From contig CABYJS010000002.1 of the NCBI GenBank assembly GCA_902519375.1, positions 1-64,000 on the forward strand: a stretch of 64,000 nt of DNA, read 5' to 3'. The stretch is from an uncultured Pelagibacteraceae bacterium (GTDB lineage Bacteria; Pseudomonadota; Alphaproteobacteria; Pelagibacterales; Pelagibacteraceae). Below are positions 1-64,000 of this stretch, in pieces (positions within the stretch are counted from its first letter, which is position 1; every line of letters starts with the position of its first letter). A model generated the notes under the pieces. It had not been told where the DNA came from, ran no database searches, and was given only the letters and a program-made list of their open reading frames with translations. The translations under genes were made by a program, and so were the position numbers.

Positions 1-551
1 GCTAATCCAAAAGTTGCACAAGCAAGTAATGCTAAAACAAATAAATCTGCTTTTATGATTCTATACCAAGGATGAGCTTCAGCGGACACATCTACTCTTA
101 AGAAAAACCAAAACCAATATCCACCCAGACAAGTTAATATTGCTCCAACATGCCAAAGTACAGACCATGTCTGAGAATTTGTCTTATCTACTCCTGTATA
201 ACAAAAAACTAAAACTGCAGATGAAACCCAAAATAAAATTGTTCCATACATACCAAGGACGTGGGCTAGTCTTCTTTTCCCAAAACCTAATTCAGATGTT
301 GTACCGATATCAACAACAGTTGTTTTTGCAATGATCGAAGTTTTTTCTCCAATACCTAATTCTTTTGTTGCTGCTAGTTTTGCTTTCTTAGCATTATTAA
401 AAAAATATGTAAGATTTTTATGATGGATCATCTGAATGATTGTTCCAAGGGCAATTAGAACTATCATTGAAATTATAAAGCCTTGCATAACTAGTGGTGT
501 AATTGTTTCCGCTAAAATAGAAAATGGATTAATTTGCAACATAACCGCCAT
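1..551 (-). CDS. Multi-pass membrane protein, 5' part only (runs off window edge); possibly AprM-like
   Basis: Reverse strand is open from ATG at 551 (MAVMLQINPFSILAETITPLVMQGFIISMIVL...) to position 1; hydrophobic segments. AprM-like is a tentative family guess. Confidence 0.55.
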   Translation of the reverse strand, partial: MAVMLQINPFSILAETITPLVMQGFIISMIVLIALGTIIQMIHHKNLTYFFNNAKKAKLAATKELGIGEKTSIIAKTTVVDIGTTSELGFGKRRLAHVLGMYGTILFWVSSAVLVFCYTGVDKTNSQTWSVLWHVGAILTCLGGYWFWFFLRVDVSAEAHPWYRIIKADLFVLALLACATFGL

Positions 552-646
552 ATGTTAATTTATTTTAAATTAAATTTAAAGATGTCTAATCTACTTAAAA
601 AAATAGATCAACTACTAACTCTGACCAATTTCTCTTTAATAACAGG

Positions 647-1045
647 CTATATTTTACGATTATAATGCTGCCTGTTTGGAATTACTGATCGTACTCCACC
701 TTGTGGGTTCTCTACATCTCCATCTCTACGAGGAATCAGATGAAAATGACAATGCATAATGGATTGACCAGAAACTTTTCCGATATTTGTTCCTAAATTA
801 AAACCTTTAACAGTCTCATCTTTTTTTATAATTTCATCTTTTACTATTCTTACAAGACTGTTACATGCAATTAACTCTTCTTTAGTTAAATCAAAATAAT
901 CTTTAATGTGTCTTTTTGGTATAATCAAACAATGAAGTTTTGATACCGGGTAAGTATCGTAACTTGAATATGCTAATTCATTTTCATGGTTACTTCCAGT
1001 GTCTTTGACATTACAAAACAAACATGGGTTATTTGGATCTCTCAT
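647..1045 (-). CDS. HIT family protein (histidine triad hydrolase)
   Basis: CLFC N-terminus and HCHFHLIPRR histidine triad-like motif. Confidence 0.9.
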   Translation of the reverse strand: MRDPNNPCLFCNVKDTGSNHENELAYSSYDTYPVSKLHCLIIPKRHIKDYFDLTKEELIACNSLVRIVKDEIIKKDETVKGFNLGTNIGKVSGQSIMHCHFHLIPRRDGDVENPQGGVRSVIPNRQHYNRKI

Positions 1046-1048
1046 ATC

Positions 1049-1822
1049 TTAAAATTTATAGAAATTACAATTACTTATTGCTTTACGATAGTGTTTTGAA
1101 AAATTTCTAAATTGATTCAAATTTTTTCTTTTCCATCCAAGTTGTTTAATTGTCTTAACAGAAGCAACACCTTTTCCAGAACCAATTAATAAAATTTCAT
1201 CATAATTTTTAATTTCTTTAACCAACACATCTTTTTTGATTATTTTTTTTACTTTAGACTTAAAGTATTTGTAAGTATTTCCTTCATAGTAATTTTTTTT
1301 AGGAGTGAAGACTTTATTATCTTTAATAAATAAAAGGTTAGAGGTACCAGTTTCTAAAATTTTATTATTTAATAAGATACCTATATCGGATTTTGAATTA
1401 TCCATTTCAGATAAGTAAGATAATATCTTTTTATATTTTAAATTTTTATATCGAGGTTTTTCTCTTCTTAAATTAACAAGTTTTAAATTAAAATCTAATT
1501 TTGGAGGTATTCTTTTTCTTAAAGATATCGAAAGGATTTTTTTATTTAAAGCAACTCTCAATAAATGATTATATTTTTTTTTTTTTGATAAATTTTTATT
1601 TATAATCTTAAGTATATCTTTTTTGAGAGAGTTTTTTTCTATTTTATAATCTTTAAGGGATTTAATCATATTTTTAATATGATTTTCAAAAAACAAAATC
1701 CTTGCAGGCTTACCAAAAATCCACATTGTGGTAAAAATACCGTGATCACCCCACAAATCTTTAAAATCTGTTTCTTGTAGATCCTTAAGTAGATAAGACT
1801 TTTTTAATGAGTAAATTGCCAT
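1049..1822 (-). CDS. pabC: Aminotransferase class IV, probable aminodeoxychorismate lyase
   Basis: WGDHGIFTTM N-term, class IV aminotransferase pattern, downstream of pabB and pabA. Confidence 0.75.
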   Translation of the reverse strand: MAIYSLKKSYLLKDLQETDFKDLWGDHGIFTTMWIFGKPARILFFENHIKNMIKSLKDYKIEKNSLKKDILKIINKNLSKKKKYNHLLRVALNKKILSISLRKRIPPKLDFNLKLVNLRREKPRYKNLKYKKILSYLSEMDNSKSDIGILLNNKILETGTSNLLFIKDNKVFTPKKNYYEGNTYKYFKSKVKKIIKKDVLVKEIKNYDEILLIGSGKGVASVKTIKQLGWKRKNLNQFRNFSKHYRKAISNCNFYKF

Positions 1823-2342
1823 TGATAGTTAAAAATGATTCAGGGTGAAATTGAAATCCATATATTTTATCTTTATTATTCTCAAAAGACATTGCAACTT
1901 TTGATTTTAAACATCTCATAGTTATCTCAAAATTATTAATTTTAAAAGGTTCTTTTAATTTTAAAGAATGATATCTCCCAACTTTAAATTTTTTACCAAT
2001 CTTAAATATCGATTTATTATTGATCACTTGCACTTTTGATTGATATCCGTGGTATATTTTATTTTGCTCAACTATTTTTGCTCCTTCGCAGAATAATATT
2101 TGTTGAAAACCCAAACAAATCCCAATCATTTTTTTCTTACCTTTAAATTTTTTATAAATTTTTGAGGTTATGGGATAATCTTTTGGATTTCCTGGACCAG
2201 GAGAAAAAACAATTACAGAGGCTTTTTTAAGTTTAGTTTTGTTTATTTCATTATAATTATCACATTCAACTTTATCAAATAATGAAAATTGATGTACCAC
2301 GTTGTGTGTAAAAGAGTCTTTATGGTCAATTATGTATATCAT
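1785..2342 (-). CDS. pabA: Anthranilate/aminodeoxychorismate synthase glutamine amidotransferase component
   Basis: FSPGPGNP, GICLGFQ, FHPES class I GATase motifs; adjacent to pabB. Confidence 0.9.
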   Translation of the reverse strand: MIYIIDHKDSFTHNVVHQFSLFDKVECDNYNEINKTKLKKASVIVFSPGPGNPKDYPITSKIYKKFKGKKKMIGICLGFQQILFCEGAKIVEQNKIYHGYQSKVQVINNKSIFKIGKKFKVGRYHSLKLKEPFKINNFEITMRCLKSKVAMSFENNKDKIYGFQFHPESFLTINGNLLIKKVLST

Positions 2343-3496
2343 TTGAATAGATCAATCAGTGCTTTTGCTTTTAAATAATTTTCGTTAAATTCATGTTTTG
2401 CATTACTATCTACCACAACACCAGAGGCTACTGAAATTTCAGAGGTATTTTTATAATTTAAGATTGATCTAATGATAATATTAAATCTCATATCTCCATT
2501 AAATTTTATATACCCAAAACTACCAGTATAAATATTTCTATTTTCTTTTTCCTGTTTGTTTAACAGATTTAATGTACTTATTTTAGGACAGCCAATAACT
2601 GAGCCTCCAGGCATCATTGCCTTTACAATATCAATGTTTTTAATATCTTTTTTAAGTTTTCCTTTTATTAAACTTACGTAATGAAAAAGATCTTTATATT
2701 CCTCAACAACTTTTTCTTTAGACAGCTTCACAGTGCCAAACTTGCATATACGAGATAAATCACTTCTTTCCATGTCAACAATCATGTTATGTTCTTTTGT
2801 CTCTTTAAGATTTTTTCTAAAGTAATTTAAAGCTTTTAATTTATTCATATATTTACTTTTTTTAACTGTTCCAGCTATAGGTTTGGTCGTTATTTGAGAG
2901 CCATTTTTTGTGATTAAGTTTTCAGGAGAGCAACTTATTATAGAAAAGTTTTTATCTTTAATTAAAAAAGCTTCAGGAGCTAAATTGGTTCTCGATAATC
3001 TACAAAAAAAATCAAGAGGATCTATTTTTGATAATGTTTTATATTTAGTACAAATCTTAATTTGATAAGTCTCTCCACTTTTAATTTTTTTTTTAAATCT
3101 ATCGAAAATTTTCGAATAAGACTTTCTGTTTATATTAATCTTAAAACTTCTTTTTGATGAAGAATTGTTATCTTTGTAGTTTAAATTATTGGTAAAACTA
3201 ATTTTTTTTTCTGGTTTATAAAAAATTCCTTTAGGAAAATTAATATTTTTCTGTTTAGGAACTTTAATACCAATTAGATTATTCAAAAGTTCGTAACCGA
3301 AAAACCCTATTAACAAATCAGTATTTTTTGATTTTTTAGTATTATATTTCCTATTTAAAAATTTATAAATATTCTTTTTATTTAAAATAATTTTTTTTGA
3401 AATATCTGTGTACAAATCAAAACCCTTATTCGATTTGTATATTACATAAGGTTTTTCAGAATTATGGACTTCGGAAAGTATGTTTTTTTTGATCAA
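2339..3496 (-). CDS. pabB: Aminodeoxychorismate synthase component I (chorismate-binding)
   Basis: PIAGTVKK, MIVDMERSDLSR, MMPGGSVIGCPK motifs of chorismate-utilising enzymes. Confidence 0.9.
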   Translation of the reverse strand: MIKKNILSEVHNSEKPYVIYKSNKGFDLYTDISKKIILNKKNIYKFLNRKYNTKKSKNTDLLIGFFGYELLNNLIGIKVPKQKNINFPKGIFYKPEKKISFTNNLNYKDNNSSSKRSFKININRKSYSKIFDRFKKKIKSGETYQIKICTKYKTLSKIDPLDFFCRLSRTNLAPEAFLIKDKNFSIISCSPENLITKNGSQITTKPIAGTVKKSKYMNKLKALNYFRKNLKETKEHNMIVDMERSDLSRICKFGTVKLSKEKVVEEYKDLFHYVSLIKGKLKKDIKNIDIVKAMMPGGSVIGCPKISTLNLLNKQEKENRNIYTGSFGYIKFNGDMRFNIIIRSILNYKNTSEISVASGVVVDSNAKHEFNENYLKAKALIDLFK

Positions 3497-3497
3497 T

Positions 3498-4718
3498 TTA
3501 CTCTGTCTTTAATCTCATGACTGGTTGTTCTTTAATTGGTAAATGAATTATTGCTGCAAAAACAGATAAAGCAATTGCTAAATACCACGCGTAATCATAT
3601 GACCCATAAAGATCGTGAAACAATCCTCCTAAATAAGCTCCAAAAAAAGATCCAATTTGATGACTTAAAAAAACTATTCCATATAATAGTCCTAAATACT
3701 TGGTGCCGAACATATGCGCAACTATTCCACTAGTTGCTGGTACTGTTGACAACCATAGAAATCCAAAACTTGCACCAAATATAAATGAATTAATATTGCT
3801 AGCTGGTAAAAATATAAATAAGACAATTGATATTCCTCTTAAGCTATAAATTGCACTTAATATAATTTTTTTACTTATTTTGGTTGAAAGATATCCACTA
3901 GTCAGTGATCCAAAAATATTAAATAAACCTATTAGAGATAAGATAGCAGCAGCTGTCCAACTTTCTAGACCTCGATCAATTACATATGTGGGAACATGTG
4001 TTCCAACCAAAGTTATGTGGAAACCGCAAACAAAAAAACCTGAAACTAACAAAATATAACTTTTAGATTCAAAAGCCTCTTTTATTGCATCTGTGGTGCT
4101 TTGAGTATTTGGTTTTTCAATAGTTTGTTCTAATGAGGGAGATCTTACGAAAAAAGAAAGGCATAAACCGACAAATAAAGCAATTATAAAAGCCAATAAA
4201 GTTGTTTGCCAACCATTTGCGGTTAAAGAATATGTTGTCAATATTGGTGACAAAAAATATCCAAAAGAACCAATAGCAGTAACAATACTCATTGCTATAG
4301 TTCTATTTGATAATGGAAAATGTTTCCCAACTACTGACATTGGAATACTAATAGCTGTTCCACCAAGACCAATTCCTACCAAAATTCCCAAATCTAATTG
4401 AAAAAAAATTCCAGTATTTGGACCTGCATATAAAAAATAAATACCTGCAATATAAAAAACAAATGCTAATGAAATTGCTTTATGCCCTCCATATTTATCA
4501 GCGATAATTCCAAATATAGGTCCTGTTAAGCCCCACATCAGCATTTGAAGGCCAACTGATAATCCCGATTGAGTTAAGGAAGTTCCTAAATCTTCTCTAA
4601 AATCCATAAAGAACATTCCAAAAGTTTGTCTTATACCTAATGAAATTAGAACAACTAAACTAGCTGCTATTAATGTTATTAATGCTGTTTTGTTTCTTAT
4701 AAATTTCTCCGATGTCAT
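3498..4718 (-). CDS. MFS transporter
   Basis: 12-TM pattern, GIIADKYGGHK loop motif. Confidence 0.85.
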   Translation of the reverse strand: MTSEKFIRNKTALITLIAASLVVLISLGIRQTFGMFFMDFREDLGTSLTQSGLSVGLQMLMWGLTGPIFGIIADKYGGHKAISLAFVFYIAGIYFLYAGPNTGIFFQLDLGILVGIGLGGTAISIPMSVVGKHFPLSNRTIAMSIVTAIGSFGYFLSPILTTYSLTANGWQTTLLAFIIALFVGLCLSFFVRSPSLEQTIEKPNTQSTTDAIKEAFESKSYILLVSGFFVCGFHITLVGTHVPTYVIDRGLESWTAAAILSLIGLFNIFGSLTSGYLSTKISKKIILSAIYSLRGISIVLFIFLPASNINSFIFGASFGFLWLSTVPATSGIVAHMFGTKYLGLLYGIVFLSHQIGSFFGAYLGGLFHDLYGSYDYAWYLAIALSVFAAIIHLPIKEQPVMRLKTE

Positions 4719-4723
4719 GAGTT

Positions 4724-5926
4724 TTATTTTAGATGTTTAATTGCTTGTTTTATATCGGCGATAAGGTCGCTTGGATCCTCAAGACCTATATGGAGTCTTA
4801 CAAGATGATCATCTTTAGCTAAATTCATATATTTTCTATTTCCTGTCTCTCTAAATTCTTGATGAAGCACTAAACTTTCAAAACCACCCCAACTATAACC
4901 ATAACCAAAAAGTTTAAGAGAATTTACAAATTTTCTAACCGAATCAATATTTTTTGATTTTATTTTTAAACCCATTAATCCGGATGCACCAGAGTAATAT
5001 TTTTTCCACATCCTGTAATTAAATGAATTTTTTTTGTAGGGATAAAGAAGTTTAATCTTTTTATTCTTTGATAAAAAAGCTGCAACTTTTTTTGCATTTT
5101 CACTATGCCTATCCAATCTTACATCTAAAGTTCTTAAACCTCTTGTAATTAGATAAGCATCATCCGGTCCTAGTCTTAGACCAGTAATTTTTTCAGCTAT
5201 CTTTACTTTGTTAAAAACTTTTTTGCTTACAGCCAAGCTTCCACCCATGACATCAGAATGACCAGAATAATATTTTGTTGCGGATACTATAGACATATCA
5301 AAACCAAATTTAATTGGTTTGAAATAATATGGAGTTGCCCAAGTGTTATCAATTGCTGTTAAGATCTTATTCTTTTTAGCAATAGATACAATTTTTCTCA
5401 GGTCTTGGAACTCAAAGGAATTACTTCCTGGATTTTCTACAAAAATTAATTTTGTCTTTTTAGTTATATTATTTTTTAATGTCTTAATATCATGAGGATT
5501 ATAAAAGATAGTTTTTATATTAAATTCTTTAAGATAATCTTGAGTTAAAATCCTTGTTGGGCTATACACTGGATCTGCTACAATAATTTCATCACCTGGT
5601 CTAACAACACTAAATATAGCTAAAAAAACAGACCCAAAACCTGTTGGAGTAGTAAAAACGTGATAACTCTCCTCGAGTTTTGTTAGTATTTTTTGTAATA
5701 TATGTGTAGTGGATGTCCCCTGTCTTCCATAATCATAATGACCACCGGTTGGATTTCTTTGGGCCTTTAACTGTGTCTTCCTTATATGCTGCATCGATTT
5801 AAAGATTATAGTTGATGCTCTAACAACTGGCGGATTTACAGACTGATTGTGAAAATCTTTAGCAGTATGTTTTAAAAAAGTTTTGAAGGAATTTGACATA
5901 AAAAATTTGATAACTCTTGTGGACAA
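4724..5926 (-). CDS. metC: Cystathionine beta-lyase / Cys-Met metabolism PLP-dependent enzyme (start may be internal Met at 5899)
   Basis: DNTWATPYYFKP, SATKYYSGHSDVMGG PLP-lysine motif. Confidence 0.85.
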   Translation of the reverse strand: MSTRVIKFFMSNSFKTFLKHTAKDFHNQSVNPPVVRASTIIFKSMQHIRKTQLKAQRNPTGGHYDYGRQGTSTTHILQKILTKLEESYHVFTTPTGFGSVFLAIFSVVRPGDEIIVADPVYSPTRILTQDYLKEFNIKTIFYNPHDIKTLKNNITKKTKLIFVENPGSNSFEFQDLRKIVSIAKKNKILTAIDNTWATPYYFKPIKFGFDMSIVSATKYYSGHSDVMGGSLAVSKKVFNKVKIAEKITGLRLGPDDAYLITRGLRTLDVRLDRHSENAKKVAAFLSKNKKIKLLYPYKKNSFNYRMWKKYYSGASGLMGLKIKSKNIDSVRKFVNSLKLFGYGYSWGGFESLVLHQEFRETGNRKYMNLAKDDHLVRLHIGLEDPSDLIADIKQAIKHLK

Positions 5927-5974
5927 TGCTATATCCCACCAATAATTTCAATTAAATTATAAACGAAAGGCATA

Positions 5975-6058
5975 ATGGGTTATCCAAAGAAACATAGGGG
6001 TCGTAGAAAGATGGGCTCTAAAAAAAGAAGAGCTCGAAAAAAGAACAAAAAAAAATAA
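5975..6058 (+). CDS. 27-aa hyperbasic microprotein MGYPKKHRGRRKMGSKKRRARKKNKKK
   Basis: Read directly: ATG..TAA, SD-like GAAAGG just upstream, stop 6 nt before next ORF. Confidence 0.7.
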   Translation: MGYPKKHRGRRKMGSKKRRARKKNKKK

Positions 6059-6064
6059 GTATTA

Positions 6065-6772
6065 ATGGAGCATATAAATAAAGCTAAATTAATTAGTATT
6101 TGGATATTTATCTTACCTTTTATTGCTGTAAATACTTGCCTAATATTGATCACTCAATTTCACAGTTTATTTCCCAACCAAGTTGATATAATACACAATA
6201 CTTTTCCATACTTTGATGGTGGGGCTTCAATAAGCAGGACTGCTAGACCTTATCCTTCATGGTTGGTTTTTAAACCAATAATGATTTTCACATCTTTTTT
6301 GTTAGTGAAATACTGGATTTATAATCGAGAAATAATTAATTTTTTTAGCAAAGATCATAAAAATATAAAAAAAATATTTTTTTTTGGTGTTGCATCAGCA
6401 ATTTTTTTGACATTACACTCAATTTTTTTAGGTATTAAATTTGATAATGATTTCTACAAATTATTCAGGAGGGTGATACTTTTATTGTTTATAATATTTG
6501 AAGTGGTTGCCCAAGCATATCTTGTAGCAACATTATATTCTTTTAAGGAAAAAATATCAAATTATCTGAATCTAAATATTCTCAAAGTTAAAATAGTCTT
6601 AGTTACAATCTTAATCATAGTTGCTGTGATTAGTATTCCAATCATTAGTTTACCAGGAGATGAATTTATGGGTATTACGCTAAAATTTTTAAAACATGGT
6701 TTAGAATGGAATTATTTTTTAGGAGTAATAACATTTTATCTTCTAACTTTTTTAATGTGGAAAAAAAATTAA
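6065..6772 (+). CDS. Conserved integral membrane protein of unknown function
   Basis: Six hydrophobic segments; [25 protein letters not shown] motif. Confidence 0.7.
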
Positions 6773-7887
6773 TTTTTTATCCAGCCACCACCTAAAACTT
6801 TATAACCAAAGTCATCTTTATTGTAAAAAACACAAGCTTGACCAGGAGAAATTCCATCCTCCAAATTTTTAAGAATTACTTCAGCTTTATTAAAATTTTT
6901 AATATCTATTTTTGCATCTAGTAATTTTCCCGTAGACCTTACTTTTACAAATATTTCTTTTTCAAATACTGAATTATTAACTAACAGATTAAGATCATCT
7001 AAAAATATTTTTTTTTTACCTAATTTTTCTTTAGGTCCAACAATAATTTCATTTTTTTCTGCATCAATTTTGAGAACGTACAATGGATCTTTATCAGAAA
7101 TTTTTATACCTTTTCTTTGACCAATGGTAAAATTAATTATGCCTTCATGAACCCCTATTACTTCTCCGTCTTCATTTTTGATATTTCCTTTTTGCAATGA
7201 TCCAGGTCTAAATTTTTGTATCACAGACGCGTAATCCCCATTTGGAACGAAACAAATATCTTGACTATCAGGTTTATCAGCAACATTTAATTGCAGTTTT
7301 TTTGCAATCTCTCTAGTCTCATCTTTTAACAAACCTCCAAGGGGAAATCTTAAATAATTTAATTGATCCTTAGTTGTATTAAATAAAAAATAACTTTGAT
7401 CTCTATTTTCGTCTATCGCTCTGTACATACTTGTGTCATTTCCCAAAGTTATACTTTTTACATAATGTCCCGTTATCATTGCGTCAGCTTTTAAATCTTT
7501 AGAAACTTCAAATAAATCCTTAAATTTTACAGTTTTATTACATTGAACACATGGAATTGGGGTTTCGCCTTTTAAATAACTATCTACAAAATTATCAATT
7601 ACTCCTTGCTTAAACTTATTTTGGTAATACAAAATTTTATGGTCAATATCCAATTTATTAGCTACTCTTTTTGCATCTACTATGTCTTGACCAGAACAAC
7701 ATTGTTTTGAAGCAGCAACTTCTTTTGAATCATCATAAAGTTTAAGTGTTATACCGATAACTTTATAACCTTCCTTCTTCATCATTCCTGCCACTGTAGA
7801 AGAGTCCACGCCTCCTGACATGGCAACAACCACTGTTGTATCTGATGGCCTCTTGTTTAATCCTATAGAGTTTAGTTCATTATTCAT
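6769..7887 (-). CDS. mnmA: tRNA-specific 2-thiouridylase
   Basis: [39 protein letters not shown] motifs. Confidence 0.95.
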
Positions 7888-7928
7888 TTGATGGTATTTA
7901 TACTCATTTCTAATATAAATTAAATTAA

Positions 7929-8111
7929 ATGATTGTAGATTTTGAACCAGGTGACAAAGTATTTAATCCTAAAAATAAAGATTGGGGAATTGGACAAGTT
8001 CAATCAATTATAGAGGGTAAAGTAACTGTAAATTTTGAAAATGTTGGAAAAAAAGTTATTAATGCCAAAAATATTGAACTAAAAAAAATAAATGAAAAAA
8101 ATCGATCTTAA
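7929..8111 (+). CDS. DUF3553 small protein
   Basis: [23 protein letters not shown]...[11 protein letters not shown] pattern; overlaps the next gene by 20 nt. Confidence 0.75.
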
Positions 8112-8865
8112 AAACATTGTTGAAAATCTAATTGATACTTTTTTATATGCTGGAAAAATTTCATTAGAACTTAGAGACAAAGGCCTTACAAAAAAAATTA
8201 AATCGGATAACACTCCTGTAAGTAATGGTGATATTGAAGTAAACAATTTTGTTACTAAAAAGATTGTTGAACTCACTCCAAATATTCCAATAGTTTCTGA
8301 AGAAACTTCAGATAACAAATCCATTGATGATCTTAAAGATTTTTGGTTAATTGATCCTATTGATGGAACCTATGATTATATAAATAACCTTGATGAGTTC
8401 ACAATTAACGCAGGTTTAATAATAAATAAAAAACCTGTTGCAGGATTAATATATGCACCAGCAAAAAAAAGAATGTTCTTTTCGTATGGAGAAAATCAAG
8501 CATATGAACTAATTAATGGAAAAAATATTAAACTAAATTGTTCTAGAGATTTTCAAAAAAATAATATTAAATTTGTTTCTTACTCAAATAAAATTAAACC
8601 TGAAATTGAGAAAATTCATAAGGAATTAAATGTCAAAAGTTTTGTTCGAATGAAAAGTTCGTTAAAATTCTGTGTCATCGCTTCTGGAGAATATGATGGG
8701 TACGTTGCTGAACCTAGGGCTTGTGAGTGGGATATAGCTGCAGGTCACGCTATCTTAGCACATGCAGGAGGAAAAGTTACTGACTTTAATGGAAATGAAG
8801 TTTTTTATGGAAAAAAAGATTTTAAAAATCCTAGCCTTATTTTGAAAAATAAAAATATTTTATAA
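8092..8865 (+). CDS. cysQ: 3'(2'),5'-bisphosphate nucleotidase / inositol monophosphatase family
   Basis: VSEET, DPIDGTYDYI, CEWDIAAGHAIL motifs. Confidence 0.88.
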   Translation: MKKIDLKNIVENLIDTFLYAGKISLELRDKGLTKKIKSDNTPVSNGDIEVNNFVTKKIVELTPNIPIVSEETSDNKSIDDLKDFWLIDPIDGTYDYINNLDEFTINAGLIINKKPVAGLIYAPAKKRMFFSYGENQAYELINGKNIKLNCSRDFQKNNIKFVSYSNKIKPEIEKIHKELNVKSFVRMKSSLKFCVIASGEYDGYVAEPRACEWDIAAGHAILAHAGGKVTDFNGNEVFYGKKDFKNPSLILKNKNIL

Positions 8866-9008
8866 TGGACGAAAAATTAAGAATAATATTAATTATTATA
8901 ATTTCTGTATCTATTTTTGGATTGTTATTATTTGTATTTGTAAAAAATTACATAAAAGAAAAAATAAACTATTTAGTAGAGAATGAAAAAAAGAAAAAAT
9001 CAAAGTAA
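8865..9008 (+). CDS. 47-aa single-TM small protein
   Basis: Read directly: TAATG start/stop overlap with cysQ, MDEKLRIILIIIISVSIFGLLLFVFVKNYIKEK... Confidence 0.6.
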   Translation: MDEKLRIILIIIISVSIFGLLLFVFVKNYIKEKINYLVENEKKKKSK

Positions 9009-9563
9009 TTTAATAATTCTGATAAAATCATCTTTATCAATATCCATTACTTTTTTTGAAGTTTCAAAATCAAACCCATTCCTTGCAAGTAATGAAATAT
9101 CTTTTTTATAAAATAAAGGCCTATTATCTTCTGTTCTAGCTGGACCAATTCTTTTCTTTTTACAAATTTTTATAGCTGAAAAAAAATCTTGCTCTGAATT
9201 TTGATCTTTAATTTTTGAAAGTGTATCTTTTATAAATTCATCTTTTATCCCCTTACTCATTAAATAATATCTTATTTTATTAATTGAATTTCCTCTTTGG
9301 ATCATACTCTTAGCTTTGCTATCAGAATAAAACTTATCGTTAATAAATCTGTTTTTTTCTAAATCAGACAAAACAATATCTATTAGATTATTTACATCTT
9401 GTTTTTTTACATCAGGTACAGAAAATTTTAGGTACTTTTTTAATAAATAAGTTTTAAGCTGTTGTTTGGATGGAGCATATTTTTCAACATAAGAGAAAGC
9501 AAAATTTCTCATTTCCTCAACTGTGACTTTAAGCGTTTTTTTTTTATTTCTTATAGGAATCAT
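9000..9563 (-). CDS. recX: Regulatory protein RecX
   Basis: YVEKYAPSKQQLKTYLLKK..., IRYYLMSKGI pattern. Confidence 0.8.
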   Translation of the reverse strand: MIPIRNKKKTLKVTVEEMRNFAFSYVEKYAPSKQQLKTYLLKKYLKFSVPDVKKQDVNNLIDIVLSDLEKNRFINDKFYSDSKAKSMIQRGNSINKIRYYLMSKGIKDEFIKDTLSKIKDQNSEQDFFSAIKICKKKRIGPARTEDNRPLFYKKDISLLARNGFDFETSKKVMDIDKDDFIRIIKLL

Positions 9564-9591
9564 GAGAAGATTTAATATAATATAAATAAAA

Positions 9592-10065
9592 ATGATCGAA
9601 CAAATTAATAATTACTTCGCTGTTGATATACTTTACTTTTGGGTAAATTTAGGAATTTTACCATTTTGGTTAGTATTAATCTTCTTCCCTAGATCACACA
9701 TTAGTAGAATCTTCGTAACTTCTATCTTTCCAATATTTATACTTAGCGGGACTTATATTTTCATGATTTATAAATCTTTTTTAGGTTCTTTTGATTTTAT
9801 TGGAAATTTTAGCTTATATATTGGGATAGATAATTTATTAAATTTATTCACTGACAAATCATTTTTAATGCTTTTTTGGATACATTTTGTATCTATAAAT
9901 CTCTTTGTTGGCGGTTGGATGGTTAAAGAGTCTCAGAAATTTTCAATCAACAATATACTCTTGGCTTTACCATTGATAACAACATATCTGATTGGGCCCA
10001 TAGGTCTTTTTTTATTTTGGATAATAAAAATTTTTCATTCAAAAAGCATAAACCTATATGACTAA
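9592..10065 (+). CDS. ABA4-like family membrane protein
   Basis: Four-TM protein with WVNLGILPFWLVLIF and LGPIGLF-like (IGPIGLFLFW) C-terminal motif. Confidence 0.7.
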   Translation: MIEQINNYFAVDILYFWVNLGILPFWLVLIFFPRSHISRIFVTSIFPIFILSGTYIFMIYKSFLGSFDFIGNFSLYIGIDNLLNLFTDKSFLMLFWIHFVSINLFVGGWMVKESQKFSINNILLALPLITTYLIGPIGLFLFWIIKIFHSKSINLYD

Positions 10066-10642
10066 ATCAATTGATTTTTATTTTGATTTTATTAGTCCAT
10101 ATTCATATTTAGCTTATCAAAAATTAAAGACCTTGAATAAAGATAATTTCTTTAAGATTATTTACAAACCAATCTTATTAGGTGGGCTTCATAACTTAGG
10201 TGGTATTACAGCACCAGCATTTAATGTGCGTAAAATGAAAAATATGAAGGATGATTGTAGACTGATAGCTGATAAAAATAAAATTCAATTTCAATGGAAT
10301 AAAAATTTTCCAATTAATTCTTTATACTTAATGAGGGGATACCTTGTTATTGATGAAAACTTAAAGAAAAAATTTTTTGAAGTTTGTTTTGATTATTACT
10401 GGAAAGAAAATATTGATATCTCTGATAAAGAAAATGTTATCAAAATATTGGATATATGCTCAATAAATAAAATTAATTTTTTTAAAGATATAGAAAATAA
10501 CAAAATTAAAGATGAGCTTAAAAAAATTACAAATCATGCTTTTGAAAAAGATATTTTTGGTGCTCCTACATTTGTCGTAAATAATAAAATTTTTTGGGGA
10601 CAAGACCGTTTGGAATATGCTTTAGATGAATATAGCTCTTAA
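10058..10642 (+). CDS. 2-hydroxychromene-2-carboxylate isomerase / DsbA-family
   Basis: DFYFDFISPYSYLAYQKL and GAPTFVVNNKIFWGQDRL motifs. Confidence 0.88.
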   Translation: MTKSIDFYFDFISPYSYLAYQKLKTLNKDNFFKIIYKPILLGGLHNLGGITAPAFNVRKMKNMKDDCRLIADKNKIQFQWNKNFPINSLYLMRGYLVIDENLKKKFFEVCFDYYWKENIDISDKENVIKILDICSINKINFFKDIENNKIKDELKKITNHAFEKDIFGAPTFVVNNKIFWGQDRLEYALDEYSS

Positions 10643-11022
10643 ATAATTTTAAATTTACTTTTTTTTATTGCTCCAAAACCACCATCAATATGTGATACTT
10701 TTTCAAATCCCATATCTTTCAAAGATTTTGCTGCTAGTGCAGATCTTAACCCACCCGCACAAAATAAAACCATTTCTTTTTTCAAATCTAATTTACCATC
10801 TTTAAAATAAGCACTTTCTGGGTCTAACCAAAATTCTAACATTCCTCTTGGAATGTGAGTAGCGCCCTCTACTTTTCCTTCATTCTGAAGTTCTCTTACG
10901 TCCCTAATATCAATTAAATTTGTCTCACCATTTTCAACTAATCTATGTGCTTCATCTGTTGAAATTGTCTTTATCTCTTTTAGAGCTTTATTCACTAATT
11001 CTGTAGAAGATATTATTTTCAT
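10639..11022 (-). CDS. Rhodanese-like domain protein
   Basis: LIDIRDVRELQNEG, LFCAGGLRSALAA active-site loop, HIDGGFGA. Confidence 0.9.
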   Translation of the reverse strand: MKIISSTELVNKALKEIKTISTDEAHRLVENGETNLIDIRDVRELQNEGKVEGATHIPRGMLEFWLDPESAYFKDGKLDLKKEMVLFCAGGLRSALAAKSLKDMGFEKVSHIDGGFGAIKKSKFKII

Positions 11023-11053
11023 ATATAATAGTATATATATTAGATTATTATTA

Positions 11054-12097
11054 ATGAAAAATAAAACTTATTATAAAAAAAATTTTTTTTCAAAATTATT
11101 TATAAAAATAATAAGAAAATTTGGTTATGAAGTAATTGACCAGGCCAACCTTGAAATTCCTGGTATTGATAAAAATATTAATGAAAATTTGAGTAAAAGT
11201 GGTTTGAAGTCAATTACTATACCGCTTGGTACAACAAAAATTAAAAATAAAATTAAAAGTTTAACAATAATTATTAGATCTTACACTTCTGGAAATTCTC
11301 ATGATACAAAAGTAATGCTAGATCAAAGTAAACAAAGAATTTATGAACTTCCTAAAATTGAATATACTCTAAGAACTATAAAATCAATAATTCGATCATG
11401 TGAGTATTCAAAAAAATTCTTTCAAGATCTGAATATTAAATTGATAATTACTGACGATAAATCTTCCCAAGAAAATTTAGATAAGATTAATAAAATACTA
11501 GATGCCACGAATATAAGCTCAAAAATTATCCACTTAAATGAAAACGAATTTGAAAATGAGATTCAAAAAAAAGACGTAAATGGAAAAAATGTATCCAACA
11601 ACATGATTTCAAATATGAGAAATATTCTAAAATCAGTCAAAATATCAGAAGAGGAAAATTCAGATATCTTTTATTTCTTGGAAGATGATTATATTCACTC
11701 GGAACATGCAATCACTGAAATGTTATTTACTTATGAAAAACTATCATCACAACTAGATAGAGAATTATTTCTATGTCCAGCTGATTATCCTTATTTATAC
11801 TCAAATATTGATGATACTAAAATTTTGTTTGGAAATAAAAGTCACTGGCGAATAGTAAAAGAGAGTTTAATCACCTTTATGACTAGTAAAAAAATGATTA
11901 TCAAGTATCTGAGTGATTTAAAGGCAATGGGTCAATTAAGACATCATCCAATGGAACAAAAACTTCATCAAATTTACGAAAAAGAATATTGTTTATCACC
12001 AATTCCATCATTGGCTATGCATGCAACTAACATAAATTCTGTTTATGGCCTACCGCCAAATTTTGATTGGAAAAAAGTTTGGAATGAAAATTCCTAA
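11054..12097 (+). CDS. Putative glycosyltransferase-like protein
   Basis: SLTIIIRSYTSG, IIITDDKSSQ-like and FYFLEDDYIHS segments reminiscent of GT-A fold. Confidence 0.5.
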   Translation: MKNKTYYKKNFFSKLFIKIIRKFGYEVIDQANLEIPGIDKNINENLSKSGLKSITIPLGTTKIKNKIKSLTIIIRSYTSGNSHDTKVMLDQSKQRIYELPKIEYTLRTIKSIIRSCEYSKKFFQDLNIKLIITDDKSSQENLDKINKILDATNISSKIIHLNENEFENEIQKKDVNGKNVSNNMISNMRNILKSVKISEEENSDIFYFLEDDYIHSEHAITEMLFTYEKLSSQLDRELFLCPADYPYLYSNIDDTKILFGNKSHWRIVKESLITFMTSKKMIIKYLSDLKAMGQLRHHPMEQKLHQIYEKEYCLSPIPSLAMHATNINSVYGLPPNFDWKKVWNENS

Positions 12098-12100
12098 AAA

Positions 12101-12124
12101 AAAGCCCCCGAGGGAGGGGGCTTT
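12101..12124. terminator. Bidirectional intrinsic terminator
   Basis: AAAGCCCCC-GAGGGA-GGGGGCTTT, 9-bp stem; T/A tracts on both sides, between a + gene and - amtB. Confidence 0.85.
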
Positions 12125-12153
12125 ATTTTAACTAACTTAGAGAGAAAAGTTTT

Positions 12154-12237
12154 TTAGGGGACCTTTCGATGAGTAACTATGCGGATACACAGAGAGCGAA
12201 AGATCCCCTAATTGTTATTGTTTGTGTAAACAATTAG
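12154..12237 (-). ncRNA. Structured 3' region of amtB transcript (candidate 3'UTR element or sRNA)
   Basis: TTAGGGGACCTTTCG / CGAAAGATCCCCTAA 15-bp arms (one G.U on - strand) plus CTAATTGTT / AACAATTAG 9-bp arms; GC-rich island in AT-rich DNA. Confidence 0.45.
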
Positions 12238-13535
12238 TCACGTATTGCATATGCAATAACTCCTGTTTCCGTAACATCTGTACCTTTAGTTTCAGCCTCT
12301 TTACTTAGCCTGATACCAATTGTAGATTTCATGATTGTCCATACAATTAAAGCAACCACAAAAACAAAGATATTAATAGAGAGCACACCTAATAGTTGAG
12401 TTCCAAATGAAGTATCTGGATTTGTAATCGGCACAGCTAATGTACCCCAAATACCAGCAAACAAGTGAGCTGGAATAGCCCCTACTACATCATCAATTTT
12501 TAATGTGAATAGAAGTTTAGTACCATAAACTACAATTATACCACCAACTGCTCCAATTAAAATTGCAGCTAAAGGTGAAGGCATCAACGGTTCTGCTGTA
12601 ATTGCTACTAATCCACCGATACATCCGTTAAGCATTTGAACAACATCTGTTTTACCGAAATTCAGTCTTGTAACAATTGCTGCAGCCATTACACCGCCGG
12701 CACCTGCTAAGAAAGTATTAAGGAAAATAGTTGATACTGCAATAGCATCATCTGCTGTTCCAATAGCCAATTGTGAACCACCATTAAATCCAAACCAACC
12801 TAACCATAAGATAAATACTCCAACTGTTACCAGTGGAATAGAAGAGGCTGCAAATGGTTTAAGTGGTGCGGGAGTTCCAGATTTAGTAAATCTACCAAGT
12901 CTTGGACCTAACATTAAAGCACCAGCTAAAGCAGCAGCTCCACCTGTTGAGTGAACTAAAGTTGAACCAGCAAAATCTGAAAAGCCAGCAGCTGCTAACC
13001 AGCCACCACCCCATTGCCAACCCATAACTATTGGATAAATAATTCCTGATAAAATTGCTGCGAATAAAAAGAACGGCCATAATTTTATTCTCTCTGCTAA
13101 AGTTCCAGAAACAATTGACACTGTCGTTGCACAGAATACCATTTGGAAATACCAATCTGAACCATCTGCATAACCAGTATCAACAGCACTTGAATCTGAC
13201 CAAGGAATGAAACTACCTATATATCCGCCTTCTGGTATACCATAAGCAAGATTGTAACCAAACATCCAGAACATTATTCCAGATATTGAAATTAAACCTA
13301 TATTTTTTGCACAGATAACGGATACACTTTTTGATGTAACCATACCTGATTCTAACATCGCGAATCCACAAGCCATAAAAAATACTAGGAATCCACAAAT
13401 TAAAAATAGCAAGGTGTTAAATATAAAACCTATTTCGGCAGATACTGTTGTCTCCGCCATACCTGCACTACTCATGCTTAGTAAAAAAACTAAACTCATA
13501 AGTGGCACACTTATTGTTTTTATTAATTTAGTCAT
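12234..13535 (-). CDS. amtB: Ammonium transporter (Amt family)
   Basis: DWYFQMVFCATTVSIVSG, DVVGAIPAHLFAGIWGTLA motifs, signal peptide. Confidence 0.95.
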   Translation of the reverse strand: MTKLIKTISVPLMSLVFLLSMSSAGMAETTVSAEIGFIFNTLLFLICGFLVFFMACGFAMLESGMVTSKSVSVICAKNIGLISISGIMFWMFGYNLAYGIPEGGYIGSFIPWSDSSAVDTGYADGSDWYFQMVFCATTVSIVSGTLAERIKLWPFFLFAAILSGIIYPIVMGWQWGGGWLAAAGFSDFAGSTLVHSTGGAAALAGALMLGPRLGRFTKSGTPAPLKPFAASSIPLVTVGVFILWLGWFGFNGGSQLAIGTADDAIAVSTIFLNTFLAGAGGVMAAAIVTRLNFGKTDVVQMLNGCIGGLVAITAEPLMPSPLAAILIGAVGGIIVVYGTKLLFTLKIDDVVGAIPAHLFAGIWGTLAVPITNPDTSFGTQLLGVLSINIFVFVVALIVWTIMKSTIGIRLSKEAETKGTDVTETGVIAYAIRD

Positions 13536-13628
13536 ACGACCTCCCTGTTAAGAGAATGTTATATTTTTCCAAACCTCTAAAAACTAACGTTTATTGTGAA
13601 AATTGGGTATGCAGTATTTGCATATAGA

Positions 13629-13660
13629 AACAGCCTTAACGCGAATTTAGTTAAGGCTGT
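13629..13660 (-). terminator. Hairpin downstream of HU gene, possible terminator
   Basis: AACAGCCTTAAC...GTTAAGGCTGTT inverted repeat shortly after the HU stop codon. Confidence 0.65.
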
Positions 13661-13668
13661 TTATATAT

Positions 13669-13944
13669 TTATTTATTAAATACTTCTTTTAATGCTTTAG
13701 CTGGTAAGAATTTTACCTTTTGTGAAGCAGCAATTTGTATCTGCTCACCAGTTCTAGGATTTCTCCCAACTCTAGCTTTTCTTTTAGCTACTTTGTAAGT
13801 ACCAAACCCAGCAATTTTGACTGAATCGTCTCCTTTTAAAGCATCTAAAATAGTGTTGGTAATAGTATCAAAAGTTCTTTCAGCATCAGCTTTACTTAGA
13901 TTTAAAGCTCCTGAAAGCTTGACTATTAATTGTTTTTTATTCAT
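13669..13944 (-). CDS. hupB: HU family DNA-binding protein
   Basis: GFGTYKVAKRKARVGRNPRTGEQIQIAA signature. Confidence 0.97.
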   Translation of the reverse strand: MNKKQLIVKLSGALNLSKADAERTFDTITNTILDALKGDDSVKIAGFGTYKVAKRKARVGRNPRTGEQIQIAASQKVKFLPAKALKEVFNK

Positions 13945-14100
13945 TTTAGCTCCGGTTTATTAGGTTATTTACATCATTATCAAAAGTGTTGATAAATCAA
14001 GAGTTTTTTTAGTATATATGTAAAAGTTATACACAATATATAGTATAATATAAAAAAGTGTTGATTTTATTGAATTTTTACAATTACCAGAAATTTATTA

Positions 14101-15210
14101 TTAAAATAATCCCAGGTCTTTAAGATCATTAAAAGTAGTGAAAAACATCAAAGATATCAATAAAAACATCCCGATTCGAAAAAAACCCTCTTGAGTTTTT
14201 TGGGATAATGGTCGACCTAAAACTTTCTCAAATGCGTAAAACATCAAATGCCCTCCATCCAACAAAGGTATGGGAAATAAATTTACCAGTCCTAGACTTA
14301 TAGAAATGTAAGCCATCATACTTATGAAAGCTAAAACTCCAAATTCAGCAACCTGGCCTGATATTTTTGCAATTCTAATTGGACCACCTAATTGAGAAGT
14401 ATCAGCCTTACCAAATAACATCGCACCAATATATTTTAATGATGAAGTGCTTACATAATAAACCTCATTTGCAGCGTGATAGATTGCTTGAGCTGGTCCT
14501 AATTTAACATGATTTATTTCGTTATTATATGCACCTAATTTTATACCAACCATTCTTTTTTTGATTTGATTTCCAAGGTTATCTTCACCTAAAACTGTAT
14601 TGGGTTTAATTTTTAAAATTAACTCTTCATAAGAACGTCTAACTTTAAAATCTATAAAATCATCTGTAGACATCATGATGTATTTTGATACATCCATTAT
14701 ACTTTTCACTTGATTTTCATCTATTTCTAGAATTACATCATTTTGCTTTAATCCACCAACCATTGCAGGGCTATCTTTTTGAACTTCATTAATTACTGCA
14801 GGTGTAAAATCTTTGCCAACAAATGTGTAAATTGAAAAAAATATTACCAAAGCCAATAAAAAATTAGCTAATGGGCCGCCAAAAACTATTAAAACCCTTT
14901 GATATAAAGGTTTTAGTACAAATAATTTTTCACGATCTTCTTCATTATATTTTTTCAAAATCTTTTCTTGATCAGCTTGAGAAAAAACATTTCGATCACC
15001 AAAAAATTTAACATAACCACCTAGAGGTATCCAACAAATCTTCCAACGAGTACCAGATTTATCATTCCAACCAAATATTTCCTGGCCAAAGCCAATTGAA
15101 AAATCTGTTACACCTACTCCATATTTTTTTGCGAAATAATAATGACCGTATTCATGAATAAAAACAACAATTAGTATTAAAATGATAAATGGTAAAATGT
15201 AAGAAAGCAT
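14101..15210 (-). CDS. rseP: Site-2 protease family (RIP metalloprotease)
   Basis: HEYGH zinc motif, PDZ segment, NLFPIPLLDGGHL motif. Confidence 0.92.
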   Translation of the reverse strand: MLSYILPFIILILIVVFIHEYGHYYFAKKYGVGVTDFSIGFGQEIFGWNDKSGTRWKICWIPLGGYVKFFGDRNVFSQADQEKILKKYNEEDREKLFVLKPLYQRVLIVFGGPLANFLLALVIFFSIYTFVGKDFTPAVINEVQKDSPAMVGGLKQNDVILEIDENQVKSIMDVSKYIMMSTDDFIDFKVRRSYEELILKIKPNTVLGEDNLGNQIKKRMVGIKLGAYNNEINHVKLGPAQAIYHAANEVYYVSTSSLKYIGAMLFGKADTSQLGGPIRIAKISGQVAEFGVLAFISMMAYISISLGLVNLFPIPLLDGGHLMFYAFEKVLGRPLSQKTQEGFFRIGMFLLISLMFFTTFNDLKDLGLF

Positions 15211-15212
15211 AA

Positions 15213-16004
15213 TTAATTTTCAATTATATTTATCCAATTTTTCAACTCAAGGATTCTTTGTTCTTTATTACTAACTGTAATCTCATCTTTTATTATAGAA
15301 ATATGCTTTTTTACCTCACCCTCATCTTTAAAAGCTTTCCGAACTTTAATTAATCTTTCTTTTCTAAATTCTATTAAATTAATCATTTTTTCATATGGAA
15401 TTTCTGGATGATACTGTAAACCCCAAATTCTTGTTTTATTTATCTCAAAGTATAAACTTTGAATTTTATTAACTTTATTTGATGCTAAACAAATAGCATT
15501 ATGTGGTAATTTAACAACTTCATCAAAATTAAAAGCCGGTGAATTAAATCTATTGACTTTGTTTAAATAAATAGGGTTAACCAAACCATCTTGATTTATT
15601 AAAATCTCATTTGCAATACCAATTTGTGAAGAATTTGATTTTTTTACTTCTCCTCCTGCTGCTGTGACAGCCACCTGCATCCCCCAACATATAGCTAAAA
15701 TATGTTTCACTTTATTTTGACATGCTTTCATGAATTGAATTTGATTGATGATTTCGGGGGTATTGTTGTAAATATTGAGGCTACTTCCTCCCCAAATTAA
15801 ACCATGATAATTAGATAATTTAGACATCACTGGTTCTATGTTTTTGTCTGATGACGGATTTACGACATCAAAATTAATTTTTCTATCAATATAACTTAAG
15901 CTATCTTTGAGAGTATCAGTGTGTGTGGGAATTCCTACATCGGTAAAGTTTTTGTTTTCTTCTCTTAGATTTCCTTCAACAATTAATATATTTAAATCTT
16001 TCAT
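15213..16004 (-). CDS. Class I glutamine amidotransferase-like protein
   Basis: ILAICWGMQ nucleophile elbow, GLQYHPE motif. Confidence 0.85.
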   Translation of the reverse strand: MKDLNILIVEGNLREENKNFTDVGIPTHTDTLKDSLSYIDRKINFDVVNPSSDKNIEPVMSKLSNYHGLIWGGSSLNIYNNTPEIINQIQFMKACQNKVKHILAICWGMQVAVTAAGGEVKKSNSSQIGIANEILINQDGLVNPIYLNKVNRFNSPAFNFDEVVKLPHNAICLASNKVNKIQSLYFEINKTRIWGLQYHPEIPYEKMINLIEFRKERLIKVRKAFKDEGEVKKHISIIKDEITVSNKEQRILELKNWINIIEN

Positions 16005-16047
16005 TAGATAAATTTTTAGATGACTTCTAGATTGTTTTTACAAGAGA

Positions 16048-16212
16048 TTAAAAGTACAATAAAGCAAGTATAATCCCTATAATTATTAATATAATCAACA
16101 TTACATAATAATTTATTTTAATTTTGAACTTATTATAAATCTTTTCATTTATTTTATCCCAAAATAAAACAATTAAAAAAAGAACAACTGCAGGTATAAC
16201 AAATTTAAGCAT
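16048..16212 (-). CDS. 54-aa two-TM small membrane protein
   Basis: Read directly: TAATG overlap with the upstream regulator, MLKFVIPAVVLFLIVLFWDKINEK...LIIIGIILALLYF. Confidence 0.6.
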   Translation of the reverse strand: MLKFVIPAVVLFLIVLFWDKINEKIYNKFKIKINYYVMLIILIIIGIILALLYF

Positions 16213-17693
16213 TAGTTTTTATCACCAACATAAACCGAAACTCCTCGAGAATTAATATCAACATCAAACTTTTTATGTAAAGGAGGGAATGCTCTCTGGG
16301 AACAATCTAATCTGTCACATGTTCTACAAGAAACGCCGATTGGTATTTCGGTTGTTTTATCTGTAACATTTAAATTCTCTGTATAAACAAAATCTTTTGC
16401 ATATTTTGCATCACATCCTAGTCCTATTGATAAAATACTTTTTGATTGACCGAATCTTCCGATTCCTTTTTCAACAGTTCTTGCGATACAAACATATTTT
16501 TCACCATTAGTCATTTTGCTTACTGCAGCCTGAATTACTCCTGGTCTTGTAAATGCAGAATAAACATTCCAACGAGGACAAGCTCCCCCGTATCTTGGAA
16601 TTTCAATTCCAGATAATGAAAATCTTTTTGAAATATTTCCAGCCATATCAACTCTAAGAAAATGAAACGGGATTCCTGGAAGTTTTGGATCTTGTAAGCA
16701 AGTAACTCTATGAGTGACTTGTTCAAATGAAGTTGCAAAAGTATTTTGTAAAAGTTCTAAATCATATTTAAGTTTTTTACATTCTGTATGAAATGGTTTA
16801 TACGGCATTAAGATAGCAGCTCCGCAATAATTTAATAAAGCAACTTTAGTTAATTTTTTTGATTCCTCAGAGGGAAACGTAAAAGAAGTTAAATAATCTT
16901 CTATTTCTTTGAAAGCTCCCTCTTGAGCAATTTGAGCTGCTGCGTGAAGTTTTTTGGTTTCTAACGAACTATAATCACTTAACAATAATTCTTTTTTATT
17001 TTTGTGATATATCTTTGAAAAAGGTTTATTTTCTTCTGGAATAACATCTTTCACAGTTATCCCAAATTCTGATTTTAAATATTCACAAAGAGCAATATAT
17101 CTTGTTCGATTATTTTTTTGAACTTTTTCGAAAACTTTATTTGCAAATTCCTCTAGTTTTGGAAAATAGTTTTTATTTTTTTGAAGAAAGTCTGAAATTA
17201 CTTCTCCCGGGAAAGAACTTTTTCTTCCATCAACAATTTTACCAGATATCTTTTCTATTTTATTGATTATTTCGTGATCTTTTTTTTTTAAAATATCCCC
17301 CAACCTGACAATTGCTTTACCAATTTTAGGATTTGTTCCTACAAGGTCCTTAACTTCTGGACCCAATATGTCTAAATCCTCAAATAATTTATCATCTAAA
17401 ATTTCAGATAAGGTATTTTCTAAATTTAAATCTGTTTTTGAGGTAAGTTGTGAGAGTTCAATATTAAGCTTTTCACAAACTTTAAGGAGGAGATCGCCAT
17501 CAATTTTCCTTTTTCCACCTTCAATTAAGTTTAAATAACTAGGAGAAATATTTAATTCCTCAGCTAATTTATTCGCTTGAAGACCTAATTGTCTTCTAAA
17601 AGCCTTTATTTTTGGCCCAATTTTCAAATCTTGTTGACTCATATTTACTATTTGTAAATTTTGTAAATTTATTTTTACAAAATTTTTCTTCAC
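16212..17693 (-). CDS. XRE-family short-chain acyl-CoA/glyoxylate regulator, RamB/ScfR-like
   Basis: N-term HTH (LGLQANKLAEELNISPSYLNLIEGGKR), IrrE-like middle, C-terminal RTCDRLDCSQRAFPPL motif; divergent from aceA. Confidence 0.85.
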   Translation of the reverse strand: MKKNFVKINLQNLQIVNMSQQDLKIGPKIKAFRRQLGLQANKLAEELNISPSYLNLIEGGKRKIDGDLLLKVCEKLNIELSQLTSKTDLNLENTLSEILDDKLFEDLDILGPEVKDLVGTNPKIGKAIVRLGDILKKKDHEIINKIEKISGKIVDGRKSSFPGEVISDFLQKNKNYFPKLEEFANKVFEKVQKNNRTRYIALCEYLKSEFGITVKDVIPEENKPFSKIYHKNKKELLLSDYSSLETKKLHAAAQIAQEGAFKEIEDYLTSFTFPSEESKKLTKVALLNYCGAAILMPYKPFHTECKKLKYDLELLQNTFATSFEQVTHRVTCLQDPKLPGIPFHFLRVDMAGNISKRFSLSGIEIPRYGGACPRWNVYSAFTRPGVIQAAVSKMTNGEKYVCIARTVEKGIGRFGQSKSILSIGLGCDAKYAKDFVYTENLNVTDKTTEIPIGVSCRTCDRLDCSQRAFPPLHKKFDVDINSRGVSVYVGDKN

Positions 17694-17754
17694 TTTACAA
17701 GGATTTTACACTTTTTTATAGATTTTGTAAATCCTGTAAATTATAAAGTTTACA
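17651..17754. promoter_or_regulatory. Cluster of TTTGTAAA / TTTACAA half-sites, probable regulator operator
   Basis: tttgtaaa at 17651, 17660, 17724; tttacaaa at 17674; tttacaa at 17694; ctgtaaa at 17734; tttaca at 17749. Confidence 0.65.
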
Positions 17755-17915
17755 TGAACGATAAATTAAAAAACACTGAAAATGAAGCTCAAATCATAAG
17801 ACATGAGGACCTAGCTAGACATAATAGCAAAGGGATCTACATGAGAGATGATCATTGTGATTGGGGTTCAAGTGGAATGAATGATTTAACTGAGACGCTA
17901 AACGACTCAAACTAA
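17754..17915 (+). CDS. 53-aa small protein MNDKLKNTENEAQIIRHEDLARHNSKGIYMRDDHCDWGSSGMNDLTETLNDSN
   Basis: Read directly, ATG..TAA between the regulator and aceA; non-low-complexity sequence. Confidence 0.55.
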   Translation: MNDKLKNTENEAQIIRHEDLARHNSKGIYMRDDHCDWGSSGMNDLTETLNDSN

Positions 17916-17978
17916 ATCTTCAAATTTCTACTTAAATTCATTTTCAATAATAACTTTTAAAACCACAGGACGATAATA

Positions 17979-19253
17979 GTGAGTGCAGAAAACATCTCAT
18001 ACGATTTAAAAAGATTTGCAGGTATTAAAAGAGATTATACTCCAGAAGAAGTAGAGAGACTTAGAGGTTCAATTAAAATTGAATACTCACTTTGCAAACA
18101 ACAATCAATAAAATTATGGAAGCTTCTTAATACAGAAAATTACGTTAATACCCTTGGTTCTTTATCAGGTAATCATGCAGTACAGCATGCTAAAGCAGGA
18201 TTAAAAGCAATATATTTAAGTGGGTGGCAAGTAGCTGCTGATGCTAATAGCGCTGGAGAAATGTATCCAGATCAATCTTTATATCCTTATGACAGTGCTC
18301 CAAAATTAGTTGAGTCGATGAATAATGCTTTAATTAGAGCAGATCAAATTCAACATATGGAACTTCAAGATGGTGATATGAAAAAAGAAAAAAGAGTTGA
18401 TTACATGTTGCCAATCATAGCTGATGGAGAAGCAGGTTTTGGTGGTCCATTAAATGTATTTGAACTTGCAAAAAAATTTATTAAAGCAGGTGCTGCTGGT
18501 GTTCATTTTGAAGATCAATTAGCAAGTGAAAAAAAATGTGGTCACATGGGTGGTAAAGTTCTTGTGCCTACTAGTACAATGATAAAAAATTTAAAAGCTG
18601 CAAGACTCGCAGCAGATATAGCTGATGTACCTTTAATAATTTTAGCAAGAACAGATGCTAATGCAGCAAAACTAATTACAAATGATCACGATGAAAATGA
18701 TAAACCATTTATGACAGGTGAAAGGTCACCTGAGGGATTTTACTATGTCAAAGCTGGTATTGAACAAGCAATTTCTAGAGGTCTTGCTTATGCACCATAT
18801 TCAGATTTAATTTGGTGTGAAACGGCAACTCCAAACCTTGAGGAAGCAAAAAAATTTGCTGATGCAATTCATGAAAAATTTCCTGGTAAACTTTTAGCTT
18901 ACAACTGTTCACCATCTTTTAATTGGAAAAAACATTTATCAGATGCTGAAATAGCTTCTTTTCAAAAAGAGATTAGTGCTATGGGTTATAAATTTCAGTT
19001 TATCACTCTTGCTGGATTTCATACACAAAATATCGCAATTTTTGAACTTGCAGAAAAATATAAAAAAGAAGGTATGTCTGCTTATTCAAAAATTCAAGAA
19101 CAAGAATTTGCTCGTGAAAAAGATGGTTACACAAGTGTAAAACATCAAAGAGAAGTTGGTACCTCTTATTTTGATGCTGTTTCAAATACGATTAGCAGTG
19201 GAAAAAGCTCAACCACAGCAATGGCAGGTTCTACAGAGTCTGAACAATTTTAA
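17979..19253 (+). CDS. aceA: Isocitrate lyase (GTG start)
   Basis: [33 protein letters not shown] motifs. Confidence 0.97.
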
Positions 19254-19278
19254 AAAAATTCCTCTTTGAATATATTAG

Positions 19279-19315
19279 TTAACTTGCCCAAAAATGGGTC
19301 AGTTAATCTTTTTTT
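19279..19315 (+). terminator. Intrinsic terminator of aceA
   Basis: TTAACTTGCCCA-AAAA-TGGGTCAGTTAA imperfect stem followed by TCTTTTTTT. Confidence 0.75.
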
Positions 19316-19363
19316 AATTTATGAATTTCTTTGAAATCAAAAATGTGTATGTTATGAGCCTTT

Positions 19364-20503
19364 ATGGTTAATAAAAATTTTGGTTTTGGGACACAAATAA
19401 GAAAATCTCCATATTTCGACTCAACTGTTAAATGGGGTGCAACTGGTTTTTCAGTTTATAATCATATGTATATCCCTAGAGATTTTGGAAGTCCTGAGCA
19501 AAATTTTTGGAATTTGATTGAAAAATCTATTCTTTGTGACGTTGCGGTTGAAAGACAGGTGGAAATTACAGGTCCAGATGCTTATAAATTTATACAATTA
19601 ATTACACCTAGAGATCTCTCAAAACTACAGATAGGACAATGTAAATATGTTTTAATCGTTAATGAAAAAGGTGGAATAATAAATGATCCTGTTCTTCTGA
19701 GATTGGGAAAAAATCATTTTTGGTTATCACTCGCCGATAGTGACGTTTTATTATGGGCGCAAGGTGTAGCTGTAAATTCAGCATTAAATGTTACAATTAA
19801 AGAGCCTGATGTATCTCCCCTACAGCTTCAAGGTCCCACTTCAGCTGCAATAATGGTTAATTTATTTGGTGATGGTATCAGAGATCTAAAATATTATTGG
19901 TTTAAAGAATGTCAATTAGATGGAATTCCATTAGTTATTTCAAGAACTGGTTGGTCGAGTGAATTTGGATATGAGATATTTTTAAGAGATGGTTCTAAAG
20001 GAAATGATCTTTATGAAAAAATAATGGAAGCAGGAAAAGAACATGGCCTGAAACCTGGTCATACATCCTCAATAAGAAGAATTGAGGGTGGAATGCTGTC
20101 CTATCATGCTGATGCAGATTTGGACACTAATCCGTTTGAACTAGGTTTAGATAGGCTGGTTAATCTAAATAGTGAAATTGATTTTATAGGAAAGAAGGCT
20201 TTAAAAAAGATAAAACAAGAGGGAATTAAAAGAAAACAAGTTGGGTTAGAATTAGATTGCTCACCTTTAGAGGGACCAAATACAACTTTCTGGTCAATTT
20301 TTAAAGATGGAAGAAAGATTGGTAAGGTTACTTCAGCAGTTTATTCACCTAGACTAAAAAAAAATATTGCACTTGCAATGGTAGAAGTTGACCATTCGGT
20401 AATTGGTAATAATTTAAAAGTTTCTACAAGTGATAAAGAAATTAATTCTACAGTAATTGAAAAACCTTTTTACGATCCTAAAAAGAAGATCGCCTCATCT
20501 TAA
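19364..20503 (+). CDS. GcvT-family aminomethyltransferase, DmdA-like demethylase
   Basis: VYNHMYIPRDF, CDVAVERQVEITGPDA, INDPVLLRL, FWLSLADSDVLLW, IEGGMLSY motifs. Confidence 0.8.
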   Translation: MVNKNFGFGTQIRKSPYFDSTVKWGATGFSVYNHMYIPRDFGSPEQNFWNLIEKSILCDVAVERQVEITGPDAYKFIQLITPRDLSKLQIGQCKYVLIVNEKGGIINDPVLLRLGKNHFWLSLADSDVLLWAQGVAVNSALNVTIKEPDVSPLQLQGPTSAAIMVNLFGDGIRDLKYYWFKECQLDGIPLVISRTGWSSEFGYEIFLRDGSKGNDLYEKIMEAGKEHGLKPGHTSSIRRIEGGMLSYHADADLDTNPFELGLDRLVNLNSEIDFIGKKALKKIKQEGIKRKQVGLELDCSPLEGPNTTFWSIFKDGRKIGKVTSAVYSPRLKKNIALAMVEVDHSVIGNNLKVSTSDKEINSTVIEKPFYDPKKKIASS

Positions 20504-21267
20504 GATTTTATATTATATCCTTTTCTCAGTACTGTAGTTACAATTATAATACAAACTGCCAAGAAGAAAATCATTGAACTAACACTTATCCAAATATTAA
20601 AATCTGAAACTCCATAGAATGCAAATCTTAAACCGTTAATCAAATAAACTACTGGATTAAAATAAGTTACTGTTTGCCAAATAGGTGGGAGCATGTCTAA
20701 TGAATATAAACTTCCACCCAAAAATACCATTGGAGTAATGACTAATGTTGGAATAACAGATAATTGTTCAAAATTAGAGCTCATCAAACCTATTAAAAAA
20801 CCAAATAAAGCAAATGTAAATGCAACTAGTATAAGTAAACAAATCATTAGAAGAGGTTTTTCAACATAAACTTCTACAAAAAACGTTGAGGTAAAAAAAA
20901 TTACCACGCCAACAATTAAGGTTTTGGTAGCCCCGGCTCCTACAAAAGCTAAGACAGTTTCGAAAGTTGATATTGGAGCAGCTAAAATTTCATATATAGT
21001 TCCATTAAATTTTGGGAAAAATATTCCAAAGGAAGTATTACTTATTGATTGAGTTAAGAGAGTTAACATCAACAAACCTGGCACTATGTAAGATCCATAA
21101 CTTATACCATCAATATTTTCTACATATCCACCAATCACTGAACCAAAAACAATAAAATATAATGAGGTTGATAACACTGGTGATATTAAGGATTGTAATA
21201 AAGTTCTTCTGAAACGATCCATTTCATGTAAGTAAATTGCTTTAAATCCTTGATAATTAAATTTCAT
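20500..21267 (-). CDS. ABC-2 type transporter permease
   Basis: Hydrophobic ABC-2 pattern, FFNPVVYLINGLRFAFYG; overlaps the ATPase gene. Confidence 0.88.
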   Translation of the reverse strand: MKFNYQGFKAIYLHEMDRFRRTLLQSLISPVLSTSLYFIVFGSVIGGYVENIDGISYGSYIVPGLLMLTLLTQSISNTSFGIFFPKFNGTIYEILAAPISTFETVLAFVGAGATKTLIVGVVIFFTSTFFVEVYVEKPLLMICLLILVAFTFALFGFLIGLMSSNFEQLSVIPTLVITPMVFLGGSLYSLDMLPPIWQTVTYFNPVVYLINGLRFAFYGVSDFNIWISVSSMIFFLAVCIIIVTTVLRKGYNIKS

Positions 21268-22192
21268 TATTTTCTCTCACTAGATTAACAAAAATTTTCT
21301 CTAAAGTACTTTGCTCTGTTTTTAGATCTCTTAGTTTTAATCCCGAGTCTTTTAAGTCTTGCAATAAATTAGTTATACCAGTCTGTTTTTCTCTAAGACT
21401 ATAAGTATAATCTACAGACATATTATTTTTTCTAAGCGTAAGATTATACTTATCAAGAGTAGGTGGTAAGTTCTCAATTTTTTCTTGTAGCTCAACTGTA
21501 AGCTTTTTATTGCCCATCTTTTTTAAAAGTTCTTCAGTTTTTTCAATTACAATAATTTCTCCTTGATTAATAACTCCAATCCGATCAGCAATTGCTTCTG
21601 CTTCTTCTATATAATGTGTAGTTAAAATTATTGTTACGCCTGTATCTCTTAAAGACTCTACTACTTTCCACATTTCTTGTCTTAATTCAACATCCACCCC
21701 AGCAGTGGGTTCGTCTAAAAATAATATATTTGGTTCATGAGATAAAGCTTTGGCAATTAGAACTCTTCTTTTCATCCCACCAGATAATTGTCTAAGTATT
21801 AAATTTTTTTTATCCCACAAACTTAACTGCTTTAAAATTTTTTCTATGTGATCAGGATCAGGCTTTTTTCCATAAAGTCCCCTAGAGTAAGATACATTAT
21901 TAAAAACAGTCTCAAATTGCTCTAGCGTTAACTCTTGTGGAACAATACCTATTCTTGCACGAGTTTCTCTGTAGTCATCTATAATATTAAAATTATCTAC
22001 CATAACTTTTCCTGATGATGGAGTAACAATTCCACAAATGATACTTATTAAAGTTGTCTTACCAGCACCATTAGGTCCAAGCATTGCAAAAATTTCACCT
22101 TTTTTGATATTCAAATTTATGTTTTTTAAGGCAGTAAAACCATTATTATAAATTTTTGAAAGGTCTTTGATTACTATTTGATTATCTGTCAT
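21257..22192 (-). CDS. ABC transporter ATP-binding protein
   Basis: GPNGAGKTT Walker A, LSGGMKRR signature, LFLDEPTAG Walker B. Confidence 0.95.
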   Translation of the reverse strand: MTDNQIVIKDLSKIYNNGFTALKNINLNIKKGEIFAMLGPNGAGKTTLISIICGIVTPSSGKVMVDNFNIIDDYRETRARIGIVPQELTLEQFETVFNNVSYSRGLYGKKPDPDHIEKILKQLSLWDKKNLILRQLSGGMKRRVLIAKALSHEPNILFLDEPTAGVDVELRQEMWKVVESLRDTGVTIILTTHYIEEAEAIADRIGVINQGEIIVIEKTEELLKKMGNKKLTVELQEKIENLPPTLDKYNLTLRKNNMSVDYTYSLREKQTGITNLLQDLKDSGLKLRDLKTEQSTLEKIFVNLVRENNEI

Positions 22193-22239
22193 TGAAACAG
22201 ACTTATAACTATTAATTTCCCTAATACAATCTAGTAATA

Positions 22240-23682
22240 TTAAAACCTTTTAGCCTTAAAAACTATTAATGGTAAAAAAGTTGCGATTATAAAAGATAAA
22301 AATAATAATGACTGTGACACAATTGGTGCAAACAATTCTTTAGGTAAAAGTATGCCAACTATTAAACTTTTTGAAAAATCAGGAACAGGAAACATCAAAA
22401 AGCCTCCAATCAATCCAATTATAATTGATATGTATGCAGTTTTTTCATTAATATTTTTATTATAAAAACTATAAAAAACGGTGAGTACAAAAGCGCAACA
22501 GAATAAATCAGCTAATAAAAATAGATATAAAATATCAAATCCTTTAGATGCAACAATAAAACAAATTAAAGATAAAAATAAAATTATATACTTTGAAAAA
22601 TTTAAATAATTTGTTTTTTTATTAAAATTAAACGTTGCTTTACCATCAACTACAATCAGACTTGATATTGCATTAACTAATGTGTCAACCGTTGAAATGG
22701 TAAGGGCTAATCCTAATGCGATTACAAATAATGATAATAATTCTGTTTGCTCTTTAAGCAATAAAGTAAAAAAACCTAGATCTGGTCTCATCGTTGGATC
22801 TATTGAAAAAGCAACCATTCCAGTAAAACCCATATAAAAAACTATAGGTATAATTATAAAAAAAGAAATAATTAAACTCTTTCTTAACGTTTCAAAATTT
22901 TTTGCAGCATATACTCTTTGCCAATTACCTTGATGAAATAAATTAGTTGCAGCAACTGCAATAAAAAAAGTCAGGCCGGCAGTATAGCTAGGAATATAAG
23001 ATGAGCTTAAAAGGTGCGGATTCTTTTTGCTTATAAATTCAAAAGAAAATTCAGACCCTGTAAATGAATTTATGTAAATTAGAGAAATTAACAAAAGAAT
23101 TCCAATAACAACCATTTGAATATTGTCAGTAAATATAGAGGCTCTTAAACCTCCATATAAAGTATAAACAAGAGTGGATACTAAGACAATTAAAGCGGTT
23201 ATCCAAAGCTCTGTGCCTGAAATATAATTAATTAAGACTGCTACTGCAGTTACTTCTGCACATAAAAAAATAAACATATAAAAAATTGTCATTAATAAAA
23301 TTAGTTTGAATAAACTTTTTCCAAACTTTTTACGCATAAACTCAATTAATGAGGATCCTTTGGGAAATTCTTTTCTTATTTTTTTTCCAAGATATATCAA
23401 AAAAAACATTGGAAATGCTGTACCTAGTGAATATCCTGTAATAGCTCCAATTCCACCCCATGTTGCAGCAGAGGCTGGACCAAATAAAATCCATGCTCCT
23501 AAAGCTGAAGCAGTTAAACTTGTTGTTAAAGAAAATAACCCAATATTTCTATTCGCAGTTAAATAATTGTTAAGACCTTGATTTTTTTTTGAATTATATA
23601 AGCCTAAAAAAACAAATATTAAACTTATAACAATAACAAATGTTAATGATGTTGATTGACTTAAAAAGTATGATTTATTCAT
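22240..23682 (-). CDS. thiV: Sodium:solute symporter, likely HMP/thiamine-precursor transporter (ThiV-like)
   Basis: SSS-family multi-TM protein; preceded by a TPP riboswitch. Confidence 0.8.
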   Translation of the reverse strand: MNKSYFLSQSTSLTFVIVISLIFVFLGLYNSKKNQGLNNYLTANRNIGLFSLTTSLTASALGAWILFGPASAATWGGIGAITGYSLGTAFPMFFLIYLGKKIRKEFPKGSSLIEFMRKKFGKSLFKLILLMTIFYMFIFLCAEVTAVAVLINYISGTELWITALIVLVSTLVYTLYGGLRASIFTDNIQMVVIGILLLISLIYINSFTGSEFSFEFISKKNPHLLSSSYIPSYTAGLTFFIAVAATNLFHQGNWQRVYAAKNFETLRKSLIISFFIIIPIVFYMGFTGMVAFSIDPTMRPDLGFFTLLLKEQTELLSLFVIALGLALTISTVDTLVNAISSLIVVDGKATFNFNKKTNYLNFSKYIILFLSLICFIVASKGFDILYLFLLADLFCCAFVLTVFYSFYNKNINEKTAYISIIIGLIGGFLMFPVPDFSKSLIVGILLPKELFAPIVSQSLLFLSFIIATFLPLIVFKAKRF

Positions 23683-23686
23683 TGTT

Positions 23687-23750
23687 TTCCCTTTCTGAAT
23701 TACCGGACAGGTTCTTAGGGTTTAATCTCAGTCTGTTAAGACACCCCTTT
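23687..23750 (-). promoter_or_regulatory. TPP riboswitch (Thi box)
   Basis: AAAGGGGTGTCTTAACAGACTGAGATTAAACCCTAAGAACCTGTCCGGTAATTCAGAAAGGGA matches GGGGUG..CUGAGA..ACCC..GAACCUG..GG.UAAU..AGGGA consensus. Confidence 0.92.
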
Positions 23751-23760
23751 AAAATAATAT

Positions 23761-24048
23761 TTACACTTTATTATCCATAATTTCAACCATACATTTGGTT
23801 GCATATTCTCTCCACTCAGCTGAGCTTTTATTTTTAAGACTATTGAGATGATTTCGATTATTTTGAATATCTTCTTTATGTTTAATTTTATCTTTTTCCT
23901 CTAAGTTTGCCTCCATGTTAGCTAGGTTAGTTTCCATAGCTTTTATCCAATTATTTCCTAACTCAATACACTTTTGATCATCTTTTTCATCACAGATTTG
24001 TTTAAAAAAATTGAAAATAACATCATCAGTCTTTACTGAGTTACTCAT
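23761..24048 (-). CDS. Hypothetical soluble protein (95 aa)
   Basis: ORF with ATG and no opposing gene; CDEKDDQKCIELGNNWIKAMETN. Confidence 0.55.
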   Translation of the reverse strand: MSNSVKTDDVIFNFFKQICDEKDDQKCIELGNNWIKAMETNLANMEANLEEKDKIKHKEDIQNNRNHLNSLKNKSSAEWREYATKCMVEIMDNKV

Positions 24049-24059
24049 TTTATGGAATG

Positions 24060-24239
24060 TTATTTTTTAAAACAATTATTTACTAAGATTGCCATTAAAA
24101 TCCACATCACAAAAACTTCACCATTTGTAAAAGTGTAATCTGCTCCAGCAAAACCAGCTACAAAATTTATTGCATAAATGATAATTGTAGAGACAACTAG
24201 ACTTACTATTAAGTTTATTAGGCCACTTATATACCTCAT
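24060..24239 (-). CDS. 59-aa small membrane protein
   Basis: Read directly: MRYISGLINLIVSLVVSTIIIYAINFVAGFAGADYTFTNGEVFVMWILMAILVNNCFKK*. Confidence 0.6.
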   Translation of the reverse strand: MRYISGLINLIVSLVVSTIIIYAINFVAGFAGADYTFTNGEVFVMWILMAILVNNCFKK

Positions 24240-24281
24240 AGTACTAGCTTATATATATTTATTACTAAATCAATTCTAAAT

Positions 24282-24743
24282 TTAATGAAGTGCTCTAAAC
24301 TTACTGTGACAAGCTTTACAATTAGCCCACATCATTTTTCCTAGAGATCCTTTTATATCATCTGAAGTTTCAATAATTTTAGTCAATTTAATCATGTCAT
24401 TAGATGATTTTGTCATTAAATTATTAAATTCATCTTTGTTTTCCCAGATGGCTGGTAAAGCTTCAGTTTTGAATCCTTCCTTTGAATTGTCAGGAAAATA
24501 TTCCAATAAATTTTTATAATTTTCACTCATTTCTAACATGAGACTTTTTGCTCTTTCAAAATCTCCCTGGGATGCAAACGTTTGCACTTTTTTGGCAGTG
24601 CTATAATTCTTACTAAATATAGCTTTTCTTCCTTTAATCAATTCTTCAGATGACAAATCTGAATTCGCAGGTTGAGAAAAGGTAATTGAAACTAAAATAA
24701 AGAAAATATATTTAAATATATTTATGTTATATTTTTTAATCAT
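24282..24743 (-). CDS. Cytochrome c' (class II cytochrome c)
   Basis: Signal peptide and C-terminal CKACHSKFR heme motif. Confidence 0.85.
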   Translation of the reverse strand: MIKKYNINIFKYIFFILVSITFSQPANSDLSSEELIKGRKAIFSKNYSTAKKVQTFASQGDFERAKSLMLEMSENYKNLLEYFPDNSKEGFKTEALPAIWENKDEFNNLMTKSSNDMIKLTKIIETSDDIKGSLGKMMWANCKACHSKFRALH

Positions 24744-25271
24744 ATGCGATTGACAAATAATCTAACAGAATATGGATCTATATCAAAAATATTTCATTGG
24801 TTAAGTGCCGCAGCTTTACTTATACAAATTCCATTAGGTTTTTACTTAGTTGATCTAGATTTTAGTGAAAAAAGATTAACTATAGAAAGTATTCATGTGG
24901 TACTAGGCTTGAGTTTATTCTATTTAACTTTGCTTAGATTAATTTATAAATTATTTAATCCTACTCCATCATTAGGCAATAGTATTTTTCCAGGACAAAG
25001 GTTAATAGCTAAATTAAATCATATTCTTTTATACGTAACAATTCTAGCCATTACAGTTTCTGGTGCTTTAAAAAAATTACTTAGCGGCGAAGTACTTGAT
25101 GTTTTTCTGATAAACATAGAAATAAAAGATAACTTTGAATTAGCAAAGTTATTTTATGATATGCATATTATAAGTAATTACACACTGATTACTTTGATTT
25201 TATTACATATTTTTGCTGTAGTTATTCACAAAGTTTTATTTAAAGAAAATTTACTTAAAAGAATTTTATAA
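24744..25271 (+). CDS. Cytochrome b561
   Basis: YGSISKIFHWLSAAALLIQIPLG, multi-TM with conserved histidines. Confidence 0.85.
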   Translation: MRLTNNLTEYGSISKIFHWLSAAALLIQIPLGFYLVDLDFSEKRLTIESIHVVLGLSLFYLTLLRLIYKLFNPTPSLGNSIFPGQRLIAKLNHILLYVTILAITVSGALKKLLSGEVLDVFLINIEIKDNFELAKLFYDMHIISNYTLITLILLHIFAVVIHKVLFKENLLKRIL

Positions 25272-25976
25272 CACTATGCAAATCAGTTTATCCGTAAACC
25301 TTAGAAAATTACTATATTTAGAATTAATTTCTTTAATTCCTTTTGAAATTTCTTCTTCACTCAAAGTCAATAAAGTAGATATATATCTTTCTTTAATCAT
25401 CCTCAAATAATCCTTTTTTGATATTTTTACATTATAAGTAAATCTTCTTTTTTTCTTAATTGAATATATTTCTGAAATAAACTTTAGTATTTTCTTATCT
25501 CTTTTTAAAGATTTTGTGAGTTTTTTTTTCATTAGATCAAAGGTTGGTAATTTATTTTTATTTGTATCTAAAGCAAATATAAAAATTTTTCCATTTTGAT
25601 TTAAATTTTTTTTAGATAAATCTAATAATTTTTTAATTTGTTTAAGACTAAACAAATGAATTGTTTGTTTAATTAAGATTAAATCAAATTTATAATTTTT
25701 TTTTAAAAAGAATGATGAAGCGCTTATCTTTTTAAATTTAATCCTTTTGTCTCTATCTTTATGGGCTATTATGTCTATTCCAAGTGGCTTGTTTTTTAAT
25801 TTCAAATTTGAACTTAAATTGCCTAAAATTTTTCCTCGTCCACAGCCAATATCTAAGATTTTTGAATTTGAATTTACTTTAATGTGTCTAATTAAGAATT
25901 TGTTAAATGACTTAATATATTCGTTTGAAGATAACCAAGTTTTATTATCCCAATTTTTAATGACAGTTGATACCAA
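25266..25976 (-). CDS. SAM-dependent methyltransferase
   Basis: ILDIGCGRGKIL motif I. Confidence 0.8.
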   Translation of the reverse strand: MVSTVIKNWDNKTWLSSNEYIKSFNKFLIRHIKVNSNSKILDIGCGRGKILGNLSSNLKLKNKPLGIDIIAHKDRDKRIKFKKISASSFFLKKNYKFDLILIKQTIHLFSLKQIKKLLDLSKKNLNQNGKIFIFALDTNKNKLPTFDLMKKKLTKSLKRDKKILKFISEIYSIKKKRRFTYNVKISKKDYLRMIKERYISTLLTLSEEEISKGIKEINSKYSNFLRFTDKLICIVL

Positions 25977-26418
25977 ATTTTTTTAATCTCCAATAATTGT
26001 AGGGCCAAGGTGTTAAAAAACCAACTATAAGCATTATAGGTATAACCCACCAGGTTAATATAGCTCCTCCCGTCAAAAAATAATCTGTCAAGTTCATTGT
26101 TGTTTCCATGCTAATCATTGAAATTAAACTCATACCCAAAGCTGTATTAAGTGCTTTATTAAAACTCAGGTTTTGTTTCATTAAGATTATCGTCTCAAGA
26201 AATATACTTGTTACCAAACCGTTAATAATTGCAAGAATCATTATTCCTAAAACTGGAAATGGTATTTTAGAAATTTGAAAAAATAAAATAGTTCCAAAAT
26301 CCCCAATTGAGCAACCCAATAAACACCATGCGGTATTTTTTGCACTTTGTTTCCAAGTGTTGAAACATTGCCAGTCAAAAGTGGTTGATTCCATAATTTT
26401 ATGATAATAATTATTCAT
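25957..26418 (-). CDS. DUF4396 membrane protein
   Basis: SAKNTAWCLLGCSIGDFGTI, ETTMNLTDYFLTGG. Confidence 0.75.
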   Translation of the reverse strand: MNNYYHKIMESTTFDWQCFNTWKQSAKNTAWCLLGCSIGDFGTILFFQISKIPFPVLGIMILAIINGLVTSIFLETIILMKQNLSFNKALNTALGMSLISMISMETTMNLTDYFLTGGAILTWWVIPIMLIVGFLTPWPYNYWRLKKFGINCH

Positions 26419-27097
26419 GATTTTTAAACAAGTTTTTGATAAAGAATCTAGTACTTACACTTACTTAATTGCCTCAGCCGAAGGAAGAGAAGCTCTTATT
26501 ATTGATCCAGTATTAGAAAACGTTGAAGATTATATAAAATTATTAAATCAATTAAATTTAAAATTAGTTAAAGTTATAGATACTCATATTCATGCTGACC
26601 ATGTAACTGGTGCTGGAAAATTAAGAGACAAAACAAAATGTGCAACTATAATGGGTGAACATACCCCAACAGATGCAGTAGAGATTAAGGTTAAAGATGA
26701 AGAAATAATTCAATTAGATCAATTAAAAATCAAAGCTATTTATACTCCTGGACACACGTCAGATAGTTTTAGTTTTTTAATGGACAACTATTTATTTTCT
26801 GGAGACACTCTACTTATAAATGGAACTGGAAGAACAGATTTTCAGAATGGTAGTTCTACTGATGCTTACAATTCAATTTTTAATAGACTTCTGAAACTTC
26901 CTGATGAAACTCTTTTATACCCTGCTCATGATTATAAAGGTCAAACTGTTAGCACAATTGGAAAAGAAAAGAGATCAAATCCAAGGTTACAAGTAAGTAA
27001 TGTTAATGAATATATTGATTTAATGAACAATCTTAATTTAAAAAAACCTTCAAAAATTGAGTACAACGTTGCAAACAATCTTAAGTTAGGTATTTAA
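26417..27097 (+). CDS. MBL-fold hydrolase (ETHE1/persulfide dioxygenase-like)
   Basis: DTHIHADHVTGAG, YTPGHTSDSFSF, LYPAHDYKG. Confidence 0.9.
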   Translation: MIFKQVFDKESSTYTYLIASAEGREALIIDPVLENVEDYIKLLNQLNLKLVKVIDTHIHADHVTGAGKLRDKTKCATIMGEHTPTDAVEIKVKDEEIIQLDQLKIKAIYTPGHTSDSFSFLMDNYLFSGDTLLINGTGRTDFQNGSSTDAYNSIFNRLLKLPDETLLYPAHDYKGQTVSTIGKEKRSNPRLQVSNVNEYIDLMNNLNLKKPSKIEYNVANNLKLGI

Positions 27098-27490
27098 AAT
27101 CTTAATTGATGATTTTATAGCTTCGTAAATTAAGTCTTCAGTTGTTTCACCAACACTTCTATATATCTCTTTATTATCTTTAAAGATTAAAAGTGTAGTT
27201 TGATATTGAACTTTTAATAATTCAGCTATTTCTTTATTTGTTACATCAAACGAAAAATACTCAATATTGTCAAATTTGATATCTGATAACTCATTTTCAT
27301 TTTTAGCTTTGTTAAGAATTTTCATCTGACCAGCACAAGATGAACAATATTTAATCCAAGAACTTACTACAACAAATTTACCATCTGACTGGGCTTTATC
27401 GAACAACTCCTTATTAAAAGTTGTCTGTTTCTCCATCGCGTTGATGCTAAAGGCTATTACACAAAAAATAGATATTAAAATTTTTTTCAT
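27086..27490 (-). CDS. Thioredoxin-fold exported protein
   Basis: Signal peptide; KYCSSCAGQMK active-site-like CxxC. Confidence 0.75.
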   Translation of the reverse strand: MKKILISIFCVIAFSINAMEKQTTFNKELFDKAQSDGKFVVVSSWIKYCSSCAGQMKILNKAKNENELSDIKFDNIEYFSFDVTNKEIAELLKVQYQTTLLIFKDNKEIYRSVGETTEDLIYEAIKSSIKILNT

Positions 27491-27496
27491 AAGAAT

Positions 27497-27811
27497 TTAT
27501 ACAACAAAAATTAAAAACCAGTAAGAAGCTAATCCAGAAAAAATTGTCGCAATAATGTTTCTTGTAAAGATACCTATACCAGTTGCAATTATTGCTGCTA
27601 AAATTTTTGGATTGTCTTCAATTAAAATTGACCCAGAGTTATCTAAAAAAATAGCTGGAAATATAATTGCAGGAAAAATTGCTGTAGGGACATAAGACAA
27701 AACTTCCCTTACTCTATCGTTAAACATTTCTTTTTTTAGAAGTGCAACCATAGAAAACCTTGTGAGAAATGTAATTAGGCCACAATAAATAATTAAAGCC
27801 CATTCAGTCAT
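27497..27811 (-). CDS. azlD: AzlD family branched-chain amino acid exporter subunit
   Basis: Small 4-TM protein adjacent to azlC; TFLTRFSMVALL, YVPTAIFPAIIFP. Confidence 0.85.
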   Translation of the reverse strand: MTEWALIIYCGLITFLTRFSMVALLKKEMFNDRVREVLSYVPTAIFPAIIFPAIFLDNSGSILIEDNPKILAAIIATGIGIFTRNIIATIFSGLASYWFLIFVV

Positions 27812-28499
27812 AATTTTTTTTATTTTTTGTTAATATCAAAGCAACACATAGTCCAGCTAATGCTGCCACTATAACATAAGCTTTATAAGGAATATAATCA
27901 TACCCTAAAGTAGCAATTAAACCTGAGGTTATCATAACAATAACATTTATGATTTTTCTAAAATCATTTACTAATAATGCTAAAAAAGTTAAAGGTACTG
28001 CAAAACTTAATCCAAGTTTTTCAGGTATACTTTCGCCCAATATAATACCCAAAACTGTAGATGATTGCCAAATTACCCAACAAGTAACTCCACCACCTAT
28101 TAAATGGAAATATTTATTTTTATCTTGGTTTTTTTTAAAGTATTGATTTGATAGAGCAAAAGCTTGGTCAATTAAAAAATATGAAATTATAATTTTCCAG
28201 ATCAATTTTAAATCAGAAACATGTTCAGAGATGACTGCACCATAAAGTAGGTGCCTTGAATTAACTGCTCCAACCGAACTAATTATTATAAGTGAAGATG
28301 CTCCACCAGAAAAAAGTTGAATGAGAACTATTTGTGATGCACCACCAAAAATTATTAGCGACATTCCCATTGTAGCTAGAGGACTAAAACCAATATCTAT
28401 AGCTAAAATTCCAAATATTAATCCAAATGGAACTACTGGTATCATAAATGGACTTACATCAACGATACCTTTGCAAAAAACTTGTAAATTAGTTTTCAT
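27804..28499 (-). CDS. azlC: AzlC family branched-chain amino acid exporter
   Basis: PVVPFGLIFGILA, GGASQIVLIQL, NSRHLLYGA. Confidence 0.9.
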   Translation of the reverse strand: MKTNLQVFCKGIVDVSPFMIPVVPFGLIFGILAIDIGFSPLATMGMSLIIFGGASQIVLIQLFSGGASSLIIISSVGAVNSRHLLYGAVISEHVSDLKLIWKIIISYFLIDQAFALSNQYFKKNQDKNKYFHLIGGGVTCWVIWQSSTVLGIILGESIPEKLGLSFAVPLTFLALLVNDFRKIINVIVMITSGLIATLGYDYIPYKAYVIVAALAGLCVALILTKNKKNYD

Positions 28500-28517
28500 T
28501 TTATAAAAGGCTTTCTA

Positions 28518-29579
28518 TTAGAAGCAAACTATATGATCAATATGAATTGGTCTTTTAATACCAAATTTTTCATCAACTTCGTGTTGATGAATATGATGTG
28601 AGTGAACAAAAACTGGAATAAGCGTGTTAGTTGGAGTTTTAAGTGTATAAATAAAATTAGTTCCTCTAAATTTCCTATCAACCACCTCAAATTTTAAATT
28701 GCTTTTATCATCATGATGTAGGTCTTCAGGCTGCACTAAAAGTTTTACTTTTGAGCCTATTGGAAAAGGCTTTAAAAAATTACCTGTAATTGTTCCAAGA
28801 TCCTTATTTTCTAAACTTTTTGGACTCGTCACTTCTGCTGGAATAAGAGTTCCTCTGTTCAGAAAATTAACAACCTCAATAGAATTGGGTAAATGATAAA
28901 CATTATATGGATCATCATATTGTTTAAGTTCTTGATTTAAAATTATCCCACATTTGGATCCTAAATAAAAAGCTTCATAAGAGTCATGAGTAACGATTAT
29001 TGTGGTAATCTTCGAGCTCTTTAATATTTTTTTTAATTTTTCTTGGATTTCTTCTTTAAAACTTTGATCAATATTTGATAAAGGTTCGTCTAATAACAGT
29101 AAATCAGGTTGAGTTACCAAAGATCTCGCTAGAGAGGCTCTTTGTGCTTCACCTGCACTAATTTCATGTGGATATTTATTCAATATTAAAGAAATATCTA
29201 ATAACCCTATAATTTCTTGAAAACTAACTTGATCGTTTTTTTTATCTTTATTTCTTTCTGCACCTAATAGTATGTTTTTTTCTACAGAGTAATGTGGAAA
29301 TAAACTATTATCTTGAAATGCAAGAGATATATTTCTTTCTTCTGGCTCAAGATTTTTTTTTTCTGAAGATAATACATTTCCCTTAAGTTCTATTGAGCCT
29401 TTGTTAATTTTTTCTAAACCCGCAATAGTTCTTAAAATAGTAGTTTTTCCAATACCTGATGGACCTAAAAGACAAATAACATCACCTTCTTTTTCAATAG
29501 CAAAAGACACATTTGCTACTTTAGTTTTACCTCCAGCTTTAAAGTCAACATTTTTAACCTCAAAAAAATTTTTACTCAT
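28518..29579 (-). CDS. fbpC: Fe(III) ABC transporter ATP-binding protein
   Basis: GPSGIGKTT, LLLDEPLSNID, C-terminal TOBE-like segment; operon with permease and FbpA. Confidence 0.88.
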   Translation of the reverse strand: MSKNFFEVKNVDFKAGGKTKVANVSFAIEKEGDVICLLGPSGIGKTTILRTIAGLEKINKGSIELKGNVLSSEKKNLEPEERNISLAFQDNSLFPHYSVEKNILLGAERNKDKKNDQVSFQEIIGLLDISLILNKYPHEISAGEAQRASLARSLVTQPDLLLLDEPLSNIDQSFKEEIQEKLKKILKSSKITTIIVTHDSYEAFYLGSKCGIILNQELKQYDDPYNVYHLPNSIEVVNFLNRGTLIPAEVTSPKSLENKDLGTITGNFLKPFPIGSKVKLLVQPEDLHHDDKSNLKFEVVDRKFRGTNFIYTLKTPTNTLIPVFVHSHHIHQHEVDEKFGIKRPIHIDHIVCF

Positions 29580-31197
29580 TATTTTCTCTTAAAATATATT
29601 TTGAGGTAATTATAATGAATAAAGAGGCAATTAAAATTAAAAATAATGAAGGTGCTGCAGCAGCCTCTAAAAGATCTTCAGATGCAGAAATATACGCTGT
29701 AGTTGCAAAAGTTTCAAAATTAAAAGGTCTTAAAATCAATGTAATAGGTAATTCTCTTATTATTTCTAAAGAGATTAAAATAATTATGAATAAAAGAGAA
29801 TTTCTCAAAAAAGGAACATGAATATTCATAAAAGTTTTTCTTTTAGAGTAGCCTAATAAGTAAGCGCTCTCATCAACAGAAATATTGATTTTCTCATATC
29901 CTGACTTTATTCCATTAAAGGCTAAAGAATAAAACCTTATAAAATAAACTATTACTAAACCAAGGATGGAGCCAATAAAAACTTTTTTGATTGAAGTAAA
30001 TCCTAAAGATTTGATTATACTATTATCAAACCATGCAATAAAAGTGATAAATGCTATAGCTAATATAACTCCAGGTATAGCATAACCTGAAATTGACAAA
30101 GTTGATAAAATATTTAAAGTTTTATTTTTTGTAACTCTATTTCCATAATTTGAAATTAAAGAAAATACAATTAAAAATAGACTAGATAATAATGTTAAAT
30201 AAATAGTGTTTAATAAAAGATCAATAATTTGCAAATCAAACAAATTTTCTGGAAATTTTAATGTCCAATACAACATCTGACTTAGTGGAAATATAAAACT
30301 AAAAAAAAATATTAAGAAACAGAGGGTAAAAGCTAAAAAAGATTGTCTGCCATTCAGTTTAATTTTTTCTTTTTGCTTAAATCCGCCTCTAGCATTGAAG
30401 TGATACTTTGCTTTTTTTCTAGATAAATTTTCAATAATAAATAATGAAAATATGAACAGAAGCAAAAACGATGATATTCTATTTGCAAAAGCTAAGTCGT
30501 CAAATGTTATCCATGAATTATAGATACCAGTTGTAAGCGTATTAATTGAAAAAAAATCTACTGCTCCAAACTCAGCTAGAGTTTCCATTGCTACAAGAGA
30601 TAATCCTGCAATAATAGCTGGTCGTGCAGCTGGTAATATAACTTTATAAAAGGATTTAAATTTTGAAAATCCAAGATTTTTACCAAGATCAATTAAGTTC
30701 TGTGATTGATATAAAAAAGACGCTCTAGATAATATATACACATAAGCATATAAAGAAAAAGTAATCGACATTATTGCCCCTAACATTCCATCAAACTTTG
30801 GAATGTTTCTATTATAATTTGCATCTCCAAATAAGTTTTTAAGAATTGTAAAAGCTGTGCCATAATTTTCAAAGAAAGCTGTTAATGAATAAGCATAAAT
30901 ATAGGGTGGAACTGCAAAAGATAAAATAAGTGCCCATTTAAAAAAATTACTTAACGGAAATTCAAAAAAGGATACTAAGTATGCGGTGCCAGTTCCAATT
31001 AAAAATGTAAAAATCAACACACAAAATAATAAAATTAGAGAATTAGTAATATACTCTAATAAGAAAGTGTTTTTTAAAATTTGATAATAATTAGATGTGT
31101 CTTCAAAAAAACTAGAGAATACTGTTAAAATTGGAATCAGTACAAATATAGAAACTAGTAATGACGATAAAAACCAAATATTTAAATTCTTAAACAT
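29572..31197 (-). CDS. fbpB: Fe(III) ABC transporter permease
   Basis: Two-domain binding-protein-dependent permease, EFGAVDFFSINTLTTGIY. Confidence 0.88.
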   Translation of the reverse strand: MFKNLNIWFLSSLLVSIFVLIPILTVFSSFFEDTSNYYQILKNTFLLEYITNSLILLFCVLIFTFLIGTGTAYLVSFFEFPLSNFFKWALILSFAVPPYIYAYSLTAFFENYGTAFTILKNLFGDANYNRNIPKFDGMLGAIMSITFSLYAYVYILSRASFLYQSQNLIDLGKNLGFSKFKSFYKVILPAARPAIIAGLSLVAMETLAEFGAVDFFSINTLTTGIYNSWITFDDLAFANRISSFLLLFIFSLFIIENLSRKKAKYHFNARGGFKQKEKIKLNGRQSFLAFTLCFLIFFFSFIFPLSQMLYWTLKFPENLFDLQIIDLLLNTIYLTLLSSLFLIVFSLISNYGNRVTKNKTLNILSTLSISGYAIPGVILAIAFITFIAWFDNSIIKSLGFTSIKKVFIGSILGLVIVYFIRFYSLAFNGIKSGYEKINISVDESAYLLGYSKRKTFMNIHVPFLRNSLLFIIILISLEIIRELPITLILRPFNFETFATTAYISASEDLLEAAAAPSLFLILIASLFIIITSKYILRENNE

Positions 31198-31274
31198 ATT
31201 CGATTTATATACTAGTGTATGATATTTATGTGTCCACTACAAATCCCCATCCGTAATGGACACACTAAAGAAAA

Positions 31275-31445
31275 TTAAAAATTAAACACTTTAAGAAGAT
31301 GCGGTACTTCCTTCGGTTCAATTTCCTCAAGTTTCTTTTTATTTATTCTTTTATTGATTTTTTCACACTCCTGCCTGCATGGGGAACATGCGCTGGAAGA
31401 CTTATTTAGATCAATATCAGATATAAATTTTGTTTTCTCAGTCAC
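31275..31445 (-). CDS. 56-aa Cys-rich small protein (GTG start), SSSACSPCRQECEKINKR
   Basis: Read directly between fbpA stop and fbpB start; CxxCxxxC motif. Confidence 0.6.
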   Translation of the reverse strand: MTEKTKFISDIDLNKSSSACSPCRQECEKINKRINKKKLEEIEPKEVPHLLKVFNF

Positions 31446-31452
31446 TATTTGC

Positions 31453-32481
31453 TTACTTCCAACCAGCAGCTGTCATTACCTCTAATGCAGCAGCTTGATT
31501 TTTTCCATAAGAAGCTAGTTTAGTTTTCATATCTTGTTGAAAATCTAATCCTAAGTTATTTACTACTAATGGACTTGGTGAAACACCATCAATCATTGGA
31601 AACTCAAATGTATTGTTAGTAAAATGCTCTTGAGATTGCGGAGTTAATAAAAACTCTACAAGTTTAACAGCATTATCTTTATTAGGTGCACCTTTTACTA
31701 AAGCTGCGCAACTAACATTCATGTGCGTTCCTCTACCATTTTGGTTAGGAAAAAAAGCTTTTACTTTTTTAGCAGCCGCTTGTTGCTCTGCACCTTTTTT
31801 ACCAGATAACATTAGAGCTAAATAATAAGTGTTAGCCACAGCAATGTCTGCTTCTCCAGCAGCTACTGCCATGATCTGAGCTCTATCATTTCCTTTGGAG
31901 TCTCTAGCCATATTTGCAACAACTCCTTTTGCCCATTCAGCTGTAGCTTTTTTTCCATTATTTTCAATTAATGAAGCTACAAGAGATTTATTATAAATGT
32001 TGCTAGATTTTCTTATTACTAATCTTCCTTTCCATTTAGGATCAGCTAGACCTTCATAAGACATACCAGATAATTCAGCACCAGTAACTCTTTCTGGTGA
32101 ATAATAAATTATCCTAGCTCTTTTTGCTATTCCAGTCCATTTACTTGTTCTAAAACTTTTTGGAACAGCAGCTTTTATAGCTGCAGATGTTAAGCCACCT
32201 TGAAGATGACCTTTTGCATCCATAGCACCACATCTTCCTGCGTCAGCAGTAATGTAAAGATCTGCAGAAGAATCAGCACCTTCTTCAATTATTCTTTTTT
32301 CAAGAGCTCCTGATTTTCCATTAATTAAATTAACTTTAATTCCAGTCATACTTGTGAACTTGGAATAAAGTTCTGCATCAGCTTTATAATGCCTTGCATT
32401 AAATACATTTACTTCGTTAGCAACTGCTAAAGTTGATAAAAATAAAGATGTAATTAAAGCAAAAATTGTTATTTTTTTCAT
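31453..32481 (-). CDS. fbpA: Fe(III)-binding periplasmic protein
   Basis: Signal peptide, VNVFNARHYKADAELYSKF, VANTYYLALMLSG. Confidence 0.93.
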   Translation of the reverse strand: MKKITIFALITSLFLSTLAVANEVNVFNARHYKADAELYSKFTSMTGIKVNLINGKSGALEKRIIEEGADSSADLYITADAGRCGAMDAKGHLQGGLTSAAIKAAVPKSFRTSKWTGIAKRARIIYYSPERVTGAELSGMSYEGLADPKWKGRLVIRKSSNIYNKSLVASLIENNGKKATAEWAKGVVANMARDSKGNDRAQIMAVAAGEADIAVANTYYLALMLSGKKGAEQQAAAKKVKAFFPNQNGRGTHMNVSCAALVKGAPNKDNAVKLVEFLLTPQSQEHFTNNTFEFPMIDGVSPSPLVVNNLGLDFQQDMKTKLASYGKNQAAALEVMTAAGWK

Positions 32482-32511
32482 AAGTTACCCTTTTTTCCGC
32501 ATTTGTTAGAT

Positions 32512-32548
32512 TGAAAATGATTACTATTCTCAATGATAATGATTATCA
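32512..32548 (-). promoter_or_regulatory. Fur-like box (TGATAATGATTATCA at 32534-32548) plus second degenerate box (32512-32526)
   Basis: Perfect 7-1-7 palindrome TGATAAT-N-ATTATCA upstream of fbpA. Confidence 0.8.
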
Positions 32549-32569
32549 ATCTCAATAATGTCGCAGGGA

Positions 32570-33460
32570 TTAGGCTTTCCAGTCGCCTATTTTACTGAAT
32601 AAGAAGTTTCTAAAAGCTTGAACTCTAGCGGTATTTTTTAAAGATTGAGGGTAAACGAAATGAGCCTCTGTAATCGGTCCTTCAGATTTTGGCAGGACTT
32701 TAATTACTTTACTTGAATCACTTACTAAATATTCTGGTAAAGCAGCTAAACCAACACCAGTTTCTACAGCTAAAAGTAACCCCATAACACTATTTACTCT
32801 CATTATAGTTTTTCTTTTTTTACCGTCGTGCATACCAAGTTTTAAAGCCCAGTCTGGATTATAAACCGGTGAAGGCGCACCTTTTCCAAAAGAAATAAAT
32901 TTATGCTTATTTAAATCACCTATTGTTTTTGGCATTCCGTGTTTTTCTAAATACTTATTTGAGCCATATATATAGTACTTTATATCCACTAATTTTTTTT
33001 GAATATAATTAAGCTGTTTTGGTCTTCTCATGAATATACCAATATCGGCTTGTCTAGTACTCAAATCCAGCTCTTTATCATCAAAAACTAATTCAATCTC
33101 TATTTCTGGATTTAAACGCATAAATTGCTCAATTCTAGGGGTTAACCAGTGAGTCCCAAAGCTTCTAACAGTTGTAATAGTTAACTTTCCTGTAGGCTTA
33201 TTTTTTTGATCACCTAAAGAAGTTTCCACTTCCTTCAGTTTACTTATAACTTCGTGTGCTGTTTTAAATACGTATTCACCATTTTCAGTAAGTGTTAAAC
33301 CTCTTGCGTGTCTCTCAAATAATTGAACTTTCAAATCTTGTTCTAGGGATTGAATTTGTCTGCTAATAGCTGATTGACTAAGATTAAGATTTACTGTTGC
33401 ATTTGTAAAACTACCTGCTTCTGCAACTGCGTGGAAAATTTTTAATTTGTCCCAATCCAT
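32570..33460 (-). CDS. LysR family transcriptional regulator
   Basis: FHAVAEAGSFTNATVNLNLSQSAISRQIQSLE HTH. Confidence 0.95.
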   Translation of the reverse strand: MDWDKLKIFHAVAEAGSFTNATVNLNLSQSAISRQIQSLEQDLKVQLFERHARGLTLTENGEYVFKTAHEVISKLKEVETSLGDQKNKPTGKLTITTVRSFGTHWLTPRIEQFMRLNPEIEIELVFDDKELDLSTRQADIGIFMRRPKQLNYIQKKLVDIKYYIYGSNKYLEKHGMPKTIGDLNKHKFISFGKGAPSPVYNPDWALKLGMHDGKKRKTIMRVNSVMGLLLAVETGVGLAALPEYLVSDSSKVIKVLPKSEGPITEAHFVYPQSLKNTARVQAFRNFLFSKIGDWKA

Positions 33461-34461
33461 TATTTATTTAAATCGACCAAAACTCTTCCTGAGATTTCAC
33501 CTTTAAGTATTTTAGGGTAAGTTTCAATCAATTCTTGTAAGCTAACTGTTTGAATAGATTTTTCTAATAAACTAAAATCAATTAAGTTTGCAGCTTCACT
33601 CCAAATAAATTCTCTTCTTTTAATACTACAGTTTGCAGAGTCCATTCCCCATAGTTTAATTCCTCTAAGCATAAATGGTATTACATTTGTATTTAACTCA
33701 TTAGTATTTGCATTTCCACAAACAGCTATAATTCCATTTGAGTTTGTTTGAACTATTGCATTCGCCAATATTTTTCCACCTACTGTATCCACTACACCGT
33801 CCCACAATGCTTTATCAATTAGTCTAGGATCTTTGTCAAATTCAGTTCTATTTACAACTGTTTTCGCACCCAATGATTTTAAATAATCTGCTTTAGAGTC
33901 TTTTCCGGTGACTGCAGTAACGTTATATCCCATTTTGTTTAATGCTATTACTGCAACACTTCCAACTCCTCCTGTTGCGCCTGTAACTAAAACATTATTA
34001 ACTTTTTCTCCTAATAAAATTTCTTCTCTTGCTTTAATTGCAAATGCGCTCATCAAAGAAGTAAATCCAGCTGTTCCAAGTATCATTGCTTGTTTACTTG
34101 TTAAATTTTTTGGCTTCTTAACTAAAAAATTACCATCAACTTTAGCAATTTGAGAGTAACCTCCATAAAAAATTTCACCTACTCTAAATCCTGTTAAAAT
34201 TACTTCATCACCTTCATTAAATTTTGAATTGCTACTTTCTAAAACCGTTCCAGAAAAATCTATTCCTGGGATATGTGGAAATTCTTTAACTAATCTTCCA
34301 CCATTTTTTAAAATCATACCATCTTTAAAATTAAGATCTGAGTAGTCTACTTTAACTGTTACGTCGCCATGCTTTAAAAAACTTTTGTCTACAGATTTTA
34401 CTTCTCTGGTAAACTCCTCACCTTTTTGATTTAGAATTAATGCTTTGAATTGATCTGGCAC
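33460..34461 (-). CDS. acuI: Zinc-independent MDR oxidoreductase, acrylyl-CoA reductase (AcuI/YhdH-like)
   Basis: SDLNFKDGMIL, HIPGIDFSGTV, VTGATGGVGSVAV motifs. Confidence 0.85.
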   Translation of the reverse strand: MPDQFKALILNQKGEEFTREVKSVDKSFLKHGDVTVKVDYSDLNFKDGMILKNGGRLVKEFPHIPGIDFSGTVLESSNSKFNEGDEVILTGFRVGEIFYGGYSQIAKVDGNFLVKKPKNLTSKQAMILGTAGFTSLMSAFAIKAREEILLGEKVNNVLVTGATGGVGSVAVIALNKMGYNVTAVTGKDSKADYLKSLGAKTVVNRTEFDKDPRLIDKALWDGVVDTVGGKILANAIVQTNSNGIIAVCGNANTNELNTNVIPFMLRGIKLWGMDSANCSIKRREFIWSEAANLIDFSLLEKSIQTVSLQELIETYPKILKGEISGRVLVDLNK

Positions 34462-34462
34462 T

Positions 34463-35077
34463 TTAATCTTTTGATATACTGATAAATCTCAAATATCTAT
34501 TTTGATAACTAAGATCCTCTTTAAATTGACCTAAATAATAATTAGTTACGGTTGTTGCTTGTTCTTTTTTAATTCCTCTCATAGTCATACATTGATGAGT
34601 TGAGTCGATAGTTACAGCCACACCTTTTGCATCCAAAGATTCCATTAAGGTATTCGCAATTTGCATAGTAAGTCTTTCTTGTGTTTGTAATCTTTTTGAA
34701 AATACCTCAACCACTCTTGCTAATTTACTTAAGCCCACCACTCTTTCTCTTGGAATATAAGCTACATGAGCCTTACCTATAATTGGTGCCATATGATGTT
34801 CACAATGACTTTGAACTGAAATATTCTTTTGAATAACCATATCATCGTATCCATCTACATCGCCAAAGGTTTTATCTAAAATTTTTTTTGGATCTTCTGT
34901 GTATCCCTTAAAATATTCTTTAAAAGCTTTTACTACTCTCTTAGGAGTTTCCAATAGACCTTCTCTATTAGGATCTTCACCCATCCAAGATAGTATTGTT
35001 TTGAAAGCTTCCTCAGCTTCCTTGTCTGAAATTTTTTTTGAATTTTCGTTATTATCTATATCTTTAACTAATTTCAT
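34463..35077 (-). CDS. folE: GTP cyclohydrolase I
   Basis: SQHEHH-type SHCEHHMAPIIGKAHVAYIP, RLQTQERLTMQIA. Confidence 0.97.
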   Translation of the reverse strand: MKLVKDIDNNENSKKISDKEAEEAFKTILSWMGEDPNREGLLETPKRVVKAFKEYFKGYTEDPKKILDKTFGDVDGYDDMVIQKNISVQSHCEHHMAPIIGKAHVAYIPRERVVGLSKLARVVEVFSKRLQTQERLTMQIANTLMESLDAKGVAVTIDSTHQCMTMRGIKKEQATTVTNYYLGQFKEDLSYQNRYLRFISISKD

Positions 35078-35153
35078 GGAGAGTTTTATACCTATAAATA
35101 TGTATTTTTAAAATATTTAATATATCTATATATATGCTACATAATTACCCCTT

Positions 35154-35621
35154 ATGTTCAAAAAAAGAGAAAATGTAGTTGAAATTGAAGAGGGAAATCT
35201 TCTTTCACCAAAATTTGATAATGATGGGCTCATCCCTGTTATTACAATGTGCTCAAAAACAAAAGAAATTTTGATGCACGGATATATGAATGTTGAAGCT
35301 CTAAAAAAAACCATTGAGACAAAAGAAGCTTATTATTATAGCAGATCGAGAAATGCATTATGGCACAAAGGTAAAACAAGTGGCTTTGTTCAAAAAGTTA
35401 CTGAACTAAGAATTGATGATGATCAAGACTCTATATGGTTAACCGTAGACATTGGAGAAGGATCTAGTTGCCATGTTGGTTATCGTTCTTGTTTTTATAG
35501 ATCTATTCCTCTAGGTCCAATTGATAATGGTAGAGAAGTTAAAATGAAATTTACCGAAAAAGAAAAAAAGTTTGATCCTGAAAAAGTTTATAAAGATCAA
35601 CCCAATCCAACAAAAATATAA
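35154..35621 (+). CDS. hisI: Phosphoribosyl-AMP cyclohydrolase
   Basis: YYYSRSRNALWHKGKTSGFVQ, CHVGYRSCFYR. Confidence 0.95.
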   Translation: MFKKRENVVEIEEGNLLSPKFDNDGLIPVITMCSKTKEILMHGYMNVEALKKTIETKEAYYYSRSRNALWHKGKTSGFVQKVTELRIDDDQDSIWLTVDIGEGSSCHVGYRSCFYRSIPLGPIDNGREVKMKFTEKEKKFDPEKVYKDQPNPTKI

Positions 35622-35996
35622 ATGAGTAAAAAACAAAAAAATGTCCTAGGTGAAAATCTAGAGGAGTGTTCTTTAGATCCTTTAACTGGCTGGTATAGAG
35701 ATGGTTGTTGTAATACAGATGAGAATGATCATGGCTTACATACAGTTTGTGCTAAAGTTACAACTGAGTTTTTGGAATGGTGTAAAGAAGCTGGAAATGA
35801 TTTAATAACTCCTCATCCAGAGTTTGGGTTTCCTGGACTTAAAGATGGCGATGGTTGGTGTGTTTGTGCTACATGGTATGCTAAAGCTGTTGAGGCTGGG
35901 AAAGGATGCCCAATTTTTTTAAAAAAAACTCATGAAAATACTTTAAAAATTTTACCTATTGAAACTTTAAAAAAGTTTGCAATCGACTTATCCTAA
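35622..35996 (+). CDS. DUF2237 family protein
   Basis: NVLGENLEECSLDPLTGWYRDGCCNT, GDGWCVCATWY. Confidence 0.88.
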   Translation: MSKKQKNVLGENLEECSLDPLTGWYRDGCCNTDENDHGLHTVCAKVTTEFLEWCKEAGNDLITPHPEFGFPGLKDGDGWCVCATWYAKAVEAGKGCPIFLKKTHENTLKILPIETLKKFAIDLS

Positions 35997-37616
35997 TTAC
36001 ATATTTCCGTATTTAGGACCACCCCCACCCTCAGGCGTCACCCAAGTTATATTTTGAGAAGGCTCTTTAATATCGCAAGTTTTACAATGAATACAGTTTT
36101 GAGAATTAATAACAAATTTGTTAATGTCATTTTCTTTTTGAACTTCATAAACACCTGCAGGACAATATCTCTGAGCAGGTTCATCAAACTTTTCTAAAGT
36201 ATAATTGATAGGTAACTTTGGGTCTTTCAATTTTAAATGAACTGGCTGATTGTCAGCATGATTAGTTCCAGTCAAATAAACTGAGGTTGTCTTGTCGAAT
36301 GTAATAATATTATCTGGTTTAGGATAATCAATTTTAGGCATTTCATTTGCAGGTTTTAATGTCTCATGGTCTGCATGATTATGTTTTAATGTGAATGGTA
36401 ATCTTCCTCTAAACAAAATTTGATCTATCCCAGTAAATATTATTCCTAAAATTAAACCCCAGCTAAAACTTGGTTTAACATTTCTCGCTCTAAAAAGTTC
36501 TTCGTACAACCAACTTTTTTTGAATTTTTCTTCAAAAACTGAAAGATCTTTTTTTTCTTTTAAATTTTCGATAATTGTTTCAGCTGCGATAATTCCACTT
36601 TTCATAGCTGTGTGTGACCCTTTAATTTTTGGCATATTTAACGTACCAGCATCACATCCAACCAATAATGCTCCTGGCATGAACATTTTTGGTAAACTTT
36701 GAAATCCACCTTCAATTAATGCTCTCGCCCCATATGAAATTCTTTTACCACCCTCAATTATTTTTTTTATAGCTGGATGTGTTTTAAATCTCTGAAATTC
36801 ATCAAACGGCGATAAGTGAGGATTTTTGTAATCTAAACCAATTACATAACCTAAGAATACCTGCTTATTTTCAGCATGATAAATAAAACTTCCGCCATAT
36901 GTGCTGTTATCTAAAGGCCAACCAGCAGTATGCATCACAAGGCCTTCTTGATGATTTTTATCCTCAACTTCCCAAATTTCTTTAAATCCTATTCCATATT
37001 GTTGAGGATCTTTTCCCTTACTAAGATCATACTTTTGAATTAATTCTTTACCTAAATGACCTCTACATCCTTCAGCAAATACAGTTACTTTACCATGAAG
37101 TTCTATACCGGGTTCAAAACTATCTTTTTTATTTCCCTCTTTATCAACTCCCATATCTTGGGTTGCTACTCCTTTTACTGAACTGTCTTCATTGTATAAA
37201 ATTTCACTAGCAGGAAATCCTGGAAAAATTTCAACGCCTAAAGTTTCAGCTTGTTCAGCAAGCCATCTGCATAAATTTGCTAAACTAATAATATAATTCT
37301 TATGATTTTGCTGGACTGACGGTAAAAGCCAAGTTGGCCAACTTATTGATCTTGTTTTTCCTAAAAATAAAAATTTTTCTTTACTTACTTTAGTTTTAAT
37401 CGGAGAGTTTAACTCTTTCCAATTTGGAATTAATTCATCTAATGCTCTTGTTTCAAAAACATTGCCACTTAAAATATGTGCACCTATTTCAGATGCTTTT
37501 TCTAATACACAAACACTTAGGTTTGCATCAAGTTGTTTTAGCTTAATAGCTGTTGATAACCCAGATGGTCCCCCACCCACTATAACAACATCATATTCCA
37601 TTGTTTCTCTGGACAT
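35997..37616 (-). CDS. etfD: Electron transfer flavoprotein-ubiquinone oxidoreductase
   Basis: GGGPSGLS FAD motif, CIHCKTCDIKEPSQNITWVTPEGGGGPKY Fe-S C-terminus. Confidence 0.97.
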   Translation of the reverse strand: MSRETMEYDVVIVGGGPSGLSTAIKLKQLDANLSVCVLEKASEIGAHILSGNVFETRALDELIPNWKELNSPIKTKVSKEKFLFLGKTRSISWPTWLLPSVQQNHKNYIISLANLCRWLAEQAETLGVEIFPGFPASEILYNEDSSVKGVATQDMGVDKEGNKKDSFEPGIELHGKVTVFAEGCRGHLGKELIQKYDLSKGKDPQQYGIGFKEIWEVEDKNHQEGLVMHTAGWPLDNSTYGGSFIYHAENKQVFLGYVIGLDYKNPHLSPFDEFQRFKTHPAIKKIIEGGKRISYGARALIEGGFQSLPKMFMPGALLVGCDAGTLNMPKIKGSHTAMKSGIIAAETIIENLKEKKDLSVFEEKFKKSWLYEELFRARNVKPSFSWGLILGIIFTGIDQILFRGRLPFTLKHNHADHETLKPANEMPKIDYPKPDNIITFDKTTSVYLTGTNHADNQPVHLKLKDPKLPINYTLEKFDEPAQRYCPAGVYEVQKENDINKFVINSQNCIHCKTCDIKEPSQNITWVTPEGGGGPKYGNM

Positions 37617-37639
37617 AATATAATTTTTTACAGATTTTA

Positions 37640-38593
37640 CTATTTTTGTATAGTGTTTAATTTGTTCAATTCTTCTAAGAACTTTGGAAGAGCATCAAAA
37701 AGATCAGCTTCTAATCCATAATCTGCAACACTAAATATTGGTGCCTCTCCATCTTTATTGATTGCTACTATAACTTTACTTTCTTTCATACCTGCTAAAT
37801 GTTGAATAGCTCCAGAAATACCAACGGCAATATATAAATCAGGAACAACAACTTTACCTGTTTGTCCTACTTGATGATCGTTAGTTATGTATCCTGCATC
37901 AACTGCTGCTCTAGAAGCCCCAATCGCAGCGTTCAGTTTGTCTGCTACTGCAGTAATTAGTTTAAAGTTTTCTCCACTTTGCATTCCTCTGCCACCTGAT
38001 ACGACCACTCTTGCAGTCCCAAGTTCAGGTCTATCAGATTTTATTTCTTCTTTTTTAATAAATTTTGATATTTCTGATGTTTCTTCTGCTTCACTATTTT
38101 CTATTTCAGCTGAACCTCCAGATGTAGGAGCAGGGTCAAATGAGGTTGGTCTAATTGTTACACATTTAATCTTATCATTACTCTTTACAGTAGCAAAAGC
38201 ATTGCCAGCATAAATTGGTCTTAAAAAAGTATCATCTGATATAACCTTTGTAATATCGCTTACCTGTGAAACATCTAATAAAGCCGCAACCCTAGGCATT
38301 AAGTTTTTTCCAAAAGTATTTGCCGAACAAACAACATGTGAATAATTTTTCGCGAGTTTAATAACAACTGCAGTATAATTTTCAGCTAAGTAATTTTCAT
38401 AGATTGGACTATTTACGTGAATTACTTTTTTTACATTAGGAACTTGAGATATAGATTTCGATACTTCATCAGAACCCGATCCAATTACCAAAACGTGGAC
38501 ATCCTCGTTAATTTGAGAAGCAGCTGAAATTGCGTTAAAAGTAAATGGCTTAACCTCTTTATTATTGTGTTCTGCTATCAATAAAACTGACAT
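37640..38593 (-). CDS. etfA: Electron transfer flavoprotein alpha subunit
   Basis: GASRAAVDAGYITNDHQVGQTGKVVVPDLYIAVGISGAIQHLAGM. Confidence 0.97.
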   Translation of the reverse strand: MSVLLIAEHNNKEVKPFTFNAISAASQINEDVHVLVIGSGSDEVSKSISQVPNVKKVIHVNSPIYENYLAENYTAVVIKLAKNYSHVVCSANTFGKNLMPRVAALLDVSQVSDITKVISDDTFLRPIYAGNAFATVKSNDKIKCVTIRPTSFDPAPTSGGSAEIENSEAEETSEISKFIKKEEIKSDRPELGTARVVVSGGRGMQSGENFKLITAVADKLNAAIGASRAAVDAGYITNDHQVGQTGKVVVPDLYIAVGISGAIQHLAGMKESKVIVAINKDGEAPIFSVADYGLEADLFDALPKFLEELNKLNTIQK

Positions 38594-39342
38594 TATATAA
38601 CTTTAGCCTCATTTTTTAATTTTTGAACTAATTCTTCTACACTTGCGACCTTAATCCCAGCTTTCCTCTTAGGTGGTTCCTCAACTTTTATTTGCTCAAT
38701 TCTAGGTTTTGTATCAATACCTAAATCAGAGGCATTTATTTGCTCGATTGGCTTTTTTTTCGCTTTCATTATATTAGGTAAAGAGGCGTATCTAGGTTCA
38801 TTTAATCTTAGATCACATGTAACTATAGAAGGCATTTGGACTTCAATAGTTTCAAGACCTTCATCAACTTCTCGGGTAACTTCCAATGATTTTTCTTTAA
38901 CTTCAATTTTTGAGGCAAAAGTTGCTTGTGGCCAACTTAATAATGCTGCTAACATCTGACCAGTTTGATTACAATCGTCATCTATAGCTTGTTTACCCAT
39001 AAAAACTAAATCTGGTTTTTCTTTATCAACAATTTTTTGTAAAATCTTAGATACAGCTAGCGGTTCTATAACTCCGTCAGCTTTTACTAGTATACCTCGA
39101 TCCGCACCAACAGCTAATGCTTTTCTTACTGTTTCTTGAGCCTTCTCTTCTCCGACTGAAACAGCCACAACTTCTGTTGCCTTACCAGACTCTTTAATCT
39201 TTACCGCCTCTTCAATTGCGTTATCATCTGGGGGATTGGTAGACATCTTTACATTATCAGTAACAATACCTGAGTTATCTTCTTTAACTCTAATTTGAAC
39301 ATTGTAATCAATAACTCTTTTTACTGCGACTAAAATTTTCAT
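38593..39342 (-). CDS. etfB: Electron transfer flavoprotein beta subunit
   Basis: [40 protein letters not shown]. Confidence 0.97.
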
Positions 39343-41774
39343 TAAGCTCTCAATAATTTATTTTCAATATCGTAAGGACTTTCTTCTAAAATTGTAGCCT
39401 CATACATTTTTCCTAATATATCAACTTTAAGTTTTTCTCCGACATTAGCTAAGTCAGGTTTAACCATTGCTAGTGCTATTGATTTGTCAAGTCTAAACCC
39501 ATATTCACCACCAGTAGCTCTTCCTACAACTTTATTGTCTTTATAGATGGGATTGTTACCCAAAACATCAGAGTCCGTTGTGTTATGAACTTCTAAAGTT
39601 ACTAATTTATTATCAAACCCTTTTTCTCTCCATTTATTTAGTGCCTCAAGCCCAATGAAATTACCTTTGTTTGGATGGATGAATCTATCTAAACCAGATT
39701 CGTAGGGTGAATATTCAATGGATAGTTCCGTGCCAACTAATTTATAAGATTTTTCAAGTCTCAAGCTATTCATGGCTCTTATTCCAAAAGGTTTAATTCC
39801 TAAATCTTTTCCTGCTTCCATTAACTTATCAAATATATGATTTTGATATTCAATTGGATGATGAAGTTCCCATCCCAGCTCACCAACAAAGTTAACTCTC
39901 ATAGCATTAACTGGAGCGTATCCAACATTAACATTTTTTGCAGTTAACCATTTAAAGTTTTCAGTTGAAAAATCATCTGTTGAAACTTTTTGCATTAATT
40001 CTCTTGCTTTAGGACCAGCTACAACGAGTACTCCAGTGCTATTTGATAAGTCTTCGAATATAACTGAACCATCAGTTGGCATCCACTTTTGTATCCAATC
40101 GTGATCTAATCTTAAATTTGCACCGGCTGATACTAAATAAAAACTATTTTCAGATTCTTTCATTATAGTAAATTCTGAATGAACACCCCCTTTGGTATTT
40201 AGTGCATGACATAATCCAATTCTTCCAATTTTTTTCGGTAGTTTATTGGCTACTAAATAATCTAAAAACTCCTCAGATTTTGGTCCTTTAATTCTACATT
40301 TTGCAAAAGCAGTCATATCTAAAAGGCCAACATTTTCTTTTACATTTTGACACTCTTTCTTAATGGCATCAAACCACTTTGATCTTCTAAACGACCAATC
40401 ATCTTTCTGCTCCATCCCGTCAGTTGCAAAAAAGTTTGGTCTCTCCCAACCAAATTTTTGACCAAATACAGCTCCAAGATTTTTCATTCTCTCATAACAT
40501 GGTGATGTTCTTAATGGTCTTGCGGCTGGTCTTTCTTCATCTGGATAATGAGTAATAAAAACATGACTGTATGCTTCTTCATTTTTTGCTTTTAAATAGG
40601 ATTTAGTTGCATAATTTCCATATCGTCTTGGCTCAACACCTAACATATCGATAGTAGGCTCGCCATCTACTATCCATTCTGCAAGTTGCCAACCGGCACC
40701 ACCAGCAGCGGTAATTCCAAAACTATGACCTTCATTAATCCAAAAATTTTTTAATCCCCAAGCAGGACCTACAATTGGATTACCATCAGGTGTATAACAA
40801 ATTGCTCCATTGTAAACTTTTTTAACACCTACTTCACCAAAAGCTGGTACTCTGTGAATTGCTCCTTCAATGTGAGGTGCGAGTCTATCAAGATCTTCTT
40901 GAAATAATTCATATTCAGAATTTTTTGATGGTCCTTCTACATAACAAGCTGGTGCACCATCTTCGTAAGGACCTAAAATTAATCCGCCCGCTTCCTCTCT
41001 CATGTACCATCTGCTATCACTGTCCCTCAAAACTCCCATTTCTGGAAGACCTTCTTTTTTTCTTTTTTGAATTTCAGGATGAGGCTCTGTTACAATGTAT
41101 TGATGTTCGACAGGTATGACTGGGATATCTAGTCCAACCATTTCTCCAGTTTGTCTCGCAAAATTTCCTGAGCAAGAAATTATATGTTCACATTCAATAG
41201 AACCCTTATCAGTTTCAACAATCCAGCCATCTTTATTTTGTTTCATTGCTAGGACTGTAGTATTTCTATAAATTTCAGCTCCCATATTTCTTGCACCTGT
41301 TGCAAGTGCCTGTGTTAAATCAGCTGGTTGAATATATCCATCTTCTGGATGTTGAATAGCTCCAACTAAATCTTCTGTATGACATAAGGGCCAAATTTCT
41401 TTTACTTGTTGTGGAGTTAAAAATTTAACGTCTACACCAATTGTTTTGGCTACTCCTGCATACTGATGATACTCATCCATTCTATCTTTTGTACTGGCTA
41501 AACGAATATTTGATACAACACTAAATCCAACATTTTTTCCTGTTTCATCTTCTAACTTCTTATAAAGGTCAACAGCATATTTATGGAGTTGTCCCACAGA
41601 ATAACTCATATTAAAAAGTGGTAATAAACCAGCGGCATGCCAAGTTGAACCTGAGGTCAATTCTTTTCTCTCAACAAGAACTACATCAGACCATCCTTTT
41701 TTTGCTAAATGGTAAAGTGCGCTAACCCCTACAACTCCACCACCTACTACAACAACTTTTGTTTTAGATTTCAT
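39342..41774 (-). CDS. dmgdh: Dimethylglycine/sarcosine dehydrogenase-like FAD oxidoreductase with C-terminal GcvT domain
   Basis: [28 protein letters not shown]-terminal folate-binding domain. Confidence 0.88.
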
Positions 41775-41830
41775 TATGCGATTCCTACTAAATTTTCATT
41801 CATAACGAAACAAAATTGTATCTGTGGATA

Positions 41831-42334
41831 TCAAATTGAACTTCCTAATGGGATTGGGTTAGAAACCGCAGTCGTTAACCAGCAGTCTTTTAAAGGACCG
41901 TCAACTGTATACTTTTCAACTTGCCAATTAAATTTATGATATATTTTATCTTTATCTAAAATTGTAACCTCAAATTGAGCTCGCTTATCACTGCTTCCAA
42001 GTTCTTTAATTTTATGACTTAAATGATTTAAAAGCATATTGTAGGAATTGCCTTTAATCATCATCTTAAAATTTGGTAAAGGTCCCGTAATTTTTTTGTT
42101 ATCTGGATGAGCAAAATTCCAAGTTTGTTCAATTCCGCTATCTTTAAAATCTTTATCATTTTCCATTAATCCAATTAATTGAATTTTAACTACATCTGCA
42201 GGTAAAATTAAATTATTTGGAATTTTTAAGTCAGCTTTTGTAGGGGTGATATTAATTAATAAAAAAACAAATAGACTAAACGTTAAGCGCAGTTTTTCTA
42301 ACATCATCAAGGAATTCTTCTCTTTTGTTATCAC
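41831..42334 (-). CDS. DUF4864-like exported protein (start may be internal Met near 42304-42307)
   Basis: Signal peptide; FAHPDNKKITGPLPNFKMM...YNMLL pattern. Confidence 0.7.
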   Translation of the reverse strand: MITKEKNSLMMLEKLRLTFSLFVFLLINITPTKADLKIPNNLILPADVVKIQLIGLMENDKDFKDSGIEQTWNFAHPDNKKITGPLPNFKMMIKGNSYNMLLNHLSHKIKELGSSDKRAQFEVTILDKDKIYHKFNWQVEKYTVDGPLKDCWLTTAVSNPIPLGSSI

Positions 42335-42845
42335 TTACAAATGGTACAGCAAAATATCTTCTATAATTGATATTATAAATGCCGCACATGTGAAAAACAC
42401 CTCTTTTAAGTCTTCTAATTGGTAAGTTTAGAAAGAACGTTGTTATTGCCAATCGAGGTGATCCATAGGTGCAAAAAATAATAGCCTTTTTATTTCTTAA
42501 ATTTCCTATTGGATATCCATAATTCCCCCAAAGCTGTTTAAACTTAAATGCCCAAGGTGGAGCTAATACCTTATCTATCCATCCCTCTACTATTGCTGGC
42601 ATTCTAAAATTCCAAATAGGAGCAATCAATACTATTGTATCGCAAGCATCTATTCTTTCTCGATGATCTAAAACAATATTATCGGGCTCTTCACCTGCAT
42701 AAACTGGATTAAATTTTTCTTTGTATAAATCAATACTATCTACAGTATGTCCATTTTCTTCAGCAGTTTTAATAAAAGTATTTTTTATTGCTGCATTAAA
42801 TGATTTGTCACTATAGTGACCATAAATAAGAAATATTTTTTTCAC
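42276..42845 (-). CDS. NAD(P)H-dependent oxidoreductase, flavodoxin-like fold
   Basis: IYGHYSDKSFNAAIKN, APIWNFRMPAIVEGWIDKVL. Confidence 0.88.
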   Translation of the reverse strand: MKKIFLIYGHYSDKSFNAAIKNTFIKTAEENGHTVDSIDLYKEKFNPVYAGEEPDNIVLDHRERIDACDTIVLIAPIWNFRMPAIVEGWIDKVLAPPWAFKFKQLWGNYGYPIGNLRNKKAIIFCTYGSPRLAITTFFLNLPIRRLKRGVFHMCGIYNINYRRYFAVPFVSDNKREEFLDDVRKTALNV

Positions 42846-42867
42846 ATTAATAATTTAATACTTTGGA

Positions 42868-43272
42868 TTATTCATTTTTAAAAAGTTTCTCATACTCAAC
42901 TTTAGTACATTTATCCTCAATATATTCAATCTTGTTTAATTCAACAATTGATTTTGCGGCATTGCTTCTAATCCCTAATTGCAACCATAAAACTTTAGCT
43001 CCAATCTTCACAGTATCTTTTGCTATTTCTAATGCTTCACTAGAAGGTCTAAAAACATCTACTATATCAATTGAACTTTTGATATCAGTTATTTTTGCAA
43101 ACACCTCTTCACCTAAAATTTTTTGACCTTTAGCAGATGGATTAACAGGAAAAACTTTGAATCCATATTCTTGCATATATTTCATTACAATAGTAGATGC
43201 CTTTGTTTGGTCATTACTAACTCCAATTATTGCAATAGACTTGCATTGAGAGAAAATTTTTTTTAGGTCCAC
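42868..43272 (-). CDS. CoA-binding domain protein (YccU-like)
   Basis: IAIIGVSNDQTKAS, VDVFRPSSEALEIA, LWLQLGIRS. Confidence 0.9.
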   Translation of the reverse strand: MDLKKIFSQCKSIAIIGVSNDQTKASTIVMKYMQEYGFKVFPVNPSAKGQKILGEEVFAKITDIKSSIDIVDVFRPSSEALEIAKDTVKIGAKVLWLQLGIRSNAAKSIVELNKIEYIEDKCTKVEYEKLFKNE

Positions 43273-43274
43273 AA

Positions 43275-44045
43275 TTATTTATTTTTCCAAATTGGTTTTC
43301 TTTTTTCAAGAAATGCAGATATTCCCTCTTTTGCATCCATTGCCATCATATTGACTGTCATCATTTTGCTAGTAAAAGCGTAAGCTTTCCTTAATGGCAT
43401 TTCTAATTGTTTATAGAATGTTTGTTTTCCAATCTTTATTGTAAGATTGGATTTAGATGCAATTTTTTTTGCAATTTTTAAAACTTCACTATTTAATTTA
43501 GATTTAGAAAAATAATCGTTTATCAAACCAATTTCTTTTGCATAATTTGCTTTTATTGGTTCGCCAGTTAAAAGCATTTTCATCATAGGTTTTCTACTAA
43601 TTTTTCTACTGACAGCTACCATTGGAGTACTACAAAATAACCCTATATTAACACCTGGTGTAGCAAATAAAGCATCTTTTGTGCTGTAGGCTAAATCACA
43701 ACTTGCTACTAACTGACATCCAGCAGCATAAGCAGCACCGTGTACTTTAGCAATTACAGGTTTTTTTCCTTCAACGATTTGGAGCATTAATTTTGAACAA
43801 AGGTTAAATAATTTTTGGTATTTCTCTCTTTTTTTCAAACCTCTAACTTCTTTTAAATTATGGCCCGCACTAAACCCTTTCCCAGCTCCTTCAAGAATTA
43901 TCACTTTTATTTTTTTATCAAGGTCAAGTTTTTTTAATTCTTTAATTAGATCATTTAAATTTTTAAAAGATAAAGAGTTATAAGTCTTAGGTTCATTAAT
44001 AATCACTCTGGCTATATCTTTGTTTTTTAGTACTTTAATATTCAT
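43275..44045 (-). CDS. Enoyl-CoA hydratase/isomerase family
   Basis: KGFSAGHNLKE, AKVHGAAYAAGCQLVASCDLAY. Confidence 0.92.
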   Translation of the reverse strand: MNIKVLKNKDIARVIINEPKTYNSLSFKNLNDLIKELKKLDLDKKIKVIILEGAGKGFSAGHNLKEVRGLKKREKYQKLFNLCSKLMLQIVEGKKPVIAKVHGAAYAAGCQLVASCDLAYSTKDALFATPGVNIGLFCSTPMVAVSRKISRKPMMKMLLTGEPIKANYAKEIGLINDYFSKSKLNSEVLKIAKKIASKSNLTIKIGKQTFYKQLEMPLRKAYAFTSKMMTVNMMAMDAKEGISAFLEKRKPIWKNK

Positions 44046-44051
44046 TGGGAA

Positions 44052-44426
44052 TTATTTAAGTTTACCCTCTTCTCTCATCTTGGCTCTTATTTTAGTAGCA
44101 GAAATTTCTTGGACTTCCTTAGAAAGCTCAATTTCTTCCATCTTATAACCAACTCCTCTTCCATAACAAATATTTGTGATATTTGGCACTAACATAATTT
44201 CAAATCTACCTTCAAACTCTGGATTTAATTTATCTTCAATATTTTTTTTAACAGTTTCAAAATCAAAAGGGTTGTCATCAACACCTTGAACATCTCTAAT
44301 TTGAATACAAACTTGACCTGTTTTCTTTATTATTTCCTTAAATAATGTGTAATGACCATCATGAAAAGGTTGCCATCTACCAAGCATTTGAGCTGTTGGC
44401 TTTTTATTGTCCCATTTATAAGCCAT
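44052..44426 (-). CDS. Nucleotidyl (cytidylyl/adenylyl) transferase-like protein
   Basis: GRWQPFHDGHYTLF HxGH-type motif, ISATKIRAKM. Confidence 0.85.
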   Translation of the reverse strand: MAYKWDNKKPTAQMLGRWQPFHDGHYTLFKEIIKKTGQVCIQIRDVQGVDDNPFDFETVKKNIEDKLNPEFEGRFEIMLVPNITNICYGRGVGYKMEEIELSKEVQEISATKIRAKMREEGKLK

Positions 44427-44833
44427 TATTTTATCTCCTTAAGTATTTTTGGTGCCCAATTTTTAGCATCTTGTGAAGTAACATGAAAGTCATACTTATC
44501 AGGTTTTACAAACATCTTATTGGTATCATCAAATCTGCCCTTTTTAATTGTATCAACCCAAATTATAAAATCTGCTGGAAATAGTTTTCTAGCCTCAGGT
44601 GTTGGGCATATAAAATCTGCAACCACATAACTTCCGTCCTCTTTTAATTTCAATGCAAAATCTGCCATCCTTTTTGCTTGCCTTTTTCTTCCTTCCTCTG
44701 AAAAGTCCCAATCGTTAGCCTTTTTTCTTACCTCGTCAGCATTTAACCTTTTTGCATTTAACATTGGAGCTAGCTCATTTGCTAAAGTTGTCTTTCCTGA
44801 TCCAGGTAATCCCATTATTAAAATTATTTTCAT
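44426..44833 (-). CDS. APS-kinase-like P-loop kinase
   Basis: MGLPGSGKTTLA Walker A, RLNADEVRKKANDWDFSEEGRKRQAKRMA, DFICPTPEAR. Confidence 0.85.
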   Translation of the reverse strand: MKIILIMGLPGSGKTTLANELAPMLNAKRLNADEVRKKANDWDFSEEGRKRQAKRMADFALKLKEDGSYVVADFICPTPEARKLFPADFIIWVDTIKKGRFDDTNKMFVKPDKYDFHVTSQDAKNWAPKILKEIK

Positions 44834-44915
44834 TTACAGTTTGTGGCAATAAAAATCGATTCTATCAAGCTGAATTTCTTTGACAGCTTTTTCAAAAAAG
44901 ATAATGATCTAAAAA

Positions 44916-45644
44916 ATGAACTTTTCTCTAGAAATAGGTCCTAATACTGACATTGATACATTGCCTCCAGTAAATGATGTTTATATAACTATGTTGCCAG
45001 GTGGTGATTATAAGGAAACTGCTGGGAAAGCTTTAGAGCTTGTTAAAAAAGGATTTAATCCTGTCCCCCATTTTCCTGCCAGATCCATGTTGGACGAAAA
45101 TCAGCTAAAAGATTATGTATCTATATGCAAAGATGGAGGAGTCAAACAGGCACTAATAATTGGAGGTGGTAGAGAACCAGCAGGAAAATTTGATAGTTCT
45201 TTTCAACTTTTAGAGACAGGTTATTTTGAAAAAATGAAGATAGGAATCGCTGGACACCCAGAGGGGAGTCCTGATATATCCGATTCAAATTTAGAAAAAG
45301 CTATGATAGATAAAAAGCCTTATGCTGACTATATTGTAACCCAGTGGTTAATGGACCCTCAGCCTATCATTGATTTCATATCTAAACAAAGCATACCAGT
45401 TCATGTTGGAATTACTGGCCCTCTGAAAATATCTAGCTTAATAAAATTTGCTAATATTGTTGGAGCAAAAAATTCCCTAAACTTTCTTAAATCTAATTTT
45501 ACTAAGGCATTAGATTTACTGAAACCTAAAGACCCTAATGATTTAATTGGGAAAGTTAAATCTCATACTGATTTCTTCCACATTTATACATTCGGCGGCT
45601 TGAAGGAAACTAACAAGTGGTTGAAGGAGAATAGTTATGTCTAA
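44916..45644 (+). CDS. Methylenetetrahydrofolate reductase-like protein
   Basis: FSLEIGPNT, PHFPARS, IAGHPEGSPD, YIVTQWLMD TIM-barrel MetF motifs. Confidence 0.82.
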   Translation: MNFSLEIGPNTDIDTLPPVNDVYITMLPGGDYKETAGKALELVKKGFNPVPHFPARSMLDENQLKDYVSICKDGGVKQALIIGGGREPAGKFDSSFQLLETGYFEKMKIGIAGHPEGSPDISDSNLEKAMIDKKPYADYIVTQWLMDPQPIIDFISKQSIPVHVGITGPLKISSLIKFANIVGAKNSLNFLKSNFTKALDLLKPKDPNDLIGKVKSHTDFFHIYTFGGLKETNKWLKENSYV

Positions 45645-46995
45645 AGAATTTGACTATACTAAATTAAAGCATGTTACTTCTGTTGATCAATCTGATCGCG
45701 AAGTTCCATACAATTTAAGACAAAGTGGACCAACTAAAGTTGAAATGCTTATTTCAACAAGAGTAAGAAAATCACCCTATTGGCATTTATCAATGCAAGC
45801 AGGTTGTTGGAGAGCTACAGTTTATAATCGTATTTATCATCCTAGAGGATATGTAAAACCAGAGGATGGTGGAGCAATGGTTGAGTATGATGCGATTGTA
45901 AATCACGTAACGATGTGGAATGTTGCTGTAGAAAGACAGATAAGAGTTAAAGGACCTGACGCAGAAAAATTTACAGATTACGTTATTACAAGAGATGCAA
46001 CTAAAATTTCACCAATGAGGGCAAGATATGTTATTTTGTGTAATGCCTATGGTGGAGTATTGAATGATCCGATTCTATTAAGGATTTCAAAAGATGAATT
46101 TTGGTTTTCTTTATCCGATTCTGATATTGGAATGTATCTTCAGGGTGTTAATGCTGATCAAAGATTTAATTGTACTGTTGAAGAAATTGATGCTTGTCCA
46201 GTTCAAATTCAAGGACCAAAATCAAAATCACTTATGAAAGATCTTTGTGGAGATCAAGTTGATTTTGATAATATGCCCTTTTATGGTTTAGCAGAGGTCA
46301 AAGTTGGTGGGAGAAGTTGTGTTATCTCACAGTCTGGTTTCTCAGGAGAAGCAGGATATGAAATATATCTAAGGGATGCAACATTGTATGCTGAAGATAT
46401 GTGGAATGCTGTTTTAGAAGCAGGAAAAAAACATAATCTAATGGTTATAGCACCTGCTCACCATAGAAGAATTCAAGCAGGAATTCTTTCCTGGGGACAG
46501 GATATGGATCAACAACATAATCCTTTTCAATGTAATTTAGGTTATCAAGTTTCTCTTTCAGGAAAGGGTGAATGGAATAAAAAAGCAGACTACGTGGGTA
46601 AAGCTGCTCTTGAAAAAATGAAGGATGAACTAAAGTCTGGAAAAAAACCATATAAACTTCAATTAGTAGGTCTTGAACTTGGTGGCAAACCCATAGAAGA
46701 CTACGCGCCTGATTTTTGGTTAATTTCAAATGCTGATGGAGGTGAACCAGTAGGTTTTGTTACTTCGCCATGGTATCACCCCGAAAAGAAAACTAATATC
46801 GCTATGGGATATGTGCCATTTGACGGAACATTAAATCCAAATGGATTTCCTAAAGGTAAGATTGGAACTAAATATAAAATCCATCTACCAGAAAAGTATA
46901 CAGAAAAACCTGGGGCACCGGTCGATGCTGTAGTAGTTGATATTCCATTTAAAGAATCTTTTAATGCAAATACTAGGGAAGTAGTAAAAGGTTAA
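45637..46995 (+). CDS. GcvT-family aminomethyltransferase/demethylase (452 aa)
   Basis: VYNRIYHPRGY, WNVAVERQIRVKGPDAEKF, SDSDIGMYLQGV, RRIQAGILSWGQDMD; overlaps the MetF-like gene by 8 nt. Confidence 0.88.
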   Translation: MSKEFDYTKLKHVTSVDQSDREVPYNLRQSGPTKVEMLISTRVRKSPYWHLSMQAGCWRATVYNRIYHPRGYVKPEDGGAMVEYDAIVNHVTMWNVAVERQIRVKGPDAEKFTDYVITRDATKISPMRARYVILCNAYGGVLNDPILLRISKDEFWFSLSDSDIGMYLQGVNADQRFNCTVEEIDACPVQIQGPKSKSLMKDLCGDQVDFDNMPFYGLAEVKVGGRSCVISQSGFSGEAGYEIYLRDATLYAEDMWNAVLEAGKKHNLMVIAPAHHRRIQAGILSWGQDMDQQHNPFQCNLGYQVSLSGKGEWNKKADYVGKAALEKMKDELKSGKKPYKLQLVGLELGGKPIEDYAPDFWLISNADGGEPVGFVTSPWYHPEKKTNIAMGYVPFDGTLNPNGFPKGKIGTKYKIHLPEKYTEKPGAPVDAVVVDIPFKESFNANTREVVKG

Positions 46996-47004
46996 TTTTA
47001 TATC

Positions 47005-47027
47005 AGGGGAGCACTTAATGCTCCCCT
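47005..47027 (+). terminator. Hairpin downstream of GcvT-like gene
   Basis: AGGGGAGC-acttaat-GCTCCCCT perfect 8-bp stem, weak T tract. Confidence 0.6.
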
Positions 47028-47039
47028 ATCTAATTTAAG

Positions 47040-47144
47040 ATGAGTAAAGGTTTCTTAATTGCAATTTGCATTATAATAGTTATTGCTTTAATAATATTTC
47101 CATTAATTGTTTCTTACAAAGAAGAAAAAAATAAAAAAAAATAA
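47040..47144 (+). CDS. 34-aa single-TM microprotein MSKGFLIAICIIIVIALIIFPLIVSYKEEKNKKK
   Basis: Read directly; TAA immediately abuts ATG of next ORF. Confidence 0.55.
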   Translation: MSKGFLIAICIIIVIALIIFPLIVSYKEEKNKKK

Positions 47145-47687
47145 ATGTTTGGTGAATTCATTAATATAATTTTTAAGTCTATCAAATTAGATAAGTCGCT
47201 TTATAGTGATAATAAAAATTTCACTGAAGCATCTATATATTTTGCTGGTCTAATAATGATTTTAGATGGAATAGCTGGAGCAGTTGCTGCTAATACAGTT
47301 ATTAAGACTGCTGTTGCTATGTCAGGACTAACTGCAATACTTACTTGGTTTATTTGGGCAATCTTTATATTTGTAATAGGCGTGAAAATATTTCCAGACA
47401 AACAAACTAAAGTACCATTTAAAAAAGTACTTACTGCAGTTGGTTTTGCTCATGCACCTGGACTTTTAAGATTTTTTGCAGTTACTCCAGATTTGATGAT
47501 ACCAATAATTTTCTTAACTCAATTTTGGATTTTTGCTGCTTTGATAATATCCACCAAGCAAATATTAAACCTTAAATCAAACTTTAAATCTTTTGGAATT
47601 GTATTTTTATCCTTTTTAATAATAGCTTTTTTGTCTATATCTTTTGTTATGAGTAGAATGAATACTCTTCCAATAAATAATATCTAA
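47145..47687 (+). CDS. Yip1-like multi-pass membrane protein
   Basis: Hydrophobic pattern with GFAHAPGLLRFF. Confidence 0.65.
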   Translation: MFGEFINIIFKSIKLDKSLYSDNKNFTEASIYFAGLIMILDGIAGAVAANTVIKTAVAMSGLTAILTWFIWAIFIFVIGVKIFPDKQTKVPFKKVLTAVGFAHAPGLLRFFAVTPDLMIPIIFLTQFWIFAALIISTKQILNLKSNFKSFGIVFLSFLIIAFLSISFVMSRMNTLPINNI

Positions 47688-47845
47688 AGAGGAAAAATTG
47701 TTTTCGATATTCTGCAGGATTTGCATATCTTATAGCTGGTAAGAATTAAATTTTGAGTAACACTTTCATCTTCAGTCTTGCACTCATCACAAATATTATT
47801 TAAATCTTTTTTAATTTCTTCCTTTGTATTTTTATCATCAATCAT
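47684..47845 (-). CDS. 53-aa small protein with two CxxC motifs
   Basis: Read directly: MIDDKNTKEEIKKDLNNICDECKTEDESVTQNLILTSYKICKSCRISKTIFPL*. Confidence 0.55.
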   Translation of the reverse strand: MIDDKNTKEEIKKDLNNICDECKTEDESVTQNLILTSYKICKSCRISKTIFPL

Positions 47846-48449
47846 TATCGTTTAACCCAGCTCCTGCTGCTCCTTTTTTTAAGCTATCAGTTTCCTCAAC
47901 AAAAGTATTTTCTGATAATTTGTAAAGACTCTTCCAATCATAATCAGTAAAACTATCTTTATTATCTAAAAAAAAAATCTTAACAATTTTTGCTTTTGAT
48001 GGAAATTCTTTTTCTAACGAGTTTGACGATATATTTATGTTAAAATTTAATAAAAATTCATATCTATCCAAAACTACTAATAATTTTTTTCCAATTATTT
48101 CTGAAGATCTACTTAAAAAAGGTAATAATAATAGTGGATATGCTACATTCTTGAATAAACATTTATTATAATTTTCAATTTTTCTAATTTGATCTAGAAA
48201 ACGTATCCCTAGACTAATTGGACATAAAGAATTTTTGTTAGATGTATTTTTTTTATTAATCAATCTTATATCATCAAAATTTTCTTTATTTTTTTTTTGA
48301 TAATATCTATTTAAATTCTTAATACCTGGAAGACCGAATAATTCTAATAATCTAACACATTTTCCAACTTCTTCAGCTATGCCCCAAGAAAAACCAACTC
48401 CACGACTGGCTCTTTTGGAAGTGGTTTCTATTTCACTTAAAGATTTCAT
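47838..48449 (-). CDS. DUF3726 family protein (start chosen at MKSLSEIE; track ORF begins 48488)
   Basis: LSEIETTSKRASRGVGFSWGIAEEVGKCVRLLELFGLPG family pattern. Confidence 0.8.
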   Translation of the reverse strand: MKSLSEIETTSKRASRGVGFSWGIAEEVGKCVRLLELFGLPGIKNLNRYYQKKNKENFDDIRLINKKNTSNKNSLCPISLGIRFLDQIRKIENYNKCLFKNVAYPLLLLPFLSRSSEIIGKKLLVVLDRYEFLLNFNINISSNSLEKEFPSKAKIVKIFFLDNKDSFTDYDWKSLYKLSENTFVEETDSLKKGAAGAGLNDND

Positions 48450-48453
48450 AGCT

Positions 48454-50115
48454 TTATAACTTAGAATTATATACCCACTGCTTGTCAAAATTTTTTAATT
48501 CGTTAGGTAATGGTGCCCCTTGAAACATACAAATTCGCAGCCATTTATCTGATCTAGGATCGAATTTTAACGCACCAAAAAAAGATAATTTAAGCCTTAA
48601 CATATCTATAGGCATCAAGTTCTCACCAATTGTGTTATCTTGAATTTCAGAATATGGAAATTTTTCAACGATAAATGCTCTTCTAACAACATGTCTTAAA
48701 TCCGAATTATCAATTAAAAATTGATCCATAGTAAAATCATCTTTAGTCATCAACAATTTCTCATACAATTTTTTTATATCTCTAGCTATTGCAAGAGGTT
48801 GTTCTAGTTCAGAACCCGGTTCCTCAAAACGATCTGCAAGCCTAGGTTCTTCTTTGTTTTTCGAGATAAACCAAAATTTTTTAAAATTTTCTTCTTTTTT
48901 GAAATTTATCTCTAAAATATTAGTATATTTTTTTTCTAAAATTTTTCTTAATTCTTTTACCGATCGGTCAGTAGGAATATTAAAATATCTTTCCTCATCT
49001 GAGCTCATTTTTTTAATAAGAGGTTCTACTATTTCATCAAATGGTTCCATCATAATAGAAACAATATATTCTATACATTCTTCACAGGTTTCTCTTTCTA
49101 ACCACAGATATATTTTATTAAATGGATATTCTTCGGTAAAATCAAATTTTTTTTCAATAAAATTTAAAAATTTTTTTACATTCTTCAATAAAGATTTAAT
49201 TTTCTTTAATTGATATTCACTTTCAGTGTTCCAACTAGTAATATTCTTAATAGAATTTCTGACACAACTTTTAAATAAATCTCTATCTTTAATTTTGACT
49301 TTTTTTATTTCCCTTATTTTTTTTAATGCAGTTTCTCTGCACATGATCCAATTGTTAAGTAAAGTAGGATGATTTACTATAAAAGGTGCCATACCCAAAC
49401 CTGTTGAATTACCTATACCAAGACTTTTGCAAATATTTGGGTCGAGCTCTACTGCTTTTTTTAGATTTTTATTTTTTGCAACATGGTTCACTTGGTCAAA
49501 TGTAAATTGTCTTACAAGGTAAACTAACATCATCTCTAATCTGAAAGGACCATTTATCTCTTTCCTATTTTTTATTCTAAAACGATCTGCTAATCCAAAT
49601 TTACCTGACCCATAAACTGCTGTGGTTCTATAAAGGTAACCAACTTTATTTAATAAGTCTAAATTTGGTTGAACACCCTCACTTAAGCTATCTACAACAT
49701 GTTTAAATACTCTAACTGACTTATTGGCTCTTGATAAAGTTAATTCTTTATATGATAATCTTCCAACTTCTTGTTTTGGTACTTGGCTTTTTAGTCTCAC
49801 AATATCTTGTTTAGATGGAATGCCATCATGCAATGTAAAAGCAGCATCCCATTTTGTTGCTATTACTCTGTCTGATCTTTCTACATCATCTATTTTATTT
49901 GCAAAACATATTAAAGAATAAACTCTTTTTTTCTTTTTAAATGAATAGACCGCTACTCCAAAACCATATTTATCTAAATCAAATAAATCTCTTTTGTAAT
50001 TCCAATCTTTAAACTCATTTAGGAAGCTTCTTAAAAACGACAATCTAGATTGATGAAATGAACCAAGCCTCGAAAGCTTCATAATAATGTTAGGGTCACG
50101 TAATTCAAGATTCAT
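48454..50115 (-). CDS. Large conserved protein of unknown function (553 aa)
   Basis: Long ORF, 2-nt gap to the upstream dipeptidase gene; no recognised catalytic motif. Confidence 0.75.
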   Translation of the reverse strand: MNLELRDPNIIMKLSRLGSFHQSRLSFLRSFLNEFKDWNYKRDLFDLDKYGFGVAVYSFKKKKRVYSLICFANKIDDVERSDRVIATKWDAAFTLHDGIPSKQDIVRLKSQVPKQEVGRLSYKELTLSRANKSVRVFKHVVDSLSEGVQPNLDLLNKVGYLYRTTAVYGSGKFGLADRFRIKNRKEINGPFRLEMMLVYLVRQFTFDQVNHVAKNKNLKKAVELDPNICKSLGIGNSTGLGMAPFIVNHPTLLNNWIMCRETALKKIREIKKVKIKDRDLFKSCVRNSIKNITSWNTESEYQLKKIKSLLKNVKKFLNFIEKKFDFTEEYPFNKIYLWLERETCEECIEYIVSIMMEPFDEIVEPLIKKMSSDEERYFNIPTDRSVKELRKILEKKYTNILEINFKKEENFKKFWFISKNKEEPRLADRFEEPGSELEQPLAIARDIKKLYEKLLMTKDDFTMDQFLIDNSDLRHVVRRAFIVEKFPYSEIQDNTIGENLMPIDMLRLKLSFFGALKFDPRSDKWLRICMFQGAPLPNELKNFDKQWVYNSKL

Positions 50116-50117
50116 TT

Positions 50118-51083
50118 TTAAATAGTTTTATAAAAGTTATACCAATTGTTTCCTAGTATCCCATTAGTTTCATCATCAGAAAATCCAACCTTTTTTAACC
50201 CTTTTTCTAAATTTTTAAATCCTCTGGCATCTTCGAACCACTTTGGTTGTGTGGGAAATCCAGGTTTATTTTTTGAACCCTCACCAAAATTTTTACCTTT
50301 ACTCCATGTCCCATTTCTCATCCATTCAACAATTTCATCTGGCTGATCTAAACAAAGATCAGAACCAATACCAATATTTTTAATATCCATTATCTCAGCT
50401 GTTCTTGCTATCATCTCACAAAAATTCTCAAGGGTACAGTTTGTACTGTTTTTAAGATGATGCGGGTATAGTGATAACCCTAAAATCCCTCCACTATCAT
50501 TTAAAATTTTTAATAATTCAGAGGATTTATTTCTTTTTGCGGCGTGCCAAAAAGATGGGTTGGCATGAGTTATTGCTATTGGTTTTTCACTTATTTCAAT
50601 AGCATCAAGAGTACTTTTTTCTGCTGAATGAGACATGTCTATAACTATACCAACTCTATTCATTTCTTTAATAACCTCACGACCAAAATTAGTAACTCCA
50701 CTGTCATTTTTTTCATAACAACCTGTAGCCAATAAAGATTGGTTATTATATGTAAGTTGCATGAATCTACACCCTAACTCATGAACTTTTTCAACTAATT
50801 CAATATTATCCTCTATTGGTGAGCAATTTTGAAATCCAAAAAAAATTGCTGTTTTGTTTTCAGTATTTGCCTTTTTAATGTCTTTAAAACTTTTACCTAA
50901 AAAAATTAAATCTGAATTGTTTTTGAAATATTTTTTCCATTTTTGGATCTCGTTTAAGTGTTCATTAAAATCTTCATGGTAAACAATTGTTACATGAATC
51001 GCATCAAGACCTGCCTCCCTATTAATTTCAAAAATTTTTCTTGACCATTTACAGTATTGGAGATTGTCAATTTTATAATTCAT
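50118..51083 (-). CDS. Membrane dipeptidase (peptidase M19 / renal dipeptidase family)
   Basis: DMSHSAEKSTLDAIEISEKPIAITHANP, IGIGSDLCLDQ metal-binding motifs. Confidence 0.92.
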   Translation of the reverse strand: MNYKIDNLQYCKWSRKIFEINREAGLDAIHVTIVYHEDFNEHLNEIQKWKKYFKNNSDLIFLGKSFKDIKKANTENKTAIFFGFQNCSPIEDNIELVEKVHELGCRFMQLTYNNQSLLATGCYEKNDSGVTNFGREVIKEMNRVGIVIDMSHSAEKSTLDAIEISEKPIAITHANPSFWHAAKRNKSSELLKILNDSGGILGLSLYPHHLKNSTNCTLENFCEMIARTAEIMDIKNIGIGSDLCLDQPDEIVEWMRNGTWSKGKNFGEGSKNKPGFPTQPKWFEDARGFKNLEKGLKKVGFSDDETNGILGNNWYNFYKTI

Positions 51084-51185
51084 ATTGGTAAATAATCATA
51101 AAGCATACCAATATGTTTTTTTAAATACTATTTATTTTATTGAAATCTTTATTCATTTTTGAAATAAAGATTAAGCTTAATAATC

Positions 51186-51677
51186 ATGAAAAAAAATAAA
51201 AATCTTAAAGTCTCAATAGTCATGGGAAGTCAATCTGACTATAAAACAATGAAATTAGGTGTCAAAATCCTCAAGAATATGGGTATTAAGTTGGAAACCA
51301 AAATTATTTCTGCTCACAGAACTCCTGCAAGAATGTATGATTTTGCAAGTTCTGCTGAAAAAAAAGGTATTGGAGTAATTATTGCTGGCGCAGGCGGTTC
51401 TGCACATTTACCTGGCATGATTTCTGCCCTAACATCAGTTCCTGTTTTAGGAGTTCCCATCGAAAGTAAAAAACTTAAAGGGTTAGACAGTTTGTTATCA
51501 ATAGCACAAATGCCAAAAGGCATTCCTGTTGGTACTTTAGCTATAGGTGAGGATGGAGCAATAAACGCTGCCTTGTTAGCCGCTTCTATTATTGCTAATA
51601 ATAATCCAATTGTTAAAAAAAAACTAAATAGTTGGCGATTATCACAAACAAGATCTGTAAAGAAAAATCCTAAATAA
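51186..51677 (+). CDS. purE: 5-(carboxyamino)imidazole ribonucleotide mutase
   Basis: IVMGSQSDYKTMK, SAHRTPARMYDFA, AGAGGSAHLPGM. Confidence 0.97.
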   Translation: MKKNKNLKVSIVMGSQSDYKTMKLGVKILKNMGIKLETKIISAHRTPARMYDFASSAEKKGIGVIIAGAGGSAHLPGMISALTSVPVLGVPIESKKLKGLDSLLSIAQMPKGIPVGTLAIGEDGAINAALLAASIIANNNPIVKKKLNSWRLSQTRSVKKNPK

Positions 51678-51682
51678 TACAT

Positions 51683-52729
51683 ATGTCACAAAAAAATCTG
51701 GGTATCATTGGAGGTGGACAGTTGGGTAGTATGCTTTCTCAAGCAGCTAAAAAATTAAATATCAATACAATTATTTATTCGGATGATTTTGATGCTCCAG
51801 CTCAAAATTTTTGTGATGAATTTATCTTCGGAAGATATGATGATAAAAAAAAAATTTTAGAATTTGTAAATAAAGCTGATGTAATAACTTATGAATTTGA
51901 AAATATTCCTTATGAAACACTTAATGAAATGAATAAATTAAAATCTGTTTTACCAAAACCATCAGTAAATAGACTTATTCAACACAGATTAGCTGAAAAA
52001 GATTTCATTAATAAGCTCAACATTAGAACTACAAGATATGTTTCAATTGAAAAGAAAACCGATATTGAAACATTAGGTGATTTCCTTCCTGGTATCTTGA
52101 AAACAACAACTATGGGTTATGATGGCAAAGGACAATATCCCTTAAAAAAAATGGAGGATTTAAACTCTCTTAATATTGATTTCTCAAAAGAATATATCTT
52201 AGAAAAATTAGTAAAACTTAAAAAAGAAATTTCTGTTATTGTAACAAGATTTGGTATTAATAATTTTGAAATATACGAGCCAATAGAAAATACCCACCAG
52301 GACCAAATTCTTAAACAATCTATGATACCAGCTGAAGTAAGTAAACAAATTGCTGACCAATCTAAAGATTGGGCTACTAGAATTGCAGAAGAATTAAAAT
52401 ATATTGGCACTTTATGTGTTGAATTTTTTATAGATAGAAATGAAAACCTTTATGTAAATGAGATTGCTCCTCGAGTTCATAATTCTGGTCATCTTACCAT
52501 TAATGCATTTAACGTAAGTCAATTTGAAAATCATATTAGAGCAGTTTGTTCTCTTGAAAAAATTCCCTTAAAAAAAATATCTAATGCAAAAATGCAAAAT
52601 TTGATTGGGAAGCAAATTGAACCTTATAGACAAAATCTTAAATTAAGTGATAAAGAATTTTTTTTTGATTACCAAAAAAAAGAAATAAAGGAAAAAAGAA
52701 AAATGGGTCATATAACTACTTTGAAATAA
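51683..52729 (+). CDS. purK: 5-(carboxyamino)imidazole ribonucleotide synthase
   Basis: GIIGGGQLGSMLSQAA, GYDGKGQY, NEIAPRVHNSGH. Confidence 0.97.
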   Translation: MSQKNLGIIGGGQLGSMLSQAAKKLNINTIIYSDDFDAPAQNFCDEFIFGRYDDKKKILEFVNKADVITYEFENIPYETLNEMNKLKSVLPKPSVNRLIQHRLAEKDFINKLNIRTTRYVSIEKKTDIETLGDFLPGILKTTTMGYDGKGQYPLKKMEDLNSLNIDFSKEYILEKLVKLKKEISVIVTRFGINNFEIYEPIENTHQDQILKQSMIPAEVSKQIADQSKDWATRIAEELKYIGTLCVEFFIDRNENLYVNEIAPRVHNSGHLTINAFNVSQFENHIRAVCSLEKIPLKKISNAKMQNLIGKQIEPYRQNLKLSDKEFFFDYQKKEIKEKRKMGHITTLK

Positions 52730-53197
52730 ATGCTGAAATCTTTAGAGGGTAATTTTAATCATCCTGAAGTAAATGAACTTTTAACAAAACATTTTATTGA
52801 ATTAAGAGCTGCTTCGCCTGAGGGAAGCGCTCATGTTTTAGATATACCAGGATTAAAAGATCCCTCAATTAAATTCTGGAGTCTTTGGGAAAATGAAAAG
52901 TTATTTGGTTGTGGTGCCTTAAAATTTTTAACCAAAGAGCATGGTGAGTTTAAATCTATCAGAATACACGATAATTTCAAAAACAAAGGTAATGGCATTA
53001 AAGTTATTGACCATTTAATAAATGAAGCAAAAAAGTTAAATATTAAAAGATTAAGTATTGAAACAGGTGCAGGAAATTTTTTCATACCAGCTAGAAAATT
53101 ATTCAAAAGATGTGATTTTAAGTCTTGTAAACCTTTTGCACATTATAAGGATGACGTTAATTCCATTTATTTAACTAAACAGATAAACAACAATTGA
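52730..53197 (+). CDS. GNAT family N-acetyltransferase
   Basis: ELRAASPEGSAHVLDI, FKNKGNGIKVIDHLINEAK. Confidence 0.88.
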   Translation: MLKSLEGNFNHPEVNELLTKHFIELRAASPEGSAHVLDIPGLKDPSIKFWSLWENEKLFGCGALKFLTKEHGEFKSIRIHDNFKNKGNGIKVIDHLINEAKKLNIKRLSIETGAGNFFIPARKLFKRCDFKSCKPFAHYKDDVNSIYLTKQINNN

Positions 53198-53315
53198 TAT
53201 AAAAAACTGTCTAGAGCTATCAATTTTGTTGACAAAACCCTAGAAATTATGAAGAAAGCTAGAATTACTTAATTATAAGTAATAAATTAAATAACAAATA
53301 AATAAGAAGATAAAT

Positions 53316-53522
53316 ATGAGTCTACAAGGAAAAGTTAAGTGGTTCAATCCTACCAAAGGTTTTGGTTTTATTGAAAGAGAAGATAAAGAAAAAGATGTGT
53401 TTGTACATGTTTCAGCTGTAAGAGACGCTGGTATGAACGGTTTAGATGAGGGTCAAGCTTTGACTTTCGATGTTGAAGATGGTCCCAAAGGTCCTTCAGC
53501 AGTTAACTTAAAAACTGCATAA
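53316..53522 (+). CDS. cspA: Cold-shock protein
   Basis: [27 protein letters not shown]. Confidence 0.98.
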
Positions 53523-53536
53523 TTCTCACAATATCA

Positions 53537-53600
53537 TTTATTGGCTATAAGTTATCTCGATTCTGAAATTTAGAATTGATTTATTTTTATAGCCAATAAA
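53537..53600 (+). terminator. Nested inverted repeat 3' of cspA
   Basis: TTTATTGGCTATA / TATAGCCAATAAA 13-bp perfect arms with an inner ATTCT/AGAAT stem. Confidence 0.5.
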
Positions 53601-53632
53601 GTATCCTAAAAGCAAAAAATAAAATAAATTAT

Positions 53633-54379
53633 ATGATTGGAATTCTAGGTGGAATGGGAACACAAGCAGGCCTAGACTTTTGTAATAAGTTAGCAGTTTT
53701 ATATAGAGGTAAAATTGATCAGGATTATCCTTTGTTCTTACTTTACAATAAATCTAATATTCCTGGAAGACCTGAATCAATAGGCATTCATACAGGAAAA
53801 ATTTCTAATAAATTAATAAATAAAAAAAGTAAAAGAAAATATTTTTCAGTTTTAAAAAGTTTAATCGTTGGTTGTCAGGTGCTTAAAAAAAGTAAGTGTA
53901 AATTTATAGTTATTCCATGTAACACTGCTCACTACTGGTATAACGACTTAAAGAAAAAGATAAAATTACCAATAATAAATATGCCGAAAGAAGTTTTTGA
54001 TTATACAAAAAAAAAATGTAAAAAAAATTCATTAATTGGCTTACTTGCAACAGAAGGTACTCTTAAAACTGGAATTTATCATAATTTTTTTGATAAAAGT
54101 TACAGACTAGTTTTGCCAAATTCTCACATTCAAAATGATTCAGTAAATAAAGCAATCAAACTTGTAAAAATGGGAAAAGTTAAAGAAGCTAATAGGATCA
54201 TAAAGCCTGCCATTGATTATTTGAAAAAAAAAAGATGTAAAAAGATTATTCTTGGGTGTACAGAGTTACCAATTGCAATATTTGCTTTTAAATCAATCAA
54301 AACAATTAAATCTTCTAAAATATTTTTAGATCCTAATTTAATTTTAGCAAATGCTGCAATGAAAAAATACCATAATTAA
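53633..54379 (+). CDS. Aspartate/glutamate racemase family
   Basis: IGILGGMGTQAG, IPCNTAHYWY, ILGCTELPI. Confidence 0.92.
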   Translation: MIGILGGMGTQAGLDFCNKLAVLYRGKIDQDYPLFLLYNKSNIPGRPESIGIHTGKISNKLINKKSKRKYFSVLKSLIVGCQVLKKSKCKFIVIPCNTAHYWYNDLKKKIKLPIINMPKEVFDYTKKKCKKNSLIGLLATEGTLKTGIYHNFFDKSYRLVLPNSHIQNDSVNKAIKLVKMGKVKEANRIIKPAIDYLKKKRCKKIILGCTELPIAIFAFKSIKTIKSSKIFLDPNLILANAAMKKYHN

Positions 54380-54819
54380 TGTTACAATCAAAAGAAAGGC
54401 CATATGTGTTACATGTTGCTGAAATTATATATTCTAAAATCTGTGAAATTAAAAAAGGAAATTTAGATTTCTCAAATACTGATGCTATAAAAAGATTTAT
54501 TGGATCTGAATTGTATAAAGAAATAAGTAACGGAAAATTTCATGACCAATGGTTTAAAAATTTAGAAAAAGATAATTTTATTGATAAAAAAACAAATAAT
54601 AAGATTCCTGAAGAAACTTTAAGACTGCTTAGGGTTCAAAAAGATATGATGATGAAACAGCTAATTCAATTTCCAGACTTATATTATACCAAAAATAATA
54701 TTCCTTTAGAGATTTCTCAACGAGCATTTGATCATCTTTGGAGAGTATGTGAGAGTTATGAATTATGGTGTAAAGAAACTGATCAGCTTAATTTGTTGAT
54801 TTTAAATATTATTGATTGA
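54379..54819 (+). CDS. Hypothetical protein (146 aa)
   Basis: ATG overlaps the racemase stop; charged, no recognised motif. Confidence 0.6.
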   Translation: MLQSKERPYVLHVAEIIYSKICEIKKGNLDFSNTDAIKRFIGSELYKEISNGKFHDQWFKNLEKDNFIDKKTNNKIPEETLRLLRVQKDMMMKQLIQFPDLYYTKNNIPLEISQRAFDHLWRVCESYELWCKETDQLNLLILNIID

Positions 54820-55138
54820 TTAGTTTTAAAATACTATTTGTTTTTTCAATTTTATTTTTAACAAGTATATAAAAATCCTCACTTTCTAAAGTGTTTCTTT
54901 CAATATTTTTTGATTCTTTTTTTTTTGTCAAATTAACATCTTTTAAATTCTCTATTGGGGTTTTTCCAGTGTATTGAATTATTAATCTATTAGATCCATA
55001 AGATAACCCTGATTGCAAAATACTTCCTGAAGAAGACATGGTATAAGCAGGAGCTAACATAGCAGTAGGTGAAGTGCATCCCACCAATAAATTTAAAATA
55101 AATAATCCAGAAATTGTTTTTTTATTAATCATGCTCAA
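54809..55138 (-). CDS. Putative lipoprotein
   Basis: Signal peptide with lipobox LLVGC. Confidence 0.65.
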   Translation of the reverse strand: MSMINKKTISGLFILNLLVGCTSPTAMLAPAYTMSSSGSILQSGLSYGSNRLIIQYTGKTPIENLKDVNLTKKKESKNIERNTLESEDFYILVKNKIEKTNSILKLINQ

Positions 55139-55258
55139 TTCGAATCTTAATCATTTAGGTATACAACTCAAGGTAGTATTTAAAAGCCATATTTTCATTA
55201 ATAAATTTAACTAGATTAAACAAACTAATGTAAGAATAAACATTCTATAAAACCTGAA

Positions 55259-56110
55259 ATGACCAGAATTTTTACTTTAATTTTTATATTACTTTGGTCC
55301 TCAGCTTTTATAACAACCAAGCCAATTATTGATAATAGTGATCCTTTTTCGGCTTTAGCTTTTAGATTTTTTTTTGTTGCTCTTGGTTTTTATCTATTTT
55401 CTATTTTTAAAAAACATTCAATAATTATAAACAAAAAAAATTTACTTGAGTCTGTTTTTAGTGGAATTCTATTTCATGGTTTATACTTAGGAGGCGTTTT
55501 TTATTCTATTTCTATTGGTATGCCAACAAGCATTGCTGCATTAATAGTTACCCTTCAACCTATATTAACAAATGCTTTGTGTGGTCCTATTTTAAATGAG
55601 AAAGTTTCTACTAACCAATGGATAGGTGTTTTGCTTGGGTTTGGAGGTGCAAGTTTAGTCTTAGGTTGGGATATTGGATTAGGTATTCCTTTATTGGGTT
55701 TAGTCGCAACCATAGTAGCATTACTTTCTATTACGATTTCAACAATTTGGCAAAAGAAACTGAGTAATAATTTACCCTTACCAGTAAGTAACTTTTATCA
55801 GGCGGTTGGTGGATGTATTTTCCATACATTAATAATAATTTTTTTTTCAAAACCTTATATTAATTTTACACAAACATTTTTACTCGCTATTAGTCATCAA
55901 ATCTTTTTAGTCTCATTTGGTGCATTTACTATATTAATGTTTCTGATAAAAAAAAATTCAGCAAGTAAAACAGTGTCTGTATTTTTTTTGATACCCCCAA
56001 CTTCGGCATTCATGGCTTGGTTTTTTTTGAACGAGACTTTAACAACTTTAGATCTTATTGGATTTTTTATTGCCTCAACTGGGGTATATATAGCTACTAG
56101 AAATAGATAA
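55259..56110 (+). CDS. EamA/DMT family transporter
   Basis: Ten-TM DMT pattern, LWSSAFITTKP. Confidence 0.9.
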   Translation: MTRIFTLIFILLWSSAFITTKPIIDNSDPFSALAFRFFFVALGFYLFSIFKKHSIIINKKNLLESVFSGILFHGLYLGGVFYSISIGMPTSIAALIVTLQPILTNALCGPILNEKVSTNQWIGVLLGFGGASLVLGWDIGLGIPLLGLVATIVALLSITISTIWQKKLSNNLPLPVSNFYQAVGGCIFHTLIIIFFSKPYINFTQTFLLAISHQIFLVSFGAFTILMFLIKKNSASKTVSVFFLIPPTSAFMAWFFLNETLTTLDLIGFFIASTGVYIATRNR

Positions 56111-56190
56111 GTTTAAGTAATTTTTATATTTCCAAATTGTTTAAAAAAGGATACTAATCAGAAAATTTAATAAATTAAAGAATACTCTTA

Positions 56191-57876
56191 ATGAACAAGA
56201 TTAAATCAGACATAGAGATAGCAAGAAAAGCTAAAATGAAACCAATTGCTAAGATTCTAAAAAAAATAAATGTGCCAGATAAGAGTAGTGCTTTTAGTCC
56301 TATGGGAAGACATATCGCAAAAATTAATTTTGAATTCCTAGATAAGCTCAAGAGAAAAAAAGATGGTAATTTAATTTTAGTAACTGCTATAACTCCAACA
56401 CCAGCCGGAGAAGGAAAAACTACTACCTCAGTGGGATTAAATGATGGTTTAAATAGAATTGGAAAAAAATCAATTGTGTGTTTGAGAGAACCTAGTCTTG
56501 GTCCTTCATTTGGAATGAAAGGTGGAGCAGCTGGTGGGGGTTATGCACAAGTAGTTCCTATGGAACAAATTAATCTTCATTTTACTGGAGACTTTCATGC
56601 AATTACATCTGCACATAATCTTTTGTCAGCAATGATTGATAATCATATTTACTGGGGCAACAATCTCAATATTGATGACAAAAGAATAGTTTGGAAAAGA
56701 GTAATTGATATGAATGATCGTGCTTTAAGATTTATTGATATTAATACAAACGGTGTTGCAAAAAGTTTTAAAAGGATTGATGGTTTTGATATTACTGTAG
56801 CTTCAGAAGTAATGGCGATTTTTTGTCTTTCCAATGATTTGAAAGATTTAGAAAAAAAGATTGGTAATATAACTGTTGCATACAACAAAGAAGGTAAACA
56901 AGTTTTTGCAAAAGATCTTAAAGCTGAAGGACCAATGACAGTTTTGTTGAAGGAGGCGATAAGACCAAACGTAACTCAAAGTCTTGAAAATAATCCTGCA
57001 ATAATTCATGGTGGCCCTTTTGCAAACATTGCTCATGGTTGTAATTCTATAATAGCTACTAAAACAGCATTAAAACTATCTGATTATGTTGTGACTGAAG
57101 CAGGTTTTGGTGCAGATCTTGGAGCAGAAAAGTTTTTAAATATCAAATGTCGTAAAGCAGGTCTTTCTCCAAGTTGTGTGGTAATTGTAGCAACAATTAG
57201 AGCCTTAAAAATGCATGGAGGTGTTGAAAAAAAGGATTTAAAAAAAGAGAATATCAACGCCTTAAAAAAGGGTTTGGTGAATTTAGAGAGACACATTTTA
57301 AATATAAAAAAATTTGGTTTAGAGCCAATAGTTGCAATTAATCATTTTATACTAGATACAAAAAAAGAAATAAAAGTAATTTTTGATTTTTGTAAAAAAA
57401 TGAATGTTGAAGTGAGTGAATGTAAACATTGGGCTGAGGGTGGAAAAGGTGCTACAAATCTTGCAAAAAAAATTGTAAAAATTTGCAAAAAAAAAAGAGG
57501 AAAATTTAATTTTCTATATAAAAATACTCTCAAATTATGGAATAAAATTGAATTAATCGCAAAGGAAATTTACAAAGCAAGTAATATTACTGCGAGTAGA
57601 GAAATCATAGAGCAGCTTAAAATTTTTGAAGATAATGGTTACGGTCATTTGCCTGTTTGTATAGCCAAAACACAATATAGTTTTTCTACAGATCCAAAGC
57701 TTAAAGGTGCTCCATCAAATCATGAAATACCAATTAGAGAGGTAAGATTATCTTCAGGAGCAGAGTTTATAGTAGTTGTTTGCGGTTCAATAATGACAAT
57801 GCCAGGTTTACCAAAAGTTCCTGCTGCTGACACTATAAGATTAAATAAAAAAGGTGAAACAGAAGGTTTATTTTAA
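56191..57876 (+). CDS. fhs: Formate--tetrahydrofolate ligase
   Basis: [39 protein letters not shown]. Confidence 0.98.
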
Positions 57877-58835
57877 ACTTTTATATTTAATTTTTTGTTG
57901 TCTTTAATAGTTTTGATCAAATTAATCATTAAAGGTATTTTTTTCTTGTCAATTTTTTTTAGAACAAATGGAGCAATTTCTTGCACTAATTGCTCTCCTT
58001 CAACAGTATCTTTTGCCATAAATCTTTTTTTTGCAATTTCAAATTTAAATCCTTTTCCTAAATAACTACCCATTTTACTATTTCTTCCTCCTGCAGCACT
58101 TACATATAAATCACCAATACCTGCTAGTCCTAAAATAGTTTCTACATCACCTTTAAAAAATTTAATTAAATATTTCATTTCAACAATTGATTTTTGAAAT
58201 AAATTTGATGCAGCATTTAAACTTTGACCAGCTCCTATTATCATAGCGTATATATTTTTTATAGCTGAACTAATTTCTACTCCAACAGTATCTTTAGAAT
58301 ACTCAATAAGATAATATTTAGTAGAGATCATATTTCCTAGTTTCTTCGCTTTATTAACATTTTTATTAGCAATAATTACACTTGTTTGATTTTTTTTTGC
58401 TAATTCCTTAGCTAGACAAGGTCCTTTTAAAATTGAAATATCTTTTATCTTAAATTCTTTATTAAGTTTTTCTGAAATTGTTAAAATTTTTCCTTTTTTT
58501 TTCTCATATTTTAAACCTTTTGTAAGGACAAGAATTGGAATTTTAATTTTAAGATCTTTTAATTCTTTTCCTATAAAATCAATCCCAGAAAGACTCAGGG
58601 CAATTACAATTAGGTCAAACTTTTCTTTCAACAAGTCTTTGGAGTATTTCCTAAAATTCAGTTTTTTTGGCAATTTCATTTTTAGAGCCGAATGAAACTT
58701 ATCTTTAGACGTAAGATTTTTTATAAAAACCTTACTATATGGCTCGGTAATTGTAACTTTATTTTTATTTTCTAAGCACGGAATTGAGAAAGCTGAACCC
58801 ATAGCACCACCGCCAATTATTAAAATTTTTTTCAT
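57873..58835 (-). CDS. gpsA: Glycerol-3-phosphate dehydrogenase (NAD(P)+)
   Basis: [36 protein letters not shown]. Confidence 0.9.
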
Positions 58836-58942
58836 AATTTTTCTATGTTAGATATATTAATCTTTGAAGTTTTAAAATTAAAGAATTAAAGCACAAATCA
58901 ATTACTATGTTAGAAAGCGATAATACGCTAGACTATTAATCT

Positions 58943-60070
58943 ATGACTATTCAATCTAATAAACACTTGTGGAAATATACAGAATTCATTGAGAATAAAA
59001 GTTTTTCCTTTGATAGAAATAAAATTTTAGACTCTCTATCAAAAGAAGATATTGATGACGCATATCTCAGTATTTCTAGATGGGACGGTTATTCTGCAAC
59101 CCCTTTAGAGGAACTAACTAAACTGTCAAATGAGTTAAATCTCGATAAAATTTATTATAAAGACGAAAGTAAAAGATTTGAACTTAAATCTTTCAAAGCA
59201 TTAGGTGGAGCTTATGCGGTAGAAAAAATAGCCAAAGAAAATAGAAATATCATAGTCTCTACAGCTACAGCGGGTAATCATGGTAGATCAGTTGCTTGGG
59301 GTGCGAAAAGATTAGGATTAAAATGTAAAATTTTTATCAGCGAAAATGTTTCTGAATCTAGAGAACAGGCCATGGCAAAACTTGGAGCTGATGTAATTAA
59401 GGTAAAAGGTAATTACGAAAATTCATTAGTTGAATGTATTAAACAATCAACAAAAAATAATTGGAAAATAGTACAAGATGTAGCATGGAATAATTATACG
59501 ACTATTCCAAAATATACAATGGCAGGTTATTCGGTCATGATGAAAGAAATTGTATCACAAATAAATAAGAATAATATCTCTCATATAATATTACAGGCAG
59601 GTGTTGGTGGAATGGCGGCAGGCATGATTGCAGGAGTGGCAAGATATTTAAAAACTATACCAATTATTATTGTAGTTGAACCAGATAGTGCTTCTTGTGT
59701 TTTAGAAAGTATTAGAATTGGTACAATAAAAAAAATAGACATAAAAAGGGAAAGTTTAATGGGTGGAATGTCCTGTGGAGAAGTATCTTTGGTTCCATGG
59801 GAAATCTTAAGATCTTCAGTAAAATATTGTATCAGTTTACCAGATGATGATATTGCAAAAACTATGAAGCTTCTAGGAAATTCCAGTTTTAGCAACACAA
59901 AAATTATTGCTGGAGAAAATGCTGTACCCGGGGTAATAAGTTTAATTGCTAGCTGCGAGAATGAAAAAATAAAAAAAACAATTCAATTAAATAAAAATTC
60001 AAATGTTTTATTAATCGGTTGTGAGGGAGATACAGATGAAAAAATGTACAAAAAATTAATAAATCAATAA
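58943..60070 (+). CDS. Diaminopropionate ammonia-lyase-like PLP enzyme
   Basis: KDESKRFELKSFKALGGAYAV, STATAGNHGRSVAWGA, QAGVGGMAAG. Confidence 0.85.
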   Translation: MTIQSNKHLWKYTEFIENKSFSFDRNKILDSLSKEDIDDAYLSISRWDGYSATPLEELTKLSNELNLDKIYYKDESKRFELKSFKALGGAYAVEKIAKENRNIIVSTATAGNHGRSVAWGAKRLGLKCKIFISENVSESREQAMAKLGADVIKVKGNYENSLVECIKQSTKNNWKIVQDVAWNNYTTIPKYTMAGYSVMMKEIVSQINKNNISHIILQAGVGGMAAGMIAGVARYLKTIPIIIVVEPDSASCVLESIRIGTIKKIDIKRESLMGGMSCGEVSLVPWEILRSSVKYCISLPDDDIAKTMKLLGNSSFSNTKIIAGENAVPGVISLIASCENEKIKKTIQLNKNSNVLLIGCEGDTDEKMYKKLINQ

Positions 60071-60082
60071 GAAATTATATAT

Positions 60083-60544
60083 ATGAAAAGAAAAATAAAT
60101 CAGGAAATAAAAAATTTAGACTTTTATAAAATTTTTAAACCAGAGTTAACTCCAAAAAGAATGATGGAGTTGGGTGTTTTTGGTGGTGCTTATTTTGGAT
60201 TAAACATAAAAGAATATCCTAAATCTTGGTTTACAAATGCTAAAATAAGTAAAACATTTAATGTAGATTTGAATAGATTTAAAGTTGTCTCAGGATTGTC
60301 GAGAGAACATTGGATAGAAAAAGGTTGGATTTTTAAAGAAGATCCTCTTGGTTGGTTTCAATGGTACTGTAGATTTTGTAATGGTAGAAGAATTCCTCAA
60401 GTAGATGAAATACAAATTAAAAGGTGGAAAAATTTTAGAAGGCACGTTCTTGCAGTTGAAAAAAATTGTGAAAAAGGTGATCTAGGTTGTAGAAAAAGAC
60501 AAAGACAAGCTATTTTACAATGGGCATACGACCCTTACAGATAA
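60083..60544 (+). CDS. Conserved protein of unknown function with WFQWYCRFCNGRR motif
   Basis: 153-aa ORF rich in W/C/R, 12 nt downstream of the PLP enzyme gene. Confidence 0.75.
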   Translation: MKRKINQEIKNLDFYKIFKPELTPKRMMELGVFGGAYFGLNIKEYPKSWFTNAKISKTFNVDLNRFKVVSGLSREHWIEKGWIFKEDPLGWFQWYCRFCNGRRIPQVDEIQIKRWKNFRRHVLAVEKNCEKGDLGCRKRQRQAILQWAYDPYR

Positions 60545-60550
60545 AGAAGT

Positions 60551-60970
60551 TTAATTACCTAAAAAGTGAAATATTATCTTTCTTAATTGAGGTTTAAGCC
60601 TGTGTTCAAAAAGATAAAGTCCTTGCCAAGTTCCAAGTAAAAGTTCTCCATTTCTTATACTTAAGGTTATTTGATTATTTGTTAAAGAAGATTTTATATG
60701 AGCAGGCATATCGTCTTTACCCTCGGCAGAATGAATATAAAGAGAATCACCCATTGGAGCTAACTTGTTGAAATAATTGATTAAATCAGTTTTTACATCA
60801 GGATCTGCATTCTCTTGAACAATTAAGGATGCACTGGTGTGTTGAATATTAAAATTTAAAATACCATCTTTAAATTTACTCTTTTTTATCCAATTAATTG
60901 CTTTATCAGTAAATTCATAAAGTTTTTGTCCATTCGTATTAATTTCTAAATTGAAAAATTCTTGTTTCAT
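60551..60970 (-). CDS. YjbQ/UPF0047 family protein
   Basis: NIQHTSASLIVQENADPDVKTDL, GTWQGLYLFEHR. Confidence 0.93.
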   Translation of the reverse strand: MKQEFFNLEINTNGQKLYEFTDKAINWIKKSKFKDGILNFNIQHTSASLIVQENADPDVKTDLINYFNKLAPMGDSLYIHSAEGKDDMPAHIKSSLTNNQITLSIRNGELLLGTWQGLYLFEHRLKPQLRKIIFHFLGN

Positions 60971-60973
60971 TAT

Positions 60974-62020
60974 CTAATTATAGTTACTTGAAGTTAATTC
61001 ATACAAACGACTAATTGTTCTCTTAAAAGTTTCTTTTAAACTTTTTGAAGATTTTATTAAATCCAAATTGACAGGCGATGTAATCATCAGTGGAATTTTT
61101 TTTTCATATATAATATCAATTAAAGTTATAAATCTATTTTGTTGATTTGAATTATATTCATTAAAATTTGGTAAGTTTTCAATAAATAGAAAGTCACAAT
61201 TATTAGCTAGAACTAGATAATCTTCAGATCCTAAATTTCTATCACATAATTCATCAAACTTGAATTTAACAACTCTTTCATAAAAATTTTCTATTACTAA
61301 TTTACGACCCTTAATTTCTAAAACTTTTAAAGTTTTTTCTTTGTTTTTGGTGAGTTTTCTAAAAAACTTGTTAAACACGAAATTATTTGTCTCATTGATT
61401 GGAGATAAAAATCTTTCTAAATCTATATTTTTACTTGAACGATAATCTTCAATTATTGATAGTTCATTTTGAAAACAATTTTTTTTTAGAATCTTAATAA
61501 ATGGAATAAACTGATCTCTTTGTAAGCCATCTTTATAAAGATTATCTATCTCAATATTTGATGAAAAAATAACCTTAATGTTTTCTTCAAATATTCTTTT
61601 AAATAATTTACCTAAAATCATTGCATCAACAATATTAGTTACTTGAAATTCATCAAAGTAGATTAATTTGGTTTTTTTTTTTAAATCTTTTATAAAAAAC
61701 TCTATTGTATTTTCTTTATCTTTGTTTTTAAAAATAAAATCGTGAAATTGAATCATGAATTCATTAAAGTGAAGTCTTAATTTTTTAACTTTTATTTGAT
61801 CAAAAAAAAAATTTAGAATCATAGTTTTGCCTACACCAACATCACCTACAAGATAGAAACCGGGTCTATAATTATTTTTTTTAAAAATTTTATTTAATAA
61901 TGATTGATCAAAATTATCTTTATAATAGTCTAAAAGATTATCAATTATACTTAATTGTCTCTGATTTATTTCATATACATTATTTTCACAATGTTTTAAA
62001 AATACTTTTTTCAAATTCAT
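60974..62020 (-). CDS. zapE: AFG1-family cell division ATPase ZapE
   Basis: GFYLVGDVGVGKTMILNFFFD, LIYFDEFQVTNIVDAMIL, FIPFIKILK. Confidence 0.92.
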   Translation of the reverse strand: MNLKKVFLKHCENNVYEINQRQLSIIDNLLDYYKDNFDQSLLNKIFKKNNYRPGFYLVGDVGVGKTMILNFFFDQIKVKKLRLHFNEFMIQFHDFIFKNKDKENTIEFFIKDLKKKTKLIYFDEFQVTNIVDAMILGKLFKRIFEENIKVIFSSNIEIDNLYKDGLQRDQFIPFIKILKKNCFQNELSIIEDYRSSKNIDLERFLSPINETNNFVFNKFFRKLTKNKEKTLKVLEIKGRKLVIENFYERVVKFKFDELCDRNLGSEDYLVLANNCDFLFIENLPNFNEYNSNQQNRFITLIDIIYEKKIPLMITSPVNLDLIKSSKSLKETFKRTISRLYELTSSNYN

Positions 62021-62445
62021 TTTTTTGTTTTAAAGTCAATTCCGTATTCAGATCTTGTTCCCTTTCTTAATCCATAAGGTCCACAAAAAAATAGTGTTAG
62101 AGGTTTTGTACCTGGTTCAAGATCAATTCTATGTAGATTATTAGCAGATCTAAAACCTATGTAGCCGCGATGTCGCCAGTATTTACCAGAGCTTACGGTT
62201 TCCCAATACCCACCTCTTAAAATTATAGTCATATATGGAAATGGGTGGTTATGAATTCCATCACCATGATCATCTGCTAACATTTCATGTATAAGTATAT
62301 TAAAAGGAAACCATTTAGGACGATGTCTAAAAAGAACATAATATCTGTTCATCCATGGCTTGGCTTCATTATATTTTGGATGAGATGGTCCTCTATCAAG
62401 AACAACTTTTTTCCGTCCAATTTTTTCAAGTAATCTTAAAAACAT
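62017..62445 (-). CDS. Cupin-fold-like conserved protein
   Basis: HNHPFPYMTIILRGGYWE...LHRIDL metal-binding-like histidines. Confidence 0.65.
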   Translation of the reverse strand: MFLRLLEKIGRKKVVLDRGPSHPKYNEAKPWMNRYYVLFRHRPKWFPFNILIHEMLADDHGDGIHNHPFPYMTIILRGGYWETVSSGKYWRHRGYIGFRSANNLHRIDLEPGTKPLTLFFCGPYGLRKGTRSEYGIDFKTKK

Positions 62446-63738
62446 TTAATTTAATCTAATAATTGAATTGTTTTTTACCAAAATGATTTTTTTATTAAAA
62501 ACAAAAGGTCTAGAAATTTTTTCATTATCAATTTTGGAAATAGACTCTGTTTTTCCTGTTGCTATATCTATTGTAAGAAGGCGACCATTACTAGTTGATA
62601 GCATTAACTTGTCATAACTAGCTATAAAACCGATAGGCTTTATAATTTCTCTAGCTGTATCTCCAAAAACACTTAAAATATCAGTTATTCTTATAATATT
62701 TCCATTTTTACTGTTTATCACAAAAAAATAACCTTCATTGGATATTGAAAAAATTAAATCATTGTAGAAAATTGATCTCACATTAGAATTAATATCTTGT
62801 TTCCAATTAATTAGACCATTATTTAAACTAAGTGAATAAAACTCGTTTCTGTTATTTGAAAAAATTAAACTATCCCCCTGAGCAACCAAATCTGACAAAA
62901 TCAAGTTAAATGCATTTTCATATATAGCGCTACTTTGAGTTGGCGTTTGCCATACAAGAGAGCCATTTTCTGCATCTATAGCTATTATATCACCAATTGA
63001 ATTATTTAAGTAAATTTTACCTTTATCTATAATTATAGAATTTCTTTTTGGTGATTTTAAAAAAATATTTTCACTCTTAAATTTCCAAATTTCAGAACCA
63101 TCTAATAAAGAAATACATCTCAAAATATTATTCATATCAATTGAATAGATTTTATCATTCTTAATTTTGATCTGAGAATTAAATGGATTTTCGTTTGTTT
63201 GTGACCAAATTAAATTACCTGTGTCTATATTAACTGCATAAAATTTTGAGATATTATCAAAAACAACAAGAATTTTATTCATTGTAGACAAAGTTAAAAT
63301 AGGTTTTTGTTTTTTTTCTTGTTTTGAATAAAAATTTTTTTTCCAAACAATCTTAAAATTTTCATCAAATTTAATTAAATTCGCTTTATCATCAAAAAAA
63401 ATAAAATTTTTACCATCAAAGACCAATTCTGGCTCGAAATGATCAAAATTTTCAATTTTTGAAAATTTGAATTTAGATATTTTATTTACATCTTTATTAA
63501 AATCTTTTATTGCTAGATTATTTAAAAGTTCGCTAGATTTGTTCGGAAAATTCTTTTTAATATCAATTATTAAGTTTGAATTGAATTCTTTTTTTCTTAC
63601 TGTTTTTTTTTCTAGAATTTTTGTTACATTTTTTGCCAATTTTTCAATCTTTTTTTCATCCGTCCAAAAACCTGACTTTGTATCAAAAGAACAGCTTGAT
63701 AAAAAAATTAATAATGCAAGTAAAATATATTTAGTCAC
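62446..63738 (-). CDS. bamB: PQQ-repeat beta-propeller lipoprotein, BamB-like
   Basis: Lipobox FLSSC; repeated NLIWSQ, GSEIWKF, GSLVWQT, GLINWKQ blades. Confidence 0.8.
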   Translation of the reverse strand: MTKYILLALLIFLSSCSFDTKSGFWTDEKKIEKLAKNVTKILEKKTVRKKEFNSNLIIDIKKNFPNKSSELLNNLAIKDFNKDVNKISKFKFSKIENFDHFEPELVFDGKNFIFFDDKANLIKFDENFKIVWKKNFYSKQEKKQKPILTLSTMNKILVVFDNISKFYAVNIDTGNLIWSQTNENPFNSQIKIKNDKIYSIDMNNILRCISLLDGSEIWKFKSENIFLKSPKRNSIIIDKGKIYLNNSIGDIIAIDAENGSLVWQTPTQSSAIYENAFNLILSDLVAQGDSLIFSNNRNEFYSLSLNNGLINWKQDINSNVRSIFYNDLIFSISNEGYFFVINSKNGNIIRITDILSVFGDTAREIIKPIGFIASYDKLMLSTSNGRLLTIDIATGKTESISKIDNEKISRPFVFNKKIILVKNNSIIRLN

Positions 63739-64000
63739 TCAAATCTCTACTAAGTCTTTTTCTTGTTTCTTTAATAATGTCCTGATTTGCATTATCTAAC
63801 TCAAGTACTTTATTAAAAAAATCTTTTGCTTTTTGTTTCTCATTTTTAGAATAAAAGAACTCAGCCGTTAGATATAAAGCATGTGAGCTCCAAATACTCT
63901 TTGAACTAATTAAAGGTCGCAAAATTTTTAAAAGTTCATTTTCATTTACTTTATCTGCATTATATAGCCCTTTCTTGAATATGATTAGGTTTTTTATTTC
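63731..64000 (-). CDS. TPR-like protein (YfgM-type), C-terminal part; runs off window
   Basis: Frame open to the window end (EIKNLIIFKKGLYNADKVNENELLKILRPLISSKSIWSSHALYLTAEFFYSKNEKQKAKDFF...); directly upstream of bamB. Confidence 0.65.
   Translation of the reverse strand, partial: EIKNLIIFKKGLYNADKVNENELLKILRPLISSKSIWSSHALYLTAEFFYSKNEKQKAKDFFNKVLELDNANQDIIKETRKRLSRDLSD

Follow-up and report, generated by a model that had tools for sequence, protein, structure and literature searches.

An M19-like amidohydrolase, a protein of 553 residues (P553) and a DUF3726 protein, encoded by three adjacent genes in the window (the whole stretch analysed, 64,000 nucleotides from an uncultured Pelagibacteraceae bacterium), make up a triad that is conserved in Alpha- and Gammaproteobacteria. 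Outside the window's genus the triad belongs to a larger operon, whose composition, betaine-type transporter and linkage to N-methylglutamate dehydrogenase (Mgd) together indicate, very likely in our view, that an N-methyl zwitterion is degraded to N-methylglutamate; the substrate is probably homarine (N-methylpicolinate). The features concerned are:

51083 to 50118, minus strand: M19-like amidohydrolase, 321 residues (Pfam M19, 1.1e-72)
50115 to 48454, minus strand: P553, 553 residues, no credible Pfam family
48449 (ATG) to 47838, minus strand: DUF3726 protein, 203 residues (DUF3726, 4.9e-23)
47845 to 47684, minus strand: CxxC...CxxC (zinc-ribbon-like) peptide, 53 residues, cysteines conserved in the loci of the genus
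56111 to 56190, no strand: EamA-Fhs junction, 80 nt, where four sister genomes carry an mgdABCD-like operon
56191 to 57876, plus strand: Fhs, formate-tetrahydrofolate ligase (NF010030, 884 bits against a cutoff of 652), given for context

The first four genes are closely packed on one strand, as an earlier note on this DNA had described: gaps of 2 nt and 4 nt separate P553 from the M19-like and the DUF3726 gene, respectively, and the CxxC peptide gene overlaps the DUF3726 gene by 8 nt. Each of the four reading frames is conserved in the window's genus, and chance is excluded as the origin of the cluster. The second gap is counted from the ATG at 48449; the listed start of the DUF3726 gene, TTG 48488, is probably too early, because most relatives begin at the methionine of MKSLSEI or MRSLSEI, which corresponds to this ATG. 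As a unit of four, which is how the earlier note took it, the cluster holds only in part: its first three genes recur far beyond SAR11, whereas the CxxC peptide was found only in the genus, with its cysteines conserved in 10 of the 10 same-genus loci aligned and no match in the loci of SAR11 family f2 or outside SAR11; it would be a SAR11-genus accessory of the triad. Convergent with the CxxC gene, and overlapping it by 4 nt, is a gene for a hydrophobic, membrane-protein-like product of 180 residues (window 47145-47687), which has no Pfam match and is kept at the same place in the genus.

Of 61 near relatives, 40 have P553, at 64-82% identity, and the protein extends to Rhodobacterales, other alphaproteobacterial families, gammaproteobacteria including Vibrio, and the haloarchaeon Natrinema. 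In an evenly drawn set of 240 alphaproteobacterial genomes, 27 encode DUF3726. The whole-collection scan for P553 comprises ten near loci only, the distant loci coming from genome searches. Neighbours were scored by tblastn or HMM, ORF calling having undercounted in GC-rich genomes, at the 62 P553 loci that are flanked by 5.5 kb or more on each side. DUF3726 lies near P553 at 61 of these (SAR11 10/10, other Alphaproteobacteria 42/43, Gammaproteobacteria 9/9) and the M19-like gene at 58 (10, 39 and 9), counts that are not independent events, because several loci come from the same families. The partners do co-occur outside SAR11, so the objection that they might not, which the earlier note had raised against itself, falls away, and its view of P553 and DUF3726 as coupled parts of a dedicated, co-inherited catabolic unit is borne out. 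Since P553, DUF3726 and the M19-like protein almost never drop out, they should perform the committed chemistry.

The surrounding operon is most complete in Rhodobacterales and rhizobia, which have the full set of five enzyme-like genes plus LysR, compared with three at the SAR11-genus locus. The genes follow the order LysR / ALDH - M19 - BCCT - P553 - DUF3726 - Ldh_2 in Rhodobacterales and LysR / ALDH - M19 - BCCT - P553 - DUF3726 in Gammaproteobacteria, some of which also have RidA; in Shinella WSD5-1 the arrangement is sarcosine-oxidase-like subunits - GlxA/AraC regulator - LysR / ALDH - M19 - P553 - DUF3726 - Ldh - betaine ABC transporter - purU. Within SAR11, family f2 keeps ALDH beside the triad and at some loci Ldh_2 as well, and at one f2 locus (L071) an mgd-like operon also adjoins M19. 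The transporters are of betaine type (BCCT or ProVWX), the ALDH is nearest to alpha-ketoglutaric-semialdehyde dehydrogenases, which act on a C5 semialdehyde, and the reductase gene belongs to the Ldh_2 family (PF02615); RidA and PurU genes are found among the neighbours, and fit imine and formyl/C1 intermediates. On the 262-kb plasmid of Phaeobacter inhibens DSM 17395 (L121 11864-17304), where P553 and DUF3726 are PGA1_RS19010/19015, the operon adjoins genes for DMSP demethylation (demethylase, AMP-binding, dmdD, acyl-CoA dehydrogenase).

The identity of the Mgd neighbours is read from a tree and from a regulator. In the tree, the sarcosine-oxidase-alpha-like proteins encoded near P553 (from SAR11, TM1040, G401, G125 and G221; the Shinella operon is not in the tree) group with two gmaS-linked ones (MgdC) at a support of 97/98, gmaS being identified by TIGR03105; the remaining paralogues, on the other side, are read as sarcosine oxidase. 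The AraC-type regulator beside gmaS-linked mgd is 45-47% identical to its counterpart at the P553-linked operon in Shinella or TM1040, and in R. pomeroyi an AraC-type protein, TmaR, is encoded upstream of mgdABCD (PMC13390433). In TM1040, G401, G125, G221 and the SAR11 sister genomes, alpha subunits of the Mgd side are encoded no more than 8.5 kb from P553, and in Shinella a sarcosine-oxidase-like operon adjoins the P553 operon, which shows linkage and not activity. Most other loci are without Mgd-like genes at this distance; outside SAR11 these occur at only 5 of 43 loci in Alphaproteobacteria and 0 of 9 in Gammaproteobacteria.

The constant partner of P553, DUF3726, is homologous to Ldh_2, shorter than it, and lacks the catalytic His. 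The window's protein (PF12525, 81.2 bits against a cutoff of 22.1) matches Ldh_2 in profile-profile comparison (E 1e-5, prob 82%), two family members score directly against the Pfam model of Ldh_2 (best 1.3e-10), and the two families are bridged by a Natrinema protein that takes the DUF3726 position. The AF2 model (pLDDT 88.8) finds the Ldh_2 fold in all of its best 23 Foldseek matches in the PDB, at modest E-values (best 3e-3). The homology is with the N-terminal part of the Ldh_2 family: DUF3726 proteins are mostly ~200 residues long, against ~335 for the Ldh_2 (PF02615) oxidoreductases, fall short of a full-length NAD(P)H domain, and nowhere in their alignment have the SHG catalytic His; because this residue is lacking, we take DUF3726 to be a pseudoenzyme partner. 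The tail of the protein, GAGAGLxDND, is conserved and has low confidence in the lone model, which suggests that it binds P553. The alignments for structure prediction left out three plasmid-record sequences; a literature search found no mention of DUF3726.

P553 belongs to no Pfam, NCBIfam or PADLOC family, and a profile search against PDB sequences returned nothing credible. Its AF2 model is of high quality (pLDDT 90.5, pTM 0.91) and has no Foldseek match in the PDB or a viral library, so that the predicted fold is apparently new relative to these solved structures. The family has 40 invariant positions in 66 sequences, with many conserved Arg and the motifs GIGNSTGLGM and YGSGKFG; no motif of a cofactor site or an oxygenase could be recognised in it. 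A match to CesT_Tir_1 was weak and inconsistent across the family, and was set aside, as was a reading as a defence system, for which there were only weak chance PADLOC matches. We tentatively regard P553 as the putative first-step, ring-opening enzyme. With less than even confidence, we further propose that P553 and DUF3726 constitute a new two-component enzyme class of unseen fold, in which an Ldh_2-derived pseudoenzyme partners a catalytic subunit that opens an N-methylpyridinium ring, and of which SAR11 keeps only the committed core, passing the products to general metabolism.

For the pathway as a whole we infer the substrate and, for the second to fifth steps, both the chemistry and the order. 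Under the control of LysR, a BCCT or ProVWX-type transporter would import the substrate; P553 with DUF3726 would then open the pyridinium ring to an N-formyl, N-methyl C5 semialdehyde, much as TgnAB does on trigonelline; the aldehyde dehydrogenase would oxidise this semialdehyde, and the M19-like amidohydrolase would remove the formyl group, leaving the N-methyl imine of 2-oxoglutarate. The Ldh_2 enzyme, if DpkA-like, would reduce the imine to N-methylglutamate, or else RidA or water would hydrolyse it; MgdABCD would finally convert N-methylglutamate to glutamate and methylene-tetrahydrofolate. One enzyme with the Ldh_2 fold, DpkA, is an imine reductase and makes N-methyl amino acids out of keto acids and methylamine. 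Formate from the pathway could be taken up by Fhs. Homarine is the best candidate for the substrate because Mgd is reported to take part in its catabolism (Ferrer-Gonzalez et al. 2026, Nat Microbiol 11:1531, cited in PMC13390433); it is an abundant plankton metabolite, which TgnAB has been judged unlikely to accept (PMC8269262). Our literature search found no paper tying the transporter or the operon genes to homarine.

The operon may instead degrade another betaine-type N-methyl compound ending in N-methylglutamate, for example proline betaine or N-methylproline via N-methylglutamate semialdehyde, with P553-DUF3726 as a new demethylase or ring-oxidising enzyme. We consider this unlikely, although the BCCT or ProVWX transporter, the C5-semialdehyde-type ALDH and the Mgd linkage fit it equally well, and although the whole operon is present in soil rhizobia (Shinella, Pararhizobium). 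Known proline-betaine catabolism proceeds by a Rieske demethylase and needs neither an M19 amidohydrolase nor Ldh_2. The involvement of Mgd, moreover, is reported for homarine.

More improbable, in our estimate, is that the triad acts as a broader toolkit on several cyclic N-compounds, and that the substrate of its SAR11 version differs from that of the full operon. Loci of a stripped kind do exist (L137-L141, L177 and L151), with P553, the M19-like gene and a gene in the DUF3726 position, and none of ALDH, Ldh_2 and Mgd; at two of these loci there are IclR regulators and ABC transporters of other kinds. The locus in the window's genus is likewise without ALDH, Ldh_2 and LysR, their best genome-wide matches being paralogues at no more than 41%, and in the window the EamA and Fhs genes stand 80 nt apart with the mgd-like operon missing between them. 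Against a separate substrate, six loci of the genus have mgd at a distance of 4-7 kb from the triad, and the window's P553 is closest to the copies of SAR11 f2 and of locus L052, where ALDH is present and sometimes Ldh_2 or mgd. In four sister genomes (L180-L183) a complete mgdABCD-like operon of 418, 86/89, 998 and 194 residues is found between EamA and Fhs, ~6-7 kb from P553. The window's genome, which is 75% complete, has no full-length mgd match; therefore the pathway may use another outlet there, or Mgd may lie in the missing quarter. Because the window is without mgd and the genus without close ALDH and Ldh_2 orthologues, the SAR11 version of the proposed pathway may end elsewhere. At two of the stripped loci, L177 6139-10390 (S. 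meliloti pSymB) and L151 6508-10699, rhizobia carry a paralogous cluster of IclR - distant P553 - ~245-aa gene without Pfam match - M19-like - ABC transporter, which perhaps serves a related N-compound.

The M19-like protein, which the earlier note had called a dipeptidase, is unlikely to be a classical one. Its closest PDB match is 2i5g, an 'amidohydrolase' (5e-58), and by sequence both belong to one family with the M19 renal dipeptidase; in contrast to the latter, the M19-like protein has lost the HxD zinc motif and the bridging Glu. Of the binuclear zinc ligands (HxD, Glu, His, His), HxD is missing throughout its family, Glu is replaced by Gln85, and both His are kept; the substrate His is replaced by Tyr112, and 2i5g has the same Gln and Tyr replacements. 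His152, His173, Arg184 and Asp242 are retained in 64 of 64 aligned sequences. Because of these losses a peptidase activity is unlikely, and hydrolysis of some other amide is possible; we propose it as the putative amide/formyl hydrolase of the pathway. A peptide-like or lactone substrate, as the earlier note had suggested, with a true M19 dipeptidase whose peptide P553 and DUF3726 prepare, would accord with M19 family membership and is highly improbable, given these replacements across the whole family, the lack of any recurrent peptide transporter among the neighbours of the triad loci, and the presence of betaine-type transporters and a recurrent Mgd neighbour instead.

A homarine operon, homABCDER, with five structural genes and a regulator, has reportedly been described in Rhodobacterales and SAR11 by Ferrer-Gonzalez et al. 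in 2026, and may, we assume, be the P553 operon. The count of five genes plus a regulator would correspond to ALDH, M19-like, P553, DUF3726 and Ldh_2 plus LysR, and Mgd is reported to be the downstream enzyme; the window's genus differs in that its locus has only three of the five genes, with the CxxC peptide besides, and lacks LysR. The dedicated unit that the earlier note had seen here is real, but it may already be published and not an undescribed system. The trigonelline pathway, tgnABCDE, said to be the work of Perchat et al. in 2018, resembles the one proposed here in its N-methylpyridinium carboxylate substrate and in its ring-opening, aldehyde dehydrogenase and hydrolase steps, and differs in that no TgnA/TgnB-type oxygenase is found among the recurrent neighbours of P553. 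The points that may be new are that DUF3726 derives from Ldh_2, that the metal site in the M19-like protein is altered, that P553 apparently has a new fold, and that SAR11 carries a stripped version. Among marine heterotrophs SAR11 is the commonest; should the homarine assignment be true, P553 would be a usable marker gene for the flux of homarine carbon and nitrogen, DUF3726 would gain an origin and a likely role, the 'dipeptidase' annotation would be corrected, and P553, as an enzyme-like family without a solved fold, would present a clear biochemical target.

Adjoining the triad in the window (44916-46995), and conserved in the genus, are a 242-aa MTHFR-like gene and then a 452-aa GcvT/DmdA-like gene, whose product scores 230 bits to DmdA, against a cutoff of 410; the two are perhaps a folate-dependent demethylation pair for some substrate.
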